A stretch of DNA of 64,000 nt from an uncultured Bacteroidota bacterium (lineage in GTDB: Bacteria; Bacteroidota; Bacteroidia; UKL13-3): NCBI GenBank assembly GCA_903883965.1, contig CAISCU010000031.1, forward strand, positions 1 through 64,000, in the 5' to 3' direction. Below are positions 1-64,000 of this stretch, piece after piece (positions within the stretch are counted from its first letter, which is position 1; every line of letters begins with the position of its first letter). A program made the translations under genes and the position numbers. Below the pieces are notes generated by a model. That model saw only the letters and a list, made by a program, of their open reading frames with translations. It had not been told where the DNA came from and did not search any database.

Positions 1-45
1 GACTCCAAAACAAATGCATCTACAAAATGAAATCAAAATAAAAAC

Positions 46-88
46 CTATAAAAATAAATATCCCCGAAATCACTTGACTTCGAGGATA
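46..88 (-). terminator. Intrinsic terminator after the sugar transporter
   Basis: On the minus strand, arms at 88-79 and 68-59 pair over 10 bp with one G-U pair around a 10-nt loop. They are followed by a T-rich run (complement of 46-58). The hairpin lies 67 bp past the transporter stop codon, in the right orientation. Seen by eye; no folding energy was computed. Confidence 0.65.
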
Positions 89-154
89 TAATTAGTAAAT
101 TTAATCTTTAATAAACTGTATCGTTTATTTAGGACTAGTCAGACTTAAATTTAA

Positions 155-1576
155 TTAATGTCCAGCTCCACTTTCTAAATTATCTACATCAATGCCTTGG
201 TTCTTCAGCACTGATTTTACTTTTAAAGCGTAAAATGCAATATATCCAAAACATAGCAGGGTGATGAAATAAGAATGGTGAATGCCTATTGATGGCACAT
301 CTGCCAATTTCCCTTGTACAGGAGGAATGATAGCCCCTCCTAAAATCATCATAATTAAAAATGCAGAGCCTTGACTGGTATATTTTCCAAGACCTGCAAC
401 TGCCAAACTGAAAATATTAGGCCACATAATACTACAAGCCAAACCGCCACTAATAAATGCATACAATGCTATTTGACCTGTAGTCATTAACCCTACAAGC
501 ATGGCTACTACTCCAAACATACCAAACACAAACAAAGATTTTGCTGGTTTTTCTTGACCCAAAAAGAAACCTGCTACCAAAATACCAACACAAACAGCAT
601 ATACCATTAAGTTACTTACGTCATTACCTCTTAAATAATTAACGGCTAAAATAACACCAAATGCCAAGAACGGAACCACAATGGTGAGTACTTTTTTCAT
701 AGCGCCACCTAAGTTAAATGCACTGATTGCTCCTGTCCAACGACCTATCATTAAACTGCCCCAATACAAGGAAATAAAACCCGATATGAAGGATTCATCC
801 AGGGCTCCAAATTCAGGTAATTTAAGTAAAGCACCCATATTACTTTGAATGGTTACTTCCACACCTACATAAGCAAATATGGCAATCATTCCTAAGTACA
901 ATTGCGGATATTTGAGAGCACCTGCCGCATTTTCGAATGGCTCATTATTGGTGATATCTGGCAATTTTGAAACTCCAAAAAATAAGGCAACAGCCACAAA
1001 TACTCCAGCTAATATAAGATACAAGTTATTGATTGAATCTATAGAAGCATCTGAAGGATTAGACAATGAACCAAACAATACATAACTCACAATCAATGGG
1101 CCAAGTGTGGTACCTAATGAATTAACCCCACCTGCAAAATTGAGTCTATGTGAAGCGGTTTCTACTGAACCCAATGCAGCAACAAATGGCTGTGCTGCAG
1201 TTTGCTGTAAACTAAATCCTATAGCAATTAAAAAGAATGAACTCAAAATTAAATTGAATGAACCTGCATTGACAGCTGGAATGATTGCTAAAGCCCCCAT
1301 CACAGAAATAAGAAGCCCAATGATAATTCCTTTTTTGTAACCAATTTTATTGAGAATATCTACTTTAGAAAACATAGACATCAAAAACAAAATAATTGAA
1401 CCTATGAAATAGCCCCCATAAAATGTTAAGTCTACAAGTTGACTTTGAAATTGACTCAGTTCAAAATGTTTTTTACAAAATGGAATGAAAATTCCATTAG
1501 AAGCTGCTACAAATCCCCAAAAAAAGAACACCACTGCTAAGGTGTACAATTGGGTTTGCTGTTTAGTTGTATTCAT
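155..1576 (-). CDS. Sugar MFS transporter (FucP/glucose-galactose type)
   Basis: Predicted 12-helix inner-membrane permease of the major facilitator superfamily, most like the FucP / glucose-galactose group that imports sugars by proton symport. The 473-residue protein has a long run of hydrophobic helices. Its final third holds a [20 protein letters not shown] stretch and a [10 protein letters not shown] stretch, both typical of this group. The reading frame is open 15 codons further upstream, but MNTTKQQ at 1576 starts the usual soluble N-terminus and follows an A-rich leader, so I chose it. The gene stands alone, with a hairpin terminator downstream and a divergent universal stress gene upstream. 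The exact sugar cannot be told from the sequence. Confidence 0.85.
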
Positions 1577-1757
1577 ATTTTCTTTTTTTTTCAAATAAGA
1601 ATAATCTGAGCAGAAAAACAAGTGCTGTTTCAGATTCTAGCACTAAAAATTGATTTAACTCATATCAAAATAACAAAAATAGGTTTTAGATTTGAACTGA
1701 AACATTTAACAATGTGTTCATCCGAATGAATTACATTTACAAATTAATACAAAGACT

Positions 1758-2579
1758 ATGATCAATCATATTATTCTACCTACCGACTTTTCTGCAAGTG
1801 CAAACAAAGCTTTGGACTATGCCATTTTGTTAGCAAAAAAAACAAATTCGAATCTGACCATCCTGCATGTAAATCAAATTGCACTTTTAGACGCGAGCAT
1901 GCCACCAGAATCATACCAGTTGTTTGTAAACGAAATTGAGAATTTTGTAGAAGAAGGTTTTGCTCAAATTAAATCCAAGCTTTCTATTTCAGGAATCAAC
2001 TGTAATTATGAAAGTAAGTATGGTTTCATTGCTGACGAAATATGTGACTTTAGCAACAATGCACAAGCTGATTTAATTGTAATGGGAACCACTGGTACTA
2101 GTGGATTGAGTGAAATTTTAATAGGCAGCAATTGTGCAAGTGTCATTGGCCGCTCTAAAATTCCTTGTTTGGCAATTCCTGAAAATGCAAATGTGAAAGA
2201 GTTTGAAAAAATCATTTATGCAACAGATTACAATGAACCAGAGTTTCCAGCTTTTTCTAGGCTGTTATTCTTTGCAGAATTATTTGATGCTGAAGTAGAA
2301 ATAGTACATGTGGAATCAGAAAACGACCATTATTTTAACGCCGAAAATAATTTCTTCAAGAAGAATAAAAACACCATCAACTACAGTAAAATCAAGTATA
2401 CCAATTTACCTAAAGGCAAAACAGCTGAAGTGATTAATCAATACATTGAACAAAACCAAGCAGATTTATTGGTACTTGCTAAACACAACCGAAATTTCTT
2501 TGATAGGTTAATGCACAGAAGCTTGAGTAAGAAAATGGCATACCACATTCATCTACCATTGCTTATTTTAGTTAAATAG
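1758..2579 (+). CDS. Universal stress protein, two tandem UspA domains
   Basis: The 273-residue cytoplasmic protein carries two UspA folds in tandem. The first (about 1-145) starts with IILPTDFSASANKALDYA and ends with an ATP-binding-type motif, GTTGTSG...GSNCASVIGRSKIPCLAIP. The second (about 150-273) starts with KIIYATDYNE and ends with AYHIHLPLLIL, but its nucleotide-binding loop looks degenerate. Tandem Usp proteins of this length are common in Bacteroidota, usually with no known specific role. The gene is monocistronic, and its stop codon lies 3 bp from that of the convergent rho gene. A TAGATTTG at 1687-1694 could be a -7 element, about 60 bp upstream, but no spaced -33 element is visible. 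Confidence 0.88.
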   Translation: MINHIILPTDFSASANKALDYAILLAKKTNSNLTILHVNQIALLDASMPPESYQLFVNEIENFVEEGFAQIKSKLSISGINCNYESKYGFIADEICDFSNNAQADLIVMGTTGTSGLSEILIGSNCASVIGRSKIPCLAIPENANVKEFEKIIYATDYNEPEFPAFSRLLFFAELFDAEVEIVHVESENDHYFNAENNFFKKNKNTINYSKIKYTNLPKGKTAEVINQYIEQNQADLLVLAKHNRNFFDRLMHRSLSKKMAYHIHLPLLILVK

Positions 2580-2582
2580 GTT

Positions 2583-4064
2583 TTAACCATTCATTGATGC
2601 AAGGAATTCCTCATTGTTGCGAGTTCCTTTCATGTTTTTCAACATCAAGTTCATGGCCTCTTCAGGGTTCATATCAGATATGTGATTCCTGAGTACCCAA
2701 ATACGCTGCAAAGTTGTTTTATCAAGCAACAAATCTTCTCTTCTTGTACTAGATGAAACAATGTCTATTGCAGGGAAAACTCTTCTATTGGCTAATTTCC
2801 TATCCAATTGCAATTCCATGTTTCCAGTTCCTTTAAATTCTTCGAAGATAACTTCGTCCATTTTAGAACCAGTTTCAGTAAGCGCAGTTGCAATGATTGT
2901 TAATGAACCGCCATGTTCAATTTTACGGGCTGCTCCAAAAAATCTTTTTGGTTTGTGCAATGCATTGGCATCAACACCACCTGATAATATTTTTCCAGAA
3001 GCTGGTTGAACCGTATTGAATGCACGGGCCATTCTAGTAATTGAATCCAATAAAATAACCACATCATGTCCGCATTCAACCAATCTTTTAGATTTTTCTA
3101 AAACAATATTGGCCAATTTAACATGCTTATCTGCAGGCTCATCAAAAGTAGAGGCTACAACTTCAGCCCTTACACTTCTTTGCATGTCAGTTACTTCCTC
3201 AGGTCTTTCATCAATTAATAAAATAATGAGATAAACCTCTGGATGATTTTTGGCAATGGCATTGGCAATGTCTTTGAGCAATATGGTTTTACCCGTTTTA
3301 GGTTGGGCCACAATTAAACCCCTTTGCCCTTTACCAATTGGCGCAATTAAATCTATGATTCGAGTAGAATAAGTGCTAGAATTATCAGCAATTTTAAGCC
3401 TTTCATCTGGAAACAAAGGTGTTAAATGCTCAAAAGCTACCCTATCTCTTACTTCAGCAGGATTTCTCCCATTGATAGATTCTATTTTGACAAGTGCAAA
3501 GTATTTTTCTCCTTCTTTGGGTGGGCGAATGGTGCCTTTAACAGTATCTCCGGTTTTTAACCCAAATAATTTTACTTGAGAAGGTGACACATAAACATCG
3601 TCCGGAGAAGGCATGTAATTGTAATCAGAAGACCTTAAAAATCCATAACCATCCTGAATCATTTCTAATACACCTTCGCTGCTAACAATGCTATCTAATT
3701 CTGCATATTGAACGCGTTCGGGCTGATTTTGCCTTTGTTCGTTCCTTTCATTGTTGTTATTGTTGTTGTTGTTGTGATTGGCATGGTTTCTTTCGGGCCT
3801 ATCATTTTTCCATCTTTCTCTTCTATGGTGTTGGTGGGCTTGTTGAGGTTCAGCTTGTTCAGTTTTTTCTGGAGCAGGAGTAACAACAACTACAGGAGCA
3901 TTATCTATTTTAGACTCTTGAACAACAGTTGTTTGAACAATAGTTGATTCTTCTGAAACTACTGGGGTTTCGGCCTTTAAATTTTCTGTTTCAATTTTAG
4001 GTGCTTTTGCAACTTTAGGGCGTCCTCTTCTCTTTTTAGCGGACTCATCTTTTTCTTCTTCCAA
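2583..4064 (-). CDS. rho: Transcription termination factor Rho, disordered N-terminus
   Basis: Hexameric RNA helicase that ends transcription. The C-terminal two thirds are canonical: a cold-shock-like RNA-binding domain (about 130-200, with [12 protein letters not shown] and [14 protein letters not shown]), Walker [13 protein letters not shown], then [13 protein letters not shown] and the [20 protein letters not shown] (Q-loop/R-loop) region. The first 125 residues are low-complexity and charged: an AT-hook-like KKRRGRPK, a Val/Thr/Glu-rich stretch and a run of eight Asn (near 3750-3775). No Rho_N (SAP-like) helical domain is recognisable, although many Bacteroidota Rho proteins have one. 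The start is TTG at 4064. The first in-frame ATG is about residue 134 and an in-frame TAA lies nine codons upstream of the TTG, so no ATG start is possible; ATT two codons upstream is the only other candidate. Confidence 0.95.
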
Positions 4065-4065
4065 G

Positions 4066-4140
4066 TCAATGAAATTTAAATGTACAGATTAGGTTGAACC
4101 AATTCGGATTTCTAAAATCATTCGCCTTTAATGTAGACAT
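4066..4140 (-). CDS. Possible 24-codon leader ORF upstream of rho
   Basis: An ATG-initiated frame of 24 codons (starting MSTLKAND, ending TFKFH) ends in TGA one nucleotide before the TTG start of rho. The spacing would suit termination-reinitiation coupling. The peptide resembles nothing I know, and an ORF this short can arise by chance. It is listed because it is the only ATG frame in the rho leader that could feed ribosomes to a weak start. Confidence 0.25.
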
Positions 4141-4235
4141 TTCTGTTTGTATCAAAAACGCAATAAAAATGAAGCTTAGACCGGAGTTGAATTTCAAAAT
4201 TTGATGATTTGAACTACTCCAACGAATTGTTTTGT

Positions 4236-4251
4236 GTTTACAATAGTAAAC
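4236..4251. promoter_or_regulatory. Palindromic hairpin in the rho/photolyase intergenic region
   Basis: A perfect 6-bp inverted repeat (GTTTAC / GTAAAC) with a 4-nt loop sits 170 bp upstream of the rho start and about 33 bp past the photolyase stop. On the minus strand it has no T-tract downstream, so it is a poor terminator. It could be an operator or a leader structure of rho. The function is unknown. Confidence 0.3.
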
Positions 4252-4284
4252 ATATTTTTTAAAAAAGCAATTATGACATATTTT

Positions 4285-5589
4285 TTATTTTAAGGCGGTT
4301 TGATAAGCATCCAAACATCGTTTTCTGGCAAAAGTATGATCAACTATTGGTTTTGAATATTGGGATGTATTGAATTCAGGAACCCATTTTTGTATGTATT
4401 GGAATTTAGCATCAAATTTTTCAGTTTGCAAACTTGGATTAAACACCCTGAAATATGGAGCTGCATCAGTTCCTGACCCAGATGCCCATTGCCAGCCTCC
4501 ATTATTTGAGCTCAGCTCAAAATCCAATAATTTTTGAGCAAACCAAGCTTCACCCCAACGCCAATCTATGAGTAAATGTTTGGTTAAAAAACTTGCAACT
4601 ATCATGCGCACCCTATTGTGCATGTATCCTGTATGCAACAATTCCCTCATCCCTGCATCTACAATAGGATAACCCGTTTGACCTATTTTCCATAGATTAA
4701 ATTCAGCTTCATTGTTTCTCCATTCAATGAAGTTGTATTGAGGCTTAAACGCACCATTTACTACATGTGGAAAATGCCACAGAATTTGCATGTAAAAATC
4801 ACGCCAAATTAGTTCGTTTAAATATGTCTCGTTTAACCATATGGATTTGTTTACTTTATCACGAATACTGAGCGTGCCAAATCTAAAATGTATTCCCAAT
4901 TTAGATGTTCCCTCAATTGCCGGATAATCTCTGTTTTTATGGTATTCTAGAATAATTTTAGAAGCTATTGTTGTAGGTGGAAATAAAAGCAAAGAGGGCT
5001 GAAATCCGATTGTAGCAAGTGATATTTCTTGAAATTGCTTTTGAATTTGAACACAATTGACAATTAAATCTTCAGAAGGATAATGTACAATGGGATTTTG
5101 ACTCAATTTGAGTTTCCATTTTTTAGCATAAGGAGTAAATACGGTGTAGGGTTTACCATCGTCTTTTACAACTTCATTTTTTTCGAAAACACATTGGTCT
5201 TTGTATGTATGAACCCCAATTCCATTTGCTTGCAACAACTGTTTAATTTTTTCATCTCTTAAAATGGCATCAGGCTCATAATCGTGGTTATAAAAAACCG
5301 AATTCACATGGTATTCTTGTATCAATTCATTCCAAATAGTTGAAGGTGAACCAACTTTAACCAATAAATCGGAGCCAACACTTTGAAAAAGCTTTTTCAA
5401 ATCTGCAACTGTTTGATGGATAAAATGTACCCTTGCATCTGATTGATCGGCTAATTGATGAAGAATATCAGTATCAAAAATAAATACTGGCAAAACCGGT
5501 AACCCTGCACTGAGTGCATGGTATAGGGCGGTATTGTCGTTGATTCTTAAATCTCTTCTATACCAAAATAGATTGATTGTTTGTTGCAT
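4285..5589 (-). CDS. phrB: Deoxyribodipyrimidine photolyase (class I)
   Basis: FAD-dependent, light-driven repair enzyme for cyclobutane pyrimidine dimers. The 434-residue protein opens with the Rossmann-like antenna domain (FWYRRDLRINDNTAL). Its C-terminal helical domain holds the FAD and DNA contacts: LNELIWRDFYMQ, WKIGQTGYPIVDAGMREL, HNRVRMIVASFLTKHL, and the NNGGWQWASGSGTDAAPYFR segment typical of CPD photolyases. Length is normal for the family (about 430-480). It lies in a same-strand series with a response regulator and a TIGR01777 reductase, and the divergent gene beyond them encodes a CarH-like B12 photoreceptor. Photolyase genes are recurrent members of CarH/LitR regulons, so light-induced expression is inferred. 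Confidence 0.93.
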   Translation of the reverse strand: MQQTINLFWYRRDLRINDNTALYHALSAGLPVLPVFIFDTDILHQLADQSDARVHFIHQTVADLKKLFQSVGSDLLVKVGSPSTIWNELIQEYHVNSVFYNHDYEPDAILRDEKIKQLLQANGIGVHTYKDQCVFEKNEVVKDDGKPYTVFTPYAKKWKLKLSQNPIVHYPSEDLIVNCVQIQKQFQEISLATIGFQPSLLLFPPTTIASKIILEYHKNRDYPAIEGTSKLGIHFRFGTLSIRDKVNKSIWLNETYLNELIWRDFYMQILWHFPHVVNGAFKPQYNFIEWRNNEAEFNLWKIGQTGYPIVDAGMRELLHTGYMHNRVRMIVASFLTKHLLIDWRWGEAWFAQKLLDFELSSNNGGWQWASGSGTDAAPYFRVFNPSLQTEKFDAKFQYIQKWVPEFNTSQYSKPIVDHTFARKRCLDAYQTALK

Positions 5590-5621
5590 GTTTTAATAAC
5601 AATTTGAATGGCTATTAAGTT

Positions 5622-6224
5622 TTAATTGATCTGCATACCTGGATACCAAAAGCCATATTTAATGGCAAAAGCTACAAAATTATTTTTTCTGTTTTTAATT
5701 TTAAGTTTGATGGCCAGCATGCGGCATCGGTATTCTATAGTAGCTTCTTCTTTGAACAATAAATCAGCTATTTCTTTGTTAGTTTTTCCTTCGCAGATGT
5801 ACAATAACAATTTTAGCTCATCTCTGTTCAATTGTTTGTAGTCATAGGCATCTTCAGTTCCTCTTCCTAAAGCATTCATCACCTCTGATTCTAGGTTATT
5901 GATCAGAGATTTAGAGATGACGGCTTTTGCACCCAAACTGTAATACGCCGCTTGTACACTGTGTTTTGAATATGATGTAAAAACTACAAAAGGCAAACAG
6001 GGGAATTTGTTTTTTAATTGGTCGGCAATTTCAAATCCATTTTCGGCAGGCAAGTCTAAGTCAAGAATAACCAAATCGAGTTCATCTGTATTTTGGAATC
6101 TAAGAAAAAAATCTTCACCCAAAGTACAATTGGCAACTATTTTAAAATTGCCTTTTTTTTCAATCCGATCTTGAATGATGTATTTCCAAACATCATTGTC
6201 TTCAATTACAGCTAATTTAATCAT
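5622..6224 (-). CDS. LuxR/NarL-family response regulator
   Basis: Two-component output protein of about 200 residues. The receiver domain has acidic residues at IEDND and phospho-acceptor Asp55 in VILDLDLP, with the conserved Ser/Thr and Lys in FTSYS and ISKS. The C-terminal helix-turn-helix (about 135-200) contains GKTNKEIADLLFKEEATIEYRCRML, a LuxR-type recognition region with ICEGKTNKEIA in place of the usual GxSNKEIA. I chose the Met at 6224 (MIKLAVIEDND) because the 17 upstream codons precede the receiver's first strand. The nearest histidine kinase is not in the window, so this is an orphan regulator. It lies 32 bp upstream of photolyase on the same strand and is probably co-transcribed with it. 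Confidence 0.85.
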   Translation of the reverse strand: MIKLAVIEDNDVWKYIIQDRIEKKGNFKIVANCTLGEDFFLRFQNTDELDLVILDLDLPAENGFEIADQLKNKFPCLPFVVFTSYSKHSVQAAYYSLGAKAVISKSLINNLESEVMNALGRGTEDAYDYKQLNRDELKLLLYICEGKTNKEIADLLFKEEATIEYRCRMLAIKLKIKNRKNNFVAFAIKYGFWYPGMQIN

Positions 6225-6468
6225 AGGTAGATATTTAAATTTCTCCCAAAATATCTGTATGAATTTGTATCGCAAAATTTGAATTTAATATTTAAGGCAA
6301 TCCCTAAACTAGCTTATTAACAAAGCCATACGCAATAATTAACCTTTTAATAATACATATCTGACTGGTTGTTATTTTAGCTGACAAAAAGAGGTTTTGG
6401 CAAAAGGTGAATTGTCAAATTGAGCACGCATTATTTTTAGTAGAAAATCATCATTAAGGTTATCCAAA

Positions 6469-7374
6469 TCACTTGTTAGGATATAATTCTGCTAAAGCAA
6501 CAGTCAATTGTTCGTATTTAAATACATAGCCACTTTGTACTATTTTTTCACAACTCACTCGTTGGCTTGCATATAACAAATCAACTATTTCACCTAAGAT
6601 TAATTTCATAAACCACATAGGAATTCCAGGTAACCAAAAGGGCCTGTGCAACCTTTTACTTATAGACTCAAGCAATTGATTGTTGCTAACTGGATGTGGT
6701 GCAACCGCATTAAAAATACCTGTTAGGCCGTTATGATAAACATGTCCATAAATGCCAATTAAGTCGTCAATGTGAATCCATGATTGCATTTGTTTCCCAT
6801 TTCCAAATGGTGCGGCCATACCAAATTTTGCGGGAAATTCTATTGATTTAAGCATACCTGCTTCTCTTGAAAGTACCAAACCCACTCTGATGATAGAAAC
6901 TTTTATTCCAATTGAATTGAAGGCATTTGACTGGTTCTCCCATTCTTGACAAACCTTTGCTAAAAATGAGTTTCCTGCATGGCTGTCCTCTTTCTGATTG
7001 ATGGTTAAACTGCTTTCATAATAACCAATTGCAGATGTACTAATTAAATGTTTTACCTGATGTGATACATTTTTTAAAGTATTTAATAGCAATTGGGTAG
7101 AACTGATTCTACTTTGTAAAATAGTGTTTTTGTAAGCAGTTGTCCACCTGTGATCGGCTATACCAGCACCAGCCAAATGTATGATGGTTGATACCCCTTC
7201 TAGGCATTTGAGATCAATTTCTTGAGTTGATGGATTCCAATAAAACACACCAGGTATATTGGGTTGCTTGTTTCTTGATAATAAATGCAATTGAATGCCC
7301 TTTGAATTGAAATATTTTACTAATTTCCGGGCTATAAACCCACTTGCACCTGTTACCAATATCTTTGTTTCCAT
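6469..7374 (-). CDS. TIGR01777 family NAD-dependent epimerase/reductase
   Basis: Short-chain dehydrogenase of the TIGR01777 (YfcH/SDR39U1) family, 301 residues. It starts with the NAD(P)-binding motif VTGASGFIARKLV, has the family's SRISSTQLLLNTL region and an STSAIGYYESS segment carrying the catalytic Ser and Tyr, and ends in the DUF1731-like region (FWLPGIPMWFMKLILGEIVDLLYASQRV). The substrate is unknown for the whole family. It starts only 26 bp from the divergent CarH-like regulator, so their promoters must overlap neighbouring coding sequence. TIGR01777 genes often sit beside photolyase and B12-dependent MerR genes, which supports a shared light-controlled unit. Confidence 0.85.
   Translation of the reverse strand: METKILVTGASGFIARKLVKYFNSKGIQLHLLSRNKQPNIPGVFYWNPSTQEIDLKCLEGVSTIIHLAGAGIADHRWTTAYKNTILQSRISSTQLLLNTLKNVSHQVKHLISTSAIGYYESSLTINQKEDSHAGNSFLAKVCQEWENQSNAFNSIGIKVSIIRVGLVLSREAGMLKSIEFPAKFGMAAPFGNGKQMQSWIHIDDLIGIYGHVYHNGLTGIFNAVAPHPVSNNQLLESISKRLHRPFWLPGIPMWFMKLILGEIVDLLYASQRVSCEKIVQSGYVFKYEQLTVALAELYPNK
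7360..7367 (+). promoter_or_regulatory. Candidate -7 box for the CarH-like regulator
   Basis: TATCTTTG fits the Bacteroidota TAnnTTTG element and lies inside the first codons of the divergent reductase, 33 bp before the regulator's ATG. The nearest TTG (7344-7346) is spaced too closely for a standard -33, so support is partial. Confidence 0.35.
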
Positions 7375-7400
7375 TGATTTAAAACAATAAAAGCGTTTGA

Positions 7401-8324
7401 ATGTTTAAAACTCTAGAAAATAATAATCTAAAACCATTGGGATCCTTTTCTATTAAAGACATTGAGGCCGTTACCGGCATTAAAGGACATACTTTGCGTA
7501 TGTGGGAGCAGCGCTATGGCATTGTTGTACCTAAAAGAACCGACACCAATATTAGATATTTTGATGACAGTGATTTGAAAAAATTACTGAGCATTAGCCT
7601 ACTCAACAACCATGGATTCAAAATTAGTGAAATAGCTAAAATGAATCCTGAAGATATAACCAAAGAAGTACTGAAGTTAAGTTCTAGCAACCATGCACAT
7701 GAGGTTCAAATCAATGCCTTAATTACTGCTATGCTTGAGTTCAATGAAATTGCTTTCAGTCAACAACTGAGTGCTTGTTTCATTCAGTTTGGTATAGAAT
7801 ATACATTGTTACAGGTTGTTTTTCCTTTTTTAAATGAAATTGGAATTTTATGGCAAATTGGATCTATACAGCCATCGCACGAACATTTTGTAACCAATAT
7901 CATCAAGCAAAAATTATATGTAGCCATTGATGGACAAGTAGGACGTATCAATGCATCTAGCAAAAGATTCATGCTATTCCTACCTGAAAATGAAAAGCAC
8001 AGCATTGGGTTGTTATTTGCCAATTACCTAATTAGATCTAGAGGACACGAGGTTCTCTATTTAGGTCAGGAAGTTCCTTTGAATGATTTAAAGGATGCAT
8101 TTAAACATGAAAATCCTGATTTTATATTGACATTGATGACTTGCGCGCAACCGCATATAGATAAAATTGAATTTGTTGACTTTTTAAGAACCAATTGGCC
8201 TAAGAGTACATTATTGCTAACTGGTTCGCAATTCTTAATGGCCAATATTTCCCAATCCGAAAAAGTACATTTGATCCAAAATTTTGAATCATTTATACAG
8301 CTATTGAATCAATTGCCAAACTAA
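7401..8324 (+). CDS. MerR-family B12-dependent regulator, CarH/LitR-like photoreceptor
   Basis: A 307-residue regulator in three parts. The MerR winged-helix DNA-binding domain (about 15-85) has IKDIEAVTGIKGHTLRMWEQ and the RYG...P.R...RYF wing. A helical cap (about 95-180) carries the Wx9EH motif, with Trp151 and Glu161-His162 correctly spaced. The Rossmann-type cobalamin domain has ExHxxG (Glu198, His200, Gly203) for His-on B12 binding. These are the hallmarks of CarH proteins, which use adenosylcobalamin as a light sensor: the tetramer represses in the dark and is released by light. Their presence here is read directly from the sequence; photosensing itself is inferred. The gene is divergent from the photolyase series, and its stop overlaps that of the convergent gene by 4 bp. 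Confidence 0.87.
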   Translation: MFKTLENNNLKPLGSFSIKDIEAVTGIKGHTLRMWEQRYGIVVPKRTDTNIRYFDDSDLKKLLSISLLNNHGFKISEIAKMNPEDITKEVLKLSSSNHAHEVQINALITAMLEFNEIAFSQQLSACFIQFGIEYTLLQVVFPFLNEIGILWQIGSIQPSHEHFVTNIIKQKLYVAIDGQVGRINASSKRFMLFLPENEKHSIGLLFANYLIRSRGHEVLYLGQEVPLNDLKDAFKHENPDFILTLMTCAQPHIDKIEFVDFLRTNWPKSTLLLTGSQFLMANISQSEKVHLIQNFESFIQLLNQLPN

Positions 8325-9010
8325 TCTCGGCTTTTATTCATAATTGCTTCCATTCGCTTATTTAGTTCTACTTCATCTAGCATTTGGTAATTAATAGGTA
8401 CTTTAAACTGAGTGCTCTCTATAGGAACAGATGCAACTTCTTTGGCTTTCAAATGGATTTTCATTTGATCGGCTTGTATGTAAAATTCCAATACCATTCC
8501 TTCAATTTGTTCAAAGCTGGGATCATTGTTAAAATTAATAGGTATTATTTCAGGGGAATACCAACAATGGCTTTCTAATGTATCTGATTGCATCACTGTT
8601 TTTAAAACCAAGTGCTTGCATTTAAAACCAGCAATTACTCTGTCATCAGGCAATAAAACAGGCTTTAGGAGCAATTGATTAGGATTTTTAAGTTGAGTTA
8701 ATTCCTGTGTGGTTTTCTTGAGCGCAAAACGATTACCAAAAACAGTTAATAACACATACACAGTATTTGAATCTTTGTCAACTATGGTTGTATTCTTGCC
8801 AAAAATACCAATTCCCATTTCGGTTCTACTTTTATTTCCCTTGAAATAAATCACTGCATCTTTGGCAAGCTGTTCAACTTTTGATTGGTATTGTACTGGT
8901 ACATTTTCGTAATTGATATCAAAAAGGACTTTGCCCTCTTTTAATACATTTTGAGCTTGCAAACCCATGAAATAATGAGACAAAACAAGCAATAAAAAAC
9001 ACCTTACCAT
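8321..9010 (-). CDS. Secreted protein, DUF4412/GLPGLI-like, function unknown
   Basis: 229 residues with a short signal peptide ending at GLQAQN, so exported to the periplasm or outer membrane. The body is mostly predicted beta-strand: KVLFDINYENVPVQ, then an AVIYFKGNKSRTEM segment and a later GFKCKHLVLK...WYSPEI pattern. This order (a strand resembling an outer-membrane reporter domain, then a VxGYKCKK-like strand) recalls the DUF4412/GLPGLI group of Bacteroidota, but I cannot assign it firmly. It is the last gene of a run with the crotonase and ComEC, overlapping the crotonase by 7 bp. The pair of stop codons with the CarH-like gene shares CTAA. Confidence 0.6.
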   Translation of the reverse strand: MVRCFLLLVLSHYFMGLQAQNVLKEGKVLFDINYENVPVQYQSKVEQLAKDAVIYFKGNKSRTEMGIGIFGKNTTIVDKDSNTVYVLLTVFGNRFALKKTTQELTQLKNPNQLLLKPVLLPDDRVIAGFKCKHLVLKTVMQSDTLESHCWYSPEIIPINFNNDPSFEQIEGMVLEFYIQADQMKIHLKAKEVASVPIESTQFKVPINYQMLDEVELNKRMEAIMNKSRD

Positions 9011-9780
9011 TGTACTTTTAATTTATGTATAAATGCGTGAATTCCTTTTTTGCAATCATCAGTAGACCTAGCATGAGCGTTTGACTTGGCAGCCAAATCA
9101 AGGGCTTCATTTAAATTCAGTTCATTGGATTCAAGCATCAACTGTTTGGTGAGCGCAAAGCTATTTCCAGAAGTTTGTGATATGAATTGATGGGCAAATT
9201 CAGCTACTTGAATTTGTAAACTGTTATTGTCTTGAACTACATGTGAAACCAATCCAATTTCATGTGCTTGTTGAGCAGAAATAACATTTCCTGTAAAGAG
9301 TAAATTTCTTAAGTGTTGACCCGAAATTTTGTATTTTAAAAACACCATCACCAAAGCAGGGATGAAACCAATTTTAACCTCAGTATAGGCAAATTTTGCA
9401 TCGGTACTTGCAAAACAAAAATCAGTAATAGTTGCTAAACCACAACCACCTGCAAAAGCAGCACCTTGAACCATAGAAACAATCGGTTTAGAAGACTCAA
9501 ATATCAATTGAAATAGGCTTCTTAACATTTGAGAATCTGCCAGGTTCTCTTCAAAGGAATTCGTTTGTAATTGCAAAATACTCTCTAAATCTGCACCTGA
9601 ACAAAAACTTGCGCCTCTGGCTCCTATTACAATGAGCCTACAATCATTATTAGACAATTGTTTTTTAATTTCATTGCTTAGCATCAAAACCATTTCCTGA
9701 CACAATGCATTTCGTTTTTCAGGTCTATTTAAGTATATCCAAGCAATTCTATCTTTGCATTCAACTTCAATCATGGGCAT
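9004..9780 (-). CDS. Enoyl-CoA hydratase/isomerase (crotonase family)
   Basis: 258-residue crotonase-fold enzyme acting on a CoA thioester in the cytoplasm. The N-terminus has IAWIYLNRPEKRNAL. The two oxyanion-hole segments are GARGASFCSGADLESI and VQGAAFAGGCGLATITDFCFAS, and the later AYTEVKIGFIPALV region supplies a conserved Glu, as in hydratases. The overall pattern resembles methylglutaconyl-CoA hydratase and short-chain enoyl-CoA hydratases, but the substrate is not decidable. Start is at 9780, with a second Met two codons later. It lies 3 bp downstream of comEC and overlaps the next gene by 7 bp, so the three are probably co-transcribed, with no obvious functional link. Confidence 0.83.
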   Translation of the reverse strand: MPMIEVECKDRIAWIYLNRPEKRNALCQEMVLMLSNEIKKQLSNNDCRLIVIGARGASFCSGADLESILQLQTNSFEENLADSQMLRSLFQLIFESSKPIVSMVQGAAFAGGCGLATITDFCFASTDAKFAYTEVKIGFIPALVMVFLKYKISGQHLRNLLFTGNVISAQQAHEIGLVSHVVQDNNSLQIQVAEFAHQFISQTSGNSFALTKQLMLESNELNLNEALDLAAKSNAHARSTDDCKKGIHAFIHKLKVQW

Positions 9781-9783
9781 AAT

Positions 9784-11715
9784 TTAATACAAAAAAAGTT
9801 CAAAAGGAGTATTTCTAGAGAGCAACCACTGACCGAAGCTTCTATTTTGATGAAGATTTGTAAGCTCTATGCCTTTGGGTTCATTGATTTGCAGTAACCA
9901 CCGATTGAGCTTGAATTCATAATTAAAAGAGTAATTTTTGACATGAATGCTTGGCGAATTTTGTTTGATTTTAATAATATCACAAGTATAATTCCCTTCT
10001 AATTTTAAGCCCATCATGAAAGGTTTCTCAATGCTGCAAACAGAATCGGCAAAAACTACAGCCTGTTTTCCAGCCACCAGAGCCAAACAAGGATGATTGT
10101 TGTAAGCATATACCCTTATAAATGGTTGTGTATAAAATGCATACTTTTTAACGAATAGTTGAATTTGTATGACCAAAAAACAACAAATTGCCCATTGCAA
10201 CATTAATCCCGATTTGTTTTTGATAGCTACCACTATGCATACCATTGCCAATGCAAAAATAATTGTACCTGATTCGCTCAAATACAAGTAGTCAATTTTT
10301 ACCCATTTAAATGCTGCCAATTGAAGGGTAAACTCATTGATCAATTCTATTGTAGATGACAACGCATTCCAAAGTGCATCAGGCAAATGTGGTATTGAAA
10401 CCAACAACAATCCCCAGTATATACAAAGAGTACACATAGGTATAACCAATAAATTAGCAGGTAAAAAAAGCAGCGGGAACTGATGAAAATGATAAACCGC
10501 TAATGGCAACGTAGCCAATTGAGCAGCAATTGAAGCAGCACTTAATTTCCAGACTGACAATACCCATTTATTTTTAATTGGCCAAAATTTAACAATTGGC
10601 TGATAAAGGGTTAAGAGTCCAAAAACTGCGCAAAAACTGAGCTGAAAACCGGCATCAAACAATAAGTTGGGAGTAAAAAACAACATAATAAATGCTGTTG
10701 AAAACAATACATTGAGTTGTTGTTGCGGTCTATTGAGAAAAGCTGCTAATGCATGTAAACTAATCATCATTGCAGCCCTAACAATTGAAGGCGAAAAACC
10801 ACATACAATGGCATACAGCCATACCAATGTAAGTTGCAATATTAATTTGGGTATTTTGAATGCTGGTAACTTCATCCAAAACAATGCAAAACCTATTAAA
10901 GCATATACCAATCCAACATGCATACCACTAACTGCCAATACATGTAAGGTACCTGTTGAGGCATAGGCATTCAAGAGTTGTTTGGGAATCATAGAATCAT
11001 CGCCATCAATTAAAGCCAGTATAACCCCGCTTACAGAAACAGCTGGCAATTTTAATTGGATCAATCTTCTTAAATAAATTTGTGCATTGACAACTAAATT
11101 TGCAAAAGTTTGGCTAGAAGGAGCACATAAAATGACAGGTTGATGTAAGTATTTTATTTGTCCATAAATGCCTTTTCTCTTGTAATAATTTAAAAAATTA
11201 TATTCATGTGGATTGCGTGTGTTTTGAAAAAGTGAAACCTCATTCATGCTAATTGCTATACAAGTTCCTATAGTTAAACAACTATCAGGTAAGTCAATAT
11301 TTTTGAGCAACAGCATGCCAATTTTCTGAAATTCCTGCTGCTGAGTTATTTCCAAATAAAGATCTACATGGTATTGATAATTACCATTTGAAGCCATTGT
11401 TTTGTTTTCAATTTGAATATAGGCTGTTTTTTTAGAACTCAGTAAAGATTGGAATTGATGGAATTGATTTTGTTCTAATTTTACGAGTCCCATCCCAATA
11501 AGCATAACAAACAGATTCAATACAAATCCCTTAAAAACAGATTGGATTAATCCATCTTTTTTGAAATGGAGCATCACAATCAAAGCCAAATTAAGGACTC
11601 CCATAACAGAAAGAAACAGACCTGAAAGCATAAATATTGACTGAATATAAATGCCTAAAACCAAAGCAAACAGAGACCTCAACAGTGGAAATCTAAACCA
11701 AAATACATCAAACAT
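9784..11715 (-). CDS. comEC: ComEC/Rec2-family DNA uptake channel
   Basis: A 643-residue polytopic membrane protein of the ComEC/Rec2 family, the inner-membrane channel for DNA import in natural competence. The N-terminal region (about 25-200) is the OB-like DUF4131 domain between early helices. The Competence domain (about 225-490) carries ALIDGDDSMIPKQLLNAYASTGTLHVLAVSGMHVG, the family signature, read here in two adjoining pieces. The C-terminal metallo-beta-lactamase domain of long Gram-positive ComEC proteins is absent: only about 110 residues follow the last helices, with no HxHxDH. The short form is usual in many Bacteroidota. No other competence genes lie nearby. Confidence 0.87.
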   Translation of the reverse strand: MFDVFWFRFPLLRSLFALVLGIYIQSIFMLSGLFLSVMGVLNLALIVMLHFKKDGLIQSVFKGFVLNLFVMLIGMGLVKLEQNQFHQFQSLLSSKKTAYIQIENKTMASNGNYQYHVDLYLEITQQQEFQKIGMLLLKNIDLPDSCLTIGTCIAISMNEVSLFQNTRNPHEYNFLNYYKRKGIYGQIKYLHQPVILCAPSSQTFANLVVNAQIYLRRLIQLKLPAVSVSGVILALIDGDDSMIPKQLLNAYASTGTLHVLAVSGMHVGLVYALIGFALFWMKLPAFKIPKLILQLTLVWLYAIVCGFSPSIVRAAMMISLHALAAFLNRPQQQLNVLFSTAFIMLFFTPNLLFDAGFQLSFCAVFGLLTLYQPIVKFWPIKNKWVLSVWKLSAASIAAQLATLPLAVYHFHQFPLLFLPANLLVIPMCTLCIYWGLLLVSIPHLPDALWNALSSTIELINEFTLQLAAFKWVKIDYLYLSESGTIIFALAMVCIVVAIKNKSGLMLQWAICCFLVIQIQLFVKKYAFYTQPFIRVYAYNNHPCLALVAGKQAVVFADSVCSIEKPFMMGLKLEGNYTCDIIKIKQNSPSIHVKNYSFNYEFKLNRWLLQINEPKGIELTNLHQNRSFGQWLLSRNTPFELFLY

Positions 11716-11758
11716 AACTTAGTGCATAACTATCTGTTTATTGAAGTTAGTAGAATTG

Positions 11759-11766
11759 TAGTTTTG
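11759..11766 (+). promoter_or_regulatory. Candidate -7 box for the small membrane protein gene
   Basis: TAGTTTTG matches TAnnTTTG and sits 13 bp before the ATG at 11780. A TTG at 11741-11743 is 15 bp upstream, slightly close for a -33 element. If used, the 5' leader would be only about 8 nt. Confidence 0.4.
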
Positions 11767-11779
11767 AAATAAAAAAATT

Positions 11780-12226
11780 ATGTACTTCACATTACTTGCA
11801 TTGCACAATTTATTGAGGTGGCTATTTTTAGGAACCTTATTAACAGTTGTATTCAAATCATTCATGGGTTCACAAAAAAACAATCCCTATTCACCAACAG
11901 ATAAAAAAATAGGTGGAATACTAGTGGCATTGGCCCATACCCAATTGTTAATTGGACTGATCTTACTTTTTACGAGTCCTGTTATTGCAGAACTTATGCA
12001 AGACATGGCCGCCACCATGAAAGACAAAGTAAAGAGAGCACAATTGGTTGAACATCCAATCACCATGTTACTTGCAGTAGTATTGATTCAGGTTGCAAGA
12101 ATCAGAGTTAAAAAAGCATACGCCGATGAAGACAAACACAAAAGATCTTTGATTTTAAATGGCATTGCTTTGCTGTTGGTATTGTATATGATTCCATGGC
12201 AACAAACTCCACTGTTTAAATTTTAA
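11780..12226 (+). CDS. Four-helix membrane protein, unknown function
   Basis: 148 residues with four predicted transmembrane helices: about 5-25, 45-65, 95-115 and 125-142. His8 in LHNLLRWLF, His52 in ALAHTQLLIG and His92 in LVEHPITMLL lie within or near the helices. That spacing resembles small cytochrome-b-like proteins of Bacteroidota, but no haem ligand pattern can be proven by eye. A charged cytoplasmic loop (RVKKAYADEDKHKR) precedes the last helix. Monocistronic: its own promoter candidate upstream, a hairpin terminator downstream. No function is assigned. Confidence 0.75.
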   Translation: MYFTLLALHNLLRWLFLGTLLTVVFKSFMGSQKNNPYSPTDKKIGGILVALAHTQLLIGLILLFTSPVIAELMQDMAATMKDKVKRAQLVEHPITMLLAVVLIQVARIRVKKAYADEDKHKRSLILNGIALLLVLYMIPWQQTPLFKF

Positions 12227-12248
12227 GGGTTATTCATTGTATACTTTC

Positions 12249-12282
12249 AAAAAGACTGGCAGTTTTGTTGGTCTTTTTTTTT
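12249..12282 (+). terminator. Intrinsic terminator after the four-helix membrane protein
   Basis: AAAAAGAC at 12249-12256 pairs with GTCTTTTT beginning at 12271, across a 14-nt loop, and the T-run continues to about 12282. It lies 23 bp after the stop codon in the correct orientation. Confidence 0.65.
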
Positions 12283-12356
12283 GCTGTTGTTTGAACAGAA
12301 AATGAAATTAGGTATTGGATGAGTTTTGGTTTATATTGAGTTTTAATCGAACAACT

Positions 12357-13193
12357 ATGAAAAAAATTACGCTCTATGTTTTGTGTATTTCAAGTTTCTT
12401 TTTTGCTTGTCAGAAAGAAGCCAGTAAAACTGTTATCGTAGAAAACAATACCCCTACCATTCCAGATGGATTTACTAAAAAAGTCTTGCTAGAGGAATTT
12501 ACAGGTGAATGGTGTGTCAATTGCCCTGATGGTGCCAATATTTTACATGGAATTATTAGCAAATATCCAACAAAGTTAATTGCTGCTGCTGTTCATCAAG
12601 GAGATTGGCTTGAATTAGATCAACTCAATCAGTTGAGTAGTCATTTAGGAGGTATAGCAGGTTATCCGAGGGCTGCTATAAACAGAGTTCCTGCTGTTGG
12701 CACTAGCAATGGTCAAGACGGAATGGTTGTTTATAGCCGTGGAAACTGGGAAGCCAATGCGGTAAGGTTAATGGATGCCGATCAACAACAAACCGCAAAA
12801 ATTGGTTTGGCTATTGAATCAAACATTGCAGATAACTTCTTAACTTTAAAAATTCATACTGGTTTCAAAACAACTGATTCAAGAGACACCCGTTTAACTG
12901 TCTATTTATTGGAAGACAGTGTTCAGGCTCAAAGTCAAACAGGTGCACCTTCAAATCCATATTTCCATCAACATGTTTTGAGAAGAGTAATTAGCAGACC
13001 TTTGGGAGATAGCATTCAACTTAATTCTGGTAATTATGCTTTCAAATCTTACGAAAAAATTGACATTTCGGGATACAAACAAACCCAGTTAAAAGTGGTT
13101 GCTTTTATTAATGTAGTTGGAAATTCAAGCACTACACATGAAATATTGAATGTGCAAGAAGTTGAAGTTGGTAAGAATCAATTGTTCGATTAA
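12357..13193 (+). CDS. Omp28-related lipoprotein with thioredoxin-like CxxC
   Basis: 278-residue exported lipoprotein. The start at 12357 gives MKKITLYVLCISSFFFAC, a lipoprotein signal with lipobox Cys18; the 14 upstream in-frame codons were left out because they precede this signal. After a short linker comes the Omp28 domain: VLLEEFTGEWCVNCPDGANI, a thioredoxin-like strand and CxxC (WCVNC). It continues with a GYPRAAINRVP segment and a beta-rich C-terminal half (YLLEDSVQAQSQTG...HQHVLR). Omp28 proteins were first described in Porphyromonas; their redox role is presumed. A terminator separates it from the gene upstream, and the next gene begins 21 bp downstream. Confidence 0.85.
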   Translation: MKKITLYVLCISSFFFACQKEASKTVIVENNTPTIPDGFTKKVLLEEFTGEWCVNCPDGANILHGIISKYPTKLIAAAVHQGDWLELDQLNQLSSHLGGIAGYPRAAINRVPAVGTSNGQDGMVVYSRGNWEANAVRLMDADQQQTAKIGLAIESNIADNFLTLKIHTGFKTTDSRDTRLTVYLLEDSVQAQSQTGAPSNPYFHQHVLRRVISRPLGDSIQLNSGNYAFKSYEKIDISGYKQTQLKVVAFINVVGNSSTTHEILNVQEVEVGKNQLFD

Positions 13194-13214
13194 CATATCT
13201 AATTCAAACTACAT

Positions 13215-13877
13215 ATGTGTTTTTCTGCAAGTGCTAGTTTTACAGCCGCTGCTGTAATTGGCACCATTTCAGTTTATACTGTAAAATCTTCTTGGAACAA
13301 TCAGTATCGATTTTTTGGAACTATTCCTGTACTTTTTGCCCTACAGCAAGCTGCTGAAGGTTTCATTTGGAATGGGTTTAACAATTCTGAACAAGCTTAT
13401 TTGCTGCCCTATTTTACTAAAGTCTTTTTACTTTTTGCATGGTCAATTTGGCCTATACTTATCCCGTTAAGCATGTATAAAATTGAAACAGTTAATTGGA
13501 AAAAAAATACCATTTTAATGACTTTGATTTTAGGCATATCAACTGCCCTAACTTCAATTTTTCATATTTTTAACAATGAGCCTTTAGCATATATTTCAAG
13601 TTTTCACATTGATTACAAGTTGGCCATTCCAATTCAAAATAAAATCTTAATTACCATACAAGAATTGATTTATGGGGTGTGCACCTTGGTTCCTTTGTTT
13701 TTGAGTAGCAGTAAAAAAATGTATGTATTTGCAACTGCCAATCTAATTAGCTTGGTTATGGCTTTTATTTTTTTTGAGAATGCATTGCCAAGTACTTGGT
13801 GCTTTTTTGCGGCAATATTGAGCGGGATGATTTATTATATGATTCAACTTCCTAGAAAAAAACAGTTGACAGTTTAG
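13215..13877 (+). CDS. DUF6629-like membrane protein
   Basis: 220-residue inner-membrane protein with about seven predicted helices. The opening MCFSASASFTAAAVIG and the following PVLFALQQAAEGFIWNG are strongly reminiscent of the DUF6629 family, whose members begin with MCFSA and carry this QQxxEGxxW pattern. The function is unknown. It lies 21 bp after the Omp28-type gene on the same strand and is probably co-transcribed. Its stop codon is one base from the stop of the next, convergent gene. Confidence 0.75.
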   Translation: MCFSASASFTAAAVIGTISVYTVKSSWNNQYRFFGTIPVLFALQQAAEGFIWNGFNNSEQAYLLPYFTKVFLLFAWSIWPILIPLSMYKIETVNWKKNTILMTLILGISTALTSIFHIFNNEPLAYISSFHIDYKLAIPIQNKILITIQELIYGVCTLVPLFLSSSKKMYVFATANLISLVMAFIFFENALPSTWCFFAAILSGMIYYMIQLPRKKQLTV

Positions 13878-13878
13878 T

Positions 13879-14601
13879 TTATTTTGGCAAAAAGGTGAAT
13901 TCTATTACCATGGCCTTGTTGGAAAGTGATTGTGAATTTGGAACCTGAAAACCTGCCGATAAAATCCAATTCGAATTCATAAAATAAGCCAAACCGTATA
14001 CAGCATCACTCATTGCATGGTGTCCGCTGATAAAATCAGCTTGTAACAACAATTTATCTTTTACAATTTCCTGTTCAAAACCAAGTTGAAGTGGAATTGA
14101 TGTTAAAAAATTACTACTTAAACTAGGTTGTATCTGATTTGGACCAAAATAATTTTGATTGTTAACATAAGAACCTGCAATAATTTTTGTATGCGTATGG
14201 TGTATATAAAAACCTAAATTGGCATATAAATAATAGCCAAATTTGACTTGTTTATTGAACCCTGTTTGACCTCCTAAACCTATTTTAAGCCATTTTGAAA
14301 TAGGTATTGATTTTTGGAAATTTAAACTAAAATAAGGTGCATAGGGTTGTTGTTTGTCTTCAGTTTTAAATCCTGTTGAATACAAATAATTGAGACCTAT
14401 TAGATTAAACCCTATTTCAGATTTTTTTCCTAATCCATAACACAAAGTTGTACTTGATTGGGCTGCATCATTATTAAGGTTTATTTGTTCCTGAAAAAAC
14501 AAAGTTCCCTTCTGAGTGATATCAGAGCTGGGTACATTAAAAAAATTTTGTTGAGCGTATGCGCTGGATGATATTATTAAAACAAAAATAAAGTATCTCA
14601 T
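13879..14601 (-). CDS. Putative outer-membrane beta-barrel protein
   Basis: 240 residues with a cleavable signal peptide (IISSSAYAQQ). The mature part is rich in alternating strands with aromatic residues and Gly/Asn turns (GLGKKSEIGFNLIGLNYLYS, KLGLGGQTGF-like segments, WILSAGFQVPNS), as in small outer-membrane barrels. It ends in IEFTFLPK, not the usual terminal aromatic residue. No family recognised. An 84-bp gap separates it from the upstream secreted-protein gene, with no clear terminator in the gap. Confidence 0.55.
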   Translation of the reverse strand: MRYFIFVLIISSSAYAQQNFFNVPSSDITQKGTLFFQEQINLNNDAAQSSTTLCYGLGKKSEIGFNLIGLNYLYSTGFKTEDKQQPYAPYFSLNFQKSIPISKWLKIGLGGQTGFNKQVKFGYYLYANLGFYIHHTHTKIIAGSYVNNQNYFGPNQIQPSLSSNFLTSIPLQLGFEQEIVKDKLLLQADFISGHHAMSDAVYGLAYFMNSNWILSAGFQVPNSQSLSNKAMVIEFTFLPK

Positions 14602-14685
14602 TAGCGTTAAAATCGCCCAAAATTAAATGATAAAAAACAAATAAGTACTTAATTAAACATTAATTTAGTCAGTGTTTGAGCAGTC

Positions 14686-15153
14686 TTATTTAACTTGTTG
14701 TAATTGAAAATTTATCTTTTTGTAATCCTTATTAACCATAATCATAACAGAAGGCCTTAATAGAGCAGATTGAGTTCCATTTGATTTAAAACGGTATTGA
14801 AATTGGGCTTTCTTTTTGGCTGTTTGATTGATATTCACTGGTACTAAATCAACCAACTGATTGGTATAACTATAAATAATGGCCAGTACAAAATGGGTAT
14901 TGAAATCAATTGAAGTAGGCTTGCCTCCCTCTCCCATTGTAGTTGCCATTCCAAAATAAGCATCGAACTCTTTTTGTGAAGTAATTTTTAACAATTTAGT
15001 TTTACCAGAAGGAATGGAATGCAAAACAAAATAGTTATTTACCTTTTGAAATGGCACTGAAACTGGAAATTTAGCTTGAGCGAATGTAAATTCACTCATA
15101 TAAAAAAACAATAAAACAGCTATAATACTTTTGAATTGTATACTTACTTTCAT
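14686..15153 (-). CDS. Small secreted protein, possibly PrcB-like
   Basis: 155 residues beginning with an N-terminal signal (FKSIIAVLLFFYMSEFTFAQA). The mature domain has KLLKITSQKEFDAYFGMA, then a SIDFNTHFVLAIIYSY strand and a C-terminal PSVMIMVNKDYKKINFQL strand. This order, a residue-counting helix then IDF and paired strands, weakly recalls the PrcB-type protease-associated domain; I would not rely on it. It begins 4 bp after mutS, so it is probably transcribed with it, with no evident functional link. Confidence 0.5.
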   Translation of the reverse strand: MKVSIQFKSIIAVLLFFYMSEFTFAQAKFPVSVPFQKVNNYFVLHSIPSGKTKLLKITSQKEFDAYFGMATTMGEGGKPTSIDFNTHFVLAIIYSYTNQLVDLVPVNINQTAKKKAQFQYRFKSNGTQSALLRPSVMIMVNKDYKKINFQLQQVK

Positions 15154-15157
15154 ATGA

Positions 15158-17758
15158 TTAATTTAAAAGTTGTTTGATTTCATTTAACTTGAGTAATGCT
15201 TCAATTGGAGAGAGCTGATTCAAGTCCAATTCTTCTATTTGTAAACGAATGGCATTCAATACGGGGTCGTTGATTTGAAACATATTCAATTGCATAGTAG
15301 GGTCTTTCTTTTTTGATAGACTGATGCCTTGTTTTTGTCCCCTATTTTTTTCTAATTCTTTTAAAAGTTCATCTGCTCTTTTTAAAATCAATTGTGGAAC
15401 TCCAGCCATTTTAGCTACATGTATTCCAAAGCTATGCTCACTGCCCCCTTTGGTAAGCTTTCTTAAAAATATCACTTTATTGTCTTGTTCTTTCACACTG
15501 ACATGAAAATTACAAATGCCATTTTGATTCGACTCTAATTCATTGAGCTCGTGATAATGCGTTGCAAACAGTGTTTTAGGTTTGTATGGGTGTTTGTTTA
15601 AATATTCAGTAATAGCCCAAGCCAAAGATATACCATCATATGTTGAAGTACCTCTTCCTAATTCATCTAATAATATCAAACTTTTAGGGCTTAAATTATT
15701 TAAAATACTTGCAGTTTCAAGCATTTCAACCATAAAAGTACTTTCACCTGCTGCTAAATTATCATTGGCTCCAACTCTGGTAAAAATTTTATCTACCAGT
15801 GGAATTTGAGCAGATTCAGCAGGCACAAAACAACCTATTTGAGCCATTAATACACACAATGCTGTTTGTCTTAAAATAGCTGATTTACCCGACATATTTG
15901 GCCCTGTGAGCACCATAATTTGTTGAAGTTCTTGATCCAATAACAAATCATTGGCAATGTATTTTTCTCCTTTAGGCAGTTGCTGTTCAATAACTGGATG
16001 TCTGGCTGATTTTAATTCGAGCACTGAACCTTCATGAATGATGGGTTGATTGTATTTGTTTGCAATTGCCAATTCTGCAAATGCAAACAAACAATCAATT
16101 TGAGCAAGCACCAAAGCGTTGTGCTGTATCACTGGAACAGCATCCTGCAACAGCAACAACAATTCATTGTACAATTTTTCCTCAATGCCTGCAATTTTAT
16201 CTTCAGCACCTAAAATTTGTTCTTCATATTGTTTGAGTTCCTCAGTTATATAACGCTCGGCATTGGTGAGTGTTTGCTTTCGCATCCAAGTTACTGGAAC
16301 TTTGTCTTTGTGCACATTGGTCACTTCTAAATAGTAACCAAATACATTGTTAAAAGAAATCTTTAAACTGGGAATTCCAGTTGCTTGTTGTTCTTTTTGT
16401 TGTAATTGTAATAAATAATCTTTGCCTCCAAAAGCAATTTTTCTCAGTTCATCGAGCTGACTATTCACCCCATCATTGATAACATTCCCTTTATTTAACA
16501 ACAATGGCGGATCAATTTGTAAATACTTATCAATAATGGCAATTGAATCGGAACAATTTTTAAGTTGTGAAGCGACTTGTTTGAAGCGCTCATTTTCTGA
16601 TGCATTCAAGCAATCTAAAATGGGAGCTATTAACTTGATAGATCGATTGAGTTGTTGCAATTCTCTAGGACCGATTCGGCGCATGGCTAATTTTGAAACC
16701 ATTCTTTCTATGTCGCCCAATTCTTTTAATAAATCTATAATTTGCTTTCTAATGAGAGGCAATTCCAATGCAACAGCAGTAAAATCTAGCCGGTATTGAA
16801 TAGCTTCCAAATCTTTTAATGGCATTACCAACCATTTCCTAAGCATTCTGGCTCCAATTGGTGTAACAGTTTTATCAATCACTTGAAGCAATGAAACGCC
16901 TTGATCCGATGAACTGTGCAGCAATTCTAAATTACGAATGGTAAATCGGTCTAGCCAAACGTACTTTTCTTCATTAATTCTTGAAATAGATTGAATATGC
17001 GCAACTTGTTCATGATGTGTTTCGGCCAAATAATGCATGCAAACACCTGCCGACAAAATAGCCAAAGGCAAATCCTCTATGCCATATCCTTTTAAATTTG
17101 GGGTTTTAAAATGAGACAACAGTTTCTCTTTTGCAAAACCCAATTGAAAAATCCATTCATCAAGCGCATAGGTATACAAATTGTCTCCATATAAACTTTT
17201 AAAAGCAGTAAGTTCTTTTTTAGAAACCAATATTTCGGCAGGTTTAAAACTTTGAATCAATTTATCGATATAAGTTTTACTTCCCTGTGTTGCCATGAAC
17301 TCTCCAGTAGAAATATCTAACAAGGCCAAGCCACAAAGATCTTTTTCGAATGAAATGGCAGCGAGGTAATTGTTTGATTTATGGTCTAAAATTTTGTCAT
17401 TGAAACTTACTCCTGGTGTAATCAATTCAGTTACTCCTCTTTTAACTATTTTCTTTGTTAATTTAGGGTCTTCTAATTGGTCACATATGGCTACCCGTTC
17501 TCCTGCTCTAACCAATTTAGGTAGGTAATTGTCTAGAGAATGATGAGGAAATCCAGCTAATTCTATATGAGAAGCTGAACCATTGGCTCTTTTGGTGAGT
17601 ACTATTCCTAAGATTTTAGATGCTTTAATGGCATCTTCTCCAAAAGTTTCATAAAAATCTCCTACCCTAAATAATAAAATAGCACCTGGATATTTTGCTT
17701 TAATTTCCAGGTATTGTTTCATTAAGGGCGTTTCAACACTTTCCGCTTTCTTAGCCAT
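15158..17758 (-). CDS. mutS: DNA mismatch repair protein MutS
   Basis: 866-residue mismatch-recognition ATPase. The N-terminal mismatch-binding domain has the phenylalanine-containing GAILLFRVGDFYETFGEDA, where Phe-x-Glu wedges into mismatches. Connector, lever and clamp domains follow. The ATPase domain carries Walker A LTGPNMSGKSAILRQ, the LAAGESTFMVEM signature, Walker B ILLDELGRGTSTYDG and the FATHYHELNELE H-loop. Length and order match MutS1, so it should act in replication-error repair with MutL, which is not in the window. It lies 63 bp downstream of trhO and probably continues into the small secreted-protein gene. Confidence 0.96.
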   Translation of the reverse strand: MAKKAESVETPLMKQYLEIKAKYPGAILLFRVGDFYETFGEDAIKASKILGIVLTKRANGSASHIELAGFPHHSLDNYLPKLVRAGERVAICDQLEDPKLTKKIVKRGVTELITPGVSFNDKILDHKSNNYLAAISFEKDLCGLALLDISTGEFMATQGSKTYIDKLIQSFKPAEILVSKKELTAFKSLYGDNLYTYALDEWIFQLGFAKEKLLSHFKTPNLKGYGIEDLPLAILSAGVCMHYLAETHHEQVAHIQSISRINEEKYVWLDRFTIRNLELLHSSSDQGVSLLQVIDKTVTPIGARMLRKWLVMPLKDLEAIQYRLDFTAVALELPLIRKQIIDLLKELGDIERMVSKLAMRRIGPRELQQLNRSIKLIAPILDCLNASENERFKQVASQLKNCSDSIAIIDKYLQIDPPLLLNKGNVINDGVNSQLDELRKIAFGGKDYLLQLQQKEQQATGIPSLKISFNNVFGYYLEVTNVHKDKVPVTWMRKQTLTNAERYITEELKQYEEQILGAEDKIAGIEEKLYNELLLLLQDAVPVIQHNALVLAQIDCLFAFAELAIANKYNQPIIHEGSVLELKSARHPVIEQQLPKGEKYIANDLLLDQELQQIMVLTGPNMSGKSAILRQTALCVLMAQIGCFVPAESAQIPLVDKIFTRVGANDNLAAGESTFMVEMLETASILNNLSPKSLILLDELGRGTSTYDGISLAWAITEYLNKHPYKPKTLFATHYHELNELESNQNGICNFHVSVKEQDNKVIFLRKLTKGGSEHSFGIHVAKMAGVPQLILKRADELLKELEKNRGQKQGISLSKKKDPTMQLNMFQINDPVLNAIRLQIEELDLNQLSPIEALLKLNEIKQLLN

Positions 17759-17778
17759 AGCGGCAAATTAAAACTTTA

Positions 17779-17792
17779 GAGGGAAAACCCTC
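17779..17792. other. Small hairpin between trhO and mutS
   Basis: GAGGG and CCCTC arms flank a 4-nt loop. On the minus strand the bases after the hairpin are only partly T-rich, so it may be a weak terminator or an attenuating structure ahead of mutS. It begins about 20 bp from the mutS start codon. Confidence 0.3.
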
Positions 17793-17821
17793 AACAATGT
17801 TTATATTTTGGGGAAAACCGA

Positions 17822-18766
17822 CTATTTGGCACCTTTCATTGCTTGTGCAACGGGTGGTTTAGAATAAAAACCAGTGCCATTGTACGTTCGTTTACCTTCA
17901 GCCTGCATACATTCATTTGAACAACAGCCTTCCATTTTATCTGCACATGCTTCGCACATGTTAAATTGATCATTGCAAGTAACATTTGCACAATTGAGGT
18001 TTCTAGAAGTGGGCGTGCCACATGCCAAACATTTAGCTATTAAAGTGGGGTTTACCTGGTTAATAGGAACTGAAACCCTTCCATCAAATACATACAAAAC
18101 ACCCTCAAAATCTTTACCCCCGGTATCGTTTGCATATCCAATGATTCCGTTGTGCATTTGGTATACATCTTTGAACCCATTCTCTAACAAGAATGCAGAA
18201 GCTTTTTCACATTTGATACCACCCGTACAGTAGGTAATTACTTTTTTGTCTTTTAGCGATTCGAGGTTTTTAACTTGATCAGGAAATTCTCTAAAGTTCT
18301 CCATATCAAGTGTGATGGCATTTTTAAATTTACCCAAACGGGTTTCATAATTTGAGCGTACATCTAACAAAACAACATCCTTCTGATGCATCATTTTTTG
18401 AGCCGTTTCACCGTTAATATGCTTTCCGGTTCTTCTATTTGGATCAATTGTTTTGAGGCCAGAATACACCAATTCTTTCTTATACCTCACATGAATTCTG
18501 TTAAAAGCAGGTTGGTTAACAGGATCTATTTTAAACTGAACACCTGTAAATCTAGGGTCGGAATTTAAGTCATCCATATAGGTTGCACATTGGGCAGGTG
18601 TTCCGCTAATGGTGCCATTTATACCTTCTTGGGCTAAATAAATACGTCCTACAATTCCCAATTGTTGGCAATATTTTAAATGGTGAATTGCAAATTCTTC
18701 TGCATCAGGAACCCTTGTATAAAAATAATAGGCAAGAACCTGATATGGTGATGTGTCTTGACTCAT
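17822..18766 (-). CDS. trhO: tRNA uridine(34) hydroxylase, rhodanese-family TrhO
   Basis: 314-residue protein of the YceA/TrhO family, which in E. coli and other bacteria makes 5-hydroxyuridine at the tRNA wobble position. The N-terminal domain (about 1-110) has LAQEGINGTISG. The rhodanese domain (about 115-220) has VVLLDVRSNYETRLGKF and the active Cys in TYCTGGIKCEKASAFL. The C-terminal region carries several Cys pairs (CLACGTP, CNDQFNMCEACADKM, CCSNEC), a likely zinc site normal for longer family members. It is the first gene ahead of mutS. Confidence 0.92.
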   Translation of the reverse strand: MSQDTSPYQVLAYYFYTRVPDAEEFAIHHLKYCQQLGIVGRIYLAQEGINGTISGTPAQCATYMDDLNSDPRFTGVQFKIDPVNQPAFNRIHVRYKKELVYSGLKTIDPNRRTGKHINGETAQKMMHQKDVVLLDVRSNYETRLGKFKNAITLDMENFREFPDQVKNLESLKDKKVITYCTGGIKCEKASAFLLENGFKDVYQMHNGIIGYANDTGGKDFEGVLYVFDGRVSVPINQVNPTLIAKCLACGTPTSRNLNCANVTCNDQFNMCEACADKMEGCCSNECMQAEGKRTYNGTGFYSKPPVAQAMKGAK

Positions 18767-18872
18767 ACCACAAAAATATACTTAATAAATTAAATAAGAA
18801 TTGATTTTACTTAGGTTTTTGATTTTTGATTCATGTTTATGCTGCTTATATTTCAGCACAATTTTACATTTT

Positions 18873-21800
18873 ATGAAAAAAGCTTTTGGAATTGTATTGG
18901 GTTTGATTGTAGCTTGTTTAAGCACAAATGCGCAAAATTACGCCTCATCAGAAAATGAGTTTTACTGGAAAAACAGAAAACCATCTAGTGATTACTGGCA
19001 ACAAGATGTTCATTATTCAATTAAGGCTAGTTTATCAGATACCAACGATGTCATTTGGGGAACCTCAGAATTAACCTATACCAACAATTCACCCGATACC
19101 CTCAAAGAATTGTATTTCCACTTATACCAAAATGCATTTGTAAAAGGAGCCTATTTAGAGAATTTAAACCTAGCAAATGGCTTTAAACAAGAATTTGGCA
19201 GACATGAAATCAATGGAAGGGGAACTTTAATAAAAAAGATCAGTGTAAATGACAAAGCTGTACATACCAGTTTAGACAATACCATTTTAAAGGTTCAATT
19301 GAATCAATTTCTATTACCTGGAGAACAAGTAAAAGTATTGGTTGATTTTGAAACCTATTTTGATGAAGATGGAACCCAACGCAGACGCATGAAATTGTTC
19401 CGTGACAATTGGATGCACAAACATTATGATGGTGTTCATTGGTACCCAAGAATTTGTGTATATGACCGTAAATTTGGATGGGAAACAGACCAGCATTTAG
19501 GCAAAGAATTTTATGGAGACTTTGGCTCATTTGACGTAGAACTTCGTTTTCCTCATCATTTTATATTAGACGCAACAGGTACTTTAACCAACCAAGAAGA
19601 GGTTTTACCTGCTGATTTAAGACAAAAACTCGATATCAAAAATTTTGCTAAAAAAGAATGGGATTCAGAACCGAGTACCATTATTCAATCAGATTCAAGA
19701 AGGCTAAATTACAAAACATGGAAATACAAAGCCATCAATGTGCATGATTTTGCTTGGACAGCAGATCCTACTTATCGCATTGGTGAAAGTACTTTTAAAC
19801 TAAACAATGGAAAAGAAGTAAAAGTGGTGGCCTTGGCCCAAGAACCTCATGCTGCAGGATGGCAAGATGCTTGTGCATTTACAGCAAGAGTGATGCAAAT
19901 TTACAGTGCTGATTTTGGCAATTACATGTACCCTAAAATGATTGTAGCTGATGCCCAGGATGGCATGGAATACCCAATGCTTACGCTAGATGGAGGCAGT
20001 TCACCTGGCTATTTTGGATTATTGGCACATGAAGTAGGTCACAATTGGTTTTTTGGAATGGTAGGCAATAATGAAACTTACAGAGCCAGTTTAGATGAAG
20101 GCTTTACGCAGTTTCTGACCCATTGGAGTACAACCCGAATTTTAGGTGAAATCAAACAAAATGCTGCAAAAAAAGGCTATCAAAATAAAGCTATAAAACC
20201 CATCAATTTAAGAGAAAGTACCGTTTATTTAGGCTATATCAACGATGCAATAACCAACGAAGACATGCCATTGAATACACATAGCGATGACTTTAATTCA
20301 GCATTGGGCCATGGCGGAGGATACCGTGCAGTTTATTACAAAACAGCTACCATGTTGTACAACTTACAATATGTATTGGGAGATAGTTTGTTCCTATACA
20401 GTATGAAAAACTATTTCAATACTTGGAAAAATTGCCACCCCTATTTTGAAGATTTTAGAAACAGCATCATTCATAGCAGTAAAGTTGATTTGAACTGGTT
20501 CTTTGACCAATGGTTAGAAACAACTAAAAAAATTGACTACAAGTTGTATAAACCTAAAATGTTAGGTAAAAATGCAAATGGAAATTATGTCTATCAATTG
20601 AAATTGAAAAGAATTGGCGACATGCAAATGCCTATTGACCTTCATGGCAAAACAACTTCTGGCAGTCAATTATCATATACCATCCCAAATACCTATTTTG
20701 TAAAATCAGGTAATGCCCAAACATTGCCAATGTGGAAGGGTTGGGGCATGTTAAACAAAACTTATACCACCCAAATTGAAACAGAAAACGCAATTGAACA
20801 CTTGCAAATAGATTCAACTTATCGTTTAGCTGACATTAATTTATTGAACAATAACAATTGCCTGCCTATTCATTGCCAATTTGATTACCAAATTAAAAAT
20901 CCGCTTGATAGAAAACATTACCAATTCAAATGGAGACCAGATATTTGGTGGAATGACATAGATGGGTTTAAAATAGGATTGCACTTGAATGGCAATTACA
21001 TGCAAAAAAAATGGCAGTTTAAATTAAACACTTGGTACAACTCTGATTTAGCTTCAAATTACCCTAAATGGATGATGACACACTCAGACAATTCATTGAT
21101 TGATTACAAGTTTTGGTTTAAAACGTTGGTCGCAAAACACATCAATCTAATTGCACAATCGAGGTACCTTGATGGCTTATCTATGCAACAATTAGGAATG
21201 GAATGGTTACCAGGTAAACATATTTTTAAAATAGCTATCAAAGGAATGATAAGACCCAATGAAAAAGGCAATTACTATGTATTGGGAGACAATTCATTTG
21301 CAGCTAACCAAGCTGGTTACAATTCTTGGTACACCCAATTATGGGATGTAAAAAAACAGAACACAACCCTAAATTTAGAATGGGAGCACAATGGCAATTG
21401 GGGTGAAAACGGCAGTTACCAAAGCCAAATTGCGGCAAGAAGCAGTATAATGGCATCTGATTACAATTACTATGGCATTCAAGCTAAATTTAAATCAAGT
21501 AAAGAACTTTGGAAATTTGAAATTCAAAACCGCATATACTTGTATTGGTTTGAAGGCAACATTGCACCAGAATCAAGGGTATATTTAGGGTCGGCAAATC
21601 CAGAAGAAATGATGGAAAACCCTTTATCTAGAAGCAGAGGGTTAATACAAGCAGATTGGAATCAATATGGTATCAACGGCAATCATTTTCAAATGGGTGG
21701 AGGCGCAAATATCAGAGGATTAAATGGCTACCTCACTCCTACATCTTACAATAACAACCAATACTATATTTATTCAGGTAATAAAGCAGCAGCTGTAAAT

Positions 21801-22124
21801 ATGGAATTGGAATACGACAAATTATTTCCAATACAACCAAATGTTATCAGTAAATACCTTCACATTGATGCCTATTTATTTGCAGATGCCGGAATAATTG
21901 GAACAACCATTATTGAAAATAACCAAAAAATTGAACTCAATTCTGGTGTCAAATTCAGTGCTGGTCCAGGATTTGATTTTCAGATCAAACGCTTTTGGGT
22001 CTTAGATGAAATCAAACCACTCCATATTCGTGTTGACTTTCCTTTGTGGTTAAGTCCTGCTCCATATTCAGACCAAGATAATTTTAAATACAGATGGGTT
22101 CTTGGTATAAACAGAAGTTTTTAA
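18873..22124 (+). CDS. M1 metallopeptidase fused to a predicted outer-membrane barrel
   Basis: A 1083-residue exported protein. The start at 18873 gives a clean signal peptide (LIVACLSTNAQ); the 24 upstream codons precede it and were dropped. Residues 25-650 are an M1 gluzincin aminopeptidase: substrate loop DGMEYPM (in place of GAMEN), zinc motif H386-E-V-G-H390 and third ligand Glu409, exactly 18 residues later. From about 680 to the end the sequence turns to alternating amphipathic strands with many aromatic residues, a GGGANIRGLNGY segment near 940-950 that recalls the Omp85 RGY-type loop, and a C-terminal Phe (WVLGINRSF), the outer-membrane insertion signal. I infer a barrel-anchored peptidase; the barrel call is by eye only. 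Confidence 0.82.
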   Translation: MKKAFGIVLGLIVACLSTNAQNYASSENEFYWKNRKPSSDYWQQDVHYSIKASLSDTNDVIWGTSELTYTNNSPDTLKELYFHLYQNAFVKGAYLENLNLANGFKQEFGRHEINGRGTLIKKISVNDKAVHTSLDNTILKVQLNQFLLPGEQVKVLVDFETYFDEDGTQRRRMKLFRDNWMHKHYDGVHWYPRICVYDRKFGWETDQHLGKEFYGDFGSFDVELRFPHHFILDATGTLTNQEEVLPADLRQKLDIKNFAKKEWDSEPSTIIQSDSRRLNYKTWKYKAINVHDFAWTADPTYRIGESTFKLNNGKEVKVVALAQEPHAAGWQDACAFTARVMQIYSADFGNYMYPKMIVADAQDGMEYPMLTLDGGSSPGYFGLLAHEVGHNWFFGMVGNNETYRASLDEGFTQFLTHWSTTRILGEIKQNAAKKGYQNKAIKPINLRESTVYLGYINDAITNEDMPLNTHSDDFNSALGHGGGYRAVYYKTATMLYNLQYVLGDSLFLYSMKNYFNTWKNCHPYFEDFRNSIIHSSKVDLNWFFDQWLETTKKIDYKLYKPKMLGKNANGNYVYQLKLKRIGDMQMPIDLHGKTTSGSQLSYTIPNTYFVKSGNAQTLPMWKGWGMLNKTYTTQIETENAIEHLQIDSTYRLADINLLNNNNCLPIHCQFDYQIKNPLDRKHYQFKWRPDIWWNDIDGFKIGLHLNGNYMQKKWQFKLNTWYNSDLASNYPKWMMTHSDNSLIDYKFWFKTLVAKHINLIAQSRYLDGLSMQQLGMEWLPGKHIFKIAIKGMIRPNEKGNYYVLGDNSFAANQAGYNSWYTQLWDVKKQNTTLNLEWEHNGNWGENGSYQSQIAARSSIMASDYNYYGIQAKFKSSKELWKFEIQNRIYLYWFEGNIAPESRVYLGSANPEEMMENPLSRSRGLIQADWNQYGINGNHFQMGGGANIRGLNGYLTPTSYNNNQYYIYSGNKAAAVNMELEYDKLFPIQPNVISKYLHIDAYLFADAGIIGTTIIENNQKIELNSGVKFSAGPGFDFQIKRFWVLDEIKPLHIRVDFPLWLSPAPYSDQDNFKYRWVLGINRSF

Positions 22125-22136
22125 ACGACAATATAA

Positions 22137-22655
22137 ATGATAAAACCTACAGCTAATTATCCAGTCTATTTCCAAAAATACATAGACATGGTTCCAAACG
22201 AACAGTCTATTTTTACAGCTTTGCACGAGCAACTAATGGACACCATTGATTTGATTACCTCATTAGATGATGCAACGCTACAATCGGCTTATGCTCCCGG
22301 AAAATGGACCATTATGGAAGTAATTGGACATTTAATGGATACAGAAAGAATAATGTGCCATAGGGCGCTTACCATAGCAAGAGGAGACAAATCAAGTATA
22401 CCTGGTTTTTCTCAAGAAAGCTATGTGAGCAATAGCAGAATGGGTAACCGTAAAATTTTAGGTGTTGTAAAAGAATTTTCGTTGATTAGAGCCAATACCA
22501 TTGAATTATTCAGCCAGTTTGACGAACAAATGTGCAATGAAATTGGAAACAGCAATGGACATGACCTCATAGTAAGTGCCATTCCATTTATGATTTGCGG
22601 ACACGAAATTCACCACCGCTCAGTTATAGAAAAATTGTATATCGGTGCGCTTTAA
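22137..22655 (+). CDS. DinB/YfiT-family metal-dependent protein
   Basis: 172-residue four-helix-bundle protein of the DinB superfamily. The three metal-binding histidines fit: one in the first-helix region (VIGHLMDTE) and two in the last (CGHEIHHRSVIEKL). APGKWTIMEVIGHL is the family's PGKWS-type signature. DinB proteins act in thiol transfer (bacillithiol or mycothiol transferases) or have unknown roles. A bacillithiol deacetylase gene (bshB1) is encoded in this window, so a thiol-transferase role is possible, but this is inference. Begins 12 bp after the M1 peptidase gene; its stop overlaps the convergent gene by 4 bp. Confidence 0.85.
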   Translation: MIKPTANYPVYFQKYIDMVPNEQSIFTALHEQLMDTIDLITSLDDATLQSAYAPGKWTIMEVIGHLMDTERIMCHRALTIARGDKSSIPGFSQESYVSNSRMGNRKILGVVKEFSLIRANTIELFSQFDEQMCNEIGNSNGHDLIVSAIPFMICGHEIHHRSVIEKLYIGAL

Positions 22656-23416
22656 GCCACCGATTTCTTTTTAAAGAATTCACCTAAAATCCAATTGGGT
22701 TTTAGTGGTCCTTTTTTGAGTCCAAATTTTTTGATACTGTATTTTTTGATATGCTGCATGGCTTCATTTACATCATCAGTAACCAAATAATACGACTTAA
22801 TATCTGATTCAGATATGGTTTTATTTGCAATCATATCTTGCGTTAAATTCATTAAGTTTTTCCAGTATTCTTTACCAATTAATACCACAGGAAACTCTTC
22901 TGATTTTCCTGTTTGAATTAAGGTAAGTGCTTCAAACATTTCATCCATGGTTCCCCAACCACCTGGCATAATAATAAAGGCATATGAATATTTCAACAAC
23001 AACGTTTTTCTTACAAAAAAATACCTAAAGTTAACCCATTTATGTAAGTAAGGATTTTCTTTTTGTTCGTGAGGCAGCACAATATTGCAGCCTATACTCA
23101 TGCCATTGTTTAGAAAAGCGCCTTTATTTGCAGCTTCCATAATTCCTGGACCTCCACCAGTCATAACAGCAAAACCCAAATTGGTTACTTCCTTACCAAT
23201 TTCAATCGCTTTTTGGTAATATTCATGGTCTTCTTTAAACCGAGCACTGCCAAATACAGTTACACATGGTCCAACAAAATGCAATGCCCTAAATCCTTTA
23301 ATAAATTCAAACATTACTTTAATTAAGAACTTGAATTCTCTGGTTCTTGACCTAGGTCCTTCTAAAAACCTGCGTTCTGAATGCAGGTAATTATCTGTGA
23401 TTTGATTTTTTTTCAA
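22652..23416 (-). CDS. LOG family protein (TIGR00730), putative 5'-monophosphate phosphoribohydrolase
   Basis: Rossmann-fold nucleotide phosphoribohydrolase of the LOG/YgdH type. It has VFGSARFKEDHEYY, MTGGGPGIMEAANKGAF and the catalytic PGGWGTMDEMFE motif. In plants, LOG proteins release free cytokinins; bacterial members cleave nucleotide 5'-monophosphates. I chose TTG at 23416 (giving MKKNQITDN; 254 residues). The longer ATG frame beginning at 23458 would translate the hppD terminator: its first 14 codons are the hairpin and T-tract at 23422-23455. The family's conserved region starts at ERRFLEGPRSR, so nothing is lost. If 23458 is used the protein has 268 residues. Confidence 0.85.
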   Translation of the reverse strand: MKKNQITDNYLHSERRFLEGPRSRTREFKFLIKVMFEFIKGFRALHFVGPCVTVFGSARFKEDHEYYQKAIEIGKEVTNLGFAVMTGGGPGIMEAANKGAFLNNGMSIGCNIVLPHEQKENPYLHKWVNFRYFFVRKTLLLKYSYAFIIMPGGWGTMDEMFEALTLIQTGKSEEFPVVLIGKEYWKNLMNLTQDMIANKTISESDIKSYYLVTDDVNEAMQHIKKYSIKKFGLKKGPLKPNWILGEFFKKKSVA

Positions 23417-23421
23417 TGCTT

Positions 23422-23455
23422 TAAAAATAAAAACAGCCTGTTTGCACAGGCTGTT
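23422..23455 (-). terminator. Intrinsic terminator of the hmgA-hppD operon
   Basis: On the minus strand, AACAGCCTG (23455-23447) pairs with CAGGCTGTT (23440-23432) over a 6-nt loop, followed by the T-rich complement of 23431-23422. It lies 23 bp past the hppD stop codon and has a perfect 9-bp stem. It is the best intrinsic terminator in the window and overlaps the first codons of the long version of the next gene. Confidence 0.85.
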
Positions 23456-23477
23456 CATGAAACATTTTTAGTCTTTT

Positions 23478-24584
23478 CTATAAATTTCCTCTAGTAGCTT
23501 GCTCTCTTTCTATAGACTCAAACAACGCTTTAAAATTTCCTTTCCCAAATGACTTAGCACCTTTTCTTTGAATGATTTCATAGAACATGGTTGGTCTGTC
23601 TTCAACGGGTTTACTAAAAAGTTGAAGTAAATAACCTTCATCGTCTCGGTCAACCAAAATTCCCAATTCTTTAAGTGGAGTTAAATCTTCATCAATAGGA
23701 CCAACTCTTTCAAGTAAAGTATCATAATAAGTAGTTGGTACTTTCAAGAATTCAACTCCTCTAGCCATTAATTGTGTTACTGTAGAAACAATATCATTGG
23801 TTGCAATAGCAATGTGTTGAGTGCCTTCACCCTCATAAAACTCAAGAAATTCTTCTACTTGTGATTTCCTTTTTCCAACTGCTGGCTCATTGATTGGGAA
23901 TTTCACAAACCCATTTCCATTGCTCATTACTTTGCTCATTAAGGCAGAATATTCGGTAGAAATGTCTTTGTCGTCAAATGAAAGAATGTTTTTAAAACCC
24001 ATCACATTGGCATAGAAATTAACCCTCGGATTCATTTGGTTCCAATCAACATTACCTACACAATGGTCTACATAAAGCAAACCAGTTGGCTCAGGATTGT
24101 AATCACTCTTCCATTCTACAAACCCTGGCATAAATACGCCATTGTAATTTTTTCTTTCTACAAAAATATGTTCAACTTCACCGTAGGTTTTAATTCCACT
24201 CAACCTCACTTCGCCATTGGCATCTGTTAAAGTTGTTGGCTGCATACTTGCTTGAGCCCCTCTTTTGGTAGTTTGTTCAAAGGCATCATACGCATCGTCA
24301 ACCCATAATGCCAATACTTTTACTCCATCGCCATGTTTCATGTGGTGTTTTGCAATGGGGCTATCTGAATGCAATGGAGATGTTAACATTAACCTCATTT
24401 TATTTTGAACCAAAACATAGCTGGCTCTGTCTCTCACGCCTGTTTCTGGTCCAGCATAGGCCAATGATTGAAATCCAAATGCCGTTTTGTAAAAATGTGC
24501 AGCCTGTTTGGCATTGCCCACATATAACTCAATATAATCTGTTCCGTTTAATGGTAAAAAATCTGTGTTCATTGAATCTGTCAT
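23478..24584 (-). CDS. hppD: 4-hydroxyphenylpyruvate dioxygenase
   Basis: 368-residue Fe(II) enzyme that makes homogentisate from 4-hydroxyphenylpyruvate in tyrosine breakdown. Two vicinal-oxygen-chelate domains are visible. The first begins DYIELYVGNAKQAAHFY. The catalytic second holds the iron ligands: His in YVDHCVGNVD, His in TQHIAIATND and Glu in TMFYEIIQRKG, in the standard order. I used the Met at 24584 (MTDSMNTDF); the in-frame codons before it precede the domain. The upstream gene encodes the next enzyme of the pathway, homogentisate dioxygenase, 52 bp away on the same strand. Confidence 0.95.
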   Translation of the reverse strand: MTDSMNTDFLPLNGTDYIELYVGNAKQAAHFYKTAFGFQSLAYAGPETGVRDRASYVLVQNKMRLMLTSPLHSDSPIAKHHMKHGDGVKVLALWVDDAYDAFEQTTKRGAQASMQPTTLTDANGEVRLSGIKTYGEVEHIFVERKNYNGVFMPGFVEWKSDYNPEPTGLLYVDHCVGNVDWNQMNPRVNFYANVMGFKNILSFDDKDISTEYSALMSKVMSNGNGFVKFPINEPAVGKRKSQVEEFLEFYEGEGTQHIAIATNDIVSTVTQLMARGVEFLKVPTTYYDTLLERVGPIDEDLTPLKELGILVDRDDEGYLLQLFSKPVEDRPTMFYEIIQRKGAKSFGKGNFKALFESIEREQATRGNL

Positions 24585-24636
24585 GATTTTGTAAAATACG
24601 CTGTTTTTAATTTTCAAAAATAAGCTTTTTCTGTTT

Positions 24637-25794
24637 TTATTGAACCCAACTCAAATAATATCCTGGGTCTTCAACAGAAACTGCCTCTGCTGTAATTGCC
24701 AAAGGGTAAAAAGGATCAATCATAACTGCCAATTCTTTGGTTTCTTTTGCGCCTATTGACTTTTCTACTGTTCCTGGATGTGGACCATGTGGAATGCCTT
24801 TTGGATGCAAACTGATCATGCCTCTTTCAACATGTTTCCTACTCATAAAATCGCCATCTACATAATACAACAATTCATCACTGTCTACATTGCTATGGTG
24901 GTAGGGAGCTGGAATAGATAATGGGTGGTAATCGTACATTCTCGGCACAAAAGAACAAACCACAAAATTATGACCTTCAAAAGTTTGATGTATTGGTGGT
25001 GGCATATGAACCCTGCCTGTTATTGGCTCGTAATTGTGTATACTAAATCCATACGGATATTGGTATCCATCCCATCCAATGGCGTCAAATGGATGATTCA
25101 TATATGTATATGGATAAATCATATCCTGCTTTTTAATCATTACCTTAAACTCTCCTATTTGATCATGAGTTTCAAGGTTTTCAGGTAATTTTAAATCTCT
25201 TTCACAATAGGGAGAATGTTCTAAAAATTGACCAAAACTGTTTAAATATCGTTTAGGCGGTTTAATAGGCGAAAAACTTTCGGTTATCATGAGCCTATTT
25301 TCAGTGGTATGAAACGTAAGTTGGTAGATGGTTCCTCTTGGAATGACTAAATAATCGCCGTATTCAAAAGCAATTGAACCAAAAACCGTTTTTAAAACGC
25401 CTGTACCTTCATGTACAAATATGATTTCATCAGCATCTGAATTTTTGAAAAAATAATCAGTCATGCTATTTTGTGGTGCCGCAGCACATACATACAAATC
25501 TTTATTAAACAGCAATATTTTTCTGGATTGCAAATAGTCTGCTTCAGGTTTGGTTTTGAAGGTTTGAAAGCTTCTGTTTTGAAGGTTTTTTGAAATGGCG
25601 GCTTTTGGTGTAACATCAATTGGTTCACCTATTGCTTTAACCAAGGTAGGTGGATGTGAATGGTAAACCAAAGAATAAACACTACTGAAACCTTCAGTAG
25701 ATACGAGCTCCTCAGCATATAAACTGCCGTCAGGTTTTCTGAACTGAACATGTCTTTTTGAAGGAATTTGACCCAATTTGTGGTAAAAAGGCAT
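24637..25794 (-). CDS. hmgA: Homogentisate 1,2-dioxygenase
   Basis: 385-residue cupin-type enzyme that opens the ring of homogentisate to maleylacetoacetate. It contains DEIIFVHEGTGVLKT, a first cupin strand, and the iron-binding region HPLSIPAPYHHSNVDSDELL with conserved His and Glu residues. FHTTENRLMITESFSP and PKGIPHGPHPG are also family features. The N-terminus is short, as in Bacteroidota homologues (human HGD is about 445 residues). First gene of an apparent operon with hppD. Fumarylacetoacetase and maleylacetoacetate isomerase are not in the window. A 21-bp inverted-repeat site lies 34 bp upstream of the start (25829-25849). Confidence 0.93.
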   Translation of the reverse strand: MPFYHKLGQIPSKRHVQFRKPDGSLYAEELVSTEGFSSVYSLVYHSHPPTLVKAIGEPIDVTPKAAISKNLQNRSFQTFKTKPEADYLQSRKILLFNKDLYVCAAAPQNSMTDYFFKNSDADEIIFVHEGTGVLKTVFGSIAFEYGDYLVIPRGTIYQLTFHTTENRLMITESFSPIKPPKRYLNSFGQFLEHSPYCERDLKLPENLETHDQIGEFKVMIKKQDMIYPYTYMNHPFDAIGWDGYQYPYGFSIHNYEPITGRVHMPPPIHQTFEGHNFVVCSFVPRMYDYHPLSIPAPYHHSNVDSDELLYYVDGDFMSRKHVERGMISLHPKGIPHGPHPGTVEKSIGAKETKELAVMIDPFYPLAITAEAVSVEDPGYYLSWVQ

Positions 25795-25828
25795 AGACTT
25801 ATATTATTTTGCGTTAGTATTTAAATAG

Positions 25829-25849
25829 GATTGAACAAATGATTCAATC
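25829..25849. promoter_or_regulatory. Inverted repeat between hmgA and the TPR lipoprotein
   Basis: GATTGAA and TTCAATC form a perfect 7-bp inverted repeat with a 7-bp spacer, inside the 70-bp divergent region. It is placed like an operator for either or both genes. No matching regulator is encoded nearby. By chance a 7-bp palindrome in AT-rich DNA is not rare. Confidence 0.35.
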
Positions 25850-25864
25850 TATCAATTATTCAAG

Positions 25865-26896
25865 ATGCAAAATATAAAACCCGTGTCATTCAAAAAACTG
25901 ATTTATATCAATGCCTTATTTTTGCTACTGTTTGCAGCATGTAACCAAGGTAGTTCCAATAAAAACAATGTGCCAAAAGATTCAATTGCTCAAATTGAAG
26001 CCGTTAAAACCATTAGTAAAGAATTGGAATCAGATGCTAACAATGCTGAGTTGTATTACAACAGAGCCCAAATTTATTTCAATCAAGGCTACCTAACTAG
26101 AGCAGAATCTGACTTAACTTCTGCTATACAAATAGATTCATTGAACCCAATTTATACTTTTTTATTAGGCAGGGTTTATTATGCTAAAAATGAAACCAAA
26201 AATGCTGAAAAATTATATACAACAACGCTTGCACTGAAACCCGATTTCAATGATGTAAAATTAAAGTTAGCCGATTTGTATTATTTAGTAAAAGAGCATA
26301 AAAAATCAATTGGATTGTTGCAAGAACTCATTCTATCAGAACCAGATAATGCTACCCTTTACCACAATTTAGGTATGAATTTCAGAGAACTAGGCGATAC
26401 ATCAAGGGCTATTTATCATTTTCAAACAGCTGTAGAACACGATGCCAAAGACATTGAGTCTATGTTATACATTGCCAATTTATATGCAGCTCAAAACAAT
26501 AAAATTGCCATTGAATATTACAATTCAGTGATTAAAATAAGTCCTAAAAATACCGATGCATTCTTTGGAAGAGCTGTTTTTTATCAAAAACTACGTATTT
26601 ATCAAAAAGCACTTTTAGATTACAGAAGGGTCATCGATATCAACCCAAGTTTTTATAAGGCCTATTTCAATGTTGGATACTTGAATTTTGAAATTAAAAA
26701 TTACAAGGATGCCATGCGCAATTGGGATATAGCCATTGGAATGAATGACCAATATGCTGCAGCTTATTATATGAAAGGTTTGGTATTTGAAATTCAGGGA
26801 AACCCTAAAGAAGCCATTTTGAATTACAAAAAAGCATTGGAGGCTGATGCTCAATACACCTTGGCAAAAGAAGCTTTGCAGGCTTTGTCAAATTAA
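25865..26896 (+). CDS. Tetratricopeptide-repeat lipoprotein
   Basis: 343 residues: lipoprotein signal with Cys26 (LLLFAAC), then about eight TPR helical pairs covering residues 50-340. Repeats are visible as ELYYNRAQIYFNQGYLTRAE, DNATLYHNLGMNFRELGDTS and similar, with W/Y-A-x-F spacing. It probably works as a periplasmic protein-protein scaffold, but the partner is unknown. It is divergent from hmgA, and its stop overlaps the convergent EF-Tu-like gene by 4 bp. Another TPR protein in the window (39392) is membrane anchored but not similar beyond the repeat type. Confidence 0.85.
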   Translation: MQNIKPVSFKKLIYINALFLLLFAACNQGSSNKNNVPKDSIAQIEAVKTISKELESDANNAELYYNRAQIYFNQGYLTRAESDLTSAIQIDSLNPIYTFLLGRVYYAKNETKNAEKLYTTTLALKPDFNDVKLKLADLYYLVKEHKKSIGLLQELILSEPDNATLYHNLGMNFRELGDTSRAIYHFQTAVEHDAKDIESMLYIANLYAAQNNKIAIEYYNSVIKISPKNTDAFFGRAVFYQKLRIYQKALLDYRRVIDINPSFYKAYFNVGYLNFEIKNYKDAMRNWDIAIGMNDQYAAAYYMKGLVFEIQGNPKEAILNYKKALEADAQYTLAKEALQALSN

Positions 26897-27216
26897 TGAG
26901 CAGTCAGTTCATTTGAAATTAGTTTCACCTCTAAAATTATTCCTGAACCTATTTCTTGTTGACCTTCCAACAACTTAAAATCTTTGCCTTTGTAGAACAA
27001 TTCAAGGGGTGGAATTTGATCAAAAAAAGTAATCTTGGCTTTGTAACTTTCACCAGAAAAAGCAAATTCACGGTCTGTAAATTCCTGTAAACAATGCCAA
27101 ATACTGCCATCGCTTAGGAACAAACTACAACCGGTTCCAGGGAAAACAGGTGCATACTTCCCACCTTTATTTTCTGCCAATAATTCAATATTTACGACTA
27201 ATTCTATTACATTCAT
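26893..27216 (-). CDS. EF-Tu domain III-like small protein, PorX-coupled
   Basis: 107-residue cytoplasmic protein. Its sequence follows the order of EF-Tu's C-terminal (third) domain: an LLAENKGGKYAPVFPG strand-loop resembling KDEGGRHTPFFKGY, a middle with FSGESYKAKITFF in the place of MPGDNIKMVVTLI, and a closing FKLLEGQQEIGSGIILEV resembling FAIREGGRTVGAGVV. There is no GTPase domain. The start ATG overlaps the porX stop in ATGA, so translation of the two genes is probably coupled. Fold similarity is my reading of the sequence; role unknown. It might bind EF-Tu partners (tRNA or elongation factors) or have been reused as a binding module. Confidence 0.7.
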   Translation of the reverse strand: MNVIELVVNIELLAENKGGKYAPVFPGTGCSLFLSDGSIWHCLQEFTDREFAFSGESYKAKITFFDQIPPLELFYKGKDFKLLEGQQEIGSGIILEVKLISNELTAH

Positions 27217-28760
27217 TTTGTTTCAAGTGTAATAAATGGAACCAGCATTTCTTCTAAACTAATGCCTCCGTGTTGAAATGAATTTGCATACATATTGACA
27301 TGGTAATTGTAATTGTTAGGGTAAACCATAAAGTCTTCACCCTGAGCAAATACATAGGTACTACTCATGAATTGTTTGGGCAAGAGGGCGTCTTCAGGTT
27401 TTTTAATGGCAAACAATTCTTTTTCATTGTAAGTTAAACTTTTACCTTGTTTGTACCTTAAATTGGTAGAGGTGCTTTTGTCACCTATTACTTTCACAGG
27501 GTTTTGAACCCTAATGGAACCATGATCGGTTGTAATGATCAGCTTTGCTTTTTTGGATGCAATTTTTTTAAGGGCTTCAAATAAGGGTGAATGTTCAAAC
27601 CAACTGGCAGTAATGCTTCTGTATGCTGCTTCATCTTCAGCTAACTCCTTCATTACATTCATTTCTGTTCTAACATGGCTGAGCATATCTACAAAATTAT
27701 ATACAATTACATTGAAGGGATTGTTAAACATATTAGGAATTTGGTCAATGAGTTCTTTACCAGCTCCCAAGTGAGTGACTTTCTTGAAACTAAATTTACC
27801 TGTATAACCTAATTGATTGAGTTGATTGGCCAAGAGGGCTTCTTCATGCAAATTTTTACCTTCTTCGTCTTCCTCATTAACCCATAAATTGGGATGTTTC
27901 TTTTCAATTTCTGCCGGCATCATACCAGCAAACAAACTATTTCTTGCATAATGAGTAGTCGTTGGCAAAATGGTCATGTACATTTCATCTTGAACCACAT
28001 TAAAAAACTCGCTCAGTGAATTTTGAATCAATTTCCACTGATCGTATCTAAAATTGTCTATCACCACCAAAAATACTGGGCAATCTGACTTTAACATTTG
28101 TGGCAAATGATGGGCTAACACATTGTGACTCATCAAAGGAGTTTGTGCAGTTGGTTTCTTTATAAAATCTATAAAATGCTTGGCTACAAATTTTGACCAG
28201 GCATTGTTGGCATCGCGTTTTTGCATAGAAAGCATGTCATCCATACCTGTATCTCCAGATTTAGCCAATTCTAGTTCCCAATACACCAATTTTCTATATA
28301 CAGATTCCCAGCCTTTATAATCATTGACATCCATTAATTCTATGCTCAATTGTCTGAATTCCTGTTGGTAGTTTTGAACAGTTTTTTCAGTCATTAATTG
28401 TTTGGCGTCCAAATTTTTCTTTAAAGACAATAAAATTTGGCTACTGTTTACTGGTTTTATTAAATAATCAGCTATTTGATTCCCAATGGCGTCTTCCATA
28501 ATGTGTTCCTCTTCACTTTTGGTAATCATGATTACAGGCATATCTGGTGCAATGAGTTTCATTTGTGTTAGTGCTTCTAGACCACTAATACCTGGCATGT
28601 TTTCGTCTAACAAAACAGCTTCGTACCTAGAATTTTTGATCATTTCAAGTGCATCAGTGCCATTGCTGCATTTATCAACCTCATAACCTTTTGATTTTAA
28701 AAAGAGGATATGTGGCTTTAACAATTCAATTTCATCGTCAACCCAAAGAATTTTTACCAT
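27213..28760 (-). CDS. porX: PorX, T9SS response regulator with PglZ domain
   Basis: 515 residues. The receiver domain (about 1-120) has Asp8-Asp9 for Mg, phospho-acceptor Asp52 in VLLDENMPG and Lys102 in LIKPVN. A helical linker follows, then a PglZ / alkaline-phosphatase-like domain (about 210-510) with LPTTTHYARNSLFAGMMP (metal-binding Thr region) and ITTDHGSIRVQN. This architecture defines PorX. In Porphyromonas it works with the kinase PorY and the sigma factor SigP to control type IX secretion genes. The kinase is not here. The -7 box TATTTTTG ends 4 nt before the ATG, so the mRNA is probably leaderless. The stop overlaps the EF-Tu-like gene. Confidence 0.92.
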   Translation of the reverse strand: MVKILWVDDEIELLKPHILFLKSKGYEVDKCSNGTDALEMIKNSRYEAVLLDENMPGISGLEALTQMKLIAPDMPVIMITKSEEEHIMEDAIGNQIADYLIKPVNSSQILLSLKKNLDAKQLMTEKTVQNYQQEFRQLSIELMDVNDYKGWESVYRKLVYWELELAKSGDTGMDDMLSMQKRDANNAWSKFVAKHFIDFIKKPTAQTPLMSHNVLAHHLPQMLKSDCPVFLVVIDNFRYDQWKLIQNSLSEFFNVVQDEMYMTILPTTTHYARNSLFAGMMPAEIEKKHPNLWVNEEDEEGKNLHEEALLANQLNQLGYTGKFSFKKVTHLGAGKELIDQIPNMFNNPFNVIVYNFVDMLSHVRTEMNVMKELAEDEAAYRSITASWFEHSPLFEALKKIASKKAKLIITTDHGSIRVQNPVKVIGDKSTSTNLRYKQGKSLTYNEKELFAIKKPEDALLPKQFMSSTYVFAQGEDFMVYPNNYNYHVNMYANSFQHGGISLEEMLVPFITLETK

Positions 28761-28764
28761 AGTT

Positions 28765-28772
28765 CAAAAATA
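28765..28772 (-). promoter_or_regulatory. Candidate -7 box of porX, giving leaderless mRNA
   Basis: On the minus strand the sequence TATTTTTG is followed by only four bases before the porX ATG. Transcription normally starts a few bases after this element, so the mRNA would begin at or very near the start codon. No good TTG -33 element is visible at the right distance. Confidence 0.4.
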
Positions 28773-28836
28773 AGCAATTGTTTAACGGAACTACTTATTA
28801 AAAATTGTAATGGTAGGCGATATTCTTGTGATTCCT

Positions 28837-28844
28837 TATTTTTG
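28837..28844 (+). promoter_or_regulatory. Candidate -7 box upstream of the HD hydrolase
   Basis: TATTTTTG fits TAnnTTTG and lies 23 bp before the TTG start at 28868. The divergent porX promoter shares the same 107-bp gap. No -33 element at the right spacing was found. Confidence 0.35.
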
Positions 28845-28867
28845 ATGCTCAACAACAAAACAAGATT

Positions 28868-30097
28868 TTGAGAAAAACCATCAATGACCCTCTCTATGGC
28901 TTTGTTACAATAGAAGGCAGTTTATTAATAGGCATTCTAGAACATCCTTGGTTCCAAAGGCTAAGAAGAATCAAACAATTGGGTCTTTCTCATTTTGTAT
29001 ACCCTGGGGCACAACATACCCGATTTCAGCATGTTATTGGTGCAATGAGCTTAGGCAAACAAGCAGTTGAAAATTTAGAAGCCAAGGGAATTGAAATTAG
29101 TGCTGAAGAAAAAGAAGCCGTTTGTGCTGCACTTTTACTGCATGATATTGGGCATGGACCTTTTTCACATACCCTAGAAAAAGTGTTGGTAAAAGGCATG
29201 CACCATGAACACATTTCGCTTCATTTAATGCACCTGCTCAATCAAGAATTCAATGGTAAATTAGACCTCTGCATTGCCATTTTTACTAATAAATACCCTA
29301 AATTATTTTTGCACCAATTGGTGAGCAGCCAATTAGACATGGACCGATTGGATTATTTACGCCGAGATAGTTTTTACAGCGGGGTTCAAGAAGGTGTAGT
29401 TGGACAAGATAGAATTATAAACATGCTCAATGTAAAAGACCAAGAATTGGTAGTTGATGAAAAAGGAATTTACAGCATTGAAAAATTCTTAATAGCGCGC
29501 AGGCTCATGTATTGGCAGGTATATTTACACAAAACAGTTGTGGCTGCAGAAAACATGCTAGTTAAAGCCATAGAGCGAGCCTACTATTTAAATAAACAAG
29601 GTGAAACATTGTTTGCAAGCCCTGCTTTAAATTGGTTTTTGAACCATCAACCCAAATCAGATCAATTTTTTGAGAACCAAACGAATCTTCATTTTTACAC
29701 TTTGCTAGACGACGAAGACATAATGTCTGCAATTAAGGTATGGATGAATCATGAAGACATCGTATTGAGCACCTTGTGCCAAAATTTAATCAACCGGAAA
29801 CTTCCCAAAATGGTATTCTCAAACGATCCATTTGATGCAGCTATTATTGCACAAAACAAACAATTGCTTTGTGAACAAATGGGAATAGACCTTCAATTAA
29901 CCGATTATTTTATTTACACAGATTCTGTTAGAAACAGTGCCTATAGTTTAGACAAATTCAACATTAAAATATTATTTAAAAATGGCACTACTACTGAAAT
30001 TTCTAAAGCCTCAGACCAATACAATATTGAAGCCCTCAGTAAATCTGTTACCAAGTATTTTATGTGTTTCCCTAAATCAATTTTAACTAAGAATTAA
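28868..30097 (+). CDS. HD-domain phosphohydrolase (dGTPase/SAMHD1-like)
   Basis: 409-residue cytoplasmic hydrolase of the HD superfamily. The metal site is complete: [13 protein letters not shown], then [16 protein letters not shown], then [16 protein letters not shown]. The start is TTG at 28868 ([12 protein letters not shown]); an in-frame TGA lies 13 codons upstream and no in-frame ATG or GTG lies between them. The N-terminal motif [11 protein letters not shown] matches family members. Homologues often sit directly upstream of lpxD in Bacteroidota, as here (11-bp gap). Nucleotide triphosphohydrolase activity is family knowledge; the substrate is not known. Confidence 0.88.
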
Positions 30098-30108
30098 ACT
30101 CATTATTC

Positions 30109-31137
30109 ATGGAATTATCAGCCAAAGAAGTAGCCAATATACTCGGCGGATTTGTTGAAGGAGACGAACAAATCAAATTAAACACGCTTGCTAAAATTGA
30201 AGAAGGCGGAACAGGCGCCTTGTCCTTTTTGGCAAATCCCAAATATGAGCCGTTTTTATACACAACAGCGGCCTCAGCAGTGATTGTCAACAAAACTTTA
30301 ATACTCAATAAAGCAGTTGAAACAACCTTAATTAGAGTAGATGACGCTTATGCAAGCTTTACACTATTACTAGAGAAATTTGCAACTGGCAATCAAGAAT
30401 TAAGCGGCATTGATGCGCATGCAATTGTTGCCAAAGATGCCGTTATTGGAAATTTAGTATATGTTGGCGCTCAATCATATGTTGCAGCAAAATCAACAAT
30501 TGGAGCCAATACCAAAATTCATCCTCAGGTTTATATTGGTGAAAATGTAATTATTGGTGAAAATTGTATCATCAATGCGGGTGTAAAAATATACCATGGT
30601 TGTATCATTGGAAATAACTGTATTGTTCACAGTGGTACCATTATTGGAAGTGATGGATTTGGCTTTGCGCCATTGGCTGATGGTACTTACAAAAAAATAC
30701 CTCAAACAGGAATTGTAACCATTGAAAACCATGTAGAAATTGGATCAAATTGTACCATTGACAGGGCAACACTTGGAAGTACTATTATCAGAAAAGGAGT
30801 AAAAATAGACAACCTGGTTCAAATTGCTCACAATGTAGAAATTGGAGAAAACACAGTCATTGCTGCTCAATCAGGTATTGCAGGTAGTACAAAAATTGGC
30901 CGAAACTGTGTTTTGGGAGGGCAAGTAGGTATTGGCGGACATATTACCATTGCCGATTATAGCCAGATTGGTGCACAAACTGGTGTAGCATCATCAATTA
31001 CAGAACCCAATAAAAAATGGTTTGGCACATCCTACATGGAAATGAGAGACAATTTAAAATCTCAAACTGTGTTCAGAAAATTGCCAGAACTGCTTAAACG
31101 AATTGAAGCTTTAGAAAAACTTTTTTCAAGTAAATAA
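30109..31137 (+). CDS. lpxD: UDP-3-O-acylglucosamine N-acyltransferase LpxD
   Basis: 342-residue trimeric acyltransferase, third step of lipid A synthesis. The N-terminal uridine-binding domain (about 1-100, [16 protein letters not shown]) is followed by a left-handed beta-helix of hexapeptide repeats such as [18 protein letters not shown]. The catalytic His lies in [20 protein letters not shown]-terminal helix ([18 protein letters not shown]) closes the trimer. It lies 11 bp after the HD hydrolase gene and 91 bp before lpxC/fabZ. Confidence 0.95.
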
Positions 31138-31228
31138 TTCGATTATTTTATGCGAAATATGGGTATTTTACCTATTATTTCTTTTTTTGCAGTAAATATG
31201 CTGCATAGTCAGATTTTTAAAACGAATC

Positions 31229-32617
31229 ATGAAACAAACTACAATTAAAAAACCGGTTGATTTAGAGGGTGTTGGGTTACATACAGGACAAAAAGTAAGC
31301 ATGAAGTTTATGCCTGCTCCTGAACATTATGGCATTAAATTCCAAAGAACAGATTTACCCAATCAACCCATCATTGATGCAGACGTTGACAATGTAACAG
31401 ACACCTCTAGAGGCACAACCATTGAACAAAATGGCGGCAAGGTTGCTACTGTTGAACATGTTATGGCTGCATTGGCTGGCTTGGAAATAGACAATTGTTT
31501 GGTTCAAATCAATGGTGGCGAAACACCTATTATGGATGGCAGTTCCAGGTTTTTCATGAAATCTTTGTTAGAAGCAGGAATTGCAGAGCAAGATGCAGAA
31601 AGAGAGTATTTTACCATACCCCAAAATGTATTTTATACTGAAACAGACCGCAGTGTTGAAATGATTGCCATGCCTTTAGATGATTACAGACTAACGGTTA
31701 TGGTTGATTACAATTCTCCTGTTTTAGGAAGTCAACATGCTTCTATTACCAGTTTAAAAGAATTTGAATCTGAAATTTCGTCATGTAGAACCTTTTGTTT
31801 TTTACATGAACTAGAATTGTTATACAACAATGGGCTTATTCAAGGTGGCGATTTAAACAATGCCATTGTAATTGTTGACAGGGTGATTGAAGACCATGAA
31901 TTAGACCATTTGGCAAAAATGTTCAACAAGCCAAAAGTTGAAGTAAAAAAAGAAGGCATTTTAAACAATGTTGATTTGCGTTTTCATAACGAACCAGCAA
32001 GACACAAGTTATTAGATTTAATTGGAGACCTCGCCTTAATTGGAGTTCCAATCAAAGCACAAATTATGGCTGCCAGACCTGGACATGCCGCCAATGTTGA
32101 GTTTGGTAAAAAAATAAAAGCTTTAATTAAGAAAACCAGAAGTGCAGTAAAAGTTCCTAAATACGACCCTTCTGTACCAGCACTTTACAATGCGGATGCC
32201 ATCGAAAAAATGTTGCCACACAGGTATCCGTTTTTAATGGTAGACAAAATTTTAGAAGTTGGCCAAAACCATGTCATTGCATTAAAGAATGTAACCATGA
32301 ACGAGCCTTTCTTTCAAGGACACTTTCCTGGAAACCCAGTGATGCCGGGAGTATTGATTATTGAAGCAATGGCGCAATCTGGAGGTATATTGGTATTGTC
32401 TAAAGTTGAAGATCCTGAAAACTACAATACCTATTTTATGAAAATAGACAATGCCAAATTTAAAGACAAGGTACTGCCTGGAGACACCCTCATTTTTAGA
32501 TTAGATTTAGTTGCTCCAATCAGAAGAGGTGTTTGTGTCATGAAAGGCTCCGCATTTGTGGGAGATAAATTAGTTGCTGAAGCAGAGTTAATGGCTCAAG
32601 TTGCAAAAAAGAATTAA
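31229..32617 (+). CDS. lpxC/fabZ: Bifunctional LpxC deacetylase / FabZ dehydratase
   Basis: A fusion found in Bacteroidota. Residues about 1-305 are the zinc deacetylase LpxC, committed step of lipid A synthesis: VEHVMAALAGLEIDNC with a zinc His, and RFHNEPARHKLLDLIGD with the other ligands. Residues about 315-462 are FabZ, 3-hydroxyacyl-ACP dehydratase: LPHRYPFLMVDKILE, then catalytic His and downstream Glu in GHFPGNPVMPGVLIIEAMAQ. The linker between them is short and positively charged. The fusion places two users of 3-hydroxyacyl-ACP in one polypeptide and probably balances lipid A against phospholipid. Confidence 0.96.
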   Translation: MKQTTIKKPVDLEGVGLHTGQKVSMKFMPAPEHYGIKFQRTDLPNQPIIDADVDNVTDTSRGTTIEQNGGKVATVEHVMAALAGLEIDNCLVQINGGETPIMDGSSRFFMKSLLEAGIAEQDAEREYFTIPQNVFYTETDRSVEMIAMPLDDYRLTVMVDYNSPVLGSQHASITSLKEFESEISSCRTFCFLHELELLYNNGLIQGGDLNNAIVIVDRVIEDHELDHLAKMFNKPKVEVKKEGILNNVDLRFHNEPARHKLLDLIGDLALIGVPIKAQIMAARPGHAANVEFGKKIKALIKKTRSAVKVPKYDPSVPALYNADAIEKMLPHRYPFLMVDKILEVGQNHVIALKNVTMNEPFFQGHFPGNPVMPGVLIIEAMAQSGGILVLSKVEDPENYNTYFMKIDNAKFKDKVLPGDTLIFRLDLVAPIRRGVCVMKGSAFVGDKLVAEAELMAQVAKKN

Positions 32618-32620
32618 ACC

Positions 32621-33403
32621 ATGATTAGTAAATTGTCACAAATAGATGCACAAGCAAAAATAGCAGAAAATGTAAGTATTGATGCTTTTAGTACCATCCA
32701 CAATGATGTTGAAATTGGTGCAGGTACATGGATTGGTTCAAATGTAACTATTTATCCTGGAGCTAGAATTGGCGAAAATTGCAGAATATTTCCAGGGGCA
32801 GTTATTTCTGCAGTTCCACAAGATCTAAAATTTGATGGTGAAGATACCAAGGTTTATATAGGCAATCACACGACCATTCGTGAGTGTGTTACCATCAACC
32901 GAGGCACCAAAGATAAATTTAAAACTCAAGTAGGCGATCATTGTTTGTTAATGGCTTATACCCATTTGGCACATGATTGTATTGTGGGCAACCATGTTAT
33001 CATTGCAAACGGAGTTCAAGTTGCAGGCCATGTGGCCATAGATGACTATGCCAGAATCGGTGGATTATCTGCCATTCACCAGTTTGGCAGAGTGGGCAGA
33101 AATGTAATGATAGAAGGTGGTAGCATGGTTAGTAAAGATGTTCCTCCGTTTATCAAAGCTGGGCGCTACCCTATTAGCTATGAAGGGATCAACTCTGTTG
33201 GGCTCAGGCGATTTGGGTTTAGCAATGAAAAAATCAATGAGATTCAACAAATTTACCGCATCCTGTTTGTTCACAACCGCAACCTTTCCAAAGCTTTAGA
33301 AATTGTAGAGAGAGAAATGGAACCGAGTCCTGAAAGGAATGAAATTCTTGATTTTATCAAACAATCAGAAAGAGGCGTTTTAAAAGGGTTCAACTCAAAA
33401 TAA
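32621..33403 (+). CDS. lpxA: UDP-GlcNAc acyltransferase LpxA
   Basis: 260-residue trimeric hexapeptide acyltransferase, first step of lipid A synthesis. The repeats run from VSIDAFSTIHNDVEIGAG to VIIANGVQVAGHVAIDDYA; the catalytic His lies in YTHLAHDC. The C-terminal helical part (GRYPISYEGINSVGLRR) is typical. It begins 3 bp after lpxC/fabZ and ends directly at the ABC ATPase start, so the three are one transcription unit. Confidence 0.95.
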   Translation: MISKLSQIDAQAKIAENVSIDAFSTIHNDVEIGAGTWIGSNVTIYPGARIGENCRIFPGAVISAVPQDLKFDGEDTKVYIGNHTTIRECVTINRGTKDKFKTQVGDHCLLMAYTHLAHDCIVGNHVIIANGVQVAGHVAIDDYARIGGLSAIHQFGRVGRNVMIEGGSMVSKDVPPFIKAGRYPISYEGINSVGLRRFGFSNEKINEIQQIYRILFVHNRNLSKALEIVEREMEPSPERNEILDFIKQSERGVLKGFNSK

Positions 33404-34021
33404 ATGGAACTCATCCTTCAGGATATAGGAAAACAGTTCAACAGAAAATGGATTTTCAATGGTATAAACCTACAAATCCAATCAAAAACAAGTACCGCAA
33501 TCATTGGTAATAATGGCAGCGGAAAAAGTACTTTGATACAGCTTTTGCTCAACTACCAAACACTCAGTAAAGGTTCTATTCAGTATTTGATAGACAAAGC
33601 TGAAATAGAGAATGAAGCAGTTGCTTCACATATTAGTTTTGCAGCTCCTTACTTAGAGTTACCAGAAGAATTTAGTTTAAAAGAATTGTTAACGTTTCAC
33701 TTTAAACTAAAACCAAGCAATCCTATTTTTAACATAGATCTGCTTTTAAAAGAAACCAATTTAGCCGGCAACGAAAACAAATTCATCAAGCATTTTTCTT
33801 CTGGCATGAAACAAAAAGTAAAACTCATTTTGGCTTTTTGCTCTGACTCTAAGTTGTTGTTATTAGATGAACCCTGTTCTAATTTAGACCTAGAAAGTAT
33901 TCAATGGTTTAGAGCCAATATTAGAAAACTGAATGGTTTAAAAACAATCGTCATTGCAAGTAATATGCCAGAGGAATATGATTTCTGTGAGCACCAAATA
34001 CAGATGCACCATTACGCATAA
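33404..34021 (+). CDS. ABC transporter ATP-binding protein, lone
   Basis: 205-residue ATPase. Walker A IGNNGSGKSTLIQLL, Q-loop residue near HISFAAPYLELPEE, signature FSSGMKQKVKLIL (FSSGM in place of LSGGQ), Walker B SKLLLLDEPCSNLDLE, and a switch region ending in VIASNMPEEYDFC, with Asn where a His is usual. The start codon directly follows the lpxA stop with zero spacing. No permease gene is adjacent. Bacteroidota lpx operons sometimes carry an ATPase here; its partner and substrate are unknown. Confidence 0.87.
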   Translation: MELILQDIGKQFNRKWIFNGINLQIQSKTSTAIIGNNGSGKSTLIQLLLNYQTLSKGSIQYLIDKAEIENEAVASHISFAAPYLELPEEFSLKELLTFHFKLKPSNPIFNIDLLLKETNLAGNENKFIKHFSSGMKQKVKLILAFCSDSKLLLLDEPCSNLDLESIQWFRANIRKLNGLKTIVIASNMPEEYDFCEHQIQMHHYA

Positions 34022-34077
34022 GTTTATTTTTTCCGAATCTCTTCGTACTTGCGTTCTGTACATTAAACATTGAAATG

Positions 34078-34117
34078 TTAGGTGGCTGCTCGGCAGTCTA
34101 AGCCTAATTTTATTTTA
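34078..34117 (+). terminator. Terminator after the lpx-ABC operon
   Basis: Nested arms: TTAGG (34078-34082) with CCTAA (34103-34107), and inner GGCTGC with GCAGTC closing a 3-nt loop, one G-U pair and a few bulged bases. A T-rich run follows to 34117. It lies 57 bp beyond the ABC ATPase stop. Confidence 0.5.
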
Positions 34118-34305
34118 GAAAAAATTGCTTTAACTCACGCCTAGCAGTTCATTCAAAACTATTACTTTACAACCTACTACATAAGAGTTACATATCACAA
34201 ACACCGAAAGTAAAGGTAAGGTAAGGTAAAACAACACAATGATGAGGTGTAAGTGTTTTTTATATTTAATAGAAAGGTCAAGTTTAATTAGAATTCAATT
34301 TTTGA

Positions 34306-34313
34306 TACATTTG
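34306..34313 (+). promoter_or_regulatory. Candidate -7 box of lpxB, giving nearly leaderless mRNA
   Basis: TACATTTG fits TAnnTTTG and its last base is only 7 bp before the ATG at 34321. The expected transcription start falls on or just ahead of the start codon. A -33 element is not clear. Confidence 0.5.
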
Positions 34314-34320
34314 TTTTTAT

Positions 34321-35436
34321 ATGAGGTATTTTATTGTAGCAGGTGAAGCAAGTGGCGACATGCATGGCGCAAAACTAATGAGCGCAATTTTAGCACAAGA
34401 TGCCCAAGCAAGTTTTAACTATTGGGGTGGAGACCTAATGGCTCAAACAGCACCAGGACTGATTCAACATTACAAGGAAAATGCCATCATGGGATTTGTA
34501 GAAGTTGTGGCAAATCTCCATAAAATCAGTAAGAATTTAAGCAACTGTAAAAAAGCCATACTCGCATTTAAGCCAGATGTGGTAATTTTAATTGACTACC
34601 CAGGATTTAACCTTAGAATTGCAAAATTTAGCAAATTAAATGGCTTTAAAACAGCATATTACATTGCCCCAAAAGTTTGGGCTTGGAAAGAAAATAGGGC
34701 CAAAATTTTAGAAAAATATGTAGATCTTTTATTGCTTATTTTCCCTTTCGAAACAAGCTATTTCAAAAAATGGAAGGTAAATTCTGTTTATATTGGAAAT
34801 CCATTGGCTACAAGTATTTCTAGTTTCAAATCTTCGCACACATCATTGGCCGAAAAACCAATTATTGCATTGTTACCAGGCAGCAGAAAACAAGAACTCA
34901 AAAGAATGTTACCTACAATGGTTGCACTCAGTCAATATTTTAAAACCCATCAATTTATAGTTTGTGGTGCACCTGGTCTTGAACAATCAGACTACCTGCC
35001 CTATTTAAATGCTCACGTTCAAATTACATTCAATCAAACCTATGATATTCTAAGCAAAGCTGAAGCTGCAATTGTATGCAGTGGAACGGCAAGTTTAGAA
35101 ACCGCTTTTTTTAATGTACCTCAACTCTGTGCATACAAAGCCAATGCAGTTTCTTTGCGCATTGCAAAACTATTTGTAAAAGTTAAATACATGTCTTTGG
35201 TAAATTTATGTTTAAACAGAGAGGCCATTCCTGAGCTTTTACAAGAAGAATTTAATTTAGAAACACTCCAATCTCAATTAAAAAATATATTAATTGGAGG
35301 CAATCAAAGAAACCAAATGCTGACTGATTACAACGAACTAAACAATTTATTTACTGAAAGTGCACCTACACAAAAGGCTGCAACTGCAATCATTGGATTA
35401 ACCCGTTCAACACTCAATTCCAACCCAAAGTACTGA
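34321..35436 (+). CDS. lpxB: Lipid-A-disaccharide synthase LpxB
   Basis: 371-residue peripheral membrane glycosyltransferase (GT19) that joins UDP-diacylglucosamine and lipid X. Canonical start RYFIVAGEASGDMHGAKLM, then LIDYPGFNLRIAKF, YYIAPKVWAWKENRAK and LLPGSRKQELKRMLP, and a late SGTASLETAFFNVPQ segment. It lies after a 299-bp gap with its own promoter candidate, so it is separated from the lpxD-lpxA unit. It ends 23 bp inside the convergent gldD. Confidence 0.95.
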   Translation: MRYFIVAGEASGDMHGAKLMSAILAQDAQASFNYWGGDLMAQTAPGLIQHYKENAIMGFVEVVANLHKISKNLSNCKKAILAFKPDVVILIDYPGFNLRIAKFSKLNGFKTAYYIAPKVWAWKENRAKILEKYVDLLLLIFPFETSYFKKWKVNSVYIGNPLATSISSFKSSHTSLAEKPIIALLPGSRKQELKRMLPTMVALSQYFKTHQFIVCGAPGLEQSDYLPYLNAHVQITFNQTYDILSKAEAAIVCSGTASLETAFFNVPQLCAYKANAVSLRIAKLFVKVKYMSLVNLCLNREAIPELLQEEFNLETLQSQLKNILIGGNQRNQMLTDYNELNNLFTESAPTQKAATAIIGLTRSTLNSNPKY

Positions 35437-35992
35437 TCACGTGCAGCATATCTCGCTTTAAAAACTGCAAAACAGGTTGAATTGAATCGGCGTCAGTGGC
35501 CTGGTTAAAATACAAAGAACCCCTTAAAAAATGAGAGGTACTATCAGTTACAAAAAACTGTGCGTTGGTTGCTGTACCACCTTCAATTTCATAAAAGATA
35601 CCATGTATTTGAGGTTTAGAAATGTAATTCTCAATAATTTCATCTGCCCGCATCACGTGTTTGTATACCATTTCTCTCGAATCGTTAATCACTTTAAACA
35701 AATCGTCTCTGTTGTTTATTTTACGGTAACTCAGGTGCAAAGTAGCATTGAATTTGGGGTAATGAATATTGTACCAACATTCATCGCCTGAAGGATAAGG
35801 GTCATTTCTAAGTATGGCAAAATCGGCTAAATCAAAAGAATAATTACAGGAAGAAACCTGAACATTCTTGTAACTCAATGCCGGAAATTCTATCCGTGGG
35901 AATGATTTGGGCTTAGGGGTTGGGGCTTCAGAACAAGCAATAGCCAAACAACTATAAGCAACTATCAGAAATGCACTACGAATGAGTTTCAT
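35414..35992 (-). CDS. gldD: Gliding motility lipoprotein GldD
   Basis: 192 residues with a lipobox Cys20 (CLAIAC). The mature protein has PRIEFPALSYKNVQ, YPSGDECWYNIHYPKFNATLHLSY and a GIFYEIEGGTATNAQFF region, matching the GldD pattern. GldD is required for gliding and type IX secretion in Flavobacterium johnsoniae; it is a membrane-anchored lipoprotein of unknown biochemical activity. Its first codons overlap the end of gldE by 17 bp, so they are translationally linked. Its stop lies 23 bp inside the 3' end of lpxB. Confidence 0.87.
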   Translation of the reverse strand: MKLIRSAFLIVAYSCLAIACSEAPTPKPKSFPRIEFPALSYKNVQVSSCNYSFDLADFAILRNDPYPSGDECWYNIHYPKFNATLHLSYRKINNRDDLFKVINDSREMVYKHVMRADEIIENYISKPQIHGIFYEIEGGTATNAQFFVTDSTSHFLRGSLYFNQATDADSIQPVLQFLKRDMLHVISTLGWN

Positions 35993-37328
35993 TGTTAGAA
36001 TTGTTGATGGTTACTTTTACTCTTTTGATCCTTCTTTTATCTACTGCTTCAATTTTAAATACAAATTCATTGAAACTGATTTCTTGTCCGTATTTGGGGA
36101 TGTCTCCATTAATTTCTAACAATAAACCTCCTAATGTATCAGCTTCTTTTCTAAACTCATCAAATACTTCTGAATCAATTTCTAAATGTCTGCACACATC
36201 ATTGATCAACATTTTGGCCTCAAATACAAATGTATGGTCATTGAGCTTTGAATAAATTTGCTCTTCATCATCAAATTCATCATTGATTTCACCAAATATT
36301 TCTTCTAAAATATCTTCCATGGTAATCAAACCTGATGTTCCACCGAATTCATCAACAACAATAGCCAAGTGCATTCTTTTGCTTTGAAATTCCTTTAATA
36401 AATCATCAATTTTTTTGGTTTCAGGAACAAAAAAAGCTGGTCTTAATAAGGTCTTCCAATTGTAGTCTTCTTGATACAACAAGGGCAGTAAATCTTTGGT
36501 AAATAAAATTCCTTCAATTTGGTCTAAGTTATTTTTAAATACTGGAATTCTAGAATAACCAGAGTCAATAACGGTTAGCATTAATTGTTTAAAATGTAAA
36601 TTTTCATCTACAGCTACCATATCCGGTCGCTGGCTCATGATTTGTTTTACCGTAGTATTTCCAAAGTTAACAATACCTTTTAAAATGCTCTTCTCCTGCT
36701 TAGGGGCATCTTTTTCTGTTGTAATGTCAATGGCATGTGTAAGTTCGTCTACCGATAAAATATGACCTCTTTTAGTAATGCGTTTATCAATAATTGCGGT
36801 TGTACTTTCCAATACAAAAACCAAAGGTTGAAAACATTTATAGACAGTATACATTGGAACTGCCACAAAATTTGCCACCTTCATATTGTGCTGAAATGCA
36901 TATATTTTAGGAATAACCTCACCCAATAATACCAACAAAAAAGTAACAAATACTACTTCTAATAAAAAACCCAATACCGGATTGGCTGTAAAATCGAATA
37001 AAATGGTAAAAATACTTGTAGTAACCATTACCACTGCAATATTTACGAACGTATTGGCAATTAAAATGGTACCCAAGAGTTTCTTTGGGTGTTTGTGAAA
37101 ATACTTGATTGATTTTGATTTGGCATTCTCATCGGAAACCAACTCTTCCAATTGAGAGGGAACTATAGAAAAAAATGCATTCTCAGAGCTAGAAAATATA
37201 GCAGATAAAGTAATTAATAGCAATAGCAGAATAAGATCTACTAATAAGGATGCAATGCTGAGTGAATCAAAATTTTGATTGAGAAACTGAAGTAACAAAG
37301 GGGTTAAATTGACCGGAGGTTCGTCCAT
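35976..37328 (-). CDS. gldE: Gliding motility protein GldE (CNNM/CBS family)
   Basis: 450-residue membrane protein. N-terminal CNNM/DUF21 transmembrane domain (about 25-200: LITLSAIFSSSENAFFS, FVNIAVVMVTTS), then a CBS pair (MSQRPDMVAVDENL, RMHLAIVVDEFGGTSGLITMEDILEEI) and a CorC/HlyC-type C-terminal domain. The order gldE-gldD after ssb and mutY is conserved in gliding Bacteroidota. In F. johnsoniae GldE supports GldD function and its overexpression can suppress some gldD defects. Metal-ion transport has been suggested for CNNM relatives but is not shown here. Confidence 0.88.
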   Translation of the reverse strand: MDEPPVNLTPLLLQFLNQNFDSLSIASLLVDLILLLLLITLSAIFSSSENAFFSIVPSQLEELVSDENAKSKSIKYFHKHPKKLLGTILIANTFVNIAVVMVTTSIFTILFDFTANPVLGFLLEVVFVTFLLVLLGEVIPKIYAFQHNMKVANFVAVPMYTVYKCFQPLVFVLESTTAIIDKRITKRGHILSVDELTHAIDITTEKDAPKQEKSILKGIVNFGNTTVKQIMSQRPDMVAVDENLHFKQLMLTVIDSGYSRIPVFKNNLDQIEGILFTKDLLPLLYQEDYNWKTLLRPAFFVPETKKIDDLLKEFQSKRMHLAIVVDEFGGTSGLITMEDILEEIFGEINDEFDDEEQIYSKLNDHTFVFEAKMLINDVCRHLEIDSEVFDEFRKEADTLGGLLLEINGDIPKYGQEISFNEFVFKIEAVDKRRIKRVKVTINNSNNETHS

Positions 37329-37380
37329 TTTAAAAGAATATTGGTGAAAAGATAAGCTAATTTATTTAAAATAGAAATTC

Positions 37381-37857
37381 TTAAAATGGCAAATCATCAA
37401 CAGGCGAATCGTTCTGAGAATTTGTTGAAGGTATTTGCACCGCATTGTTTTGATTGGATTGATTGTTTAGATTTTCTGGAGACCTGTTTTCTCCTCCTTC
37501 ATTGTTTGCCCTATTGGTTGACCCCAATAATGTTAAACTCAAAACCCTTATTTTTTTACCAACCCTATCAATCCCTTCTTTGTCTTTGTAGTTTTCGGTT
37601 CTGATTTTACCTTCTATGTATACCTGAGTCCCTTTTTTAAGGTAACCTTTTTGTTTCAGGTTGTCAATATTACGGGCCAATTGGTCCCACATTTCAATGT
37701 TATGCCATTCAGTTTCAGTTTTTCTTTCACCGTTTCTGTCAGTATACGTTTCATTGGTTGCCAATGTAAAACTTGCAACCACTTTGTTATTGTCTAAATA
37801 CCTTACACTCGGATCTTGCCCTAAATTGCCAATCAATAAAACTTTATTTAAACTCAT
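37381..37857 (-). CDS. ssb: Single-stranded DNA-binding protein
   Basis: 158 residues. OB-fold of about 110 residues (LNKVLLIGNLGQDPSVRYLD, then TEWHNIEMWDQLA and KGTQVYIEGKIRT), a low-complexity Asn-rich linker, and the acidic tail ending SPVDDLPF that binds repair and replication proteins. I chose the Met at 37857, where the OB-fold begins; the upstream in-frame codons overlap mutY. It lies 4 bp after mutY and 52 bp before gldE. Confidence 0.95.
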   Translation of the reverse strand: MSLNKVLLIGNLGQDPSVRYLDNNKVVASFTLATNETYTDRNGERKTETEWHNIEMWDQLARNIDNLKQKGYLKKGTQVYIEGKIRTENYKDKEGIDRVGKKIRVLSLTLLGSTNRANNEGGENRSPENLNNQSNQNNAVQIPSTNSQNDSPVDDLPF

Positions 37858-37861
37858 AATA

Positions 37862-38923
37862 TCAAAAATTGTGTTCTTGCAAATTAAGGGTCTCCTGAAA
37901 CTTTTCAAACAACCTTGATGCAGGAAATTTTTTTAAGGTATTTAATGGAACCCATTTTGATTCCTGAATACATGTAAGCAATTTTGATGGCACAATTTCA
38001 AAAAAGCTAGCATAAATTCTTTGATGAGTTAAAATATGCTTCATATCCAATTTCCTTTGAATAGAAAATGACATGCCGTCAAATTCAGGATACGACATTT
38101 TTATTTTATCTAATACAGCAATATCATCTAAAATAGTGGTATCTTCAATCATCGGTAAATCAAACAAACCTTCCCATATATCTCCTTTTTGCCTTTCTTT
38201 AATTTGAATTTGATCCTGAAATTGAATGAATAAGTAATGAAAATAACGGTTCCTGACCTTTAGTTTTTTTAATTTAACAGGATAATTTAAGAAATTGCCA
38301 CTGGCATACGATTTACAGATGATCCTTACTGGACATTCAGCACACAATGGGTTTTGAGGTTTACAAACCAATGCCCCTAGTTCCATGATAGCTTGGTTGT
38401 GTATTGCTGGCCTACTTTTATCTAAAAAATCAGAGGCAATCTGCATAAAAACCTGTTTCCCTTCTGTAGAATTGATAGGAACAGACACCTCAAATAACCT
38501 TGACAAAACTCTAAAAACATTGCCATCCACTACTGCTACAGGTTCATTGTAAGAAAAACTAGCAATGGCAGCAGCTGTATATGGCCCTATGCCCTTTAAT
38601 TTGAGCAATGTTGCCGAATGATCTGGAAATACCCCCTCAAAATTTGAAACAACTAATTTGGCTGTTTCATGCATGTTTCTAGCCCTGCTATAATAGCCTA
38701 AACCCTGCCAAAGTTTCAATACTTGCTCTTGACTGGCTGCTGCCAAATCAAAAACCGTAGGAAAATATGTGGTAAATTTCAGGTAATAATTTAAACCTTG
38801 GTCTACTCGGGTTTGTTGTAAAATAACTTCTGATAGCCATATAAAATAAGGGTCTTGGGTATGACGCCAAGGCAAATCTCTTTTATTTTGATGGTACCAA
38901 TTGTGTAATGAATTCAGTGACAT
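37862..38923 (-). CDS. mutY: A/G-specific adenine DNA glycosylase MutY
   Basis: 353 residues. Removes adenine opposite 8-oxoguanine. N-terminal HhH-GPD domain: WYHQNKRDLPWRHTQDPY, ILQQTRVDQGLNYY with the catalytic-region Glu, LKLKGIGPYTAAAIASF with the helix-hairpin-helix, and catalytic Asp in VAVVDGNVFRVL. A [4Fe-4S] loop has four Cys in CKPQNPLCAECPVRIICKSY (x6, x2, x5 spacing). The C-terminal NUDIX-like domain recognises 8-oxoG. I chose the Met at 38923 (MSLNSLHNWY), since the codons before it are not part of the family. First gene of the ssb-gldE-gldD block. Confidence 0.95.
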   Translation of the reverse strand: MSLNSLHNWYHQNKRDLPWRHTQDPYFIWLSEVILQQTRVDQGLNYYLKFTTYFPTVFDLAAASQEQVLKLWQGLGYYSRARNMHETAKLVVSNFEGVFPDHSATLLKLKGIGPYTAAAIASFSYNEPVAVVDGNVFRVLSRLFEVSVPINSTEGKQVFMQIASDFLDKSRPAIHNQAIMELGALVCKPQNPLCAECPVRIICKSYASGNFLNYPVKLKKLKVRNRYFHYLFIQFQDQIQIKERQKGDIWEGLFDLPMIEDTTILDDIAVLDKIKMSYPEFDGMSFSIQRKLDMKHILTHQRIYASFFEIVPSKLLTCIQESKWVPLNTLKKFPASRLFEKFQETLNLQEHNF

Positions 38924-38988
38924 TGAGGGGTAAATTTGATTAAAATGAATAAAATTCAAAAAAAATCAGATTTTTATTATCTAATTCA

Positions 38989-38996
38989 TACATTTG
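38989..38996 (+). promoter_or_regulatory. Candidate -7 box of the HU operon
   Basis: TACATTTG fits the Bacteroidota -7 element and lies 54 bp ahead of the HU ATG. A TTTTT run about 20 bp upstream could serve as a weak -33 element. The 127-bp divergent gap to mutY also has to hold the mutY promoter. Confidence 0.5.
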
Positions 38997-39050
38997 CAAC
39001 CCCTTACATTTTTATAAAATTATACTTAAACAACTAAATATCAATTAACA

Positions 39051-39392
39051 ATGACTAAAGCAGAAATTATCCAGGAAATTTCAGTAAAAACAGGAGTTGA
39101 AAAAAATCAAGTACAAGAAGTAGTTGAATCTTTTTTCAGAGTAGTAAGAAACAACATGACTGAGGGAAGAAATGTTTATTTCCGCGGATTTGGTTCATTC
39201 ATTATTAAAAGACGTGCAAAAAAGATTGCCAGAAACATCTCACAAAACACTGCCATGGTTATTGACGAGCATTTTATTCCTTCTTTCAAACCAGCTAAAA
39301 CTTTTGTAGAAAAAATTAAAAAAAGTGAAGCAGTGAAGTTGAATGCTAGCAAAAGAGAAGCAGAAGCTAAACAAGCACTTAAAGACGCTTAA
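39051..39392 (+). CDS. HU/IHF-family DNA-binding protein
   Basis: 113-residue nucleoid protein. Standard HU core (about 1-90): MTKAEIIQEISVKTGVEKNQVQ helices, then VYFRGFGSFIIKRRAKKIARN with the DNA-bending beta-arm. The usual arm Pro is replaced by the Asn-Ile region, and the protein has a lysine-rich tail of about 25 residues (SEAVKLNASKREAEAKQALKD) beyond the usual length. It opens an operon whose next gene starts in the overlap TAATG at 39392. Confidence 0.92.
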   Translation: MTKAEIIQEISVKTGVEKNQVQEVVESFFRVVRNNMTEGRNVYFRGFGSFIIKRRAKKIARNISQNTAMVIDEHFIPSFKPAKTFVEKIKKSEAVKLNASKREAEAKQALKDA

Positions 39393-40231
39393 TGCATTTT
39401 AACCGAGCACAAATAATCATTATACTGGTATTGCTAAGCATGCTAGGGATTTTGTTTTACCTCAATTACAAAACTCCTGAAGCTGAATTGCAACCTGTAA
39501 GTGAGAGCAATCTTCCGGCAAAAGAGCCTTTTGATTTCAATCTGTACCTCAGTAACTTGAACGATTCTATTTCAGTTCAAGCCAAACAACTCATTGAAAT
39601 TCAAACTGAAGCAATTAATGATGAAAAAAATATCCTTTTTGCTACGGCTCAATTGGCTCATACCTGGGATTCACTTGGATTTAAATTGGTAACAGCAAAT
39701 TATTTAGAGAAAATTGCACAAAAAGTAAATGACGAAAATTCATGGAATACTTCTGGTAACAAGTATTACGAGTTTTCAGCATTAACAGAAGATACGGCCA
39801 TGCAATTGTATGCAACTCAAAAAGCAATTTCTTCTTTTGAAAAAACTGTTTCAATCAACGAAAACAACCTAGATGCCAAAAACAGCCTTGCTATTTGTTA
39901 TGTTCAAAATGATTTGGATGTAATGAAAGGCGTTCAATTACTCAAAGACATTGTAAAAAGAGATTCTAATAATGTCCAGGCTAATTATACTTTGGGCATG
40001 TTGTCTATGAGAAGTGGGCAAATGGACAAGGCTTTGATTAGATTTGAAACACTTACCAGAATTGAGCCAATGAATCCAGATTTTTATTATTTCCTCGGAC
40101 AATGTTATCTTTCGCTCGAAAACAAAAATAAAGCGATACTTGCATTTGAAAATTTTAAAAAATTAGTCCAGGATCCTGAGGCTAAGAAAAACATAGATAA
40201 AACAATTACTAACCTTAAAAATTCTAAATAA
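39392..40231 (+). CDS. Membrane-anchored TPR protein
   Basis: 279 residues. A single N-terminal helix (about 7-24: IIIILVLLSMLGILFYL) anchors it in the inner membrane, with the bulk in the periplasm. The rest is a set of three or four TPR units (NNLDAKNSLAICYVQNDLD, NVQANYTLGMLSMRSGQMDK, PDFYYFLGQCYLSLENKNK). The start overlaps the HU stop in TAATG, so translation is coupled. It is followed 2 bp later by the mS38-like gene. No partner can be named. Confidence 0.83.
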   Translation: MHFNRAQIIIILVLLSMLGILFYLNYKTPEAELQPVSESNLPAKEPFDFNLYLSNLNDSISVQAKQLIEIQTEAINDEKNILFATAQLAHTWDSLGFKLVTANYLEKIAQKVNDENSWNTSGNKYYEFSALTEDTAMQLYATQKAISSFEKTVSINENNLDAKNSLAICYVQNDLDVMKGVQLLKDIVKRDSNNVQANYTLGMLSMRSGQMDKALIRFETLTRIEPMNPDFYYFLGQCYLSLENKNKAILAFENFKKLVQDPEAKKNIDKTITNLKNSK

Positions 40232-40233
40232 TT

Positions 40234-40323
40234 ATGCCAAGCGGAAAGAAAAGGAAGCGTCATAAAATCGCAACCCACAAAAGAAAAAAACGCCTAAGAA
40301 AAAACAGGCACAAGAAGAAGTAA
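40234..40323 (+). CDS. AURKAIP1/COX24 (mS38)-like 29-residue basic protein
   Basis: An intact 29-codon gene, beginning MPSGKKRKRHKIA and ending RLRKNRHKKK, of which 17 residues are Lys or Arg. The sequence matches the short Bacteroidota proteins annotated as AURKAIP1/COX24-domain proteins, related to mitochondrial ribosomal protein mS38. It is therefore likely a small ribosomal or rRNA-binding protein. The gene starts 2 bp after the TPR gene, and the next gene (RNase G) begins 121 bp later. No stop or frameshift interrupts it. Too short for many gene finders. Confidence 0.75.
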   Translation: MPSGKKRKRHKIATHKRKKRLRKNRHKKK

Positions 40324-40330
40324 TTCATTT

Positions 40331-40361
40331 GCTGTACCAATTGTTATGCAGTTGGTACAGC
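40331..40361 (+). promoter_or_regulatory. Perfect 10-bp hairpin in the RNase G leader
   Basis: GCTGTACCAA (40331-40340) and TTGGTACAGC (40352-40361) pair fully over 10 bp with an 11-nt loop, and lie in the 121-bp gap before rng. No T-tract follows, so it is not an ordinary terminator. It may be an RNase processing site or an autoregulatory leader structure. A second small GC-rich hairpin (about 40416-40430) lies just before the start. Confidence 0.6.
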
Positions 40362-40444
40362 CAATACTTCAACCTCTCTTCAGTTATTTTACCTATCTCC
40401 CTCCCACAGTATTCACGCTGCACGCAGCACAATTTTATTAAGAT

Positions 40445-41998
40445 TTGAATTACGAATTAATCATCAATTCAAGCCCTTCGGGAGGAATAGATATTGCCCT
40501 ATTAAAAAACAAGAAGTTAATTGAGCTTCACCACGAAACTGAAAACACACAATACCAAGTAGGCGATGTGTTTTTTGGAACGGTTGGTAAAATCATGCCT
40601 GGTTTAAATGCAGCATTCATTGATGTAGGACACGAAAAAGATGCCTTTTTGCATTATCTAGATTTAGGACCTCAGGTACAATCATTGGTTAAATTTGTGA
40701 AAATGCTCAGAAATGACAAACCCACAAATTACTTAATTACTAAAGAACACCTAGAAAGTGATATCCAAAAATCAGGCAAAATAACCCAATTATTAAAGCG
40801 TAACCAACAGGTTTTGGTTCAAGTCAGTAAAGAACCAATTTCTAATAAGGGTCCAAGATTGAGTGCCGAAATATCCTTGGCAGGGCGTTTTTTGGTTTTG
40901 ATACCATTTGACAAAAGCATTAGTATTTCTAAAAAAATTGCTAAAAACGAAGAAAGAAAACGTTTAAAAGATGCAGTAGCCGGAATCAAACCGGAAAATT
41001 TTGGAATCATTATCCGTACAAACTCTGAAGGCATTAGTAACGAAGATTTGCAAAATGATTTAAAGGATTTACTTTCTAAATGGAATGGACTTTGTTCTCA
41101 ATTAGTTGAAGCAAACCCACCTCAAAAGGTATTGGGGGAAAATGACCGCACATTAACCATTGTAAGAGATTTAGTGAATGATGAATACATAGGCATTCAT
41201 TTGAACGATAAATTCTTGCATGCTAAAATTAAAAACTACCTGAACGATAAATCGCCAGAATTGGCTTCAATTGTCAAATTGTACACTGGTAAAACACCTA
41301 TGTATGAACATTTTGGCATTGATAAACAAATTAAGACAAGTTTTGGGAAAGAGGTAAATTTCATGGGAGGCTCCTATTTAATTATAGAACATACCGAAGC
41401 CTTGCATGTCATCGATGTCAATTCAGGAAATATTGCCAATAAGGGCGAAAACCAAGAAGAAAATGCGCTTAAAGTAAATATGGAAGCTGTTGAAGAAATT
41501 GCCAGACAGCTCCGTTTAAGAGACATGGGCGGCATTATTGTAATTGATTTAATAGACCTTAAAAATGCTTCTAATAGAAAAGAAGTATATGAAAAATTAA
41601 AATTGGCCATGAAATCGGACCGTGCAAAACACAAAATTTTGCCAATGAGTCCGTTTGGATTAATTCAAATAACCAGACAGCGTGTTAGACCTGAAATGGC
41701 TGTAGAAGTAATGGAAAAATGTCCTTCTTGTGCTGGAACAGGTGAAATTCAATCGAGTGTAAACATAGCCGATGAAATAGAAAATAAGCTCTCTTATTTG
41801 GTAAACAATCTTCACCTCAAAGGTATTACACTTGAAGTTCATCCATTTATTGCCGCATTTTTAACTAAAGGAATGTATTCTCCTCGCATGAAATGGTTGT
41901 TCAAATACAAACAGTGGATTAAAATCAATGCGAGCGCCTCCATGCATTTGGTACAATCTAGGTTTTTAAACCAAGACCAAGAAGAAATTCAATTGTAA
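40445..41998 (+). CDS. rng: Ribonuclease G / E family endoribonuclease
   Basis: 517-residue single-strand endoribonuclease for rRNA and mRNA maturation. The S1 domain (about 35-110: VGDVFFGTVGKIMPGLNAAFID), the RNase-H-like region with GGSYLIIEHTEALHVIDVNSG, the catalytic DNase-I-like part with GGIIVIDLIDLKN, and the zinc-link CPSCAGTG (Cys pair for dimer/tetramer assembly) are all present. The start is TTG at 40445 (MNYELIINSS), consistent with the usual family N-terminus. The gene forms the end of the HU-TPR-mS38 unit. Its stop abuts that of the next gene, with no base between. Confidence 0.95.
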   Translation: MNYELIINSSPSGGIDIALLKNKKLIELHHETENTQYQVGDVFFGTVGKIMPGLNAAFIDVGHEKDAFLHYLDLGPQVQSLVKFVKMLRNDKPTNYLITKEHLESDIQKSGKITQLLKRNQQVLVQVSKEPISNKGPRLSAEISLAGRFLVLIPFDKSISISKKIAKNEERKRLKDAVAGIKPENFGIIIRTNSEGISNEDLQNDLKDLLSKWNGLCSQLVEANPPQKVLGENDRTLTIVRDLVNDEYIGIHLNDKFLHAKIKNYLNDKSPELASIVKLYTGKTPMYEHFGIDKQIKTSFGKEVNFMGGSYLIIEHTEALHVIDVNSGNIANKGENQEENALKVNMEAVEEIARQLRLRDMGGIIVIDLIDLKNASNRKEVYEKLKLAMKSDRAKHKILPMSPFGLIQITRQRVRPEMAVEVMEKCPSCAGTGEIQSSVNIADEIENKLSYLVNNLHLKGITLEVHPFIAAFLTKGMYSPRMKWLFKYKQWIKINASASMHLVQSRFLNQDQEEIQL

Positions 41999-42949
41999 TT
42001 AGTCGTCACCAAACTCCGCCGACATATCTGTAAAGCTATTGATTGGAGGTTCGCCCAATAAAAACAATAGCTCTTGTATCTCCTTTTTGGAATCCTGTCT
42101 ATTTAATTTTTGGTATGAAGCACTCAAATTACGCAATACCCGCTTGAGTATTTCTAAGTTAGAACAGGGTTTAAAAAATGCTGGATCGGGTTCTATGCTA
42201 ATTTGCTTGAGAAACTGGTCTAAATTGGCTTTTGAAAAGATGGCTCCTAAATTAAACGCATTGATATAAAACAACACATTGCCATTTTTGTATGACTCGT
42301 TTACGCCTGGATGGTTATACAATGCATCTAAATTGCCTGCAACTACACTGTCCATGTATGCCAATACAAAATGTTGAGGCAGATTTACCCCAAAAACGGG
42401 CAAATTTAATTTTTGTGCAATTACCATATAAATAACTGCCAATAGAATGGGACTTCCCTGCTTGCTTTCTAATACCTGGTTAATAAAAGAGTTTTTAGGG
42501 TCATGGTAGGCCGAAGTATTTCCTTTGAAACCATGAATCTGATAAAATACATAATTGAGTATTTTTACTTTTTCGTAGGGACTCAAGTCATAATGCATTT
42601 CTAACCAGACATCCATTTTTAATTTTTCAATGGCCTGTTTGATTTCATCAATATTTAATGAAGGGAATTTGTATTTTGAAATTAAAAAACAGCCCTCTAA
42701 TAAATCTTGTTTTTCGCTATCAACCCATTCTTTCAGAGCTATTTTAAGCGATTGAAAATGAATTTGATGAATGATGTTTTCAACTTTCTGCTGGTGTTGC
42801 ATGTCGTTGATCAAGGTCCATTCATTTTCTAGAACCGGAATCATTTCTAAACCGATTGAAAGTATTTTCTGTTCAATTAAACTTGCAACCTCAGGATCGT
42901 CATCATCTAACAATACAACCAATGACCTTAATTCAGAATCCGAAAGCAT
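41999..42949 (-). CDS. SirB1-type transglutaminase-like protein
   Basis: 316 residues. The N-terminal ~100 residues are helical (HEAT-like: LLDDDDPEVASLIEQKIL). The central SirB1 / transglutaminase-like domain has DPKNSFINQVLESKQGSPI and VIYMVIAQKLNLPVFGVNLP followed by HFVLAYMD, a pattern conserved in the family with no known enzyme activity. The C-terminal part is a short helical repeat. It begins 2 bp after the topA stop on the same strand. Confidence 0.8.
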   Translation of the reverse strand: MLSDSELRSLVVLLDDDDPEVASLIEQKILSIGLEMIPVLENEWTLINDMQHQQKVENIIHQIHFQSLKIALKEWVDSEKQDLLEGCFLISKYKFPSLNIDEIKQAIEKLKMDVWLEMHYDLSPYEKVKILNYVFYQIHGFKGNTSAYHDPKNSFINQVLESKQGSPILLAVIYMVIAQKLNLPVFGVNLPQHFVLAYMDSVVAGNLDALYNHPGVNESYKNGNVLFYINAFNLGAIFSKANLDQFLKQISIEPDPAFFKPCSNLEILKRVLRNLSASYQKLNRQDSKKEIQELLFLLGEPPINSFTDMSAEFGDD

Positions 42950-42951
42950 GT

Positions 42952-45351
42952 TTACTTTTTAGCTGTTTTTTTGGGTGCAGCCTTTTTAGGAGCTGTTTTT
43001 TTGGCAGCTGTTTTTTTAGGTGCAATTGCTTTTACAGCTTCATTTTTAGGAGTAACAGACTTGGTACCTTTTGAATCTTTCTCAATAATTGCCATTACTT
43101 TTTCAAAAGTCAAAGCTTCAATATTTTCTGTTTTAGGAATTTTAAAATTGTCTTTTCCTCTTCCAATATAGGGCCCCCATCTGCCATTCAATATTTTAAC
43201 CGTTTCATCTTCCGGAAACGATTTTATTAGTTTATTGGCATCAGATACGCGTTTGTTTTCTATTAATTCAATTGCTCTATCAATTGCAATTTCAAATACA
43301 TCATCCGTTTTTGGTATAGAGATGAATTTACTATTGTGCATCAAATATGGACCAAATCTACCAATGGCAGCTTTTACATCTTTGTCTTCAAACACGCCTA
43401 ATACACGTGGTAATTTAAATAAATCTAAAGCTTCAGCTAAGGTAATTGTTTCAATTAATTGACCAGTTCGGAGGCTGGCATATTTGGGTTTGTCTTTGGC
43501 ATCTTCTTTGGCTTCTCCAATTTGAGCAAATGGACCAAACCTCCCAACCCTCACAAAAACTGGCAACCCCGACTCAGGATCAATACCCAAAGATCTTTCC
43601 GCATTTTGTCTTTCTGCAGTTTCACTTGTTTTGGTTACACCAGTATGAAAAGGACCATAAAATTTCTCAATCATTTTATTCCATTTCAATTGACCTTGGG
43701 CTATTTTATCAAATTCACTTTCTACACTGGCTGTAAAACCAAAATCCATAATTTGTTCAAAATGCTTGCTTAAAAAATCGGTTACAAGCATACCAATATC
43801 ACTTGGAAACAATTTTGATTTTTCGCTTCCAAATTTCTCTGTTTTTGTTTCTTTGCTAATTTCAGAATTAGCCAATATCATTTGTACAAATTGCCTGTCT
43901 TTGCCTTCTCTGTCTTCTTTCAAGACATAACCTCTTTTCTGAATGGTTGAAATAGTTGGGGCATAAGTAGAAGGTCTTCCAATTCCCAATTCTTCCATTT
44001 TTTTAACCAAACTTGCCTCAGTATATCTGGCAGATGGCCTTGTATACCTTTGCACAGCTTCCATTTGCATAAAATTCAGTTTTTCACCAATTTGCAATGG
44101 GGGTAGCATTTTGCTATTTTCATCTTCAGACTCATCATCTGTGCTTTCCAGGTATACTTTAAGAAATCCATCGAATTTTAGAACTTCACCTGTTGCTATT
44201 AGAACTTCAGGTAAGCCTGAAATTTCTATTTGTGCGATGGTTTTTTCTATTTTAGCTTTAGCCATCTGTGAGGCAATGGCTCGCTTGTATATAAGGTCGT
44301 AAAGGCGTTTTTCTTGATTGGTGCCATCAATATCCTGATTTTCAAAATAAGTAGGTCGTATGGCTTCGTGTGCCTCTTGTGCACTTTCATTTTTGGTTGC
44401 ATAGCGCATTGGTCTGCTGTATGCTTCACCAAAATTATTTACAATGTGATTTTTAGCTGCGCCAATGGCTAATTCAGATAAATTGACGCTATCTGTTCTC
44501 ATATAGGTAATATGCCCATGTTCGTATAGTTTTTGTGCAATACTCATGGTAGTACTTACGCCATAGCCTAATTTTCTACTAGCTTCTTGTTGTAATGTTG
44601 ATGTTGTAAATGGTGCTGCCGGAGATTTTTCAGTGGGCTTTACTTCTAAATTTTTAATGGTAAATTGAGCCGATTTACATTTTTCTAGAAACTGATATGC
44701 TTCAGCTTCAGTTTCAAATCTTTTGCCCAATTCTGCTTCCATTACCTTTCCACCTACATTGAAACTTGCTAAAATTCTAAATGCAGATTGGTAATGAAAC
44801 TGATTAATTTCTCTTTCTCTATCTACAATTAATTTAACAGCAACAGATTGTACCCTACCAGCCGATAAATTGGCTTTTACCTTTTTCCATAAAACTGGAG
44901 AAAGCTCAAAACCTACCAAACGGTCTAAGACACGTCGAGCTTGTTGAGCATCCACTAAATTATGATCTATGGTTCTAGGGTTCTCAATAGCTTTTAATAT
45001 AGCTGGTTTGGTAATTTCATGAAAGACAATTCTTTTGGTTTTGTGTTCATCTAATTTTAAGACTTCACTTAAATGCCAACTGATGGCTTCTCCTTCTCGG
45101 TCTTCATCGGAGGCTAACCAAACCATTTCGGCATCTTTTGATAGTTTTTTTAGTTCTGCAACAATTGCTTTTTTATCGTCGCTGACTTCATATGAAGGCA
45201 TGAAATTATTGGCAATATCTATTGCAGAGTCTCCTTTAGCCAAATCCCTGATATGTCCAAAACACGATTTAACAGTAAAGTCTTTGCCTAAGAATTTTTC
45301 TATGGTTTTGGCTTTGGCCGGTGATTCTACAATTACTAGGTTTTTGGTCAT
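42952..45351 (-). CDS. topA: DNA topoisomerase I
   Basis: 799-residue type IA topoisomerase that relaxes negative supercoils. TOPRIM domain (about 1-130: NLVIVESPAKAKTIEKFLG, ASDEDREGEAISWHL), the active-site Tyr in GHITYMRTDSVNL, and core motifs such as DARQARRVLDRLVG-type DAQQARRVLDRLVGFEL. The C-terminal half has non-zinc repeats (LGIDPESGLPVFVRVGRFGPF, and again VGAIGRFGPYL-like segments). It ends in a basic Lys/Ala/Pro tail of KKTAAKKTAPKK type, histone-H1-like. No zinc Cys quartets are seen, unlike E. coli TopA. Followed 2 bp later by the SirB1-like gene. Confidence 0.95.
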   Translation of the reverse strand: MTKNLVIVESPAKAKTIEKFLGKDFTVKSCFGHIRDLAKGDSAIDIANNFMPSYEVSDDKKAIVAELKKLSKDAEMVWLASDEDREGEAISWHLSEVLKLDEHKTKRIVFHEITKPAILKAIENPRTIDHNLVDAQQARRVLDRLVGFELSPVLWKKVKANLSAGRVQSVAVKLIVDREREINQFHYQSAFRILASFNVGGKVMEAELGKRFETEAEAYQFLEKCKSAQFTIKNLEVKPTEKSPAAPFTTSTLQQEASRKLGYGVSTTMSIAQKLYEHGHITYMRTDSVNLSELAIGAAKNHIVNNFGEAYSRPMRYATKNESAQEAHEAIRPTYFENQDIDGTNQEKRLYDLIYKRAIASQMAKAKIEKTIAQIEISGLPEVLIATGEVLKFDGFLKVYLESTDDESEDENSKMLPPLQIGEKLNFMQMEAVQRYTRPSARYTEASLVKKMEELGIGRPSTYAPTISTIQKRGYVLKEDREGKDRQFVQMILANSEISKETKTEKFGSEKSKLFPSDIGMLVTDFLSKHFEQIMDFGFTASVESEFDKIAQGQLKWNKMIEKFYGPFHTGVTKTSETAERQNAERSLGIDPESGLPVFVRVGRFGPFAQIGEAKEDAKDKPKYASLRTGQLIETITLAEALDLFKLPRVLGVFEDKDVKAAIGRFGPYLMHNSKFISIPKTDDVFEIAIDRAIELIENKRVSDANKLIKSFPEDETVKILNGRWGPYIGRGKDNFKIPKTENIEALTFEKVMAIIEKDSKGTKSVTPKNEAVKAIAPKKTAAKKTAPKKAAPKKTAKK

Positions 45352-45500
45352 TTGTCTTCAATTAATATGTTCATCTACTCTAACATGCAAATCAATCACA
45401 AGTTCTGAGATTTCAAAACATTTCTGCAATCTATGAATAAAAACCTGAATGTACCAATGAATGAGATTGTCTACTGATACTACAGAACATATTATCTTAC

Positions 45501-45526
45501 AAAAAAGGGATTCAAAATTGAATCCC
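45501..45526 (-). terminator. Intrinsic terminator of the M43 protease gene
   Basis: On the minus strand GGGATTCA and TGAATCCC form a perfect 8-bp stem with a 4-nt loop, followed by six T. It lies 7 bp past the stop codon of the protease and ends the aroB-aroA-aroC-protease run ahead of topA. Confidence 0.85.
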
Positions 45527-45532
45527 TTTCAG

Positions 45533-47371
45533 TTAATTTTTAATGAATCTTTTAATTAGATTACCCTTATCTGATTTAATTTCAATCAGATAAACACCCG
45601 ATTTCAAGTTATCAATATTCAGGTCAATATTTTGAGATTCAGGCATGCTTTGAAAATTCTTTGTCAAAATTAAAGCCCCATCTATTGCATAAACAGATAA
45701 GTCAAACTGATCTGTAACTGATTGTATAAATGAAACTGACAAGTTATCTTTTGCAGGATTCGGATATAAATTAAAGGCCAACTGGTTTTGCAAATCTGAA
45801 GCCATGCCTGTGGCATCTCCCAAATCAAAATTATCTATGTAAATGTTATTTCCTCTTAATGAGGTGAGTTCAAACCTGATTTGACAATTGTTGTAATCTT
45901 TGTATGCACTCAAGTCAATTTTAAATGATTTCCACTCATCTACACTTGGAACAAATTCAGTTGCAGAGGTAAGTCCAGTAGCCATATCAGCTGCAGTTAA
46001 GGTTGTAACCAATTCTTCTGTTCTACCATAATTATTAGAGATAAACACCCTTATTTTATCGTTACTGGCACCAATTCTTTTGGCATAAGCCAATAAAAAA
46101 CTCAATCTCGGTTTAGACAAAGCAGTTATGTCAATACTAGGCGAAACAAATGCATTTCTGTTATTTAAACGTGCATGTAAAATATTTCTAGCACACATGG
46201 CACCAGTACCTTCATAGGCTGCTTTACTAGATTCTTTCCAGCCACTGTCTCCAGGGCTTGTATAATTTTCAAATTTCCAGCCATCCTTAGCAAAATCTCC
46301 CAAGTTAAAACCACAAGTGTAAGGTGCTTTTAGTGAAGAAGCTGTAAGAGGAATATAAGTACCATCTGTATTTAAACCAATAGCATTGATATTGGCTGTA
46401 CTAGATATTACTGACCTATATGAATTCATTGAAGCATCAGACCTTGATTTCTGACCTATCGTAAACATATCCATACAAGTTCCATCAGAATAATCCATGT
46501 AATTTTTAACCATGGCTAAAGTTCCTGCATTACAAGATTCACGGGTAGTTTGACAACCAAAACTTGCATCAGACAATGGAGGAGTATCACAAACCCAATC
46601 ACCTTCTACAGCACAAGTGCTGGGTGTTAATCCTACACAACCATCCTGAAAGGTATGGTACAAACCAGTCCAATGTCCTGTTTCATGAGTGAATGTTCTA
46701 CCCATTTGATTGTCAGTAGCTCCAACTTCAATAGTACCAACCTGATTGGCGCATAACATTACACCATCAGTTGTAGGTCTTTTAGACAACATATAGGGAA
46801 ATTGAGCATATCCCAATACAATACTACCGGTTGTACCCATTGTATTTTGAATAGAATTAACCACCCATACATTGTAATATTTTTTTGAATCCCAATAAGA
46901 CAAAGATTTGGCATTGTCTCTTGCATTGTCTGTAAGTAAACTATAAACCCTATTGACTCCATTGGTTGGTTTTCCTGTAGGGTCAAACTGAGCCAATCTA
47001 AATTCATATTGCATGTCAACAGCTAATGGGTCTGTTGATTTGGCACCATTGGTTCCTGCAACTTTTCTAAAATCTTCATTCAGGGCTCTGATGGCGTCTA
47101 AAGCCTGAGCTTGTGAAATATTTTCAGCCCCCCATTTGTGCAATACATGAAAAACAACTGGAATGTATTTTACAGTTGACGCTTTTTGTGCTGCAAATTG
47201 AAGCGTATTGAGTTTGTTGTCACTATCCATTTGGGCTTGTTTCAATGACGGATCTTGTGCTTGCATTTCTTTGTGCATTTCATCTGTTTGACAAGGAACC
47301 CTGTTCTGTGCATGCAGCAATTGAATGCTTCCAAGTATTAAAAATAAACCTATGTATTTTTTCATCTTCAT
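45533..47371 (-). CDS. M43 (cytophagalysin) zinc metalloprotease with T9SS sorting domain
   Basis: 612-residue secreted protease. Signal peptide ends near LLHAQN. The pappalysin / cytophagalysin domain (about 60-330) has IPVVFHVLHKWG and the extended zinc motif H229-E-T-G-H233-W-T-G-L-Y-H239 (HExxHxxGxxH). A jelly-roll-like region follows (FDLGDATG). The C-terminal ~75 residues are a type A T9SS sorting domain (FNLYPNPAKDNLSVSF... then VYLIEIKSDKG, ending KRFIKN), which directs it through the type IX pathway to the cell surface. It begins 18 bp after aroC. Confidence 0.92.
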   Translation of the reverse strand: MKMKKYIGLFLILGSIQLLHAQNRVPCQTDEMHKEMQAQDPSLKQAQMDSDNKLNTLQFAAQKASTVKYIPVVFHVLHKWGAENISQAQALDAIRALNEDFRKVAGTNGAKSTDPLAVDMQYEFRLAQFDPTGKPTNGVNRVYSLLTDNARDNAKSLSYWDSKKYYNVWVVNSIQNTMGTTGSIVLGYAQFPYMLSKRPTTDGVMLCANQVGTIEVGATDNQMGRTFTHETGHWTGLYHTFQDGCVGLTPSTCAVEGDWVCDTPPLSDASFGCQTTRESCNAGTLAMVKNYMDYSDGTCMDMFTIGQKSRSDASMNSYRSVISSTANINAIGLNTDGTYIPLTASSLKAPYTCGFNLGDFAKDGWKFENYTSPGDSGWKESSKAAYEGTGAMCARNILHARLNNRNAFVSPSIDITALSKPRLSFLLAYAKRIGASNDKIRVFISNNYGRTEELVTTLTAADMATGLTSATEFVPSVDEWKSFKIDLSAYKDYNNCQIRFELTSLRGNNIYIDNFDLGDATGMASDLQNQLAFNLYPNPAKDNLSVSFIQSVTDQFDLSVYAIDGALILTKNFQSMPESQNIDLNIDNLKSGVYLIEIKSDKGNLIKRFIKN

Positions 47372-47389
47372 TGTGTTCTGTTTAATAAA

Positions 47390-48490
47390 TCAATTATTAC
47401 CGTCTAAAGGTTGCAAACGACTGTTTTTATTTTTGAGTATAAAATCCAAAATTGTTAAAGCGGCCATTGCTTCTACAATTACAACCGCTCTAGGTAATAC
47501 ACAGGCATCATGCCTGCCTTTGATGCTCAAATCTACCATTTGGTTTTGGATATTGATTGTTTGTTGGGGGATTGCAATACTTGATACCGGCTTAAAAGCT
47601 ATTTTCATTTCAAGAGCTGCTCCATTTGAAATACCTCCCTGTACCCCACCACTGTAATTTGTTTGCGTTGTAATTTGACCATCTTTCATGTCAAACAAAT
47701 CGTTGTGAACAGAGCCCTGCATACCTGCACCTTCAAATCCACTACCTATTTCAAATCCTTTTACAGCATTGATACTGAGCATGGCTTTACCCAAAACAGC
47801 ATGTAATTTATCAAAAACAGGTTCGCCAATACCAGGAGGAACCCCATTGCAAATACAAGTAATCACACCACCCAATGAATCTCCAATTTGCAAGGCATTA
47901 TCTATGGCAGCTTGCATTTTTTGTTGGCTGTTTTGATCGGCGGTTTTTAGATCATTTAGAGCTGAAAATTGCAAATGTGTTTCTGTAATTGGCTGGTCAA
48001 ATTTTACATCGCCAATTTGGGTTACCAATGCTTTTATTTTTACTTGGTAAGTGGCTAAAATTTGCTTGGCAACTGCACCTGCTAAAACCCTTGCAACAGT
48101 TTCTCTTGCCGATTGGCGTCCACCTCCCCTATGGTCTCTGATTCCATATTTAATAAAATAGGTATAATCTGCATGAGAGGGTCTAAAAACAGCTTTCAAA
48201 TGATCGTAATCAGCTGTTTGTTGGTCTTTATTCCATACAACCATACAAATAGGTGTACCAATGGTTTTACCTTCAAACACACCACTTAAAATCTCAAAAG
48301 AATGGTCTTCATTTCTTGCACTGGCTCCAGTGTATGTGCCAGGTTTTCTTTGATCAAGTTCGTTTTGAATTTGCGTTAAATCCATTTCAAGACCTGCAGG
48401 ACAGCCATCAATAACTACTCCAATGGCCTTGCCATGACTTTCACCAAAACTGGTTATTCTAAAAATATCTCCAAAAGAATTTCCTGCCAT
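47390..48490 (-). CDS. aroC: Chorismate synthase AroC
   Basis: 366-residue FMN-dependent enzyme, last step to chorismate. Motifs: [36 protein letters not shown] with the conserved His, [14 protein letters not shown] for FMN binding, and [12 protein letters not shown] near the end. Begins directly after aroA stops (no gap) and is followed 18 bp later by the M43 protease gene. Confidence 0.95.
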
Positions 48491-49753
48491 TTACTTGCTG
48501 ATTGAATAGCAAAAACCTAGCTTATTTGCTTGATCCCAAAATTCAGGAAAGGATTTTTCTACTGAATCAATCTCATTCAAATATACTGAATTTACAGCAA
48601 AACTTAGCAATGTTAAACACATCACCATGCGGTGATCATGAGCTGTATTGGCAGTTATTTGATTGGGGAAAGCCGCTGCTTTTACAAATTCAAGTGATTG
48701 TGCCGTTAATTGAGTAGTTATACCCAAGGCATTTAAATAATCATTTAAGAGCAGCAAACGCTGACTTTCTTTGTAGTTTAAGTTTTCTAAACCTGTAAAA
48801 AAACCCGTTTTAAAATTAAATACAGCTGCCATTATGAGTACCGGTGCTAAATCTGGGCACTGTGAAAAATTCCATCTGACCATTTCTTTAGGAATAAAAC
48901 CCGGAATGTTATGAATACAAACCCCAGCTTTTGAAAACTCAGAGGCAATTCCTAAATCCGCTGCTAAATTCACGAGAAATTGATCACCTTGTATGCTATT
49001 TCTTTGCAAACCATTGATACAGATTTGGTCTTTTTGTAATATAGATTGAACTCCATAAAAGAAGGCAGCTGAACTCCAATCCGCTTCAATTGTATAGTTC
49101 AAATGAGTGGTTGATTGCCTTTGAATTGGAAAAACAATTAATTGTTGACCGTTTAATTCCCATTTAATATCAAACTCTTTAAGTACTCCAAGTGTCATCA
49201 AAACATAAGAAAATGAAGCACTATTGGGATCAACCTCAAATTCAATTCCGGTTTCTAAAAATGGGGCAATTAGCACCATTGAGCTTAAAAACTGACTGCT
49301 ATTTTCGGTAGCTACATGCAAAGGTTGATTGGATTGAATTTTGGCAGGTTTAATTAACAAAGGAGCATACCCCTCTTTTTCTAGGTATTCTATAGAAGCA
49401 CCAAGGGTCAATAAGGCATCTACTAATCCGGATATTGGCCTTTGCTTGAGTCTTTCTGAACCCGTTAAAATTTTATCTTGAGTGCATGTCAATGCAAAAT
49501 AGGCTGTTAAAAATCGGAAACAAGTACCTGCATTTTTTAAATTTATTTCCGAATGGGTTGATTCCAACGCATGTTGCATGACAAGGGTATCATCAGCTTT
49601 TGACAAATTTGAAAGCGTTACCGTTTGATGTCTGTATTTCCAATTCAATAATGCCTGAATTATTAAGGCCCTATTGGAAATACTTTTAGAGGAAGGCAAT
49701 GAAATATGAGCTTGCCTATCTGCGTTTATTGGGTTGTATAGCAGACTTATCAT
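48491..49753 (-). CDS. aroA: 3-phosphoshikimate 1-carboxyvinyltransferase (EPSP synthase)
   Basis: 420-residue enzyme. It has SLPSSKSISNRALIIQALL (PEP/shikimate-binding), LKNAGTCFRFLTAYFA, the later DHRMVMCLTLLSF and a C-terminal SVEKSFPEFW. Compared with E. coli AroA the N-terminal GSKS is SSKS, a class-II-like variation. I chose the start at 49753 because its ATG overlaps the aroB stop in ATGA, a coupled arrangement; the longer frame begins five codons earlier. Confidence 0.93.
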   Translation of the reverse strand: MISLLYNPINADRQAHISLPSSKSISNRALIIQALLNWKYRHQTVTLSNLSKADDTLVMQHALESTHSEINLKNAGTCFRFLTAYFALTCTQDKILTGSERLKQRPISGLVDALLTLGASIEYLEKEGYAPLLIKPAKIQSNQPLHVATENSSQFLSSMVLIAPFLETGIEFEVDPNSASFSYVLMTLGVLKEFDIKWELNGQQLIVFPIQRQSTTHLNYTIEADWSSAAFFYGVQSILQKDQICINGLQRNSIQGDQFLVNLAADLGIASEFSKAGVCIHNIPGFIPKEMVRWNFSQCPDLAPVLIMAAVFNFKTGFFTGLENLNYKESQRLLLLNDYLNALGITTQLTAQSLEFVKAAAFPNQITANTAHDHRMVMCLTLLSFAVNSVYLNEIDSVEKSFPEFWDQANKLGFCYSISK

Positions 49754-50808
49754 TTTAACTGCAAACACGTTATCAGAGCTTGTTGAATGAGCTCCTGCTC
49801 ACAATTGATTTTTAATTTAGGAGAGCCTATTTTGTGAATCAAACTGAACTGAATTTTTCCATTTTCATTTTTTTTGTCATGACCCATTAATTGTATTAAA
49901 TCATTGATATCAAAATCAAAACCAGGAATGTCAAAATGTTTTCTGATATAATTTTCAATTTGAATACAATCTTTTGGCGCTAAGTAATTCAACTGACAAC
50001 TTAACCAAGACTCAACAATCATTCCTAGCGCAATCGCATGACCATGTAAGATTGGCTTATTAGACTTTAAAATGGATGCCGATTCAATTGCATGGCCAAT
50101 GGTATGTCCAAAATTTAAAGCCTTTCTGATTCCTTTTTCTGTAGGGTCTTTGCGAACAATTTTTACTTTAATTTTAATAGACTGGTAAATATACTTTTGA
50201 ATTGATTCTGGAGTAACATTTTCAAGAGTTTGAAGCTCATGCCACATTTTTTTGTTAGCAACTAAACCATGCTTGACTAATTCAGCAAAACCACTCATGA
50301 GTTCTACATTAGGTAATGTTTTCAAGAATACCGCATCTACAGCTATTAAATGAGGGTGCTTAAACAAGCCTATTTCATTCTTAATGCCATTGAAATCAAT
50401 GCCCAATTTGCCACCAATGGAAGCATCTACCATTGCCAGTAAACTGGTAGGTATATGAATAAAATCTATTCCTCTTTTAAAGGTTGCAGCAGCAAATCCT
50501 CCCATATCACAAATTACCCCACCCCCTAAATTAATGAGTAAACTGGTTCGGTCGGCATTATTATCTTGTAATTGTTGCCAAATGAACTGAGCTGTTTGAA
50601 TATTTTTATGTATTTCTCCTGCCTTAATTTCTATTAAGTAAAATTGAGCTAAAAATGGTTTTAACAAGGGTAAACAATGTTTTTTGGTATGGTTATCTAC
50701 CAATACAAACACTTTTGTATACGACTTTTCTATCAGTAATTCAGAAAGTTGTGTTAGAGAATCAGCTCCAACAAACACATTGAATTGTTTGGTTAAAATT
50801 TCTTTCAT
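49750..50808 (-). CDS. aroB: 3-dehydroquinate synthase AroB
   Basis: 352-residue NAD-dependent enzyme. Motifs: NLGGGVICDMGGFAAATFKRG for NAD binding, PTSLLAMVDASIGGKLGID, and the zinc residues in FAELVKHGLVAN, ALNFGHTIGHAIES and PILHGHAIALGM. First gene of the aroB-aroA-aroC unit, with coupled translation to aroA. The divergent proline dehydrogenase starts 79 bp away. Confidence 0.95.
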   Translation of the reverse strand: MKEILTKQFNVFVGADSLTQLSELLIEKSYTKVFVLVDNHTKKHCLPLLKPFLAQFYLIEIKAGEIHKNIQTAQFIWQQLQDNNADRTSLLINLGGGVICDMGGFAAATFKRGIDFIHIPTSLLAMVDASIGGKLGIDFNGIKNEIGLFKHPHLIAVDAVFLKTLPNVELMSGFAELVKHGLVANKKMWHELQTLENVTPESIQKYIYQSIKIKVKIVRKDPTEKGIRKALNFGHTIGHAIESASILKSNKPILHGHAIALGMIVESWLSCQLNYLAPKDCIQIENYIRKHFDIPGFDFDINDLIQLMGHDKKNENGKIQFSLIHKIGSPKLKINCEQELIQQALITCLQLK

Positions 50809-50827
50809 TATACTGAAAATAGTCGAT

Positions 50828-50835
50828 TACTTTTG
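50828..50835 (+). promoter_or_regulatory. Candidate -7 box of proline dehydrogenase
   Basis: TACTTTTG fits TAnnTTTG and lies 52 bp ahead of the proline dehydrogenase ATG at 50888. It sits in the 79-bp divergent region shared with aroB. Confidence 0.4.
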
Positions 50836-50887
50836 TGGCGCTAAGTTATATAATTTTAATCAAGACGCAGCTAAATTTACGAAACTC

Positions 50888-52054
50888 ATGATTGATTTCA
50901 ACAATACAGAAATTGCTTTTAAAGCTAAAAACAACAGGGAACTTAGAAATTCGTATTTTCTGTTTAAATCTATAGGCTACAACTGGTTAGTTAAATTAGG
51001 GCCTCCAATGATTCAGGCTTGTTTTTCTATGAGATTTCCCATCAAAGGACTTATCAAAGCAACTGTATTCAAACAATTTTGTGGTGGTGAAAACATTGCT
51101 GATTGTGAATCAGCCATCGATAAATTACATGCTTTTAATATTGGAACCATTTTAGATTACTCAGTGGAAGGTGAAGAAAATGAAGCAAGCTTTGATGCTA
51201 CTGCCAAAGAAATTATACAAACCATTCACAAAGCAGCCAACAATCCTAAAATCCCATTTAGTGTATTTAAAGTAACCGGCGTAGCCAGATTTGGCTTATT
51301 AGAATCAATCAATAGCAACAAACGGTTGAGCCAAACTGAAACTGAAGAATACCAAAGGGTATACAACCGTATCAATTTAATTTGTGAAACAGCTTTTCGT
51401 TTGAATGTACGCCTGTTTATAGATGCTGAAGAATCTTGGATCCAAGATGCAATTGACCAATTGGCGCTTCAAATGATTCAAAAGTACAACCTAGAAAAAG
51501 CAATTGTATACAATACCCTTCAATTTTACAGACATGACCGATTGGCTTTTTTGGTCAAAGAACTAGAAAAAGCAAAACAGGGTAAATACATATATGGTAT
51601 TAAATTAGTGAGAGGTGCTTATATGGAAAAAGAAGCAGAAAGAGCACTTAAATTGGGTTATCAAAACCCCATTCAACCGAGTAAATTAAACAGTGATATT
51701 GATTACAACAAAGCTTTAGACTTTTGCATTGAAAACATAGCCCATACTGCAATATGTGCAGGAACCCACAATGAAGAAAGTTGTAAGCACCTAATTGTTT
51801 TAATGCAAAAACACCAACTTAATGCCAATCACCAAAGCATCTATTTTTCACAATTGTTTGGAATGAGCGACCACTTGAGTTATAACCTTGCAAATGCAGG
51901 TTTCAATGTAGCTAAATACCTACCCTATGGCCCTGTAAAATCTGTTTTGCCCTACTTATTTAGAAGGGCACAGGAAAACACCAGTGTAAAAGGACAAGCC
52001 GGACGTGAACTTGCTTTGATTTTAAAAGAAATGAATAGGAGAAAGTCCAACTAA
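50888..52054 (+). CDS. Proline dehydrogenase
   Basis: 388-residue FAD enzyme that oxidises proline to pyrroline-5-carboxylate. The ProDH barrel is recognisable by IKLVRGAYMEKEAERA and the C-terminal RRAQENTSVKGQAGREL with the substrate-binding Arg pair. KATVFKQFCGGENIADCE near the N-terminus matches Bacteroidota homologues. The frame is open about 200 bases further upstream but that part lies inside divergent aroB and has no similarity, so I used the ATG at 50888. The P5C dehydrogenase is not here. Confidence 0.9.
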   Translation: MIDFNNTEIAFKAKNNRELRNSYFLFKSIGYNWLVKLGPPMIQACFSMRFPIKGLIKATVFKQFCGGENIADCESAIDKLHAFNIGTILDYSVEGEENEASFDATAKEIIQTIHKAANNPKIPFSVFKVTGVARFGLLESINSNKRLSQTETEEYQRVYNRINLICETAFRLNVRLFIDAEESWIQDAIDQLALQMIQKYNLEKAIVYNTLQFYRHDRLAFLVKELEKAKQGKYIYGIKLVRGAYMEKEAERALKLGYQNPIQPSKLNSDIDYNKALDFCIENIAHTAICAGTHNEESCKHLIVLMQKHQLNANHQSIYFSQLFGMSDHLSYNLANAGFNVAKYLPYGPVKSVLPYLFRRAQENTSVKGQAGRELALILKEMNRRKSN

Positions 52055-52055
52055 A

Positions 52056-52475
52056 ATGGAATTCAGTTACCAGGTTCAACAACTAGCTGATGCAGCAAAA
52101 TGGCTCATTCAACAAATTGAAACCAAAAAAATCATTTGCTTTAAAGGTGATATGGGAGCCGGAAAAACAACACTCATTAAAGCCATCTGTAAAGAACTAG
52201 GAGTTACTGAATCCATGAATAGTCCTAGCTTTGGAATAGTGAACGAGTACCAAGGCGAGGCTCAAAACACCATCTATCATTTTGATTTATACCGTATAAA
52301 AGACGAACAAGAATTGCTTTCTATTGGCATGGAAGAATACCTCAACAGCAATCATTTATGTTTGATTGAATGGCCTGAAATAGCGAACAATCTATTGCAA
52401 AATGACAGCATTGCCATTGTTACCATAAATGGAACTGACAACCAAAGAACACTCCAACTTCAATTCTACCCCTAA
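52056..52475 (+). CDS. tsaE: tRNA t6A biosynthesis ATPase TsaE
   Basis: 139-residue P-loop ATPase needed for threonylcarbamoyl-adenosine at tRNA position 37. Walker A GDMGAGKTTLIKAI, then NSPSFGIVNEYQ and FDLYRIKDEQELLSIGMEEY, with the WPEIAN segment; all typical. It begins 1 bp after the proline dehydrogenase stop. The gene order TsaE then alanine dehydrogenase recurs in Bacteroidota. Confidence 0.93.
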   Translation: MEFSYQVQQLADAAKWLIQQIETKKIICFKGDMGAGKTTLIKAICKELGVTESMNSPSFGIVNEYQGEAQNTIYHFDLYRIKDEQELLSIGMEEYLNSNHLCLIEWPEIANNLLQNDSIAIVTINGTDNQRTLQLQFYP

Positions 52476-52487
52476 AAGGATTTTTGA

Positions 52488-52530
52488 TTGCTTGAGATTA
52501 AATATTAAATTGTGAAACAGATTCAAGCAA
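52488..52530. promoter_or_regulatory. Inverted repeat upstream of alanine dehydrogenase
   Basis: TTGCTTGA (52488-52495) and TCAAGCAA (52523-52530) are perfect 8-bp inverted arms separated by 27 bp, between the tsaE stop and the ald start. The spacing would suit a regulator bound as a dimer of dimers; ald genes elsewhere are often controlled by Lrp/AsnC-type proteins, but none is encoded nearby. Confidence 0.35.
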
Positions 52531-52537
52531 CTATACC

Positions 52538-53764
52538 ATGCAAGAAACATCAGCTTTTGGGTTCAGTGATTTGGCAAAACAAGCGAGTCTTCAGCCAAAG
52601 GAAGCATTGCTAGCAATAGGCAAATCAAACAAAGGTCTTCAAATAGGAATTCCAAAAGAAACCACTCTTCAAGAACACCGATGCCCACTAACGCCATCTG
52701 CCATTCAAGTGCTGAGTAGCAATGGCTGTGAGGTATGGATAGAAAGTGGAGCTGGCAAAGGCGCCTGGTTCAGCGACCAAGAATTCAGTGAAGCTGGTGC
52801 TAAAATTTGTTATTCAAAAGAAGAAATTTTCAATGCAGAAATCATCGTCAAAGTAGAACCTTTAACTGAAGATGAATTGAAACTGCTCAAAGCAGACCAA
52901 TTGGTTATCTCTGCCATTCAACATTGCGCTAAATCTGAAACTTACATCAGAGGTTTGATGAATAAAAAGGTAAACGCCATTGCATTTGAATACCTTAAAG
53001 ATGTTGATGAAGAATACCCTGTTGTAAAAAGTATGAGTGAAATTGCGGGCTATTCAGCTGTGTCAATAGCAACAGAACTTTTGAGTGTTAACAGAGGTGG
53101 TAAAGGCGAAATGTTTGGTGGTATAGTTGGCATACCTCCTACAGAAGTAGTTATTATTGGTGCAGGAACTGTTGGCAAATCAGCAGCAAAAGCGGCACTT
53201 GGTTTTGGAGCCATGGTTAAAGTATTTGACCATTCTTTGAACAATTTAAGAGCACTGCAACAATCGGTCAGTCAAAGCATTTTTACATCGCTCATCCATC
53301 CAAAAATAATGCAAAAGGCTCTTTTATCTGCAGACGTTGCCATTGGCTGTATCAGAAACGAAGAAGGCAGAAGCCCTGTGATCATTAATGAGCAACAAGT
53401 CATGCAAATGAAAGCTGGAAGCGTCATTATTGACATCAGCATAGACCAAGGGGGTATTTTTGAAACTTCAGAAACCACCAATCACGCACAACCAACATTC
53501 GTGAAACACGATGTCATTCATTATTGTGTACCTAATATTACTTCTAGAGTGAGCAGAACAGCTAGTTACGCTTTAAGCAATGTCCTTTCTCCACTCTTAT
53601 TGAACTTAAATGACTCAAAATCTTTGACTGAATTGCTCTATAAAAATCCAGGAATACGCTCGGGAGCATTTGTATTCAAGGGTAATTTAACCAATCCACA
53701 TCTTGGGAAAAGACTCAATATTTACCATAAAGATCTAGACCTGCTTTTAGCTACCCATCTTTGA
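52538..53764 (+). CDS. ald: Alanine dehydrogenase
   Basis: 408-residue NAD-dependent enzyme that interconverts alanine and pyruvate. GIPKETTLQEHRCPLTPS contains the Lys and Arg contacts; the NAD domain has VVIIGAGTVGKSAAKAALG followed by VKVFD; IIDISIDQGGIFETS is the active-site region. Length exceeds B. subtilis Ald (about 370) because of an N-terminal extension of about 40 residues. It may be transcribed with tsaE (62-bp gap). Confidence 0.9.
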   Translation: MQETSAFGFSDLAKQASLQPKEALLAIGKSNKGLQIGIPKETTLQEHRCPLTPSAIQVLSSNGCEVWIESGAGKGAWFSDQEFSEAGAKICYSKEEIFNAEIIVKVEPLTEDELKLLKADQLVISAIQHCAKSETYIRGLMNKKVNAIAFEYLKDVDEEYPVVKSMSEIAGYSAVSIATELLSVNRGGKGEMFGGIVGIPPTEVVIIGAGTVGKSAAKAALGFGAMVKVFDHSLNNLRALQQSVSQSIFTSLIHPKIMQKALLSADVAIGCIRNEEGRSPVIINEQQVMQMKAGSVIIDISIDQGGIFETSETTNHAQPTFVKHDVIHYCVPNITSRVSRTASYALSNVLSPLLLNLNDSKSLTELLYKNPGIRSGAFVFKGNLTNPHLGKRLNIYHKDLDLLLATHL

Positions 53765-53824
53765 TATTTAGCAAATTTTTTATTGTTATTTTTTATATCC
53801 ACTTAAAATACAGCCCAATAAATC

Positions 53825-53842
53825 ATCAACACCCCTGTTGAT
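53825..53842. promoter_or_regulatory. Hairpin between ald and the metal-dependent hydrolase
   Basis: ATCAACA and TGTTGAT form a perfect 7-bp stem with a 4-nt loop, 60 bp after the ald stop. No T-tract follows in the plus direction, so it is not a convincing terminator. The 236-bp gap around it has no gene that I can support. Confidence 0.35.
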
Positions 53843-54000
53843 AGATGGTGGATTAGTTGGCATTTTCATTCCCGAAATTTGGAACTTGTATTTCTGTAAA
53901 AGCATGTACAATAAGCATCTTTAAGAAAGTTCATTTCCAAGATGTTTGTGTTCCACAGCAAAATAAGCTGTTGAAAAACATGTTTAGAAAACCAGTTAAA

Positions 54001-54681
54001 ATGAAATTTGAATACTTCGGACATGCGTGTTTTATGATTGATACGGGCAAAGAGAAATTGCTCTTTGATCCATTTATACGACAGAATCCTTTGGCTGCGG
54101 GTGTTTCAATTGAAAATATTCATGCCGATTATGTATTTATTTCACATGCCCATGAAGACCATTTGGCTGATATTGAACTTTTTACTAAAAATGCTTCAAC
54201 CCAAGTTATCTGCAATTTTGAAATCATGAACTGGTTACAAAATAAAGGCATAAGTAACTTTGCTCCACTCAATATAGGGGGCAAACGATTATTTAAATTT
54301 GGCACTATTAGAATGACCCAAGCTATTCACAGTTCTAGCTTTTCAGACGGAACTTATGGAGGCACAGCTGCAGGTTTTGTTCTTGAAATTAACAATCAGG
54401 TAATTTATTACGCTGGAGATACGGCTTTGTTCTCTGATTTAAAATTAATATCCGAATTGTATGCTATTGACTGGGCACTTTTACCAATTGGAGGGGTATT
54501 TACCATGGACGTATCCGATGCTTGCAAAGCGGCTCAATTGTTAAAATGCAATCAAATTATTGGGTTACATTTCGACACCTTTGAAGCCATAAAAATTAAT
54601 AAAACAAATGCCATTCAGGTGTTTAAAGAACAACAGATTCATTTGCATATTCCAACCATTCAACAAACGATTATTCTCTAA
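54001..54681 (+). CDS. UPF0173-type metal-dependent hydrolase
   Basis: 226-residue metallo-beta-lactamase-fold protein. MKFEYFGHACFMIDTG, LLFDPFIRQNP and the metal motif SHAHEDHLADIE (HxHxDH) are the family pattern, with later metal ligands in IYYAGDTALFSD and IGLHFDTFEAI. The frame is open for 48 more codons (from a TTG at 53857) and has a Met at 53980, but the conserved part begins at the ATG at 54001. The parA gene starts 5 bp after it; no functional link is known. The specific substrate is unknown. Confidence 0.85.
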   Translation: MKFEYFGHACFMIDTGKEKLLFDPFIRQNPLAAGVSIENIHADYVFISHAHEDHLADIELFTKNASTQVICNFEIMNWLQNKGISNFAPLNIGGKRLFKFGTIRMTQAIHSSSFSDGTYGGTAAGFVLEINNQVIYYAGDTALFSDLKLISELYAIDWALLPIGGVFTMDVSDACKAAQLLKCNQIIGLHFDTFEAIKINKTNAIQVFKEQQIHLHIPTIQQTIIL

Positions 54682-54686
54682 TATAC

Positions 54687-55502
54687 ATGAATAAAATAAT
54701 TTCTATAGTCAATCAAAAAGGCGGAGTAGGCAAAACAACAACTGCCATTAATTTAGCAGCCAGTTTAGCCGTATTAGAATACAAAACCTTATTGGTTGAT
54801 GCAGATCCACAGGCCAACTCTACCTCTGGCATTGGGTTTGACCCCAAAGACATTCGTACAGGACTCTATGAAGTTTTGGTAAATGAAGTTCCAGCAGAAG
54901 ACGCCATTCTAGAAACCGATTATAAATTTTTAGATATCCTCCCTTCAAATATTGACTTGGTTGGCGCTGAAATTGAATTGATCAGTGTGCCAAATAGAGA
55001 AAAACTCATGAAATTCGCGTTTTCAAAAATCAAAGAAAACTACGATTTTATTATCATTGATTGTTCTCCTTCATTGGGGCTCATCACAACCAATTCATTG
55101 GTGGCAAGTGATTCAGTTATCATTCCGGTTCAATGCGAATATTTTGCATTGGAAGGATTGGGCAAATTACTCAATACACTTAAAATTATTCAATCAGGTA
55201 TGAACCCTGATTTACAAATTGAAGGTTTATTGTTAACCATGTACGACATGCGTTTACGTTTGAGCAACCAAGTAGTTGAAGAGGTAAAAATGCACTTTCA
55301 ACAATTGGTTTTTGATACAATCATTCAAAGAAATACCAAATTATCAGAAGCTCCTAGTTTCGGAAAAGCAGTTATTTCTCATGATGCAGACAGCAAAGGT
55401 GCTATCAATTATTTAAATCTTGCTAAGGAACTTTTGTTCAAAAACGGTTTAACAAAAATCAACCCATTTGAAACCAACACTACTAAACAAACAAATTCAT
55501 AA
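54687..55502 (+). CDS. parA: Chromosome partitioning ATPase ParA/Soj
   Basis: 271-residue deviant Walker-type ATPase that segregates chromosomes with ParB. QKGGVGKTTTAINLAA is the deviant Walker A; then LLVDADPQANSTSGIG, IIIDCSPSLGL, PVQCEYFALEGL and RNTKLSEAPSFGKAV. The length and lack of a long N-terminal extension fit chromosomal Soj. It begins 5 bp after the UPF0173-type gene and ends 1 bp before the parB start. Confidence 0.95.
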   Translation: MNKIISIVNQKGGVGKTTTAINLAASLAVLEYKTLLVDADPQANSTSGIGFDPKDIRTGLYEVLVNEVPAEDAILETDYKFLDILPSNIDLVGAEIELISVPNREKLMKFAFSKIKENYDFIIIDCSPSLGLITTNSLVASDSVIIPVQCEYFALEGLGKLLNTLKIIQSGMNPDLQIEGLLLTMYDMRLRLSNQVVEEVKMHFQQLVFDTIIQRNTKLSEAPSFGKAVISHDADSKGAINYLNLAKELLFKNGLTKINPFETNTTKQTNS

Positions 55503-55503
55503 T

Positions 55504-56391
55504 ATGAGCAAACAACAAAGAAATGCATTAGGAAGAGGTTTAAGCGCATTGCTCGAAAACGCAAGTACAGATATAACAGCTGCTGAGGCTAAACCACTGA
55601 ATTCTATCAGTGAAATTCCAATAGGACAGGTTCAAGCAAATCCGTTTCAACCGAGAGATGTGTTTGAAGAAACAGCACTCAATGAATTGGCCGAATCTAT
55701 TAAAGTACATGGTATTATACAGCCCATAACCGTTAGAAAATTAGGTTATGATAGCTATCAGATTATTAGTGGTGAAAGAAGAACCAGAGCTGCCAGATTA
55801 GCGGGTTTAACTAGCATTCCAGCTTATATCAGACTAGCTGACGACCAAGGCATGTTAGAAATGGCCTTAATTGAAAACATTCAACGCGAAGAATTAAACG
55901 CAATGGAAATTGCATTTAGCTATAAGCGTTTGTTAGAAGAATGTAGTTTAAATCAAGAACAGCTGGGAGAAAGAGTGGGTAAAAAGCGTTCAACTGTCAA
56001 CAATTATTTGCGTTTATTAAAGTTGCCAGACAATATTCAAATTGCTATTCGCGAAAATGAAATTTCTATGGGCCATGCAAGGGCCATCATCAATATTGAA
56101 GACCAAGACGACCAACAATATTTATTCCACAAAATTGTAGAAGAAGGTTTAACTGTTCGTGATATTGAAAATTTGGTAAGACAAGCGCAAGAAAGAGCGG
56201 TAGAAAAGAAAAATAGTTTACCAACCAAGAAAAAAACAGAAATTCCTCAAGCATTTGGTGAAATGCAAAAATCATTGAGTGAAAAGCTTGGAATGAAAAT
56301 AAAAATCAAAGCAGATGAGAAAGGAAGAGGTTCTTTGGTTATTCCTTTTAAATCTCAACAAGATTTAAAACGTTTGATAGATTTACTGTGA
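55504..56391 (+). CDS. parB: Chromosome partitioning protein ParB
   Basis: 295-residue CTPase and parS-binding protein. Begins MSKQQRNALGRGLSALL; CTP-binding motifs GISERRTRAARLAG-like GERRTRAARLAG and ENIQREELNAMEIA; the HTH region KKRSTVNNYLRLLKLP and GHARAI; and a C-terminal dimerisation domain. I used the ATG at 55504 (the frame is open 12 codons earlier, inside parA). The stop overlaps the next gene's GTG start in GTGA. A parS site was not found in the window. Confidence 0.95.
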   Translation: MSKQQRNALGRGLSALLENASTDITAAEAKPLNSISEIPIGQVQANPFQPRDVFEETALNELAESIKVHGIIQPITVRKLGYDSYQIISGERRTRAARLAGLTSIPAYIRLADDQGMLEMALIENIQREELNAMEIAFSYKRLLEECSLNQEQLGERVGKKRSTVNNYLRLLKLPDNIQIAIRENEISMGHARAIINIEDQDDQQYLFHKIVEEGLTVRDIENLVRQAQERAVEKKNSLPTKKKTEIPQAFGEMQKSLSEKLGMKIKIKADEKGRGSLVIPFKSQQDLKRLIDLL

Positions 56392-56918
56392 TTAGAAAAC
56401 AGCTGCTTTTAATATTGTTATTATTTGTTCTAAATGGGGTGAAAGGCCAACAATTGCCTGCAGCCTCAAAGCAGAAAAATCCATATACCAAGGTAACTCT
56501 CATTTCTTTGATACCTGGTGCTGGACAGCTATACAATAAAAAATATTGGAAAGCACCCATTGTTTATGCGGGTTTTGCAGCCTTAACCTATTCATATATT
56601 TTTTACAGCAATGAATACGATGAAGTAAGAAAATCATACCAACAAGCCCTCAATAAGCAAAGTATTTCTAATCCATATTATGCCAATTTTCCTACAGAAA
56701 TGCTCTACTCCACTCGAGAAGACTACCGAAAATCTAGAGACCTTTCAATTATTGGAATGGTTGGATTGTATGCATTACAAATACTAGATGCAACGGTTGA
56801 TGCTCACTTGAAAGGATTTGATATGAACGAAAATTTAGGTCTCAAAATAGATCCTGCATTTCCAATTGTTAATGGCCAACAGTATGCCGGAATCAATTTC
56901 ACCTTTCAAATAAAATAA
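56388..56918 (+). CDS. DUF5683 family membrane/periplasmic protein
   Basis: 176 residues with an N-terminal signal (LLLILLLFVLNGVKG) and KVTLISLIPGAGQLYNKKYWKAP, the DUF5683 signature (gating a hairpin helix segment), then two further helices and a short C-terminal domain. The start is GTG at 56388, overlapping the parB stop as GTGA and implying translational coupling. Genes of this family regularly follow parB and precede dapB and lepB in Bacteroidota, as here. Function unknown. Confidence 0.82.
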   Translation: MIRKQLLLILLLFVLNGVKGQQLPAASKQKNPYTKVTLISLIPGAGQLYNKKYWKAPIVYAGFAALTYSYIFYSNEYDEVRKSYQQALNKQSISNPYYANFPTEMLYSTREDYRKSRDLSIIGMVGLYALQILDATVDAHLKGFDMNENLGLKIDPAFPIVNGQQYAGINFTFQIK

Positions 56919-56974
56919 CCGGATATAAAATATAAGTTGCTTATCTTTCGTTACACAATGAACAATTCAATCCA

Positions 56975-57733
56975 ATGAAAATTGCCCTGTTAGGATATGG
57001 TAAAATGGGAATGGCCATCGAAAAAATAGCCCTCGCTAAAAACCATGAAATCATTTATAAAGTTACGCTAGAAAACGCGTTTGATTTTATGCCACTTAGT
57101 TTAAAAAATGTTGATGTGGCTATTGATTTTAGCATGCCAACCGCCGCATATGACAATATCATGAAATGTTTTGAAGCCGGAGTACCTGTTGTTGTTGGTA
57201 CAACTGGCTGGTATGACCAACTAGATGAAATTAAAAAAATAGCAATAGACCAAAACCAAACTTTGGTTTACAGTTCTAACTTTAGTATTGGGGTGAACTT
57301 ATTTTTTAAACTCAATCAAGTTTTGGCATCTATGATGAAAAACTTCTCCGAATACGATGTCATGATTGAAGAAATTCACCATACAGCAAAAAAAGACCAT
57401 CCAAGCGGAACAGCATTGAGTTTGGCAAAACACATACAAGAAAACTACCCTCAAAAATCAACCATCAAAGACCGTTTGATTTACGATAAATCGCATCCGT
57501 CTCAAAGTACAAAACCCAATGAATTGCTCATTGAATCATACCGTGAGGGCGATGTAACTGGATTGCATACCGTAAAATACGAATCGGTTATTGACAGTAT
57601 TCAAATTACACACGATGCCAAATCGAGATTTGGTTTTGCAAAAGGTGCCCTATTGGCTGCTGAATGGATCATTGGCAAAAAAGGGGTATTTACCATGGAT
57701 GATATTTTAAACTTAGACGGATCTATCAACTAA
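56975..57733 (+). CDS. dapB: 4-hydroxy-tetrahydrodipicolinate reductase DapB
   Basis: 252-residue NAD(P)H enzyme of lysine and meso-diaminopimelate synthesis. N-terminal ALLGYGKMGMAIEK (shorter than GAxGRMG), VVVGTTGWY, and the catalytic EIHHTAKKDHPSGTALSLA with His and Lys. C-terminal substrate domain with SRFGFAKGALLAAEWI. The N-terminal loop between strands is short, as in Bacteroidota members. The gene begins 56 bp after the DUF5683 gene and ends 23 bp before lepB. Confidence 0.94.
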   Translation: MKIALLGYGKMGMAIEKIALAKNHEIIYKVTLENAFDFMPLSLKNVDVAIDFSMPTAAYDNIMKCFEAGVPVVVGTTGWYDQLDEIKKIAIDQNQTLVYSSNFSIGVNLFFKLNQVLASMMKNFSEYDVMIEEIHHTAKKDHPSGTALSLAKHIQENYPQKSTIKDRLIYDKSHPSQSTKPNELLIESYREGDVTGLHTVKYESVIDSIQITHDAKSRFGFAKGALLAAEWIIGKKGVFTMDDILNLDGSIN

Positions 57734-57756
57734 AATTAACTCTAACAAAGCAGCAC

Positions 57757-59121
57757 ATGTCTGATACATTTCATTTAAAAGATTTCTTTCACGCTTATTT
57801 TGTCTCACCCAAAGCATATTCCAAAAAACACCAACTGATTGTCCTTTTTTGGACGCTTGCCAATTTAATGATTGCTACCATGTATTTCAGTGCTGGTGCA
57901 TCTTTTGGGTTAGCATTACTAAATTTTATTTATGGAACAGCCTTAATTTTCTTATATTTTTCTGGCATTTTGGCCATGATTTTGGCGCCATTTATTTATC
58001 TATTGGTACTGATTGCCAGTTTTGTAAAATTGGCAAAAAAACCTTCCAATAAAATGGTTTATGAATGGGCAGATGCTTTGTGGTTTGCTACGCTTGCTGC
58101 AACAGTCATTCGTTCCTATTTTATAGAAGCTTACACCATTCCTACTTCATCAATGGAAAAATCTTTATTGGTAGGTGATTTTCTGTTTGTAAGCAAAGTG
58201 AGTTATGGAACTCGCTTGCCAATGACTCCTTTGGCTTTCCCATTTGCCCACAATACACTTCCTTTAACAGATTCTACCAAAAGCTATTTGGAATGGATGC
58301 AAATGCCATTTAAAAGACTTCCATCATTGACTCAAATTAAAAACAATGATGTAGTCGTTTTTAATTATCCATATGAAAATGGCAGACCAACAGATAAAAA
58401 AGAAAATTATATCAAACGTTGTTTGGCCATTGCAGGAGATAGCATTCAAGTAATTGGAGGTCAAGTGTATATTAACGGAGTTGCTGCAGAGAACCAACCA
58501 AATATGCAAACCCGCTACATGGTAAAATTAGAAAACAATGGATCTTGGAACGACAAAAGCTTTCAAGAATTAATGAAAAAGTACGACTTAACCGAAGGAG
58601 AGCAATTGCATGGAAATTTAGATTTTGCCTTCCCTTTAACTTATCAAGGCAAACAAGAATTAGAAATGGAACCAGGAGTAATTGCAATAGATTCTTTAAC
58701 AGATGCTAAAGAAATGGCTCTAAACTATATTTTTCCTCAGCATCCATCCTACCCTTGGAATACCGACTTTTTTGGACCTTTGTATGTACCTAAAGCAGGA
58801 GACATCATGCCTTTAGATTCTATGACCTATCCTTTGTACCAACATGCCATTCGGGTGTATGAAAATAATCCCGATTTTGAATCAAAAGATGGTAAATACT
58901 ATATCAACGGAAAAGCAATTCAATCTTATCAATTCAAATACAACTATTATTTTATGATGGGCGATAACCGTCATAACAGTGCTGATAGCCGTTTCTGGGG
59001 ATTTGTTCCTGAAACACATGTGGTAGGCAAAGCATTCTTTGTATGGATGAGTTGGGATAAAAATGGCAGCAATATATTTGAAAAAATCAGGTGGAATAGA
59101 ATTTTCAACCTGATTCATTGA
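57757..59121 (+). CDS. lepB: Signal peptidase I LepB, long Bacteroidota form
   Basis: 454-residue membrane serine protease that removes signal peptides. Three or four N-terminal helices, then the catalytic domain: Ser132 in TIPTSSMEKSLLVGD, Lys220 in ENYIKRCLAIAGD, and MGDNRHNSADSRFWGFVPE at the end. Between them lies a large insertion (about 245-380) absent from E. coli LepB but common in the phylum. It ends 6 bp from the convergent tag stop codon. Confidence 0.94.
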   Translation: MSDTFHLKDFFHAYFVSPKAYSKKHQLIVLFWTLANLMIATMYFSAGASFGLALLNFIYGTALIFLYFSGILAMILAPFIYLLVLIASFVKLAKKPSNKMVYEWADALWFATLAATVIRSYFIEAYTIPTSSMEKSLLVGDFLFVSKVSYGTRLPMTPLAFPFAHNTLPLTDSTKSYLEWMQMPFKRLPSLTQIKNNDVVVFNYPYENGRPTDKKENYIKRCLAIAGDSIQVIGGQVYINGVAAENQPNMQTRYMVKLENNGSWNDKSFQELMKKYDLTEGEQLHGNLDFAFPLTYQGKQELEMEPGVIAIDSLTDAKEMALNYIFPQHPSYPWNTDFFGPLYVPKAGDIMPLDSMTYPLYQHAIRVYENNPDFESKDGKYYINGKAIQSYQFKYNYYFMMGDNRHNSADSRFWGFVPETHVVGKAFFVWMSWDKNGSNIFEKIRWNRIFNLIH

Positions 59122-59127
59122 TTCCAT

Positions 59128-59676
59128 TTATTTCCTGAATTGACAGCTTAATAAATGGTCGTTTACCAATCCTGCAGCTTGCATGTAGGCATAACATATG
59201 GTTGAACCCATAAATTTAAAACCTCTTTTTTTAAGGTCTTTACTCAATTGGTTGCTAACGGCAGTTTGGGCAGGAATTTCTGAATGATTGGTAAATTGAT
59301 TGGCTATGGGTTTGCCTCCAGTAAATTGCCAAATGTATTGATTGAATGAACCAAACTCTTTCTGAATTGCAATAAATGCTTTGGCATTGCCTATGGCAGC
59401 TTCAATTTTAAGCCGATGCCTAATGATACCTACATCTAATATGAGCCGTTCAATATCTTGTATAGTGAATTGAGCTACTGCATATACTTCAAAATCAGCA
59501 AATGCTTTTCTAAATCCTTCTCTTCGGTGCAAAATAGTTTTCCAAGTCAATCCAGCCTGAAAACTCTCCAATAACAACATTTCAAAATGTTTCTTGTCAT
59601 CATGTACCGGAATACCCCATTCATGGTCGTGGTATTCAGTCATCAATACATCATTTTGTGGCCAAGGACATCGCAT
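59128..59676 (-). CDS. tag: DNA-3-methyladenine glycosylase I
   Basis: 182-residue repair enzyme removing 3-methyladenine. Zinc-snap residues are Cys3, a His in YHDHEWG, and the C-terminal NDHLLSC pair. EYHDHEWGIPVHDDKKHFEM and LLESFQAGLTWKTIL are typical of Tag; later TICYAYMQAAGLVNDH also fits. It lies 10 bp after the rseP stop on the same strand, and its stop is 6 bp from that of lepB. Confidence 0.93.
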   Translation of the reverse strand: MRCPWPQNDVLMTEYHDHEWGIPVHDDKKHFEMLLLESFQAGLTWKTILHRREGFRKAFADFEVYAVAQFTIQDIERLILDVGIIRHRLKIEAAIGNAKAFIAIQKEFGSFNQYIWQFTGGKPIANQFTNHSEIPAQTAVSNQLSKDLKKRGFKFMGSTICYAYMQAAGLVNDHLLSCQFRK

Positions 59677-59686
59677 TCAGATAGCT

Positions 59687-61009
59687 CTAATTTATGAATA
59701 AGCCAATTAAATCATTGCCAAATATCAAAACCATGAGTGTCAATAAAATAATCATTCCAATTAATTGGGCTTTTTCAAGAAACTTTTCGCTCAATGGTTT
59801 TCCAATGATCATTTCAATTAACAAGAAAATAACATGACCACCATCTAAAGCCGGAATTGGCAGTATGTTCATAAATGCCAAACCCAAAGATATCAATGCA
59901 GTAAATAACCAGAAACGGCTCCAAATCCATTCCCCGCCATAAAATTTAGCAATGCCAATAGGACCTTGCACGGCTTTGTTTACAGCAATGTCTCCATTGA
60001 AAATTTTACCCCAACCTTTTATTTGAGCATCAATGGTTTCAACCGCTCTATTAAAGCCAATTGGGAAAGATTCAAAAAATCCGTAATCGATGGTTTCATA
60101 TTCAAAATCTTTTGAATCTGGTTTAAAGCCAATCATGCCATTGTTATCAATTTCAATGTTCAAATCTACCACTTGATTGCCCCTGCTAATTTGAAAAGTG
60201 GTCAATTGACCTTTTCTAGCTTGAATGGCTTGTTTGAATTCATCAAAGAATTGAACTGTAACAGTATCAACTTTAAGAATTTGATCATTTACCTGTAAGC
60301 CTGCTTTTTCTGCAGGATAACCAGGTGTCAACTCAGCTACAAAAAAATGCATACGAGGCATAAAAAATTCAGCCTTTGCACTGCCTAATTTCTCTGCAAA
60401 ATCAGCAGGAATTGAAACTGTTACTTCTTGGTTATTTCTGAGCACTTTGTACTGAACGCCATCAGACAAAATATGGCCTATTTTTAAGGCATCTTCAAAA
60501 CGCACTATGGTATCTCCATCAACAGAAACAAGCCTGTCTCCTGTTTGAAAGCCATATGACTGTGCCAATTCAGAAGGTACAATTCCGTTTTTTAGCGATG
60601 AATTGACGGTGTATTTTTCTCCATACGAATAACTCAACATGGCAAAAATGACAATACCCGTAATGATATTGACCAAAACGCCTCCAATCATAACTATTAA
60701 TCTTTGCCATGCTGGTTTGCTTCTAAATTCCCAGGGTTGAGCAGGTAAAGCCATTTGGTCTTTGTCCATACTTTCGTCAATCATTCCTGCAATTTTAACA
60801 TAGCCCCCTAATGGCAACCAACCAATTCCCCATTCGGTTTCTTTGTGTTTAAAAGAAAACAATTTAAAACCCCAGGCATCAAAGAACAGGTAAAATTTTT
60901 CAACCTTAATTCCAAAGGCACGGGCTGCTAAATAATGCCCAAATTCATGTAAAATAACTAAGATTGAGATTCCCAAAATCAATTGGGATGCCATGATTAA
61001 AACTTGCAT
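59687..61009 (-). CDS. rseP: Site-2 metalloprotease RseP-like
   Basis: 440-residue intramembrane zinc protease of envelope stress signalling. Zinc motif HEFGH (residues 21-25) in the first helix, ILPIPALDGGHVIFLL with the third ligand in a late helix. Between them lie two PDZ-like domains (about 130-215 and 215-310, with GLQVNDQILKVD). A two-PDZ RseP with an N-terminal HExxH is the standard form. A TACATTTG -7 element (61031-61038, minus) lies 21 bp upstream. Confidence 0.92.
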   Translation of the reverse strand: MQVLIMASQLILGISILVILHEFGHYLAARAFGIKVEKFYLFFDAWGFKLFSFKHKETEWGIGWLPLGGYVKIAGMIDESMDKDQMALPAQPWEFRSKPAWQRLIVMIGGVLVNIITGIVIFAMLSYSYGEKYTVNSSLKNGIVPSELAQSYGFQTGDRLVSVDGDTIVRFEDALKIGHILSDGVQYKVLRNNQEVTVSIPADFAEKLGSAKAEFFMPRMHFFVAELTPGYPAEKAGLQVNDQILKVDTVTVQFFDEFKQAIQARKGQLTTFQISRGNQVVDLNIEIDNNGMIGFKPDSKDFEYETIDYGFFESFPIGFNRAVETIDAQIKGWGKIFNGDIAVNKAVQGPIGIAKFYGGEWIWSRFWLFTALISLGLAFMNILPIPALDGGHVIFLLIEMIIGKPLSEKFLEKAQLIGMIILLTLMVLIFGNDLIGLFIN

Positions 61010-61030
61010 CTATTGTACTAAATTGAATAA

Positions 61031-61038
61031 CAAATGTA
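61031..61038 (-). promoter_or_regulatory. Candidate -7 box of rseP
   Basis: On the minus strand TACATTTG lies about 20 bp upstream of the rseP ATG. It faces the bshB1 promoter within the 144-bp divergent region. Confidence 0.45.
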
Positions 61039-61137
61039 AAATTCAATACCCAAATAACCATCATTTTTAGAGCTTAGTTTGAAAAGAATTTGATAGTTTA
61101 CAACTATTTCGTGCAACATTGAGCTCAATAAAATAGA

Positions 61138-61145
61138 TATCTTTG
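61138..61145 (+). promoter_or_regulatory. Candidate -7 box of bshB1, giving nearly leaderless mRNA
   Basis: TATCTTTG fits TAnnTTTG and ends only 8 bp before the bshB1 ATG. TTG at 61119-61121 is 16 bp upstream, an acceptable -33 spacing, so this is the best-formed promoter seen in the window. Confidence 0.55.
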
Positions 61146-61153
61146 CCATTCTT

Positions 61154-61876
61154 ATGATAAACAAAATAGATATTTTGGTGTTTGCAGCCCACCCCGACGA
61201 TGCAGAATTAGGTTGTAGTGGTACAATTATGTCACATCTGGCATTAGGGTATTCAGTTGCAATTATTGACATGACCTTTGGAGAATTAGGTACAAGAGGA
61301 AATATCGCATCTAGAAAAGCTGAAGCCAATGCTGCTAGTAAAATCATGGGTATTGAAATGAGAGAGAACCTGGGTTTGGCTGATGGATTTTTCAGAAAAG
61401 ACAAAGAAACCTTGCTACAAATCATTGCATGTATTAGAAAATACCAGCCTCAAATTATATTGAGCAATGCTCAAGAGGACCGCCATGTAGATCATGGTAG
61501 AGCAGCGGATTTAATTGAAGAAGCCGCCTTTTTATCTGGCTTACAAAAAATAGAAACTATTGAAAACGGAAAAGCCCAACTCGCCTGGAGGCCACAACAA
61601 ATATACCATTACATTCAAGATAGAATGACCAAACCAGATGTTGTGTTTGACATTAGCCCTTTTTACGATAAAAAAATAGAAAGCATTTTGGCTTTTAAAA
61701 GTCAGTTTTATAACCCTGGATCTGAAGAACCAGAAACTCCTATTTCAAGCCCTCACTTTTTAAAATTCATTGAAGGTAGGGCCATTGAATTTGGCAGAAT
61801 CATTGGTGTACAATATGGAGAAGGTTTTACTGTAAAAAGAAGCATAGGAGCCTCCAATTTAATGGCGCTTATTTAA
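61154..61876 (+). CDS. bshB1: Bacillithiol biosynthesis deacetylase BshB1
   Basis: 240-residue LmbE/PIG-L-type zinc deacetylase that removes the acetyl group from GlcNAc-malate during bacillithiol synthesis. Motifs: FAAHPDDAELGCSGT (metal site), DMTFGELGTRGN, NAQEDRHVDHGRAADLI (second metal His cluster) and a long C-terminal FKSQFYNPG segment. Implies bacillithiol as the low-molecular-weight thiol of this organism; bshA and bshC are not in the window. Its stop overlaps the convergent glycosyltransferase by 8 bp. Confidence 0.9.
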   Translation: MINKIDILVFAAHPDDAELGCSGTIMSHLALGYSVAIIDMTFGELGTRGNIASRKAEANAASKIMGIEMRENLGLADGFFRKDKETLLQIIACIRKYQPQIILSNAQEDRHVDHGRAADLIEEAAFLSGLQKIETIENGKAQLAWRPQQIYHYIQDRMTKPDVVFDISPFYDKKIESILAFKSQFYNPGSEEPETPISSPHFLKFIEGRAIEFGRIIGVQYGEGFTVKRSIGASNLMALI

Positions 61877-62774
61877 CCCAATAATTTGCCTTGAACCTAG
61901 CAAGCCAGTAGCTTAAATTTTTGGTTAACTTGAGCGTTTTTTCAGTTGTAAACTCAGTTCCCATTTGAAGCATTTGATTGTAAAAATAGGATGCGGGTAA
62001 TCCCCATTTTTGAGCAAATAGTTTACGGCCATTGTTTCTTATTACGCGCTGCGTTGACTTTGACTTGAAATGGTAAACTAAACTTTTGCCAATTCCTCTG
62101 AAATCTCTGATTCCTAATTGCCAACATTTCATTCCAAAATCAGGGTCAGAATAAAATCCAGGACTGAAATTTTCATCATATCCACCAACTGCATCCCATA
62201 CCCTTTTAGAACAAATACTTGGTGGCCAACAAGACCCAAACCAGTCGTGGCTTTTTAAGTCATTACGAACAAAATCAAGCAGTGCCTTCTCATTGAAATT
62301 TTGAGGCATATTGCCAAAATGGTAGGGAGATAAAACTGCTTTACTTTTACTCAATTCATACTCTATCATGGTTGCAGAGTAATAAAATAAATCATCGTTC
62401 CTATTTTGAATACAGATATACAAATGCGCATCCCATTCAGGACATACATACATATCGTCGTTCAGATAAACTATGTACTGTGTTTGAACCAATTTAGATG
62501 CCGCGTTTAGTGACGCACAGACGCCTGCATTTTCAGCTGAAAAAGAATAATCAAAGCCTTTAGACTTTACCCATTCAAGTGTATTATCTGTTGATTCATT
62601 GACATGAATGATCAATTGGTGCTTGTAATGGCTATTTTTCTCAATACTGTTGACACAAAGTTTCAGCAATTCTAAATTATTCCAACTTGGAATTAATATG
62701 GAAAACAAACAGTTGTTTTGGTTTATTTCATTGGGATGCAATGAAATTTCAGGAATTGAAAATACCACAGTCAT
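61869..62774 (-). CDS. Family 2 glycosyltransferase
   Basis: 301-residue GT-A-fold enzyme. The nucleotide-sugar domain begins FSILIPSWNNLELLKLC, has AENAGVCASLNAASKL, and the DxD-type metal motif in VYLNDDMYVCPEWD. A second conserved acidic region lies in GGYDENFSPGFYSDPDFGMKC. The acceptor is unknown; the family includes LPS and exopolysaccharide transferases. The ATG shares a base with the stop codon of the upstream LysM gene (TAATG), so translation of the two is coupled. Confidence 0.87.
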   Translation of the reverse strand: MTVVFSIPEISLHPNEINQNNCLFSILIPSWNNLELLKLCVNSIEKNSHYKHQLIIHVNESTDNTLEWVKSKGFDYSFSAENAGVCASLNAASKLVQTQYIVYLNDDMYVCPEWDAHLYICIQNRNDDLFYYSATMIEYELSKSKAVLSPYHFGNMPQNFNEKALLDFVRNDLKSHDWFGSCWPPSICSKRVWDAVGGYDENFSPGFYSDPDFGMKCWQLGIRDFRGIGKSLVYHFKSKSTQRVIRNNGRKLFAQKWGLPASYFYNQMLQMGTEFTTEKTLKLTKNLSYWLARFKANYWVK

Positions 62775-64000
62775 TATCTAATTTCAGCAATATTTACAGA
62801 AACCCTAGAGGTTATATTTTTGATTTCAAGATTAGAAGCCGTGTATTTGTCTATCATCAACAAACAATCTTTTGGAGCATTGTATGGAAGTGGACCCAGT
62901 ACCTGAACAACACGTTTTTTAAATTTGTCGTTGTTATGAATTTGAATCCATTTTCCAACAGGAACATTATTCATTAGCACACCTTTTAGTTTATCAGAAG
63001 GGTTGTAATATGCCAAACCATTTTGCTTCAAATCTGAAAGTTCAACAGGCAAAACAGTTTTATTTTGATTTTTTTCTAATGACCTTTCATAATAAGAAAG
63101 TTTGCCCCTACTTTGATTGACAATTAGCTCCTGTCCAGTTCTTAGTCGGTATTTCATTAAATTGTTCCAATTGGCCAAATCAGACTGGGTAACATCATAT
63201 TTTTTGGCAATCGACAACAAAGTTTCACCATCTTTAACTACATGGGTAAATTGTCTGTCTCCGGGTCCTTGCTTACTTGGTTCCTTTTTAAAATAAGAAG
63301 CATTGCTATCTGCCGCATTTACAGCCCATTCATCTACTGCCAAATGTTGTTCTCTAAAATCAATAGCTGAATAGGTAATGGCATTGTCATCGTAAAAACT
63401 AAAGTCGTTTAAAATTCTAACCCCAACTTCGCCAATTTCTCCGTAATGTTTAGCTATAGATGTATCAACCTCTCTATTCACAAATACATGTTGTGAGGTT
63501 TGAACACCTGAACCAATGTGTAATTTATCTAAATCTGGTCTGTAATCAGAAGAATCAATAGATTCGGTGTTGTCAACTTCAGCCAATAACTCTTTGGGTT
63601 CATTTTTAACCACAAAAGAATCGGTTTCTAAATCAACTGCTGAAAAACCCTCTTCGTCATTTTCTTCTTTGATAATTTGATTCAGGTTGCTGTTTCGTTT
63701 TGCTTTTTGAGCCTTTTGACTTTCGTTTAAATGACTCACCGTAGTTTCAAGAGCGGCAGCACCTTCAGGTATCCAAATTTTTTGACCAGGCCATAAATTA
63801 GGCGAACTAAAGTCGTTCGCATCATAAATTAACTTAGGATCTATTTTTAGAATCGCTGCTAATTTTTTTACAGTTTGAGGCTCAGTAACTACATATATCT
63901 GCAACGCTTTTTCTTCGTTCTTGTCTAGGGTATCTTTGAGTATAGATAAATCTTGAGCTATTTTAAGATCACCTTTTTTATCATATACATCTGTAATATA
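62774..64000 (-). CDS. LysM-repeat protein with RlpA-like C-terminus, 5' end outside window
   Basis: Partial. The frame stays open to the window edge without a stop or a natural start; a TTG at 63904 is not convincing because the same reading frame continues upstream. The visible 408 residues hold a LysM module near the N-terminus (VVTEPQTVKKLAAILKIDP...WPGQKIWIP), an acidic linker, and a canonical LysM (HVVKDGETLLSIAKKYDVTQ). The C-terminal ~100 residues (GLAYYNPSDKLKGVLMNN, PVGKWIQIHN, LLMIDKYTASNL) weakly resemble a degenerate RlpA-type double-psi barrel. Probably an exported cell-wall-binding protein, co-translated with the glycosyltransferase. Confidence 0.75.
   Translation of the reverse strand, partial: YITDVYDKKGDLKIAQDLSILKDTLDKNEEKALQIYVVTEPQTVKKLAAILKIDPKLIYDANDFSSPNLWPGQKIWIPEGAAALETTVSHLNESQKAQKAKRNSNLNQIIKEENDEEGFSAVDLETDSFVVKNEPKELLAEVDNTESIDSSDYRPDLDKLHIGSGVQTSQHVFVNREVDTSIAKHYGEIGEVGVRILNDFSFYDDNAITYSAIDFREQHLAVDEWAVNAADSNASYFKKEPSKQGPGDRQFTHVVKDGETLLSIAKKYDVTQSDLANWNNLMKYRLRTGQELIVNQSRGKLSYYERSLEKNQNKTVLPVELSDLKQNGLAYYNPSDKLKGVLMNNVPVGKWIQIHNNDKFKKRVVQVLGPLPYNAPKDCLLMIDKYTASNLEIKNITSRVSVNIAEIR

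Follow-up and report, generated by a model that had tools for sequence, protein, structure and literature searches.

The locus and its fusion gene

The window analyzed here is a stretch of 64,000 nucleotides from an uncultured Bacteroidota bacterium (contig CAISCU010000031.1). On its forward strand, one open reading frame, starting at the ATG at position 18873, joins an M1 metallopeptidase to a predicted outer-membrane barrel, referred to here as the M1-Omp85 fusion (Table 1). The segment GGGANIRGLNGY is present in the translation of 18873-22124, and the C-terminal residue is a phenylalanine. A first-pass annotation had reported this reading frame, its coordinates, the length of 1083 residues, the HExxH-x18-E pattern, GGGANIRGLNGY and the terminal Phe, and all of these are correct in the sequence. 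It had also placed a complete M1 peptidase ahead of a barrel. The peptidase is complete and includes domain D3, but the boundaries are shifted, with the M1 part ending at about residues 646–660 and the first barrel strand lying near residue 683. As dozens of relatives have the identical fused layout, the fusion is not an assembly artefact.

The fusion protein begins with a predicted signal peptide and ends in the last strand of its barrel. Lipoprotein anchoring through Cys-15 was considered and rejected because this cysteine is not conserved in the orthologues; the fit to a lipobox is due to chance. Searches of Pfam and NCBIfam at E values up to 10 gave no match to a T9SS C-terminal sorting domain in the fusion protein. 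Downstream, after a gap of 12 bases, a DinB-like gene (22137-22655) lies in the same orientation; its family occurs close to the fusion at 12 of 119 loci, which makes this a local link.

Table 1. Features of the M1-Omp85 fusion gene and its product, in window coordinates
Feature	Position	Strand	Basis and remarks
M1-Omp85 fusion gene (Bacteroidota)	18873..22124	+	1083 aa plus stop; open reading frame listing, same layout in relatives
Predicted Sec (SPI-type) signal peptide, residues 1-20 (..STNA, then Q)	18873..18932	+	Sequence and ortholog alignment
M1 N-terminal beta domain D1, about residues 45-309	19005..19799	+	AlphaFold2 secondary structure, Foldseek match
GMEY, residues 364-367	19962..19973	+	Counterpart of GxMEN exopeptidase motif; invariant in 73 orthologues
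HEVGH zinc motif, residues 386-390	20028..20042	+	H386, E387 and H390 invariant in 73 orthologues
Glu409, third zinc ligand	20097..20099	+	Invariant in 73 orthologues
Tyr488 in VYYKTA	20334..20336	+	Profile-aligned to catalytic Tyr of PepN (VYEKGA); invariant in 73 orthologues
M1 beta-sandwich D3, residues 556-646	20538..20810	+	Adjoins barrel, at the POTRA position of other Omp85 proteins; AlphaFold2, Foldseek
Omp85-type 16-strand outer-membrane barrel (predicted), residues 683-1083, terminal Phe	20919..22121	+	AlphaFold2, Foldseek; NCBIfam OM_YaeT below curated cut-off
L6 equivalent, residues 897-970, between strands 11 and 12	21561..21782	+	AlphaFold2 models
Arg948-Gly949 of GGGANIRGL, Omp85 (V/I)RG(F/Y)	21714..21719	+	R948 invariant, G949 at least 90%, in 73 orthologues
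FADAG, residues 1003-1007, strand 13, Omp85 FxDxG	21879..21893	+	F1003 and D1005 invariant in 73 orthologues

The M1 peptidase

Peptidase_M1 (PF01433) is the sole Pfam match of the fusion protein, with an E value of 1.6e-11 and 44.7 bits against a cut-off of 27.7. AlphaFold2 was run on the window protein aligned with 72 orthologues that were taken from the GTDB contig set, and the resulting full-length model has a mean pLDDT of 88.4 and a pTM of 0.86. In this model D1, a catalytic domain and the beta-sandwich domain D3 make up the M1 part. When the full-length model is compared with the Protein Data Bank using Foldseek, it matches ERAP1, IRAP and PepN with E values of about 1e-22 to 1e-20. The fusion shares D1, the catalytic domain D2, D3 and the catalytic residues with the family M1 enzymes PepN, ERAP1 and LTA4H. 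In these enzymes D3 is followed by a helical C-terminal domain, whereas the fusion has the barrel in that place.

The residues Met-365, Glu-366, His-386, Glu-387, His-390, Glu-409 and Tyr-488 are invariant among the 73 aligned orthologues. In the exopeptidase motif the glycine, methionine and glutamate are retained and invariant in the same alignment, with a tyrosine in place of the asparagine. Because GxMEN reads GMEY in the fusion, the specificity of its peptidase may differ from that of GxMEN enzymes. With moderate confidence, the main function of the fusion protein would be that of an aminopeptidase.

Identity of the C-terminal barrel

The barrel was also modeled alone (pLDDT 81.5, pTM 0.80), and both AlphaFold2 models contain 16 barrel strands, a count that joins a few strands listed in pieces. 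The closed barrel of about 16 strands expected from the first-pass annotation is thus predicted twice, and the alternative of a soluble beta-sandwich is not seen. While the region is predicted to be an outer-membrane barrel as that annotation had proposed, its membership in the Omp85 superfamily had been overlooked. All of the 50 best Foldseek matches of the barrel in the Protein Data Bank are TamA or BamA structures, including the BamA of F. johnsoniae, and the best E value is 6.3e-10. The TM-scores for these best 50 matches are moderate, 0.37–0.50 by query length.

In BamA, TamA and FhaC, loop L6 contains the motif (V/I)RG(F/Y), and strand 13 contains FxDxG. The fusion barrel has the Omp85 layout: it has 16 strands, GGGANIRGL lies in the long loop that joins strands 11 and 12, and FADAG is in strand 13. 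The first-pass annotation had already pointed to the GGGANIRG loop. The motif in the window protein reads IRGL (residues 947-950), against LRGY in the family consensus. Elsewhere in the phylum, distant fusions of M1 with a barrel (L133, L134, L136, L137 and L233) contain GG..(V/L)RGY, which is the textbook form of the Omp85 L6 motif. A strict pair of regular expressions for the two Omp85 motifs is passed by 94 of 112 orthologues and by about 1% of shuffled sequences.

Ordinary sequence profiles alone fail to reach Omp85, so that the barrel carries no family label. NCBIfam OM_YaeT (BamA/YaeT) matches the whole protein below threshold with an E value of 1.5e-5, and the barrel alone, at 2.9e-6, also stays far short of the curated cut-off; an NCBIfam BamA match is present in only 2 of 25 members with the fusion barrel. 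Pfam gives no Omp85 family match to the barrel, and a search of its profile against the sequences in the Protein Data Bank gave no Omp85 match. Comparison with local BamA proteins by HMMER and hhalign was no better than with reversed controls. There is also no Pfam match to a POTRA domain before the barrel, where just about 35–37 residues separate D3 from strand 1. The missing POTRA domain does not exclude membership, since the Omp85 superfamily is defined by its barrel (PMC4104836). Taken with the fold matches and the motifs, the barrel almost certainly belongs to the Omp85 superfamily.

PF01103 (Omp85) matches were found in relatives in frames of about 1135 residues that are not M1 fusions (for example G004:C15:50121, G017:C21:81115 and G005:C39:39421). 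These possibly represent another class of Omp85 fusion, for example of the PF00149 type.

Orientation of the peptidase

In outer-membrane barrels the long loops lie outside, and the short turns and both ends lie inside, in the periplasm. In the full-length model the segments after odd-numbered strands contain 3, 19, 2, 36, 6, 74, 2 and 14 residues (156 in sum), and those after even-numbered strands contain 3, 2, 4, 4, 2, 15 and 11 residues (41 in sum). Because the M1 domain enters strand 1 from the side of the short turns, it is likely to be on the periplasmic side of the outer membrane, as deduced from the strand order and loop lengths of the model. The pTM of 0.86 over 1083 residues suggests that the placement of the M1 domain against the barrel is fixed.

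The first-pass annotation had instead envisaged that the peptidase is displayed on the surface. The barrel would then carry the M1 domain across the outer membrane and hold it outside, in line with a former assumption about type Vd secretion. The order of enzyme and barrel does resemble type V secretion, and the linker is of moderate length; at about 35 residues it is in principle long enough for threading a barrel, which counts against the periplasmic model. However, the parity of the strands places the M1 domain in the periplasm, and L6 is long in the models, as in Omp85 proteins where L6 fills the lumen. PlpD, the model for this idea, has an enzyme domain that was long believed to be exported and has been shown to be held in the periplasm (PMC11116518). 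As the loop layout and the PlpD precedent both point to the periplasm, we consider surface display quite improbable.

Conservation, neighbors and history

The M1-Omp85 fusion is widespread in the Bacteroidota relatives, and orthologues are present in almost all that were sampled. Its cultured carriers include Taibaiella soli (L073) and T. helva (L084). All 58 sampled relatives match the fusion protein, most of them at full length and with 43–82% identity; the weaker matches (G035, G038, G047, G049, G052 and G054) represent M1-only paralogues, fragments or copies that have diverged. Among 296 genomes drawn from across the phylum, the profile of the whole fusion matches in 218, mostly through the M1 part, and this barrel is found in 58. 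The mean column identity is 59% for the M1 half compared with 43% for the barrel. No conserved operon partner was found, so the gene neighborhood gives no hint at a substrate; the commonest neighbor family occurs in 22 of 119 loci. One full-length orthologue, 44% identical, is on a contig labeled Phycisphaerales (L064, JASGCQ010000092.1), most likely a mis-binned Bacteroidota contig.

A tree of the M1 domains was made by a quick method with a midpoint root, and the rows marked as solo within the fusion group are fragments at contig ends. The M1 domains of the fusions form one group, in which L035 is a long outer branch. M1-only proteins of about 630 residues from the same phylum are mainly in a separate group, joined by some diverged long proteins. 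They lack the barrel and end right after D3, and their M1 part is about 30% identical to that of the fusion. A second M1 family of about 1000 residues, also present in the source genome, makes up a third group. The grouping implies that M1 domains with C-terminal extensions occur in several branches. Simple gene fission was rejected as the origin of the M1-only proteins because they form a clade of their own; the separate M1 protein of G038 is a paralogue and not a lost half.

In the source genome the second M1 family is represented at G000:C33:68213-69751 (L033:825-3860, P0003). Its C-terminal part of about 400 residues has no family match and contains neither RG nor FxDxG. Members occur in most relatives examined, and the family may be another barrel fusion.

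Barrels without the peptidase

Two genera retain the barrel after loss of the peptidase. In two species of genus g15 (L035 and L241) the full-length frame is retained, and both HExxH and GxME are lost. In three species of genus g18 (L034, L253 and L254) most of the M1 part is gone, and the barrel remains. All five copies keep RG and FxDxG. The copies look maintained, since their frames are open and they are about 40–45% identical.

Family f44 contains barrel-only proteins of about 400–470 residues that lack an M1 domain and are related to the fusion barrel with E values down to 5e-42. These loci (L192-L217 and L219) are mostly from f44 genomes. A Nudix-like gene commonly adjoins the barrel gene, and genes resembling greA and ackA are often close by; these neighbors were named by eye from the sequence.

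Because the barrel outlasts the peptidase in two genera and has stand-alone relatives in the phylum, it probably has a role of its own beyond anchoring. A barrel that is a passive anchor without activity, with its conservation reflecting the peptidase alone, would agree with the lower conservation of the barrel and with the clade of M1-only paralogues. Nevertheless, the retention of the barrel after peptidase loss and the abundance of barrel-only relatives in f44 make a purely passive anchor very improbable.

The same barrels are relevant to the idea that the protein is first of all an assembly or translocation factor, in which the barrel would insert or move specific clients while the M1 domain, in place of POTRA, would trim or clear their ends. 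An Omp85-type barrel with both motifs, lineages that kept the barrel after losing the peptidase and a stand-alone barrel family speak for such a factor. Yet the M1 half is better conserved than the barrel, and there is neither a POTRA domain nor an operon containing assembly factors. PlpD also provides an example of an Omp85 barrel that carries an enzyme without known assembly activity (PMC11116518). We therefore regard a primary role in assembly as possible but unlikely. About as unlikely is a broader proposal, in which the fusion would stand for an Omp85 subfamily so far unrecognized and nearly universal in this section of the Bacteroidota. Its peptidase would replace POTRA and work with the lateral gate, for example to trim or clear the ends of clients while outer-membrane proteins are being assembled or during export, and its insertase function would outlive the peptidase.

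Relation to known systems

The closest architecture to the M1-Omp85 fusion is that of PlpD, a patatin-Omp85 protein (PL-Omp85, type Vd). Both have an N-terminal enzyme and a C-terminal 16-strand barrel of the Omp85 type, and the enzyme domain is periplasmic in PlpD and predicted to be so in the fusion. PlpD, a homodimer, combines a patatin lipase with POTRA, whereas the Bacteroidota fusion has an M1 metallopeptidase (PF01433, M1 fold) and no POTRA. BamA, TamA and TamL share the 16-strand barrel fold, RG in L6 and FxDxG in strand 13 with the fusion barrel. Unlike the fusion, they lack an enzyme domain and carry 3 to 5 POTRA domains, and the sequence similarity of their barrels to that of the fusion is low.

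Ten Omp85 subfamilies were defined by Heinz and Lithgow in 2014, and none is described there with an M1 domain (PMC4104836). Their 'Metallo' subfamily has a PF00149 domain, which they term a metalloprotease (PMC4104836). It resembles the fusion in having an Omp85 barrel with a metal-enzyme domain other than POTRA at the N terminus, but the domain is PF00149 instead of the PF01433 of a true M1 peptidase. PF00149 is the calcineurin-like phosphoesterase domain. A search limited to open-license papers found no published M1-Omp85 fusion, which is not proof of absence, and the searched passages of recent papers on the Bacteroidota BAM and TamL do not mention one. The M1-Omp85 fusion reads as an apparently new Omp85 variant outside the ten subfamilies of 2014.

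Proposed function and implications

The explanation that we favor, with a probability of roughly 0.6 for the reading as a whole, is a periplasmic aminopeptidase anchored in the outer membrane on an Omp85-type barrel that probably has a role of its own. The fusion protein would be exported by Sec, and its C-terminal 16-strand barrel would insert in the outer membrane. The three-domain M1 peptidase would thereby be held in the periplasm just under the outer membrane, with D3 in the place of POTRA. There it would most likely strip N-terminal residues from peptides or from the ends of unfolded proteins that reach the outer membrane. The separate role of the barrel may be that of a scaffold, the binding of a partner or a residual assembly activity. 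The domain order, the intact and invariant catalytic machinery, the 16-strand barrel of Omp85 type, the wide conservation and the retention of the barrel after peptidase loss are computed features of the family. Beyond these, we infer the periplasmic side, the aminopeptidase activity, its substrates and the separate role of the barrel.

The outer membrane is built by Omp85 proteins. A widespread variant with a peptidase in place of POTRA, and with a barrel whose function seems separable, would extend the ten known subfamilies by one. It would allow a test of whether Omp85 barrels serve generally as scaffolds for enzymes of the periplasm, which is what PlpD suggests, or whether peptidases take part in the biogenesis of outer-membrane proteins. 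It also cautions that fusions of enzymes with barrels are not to be presumed surface-displayed.
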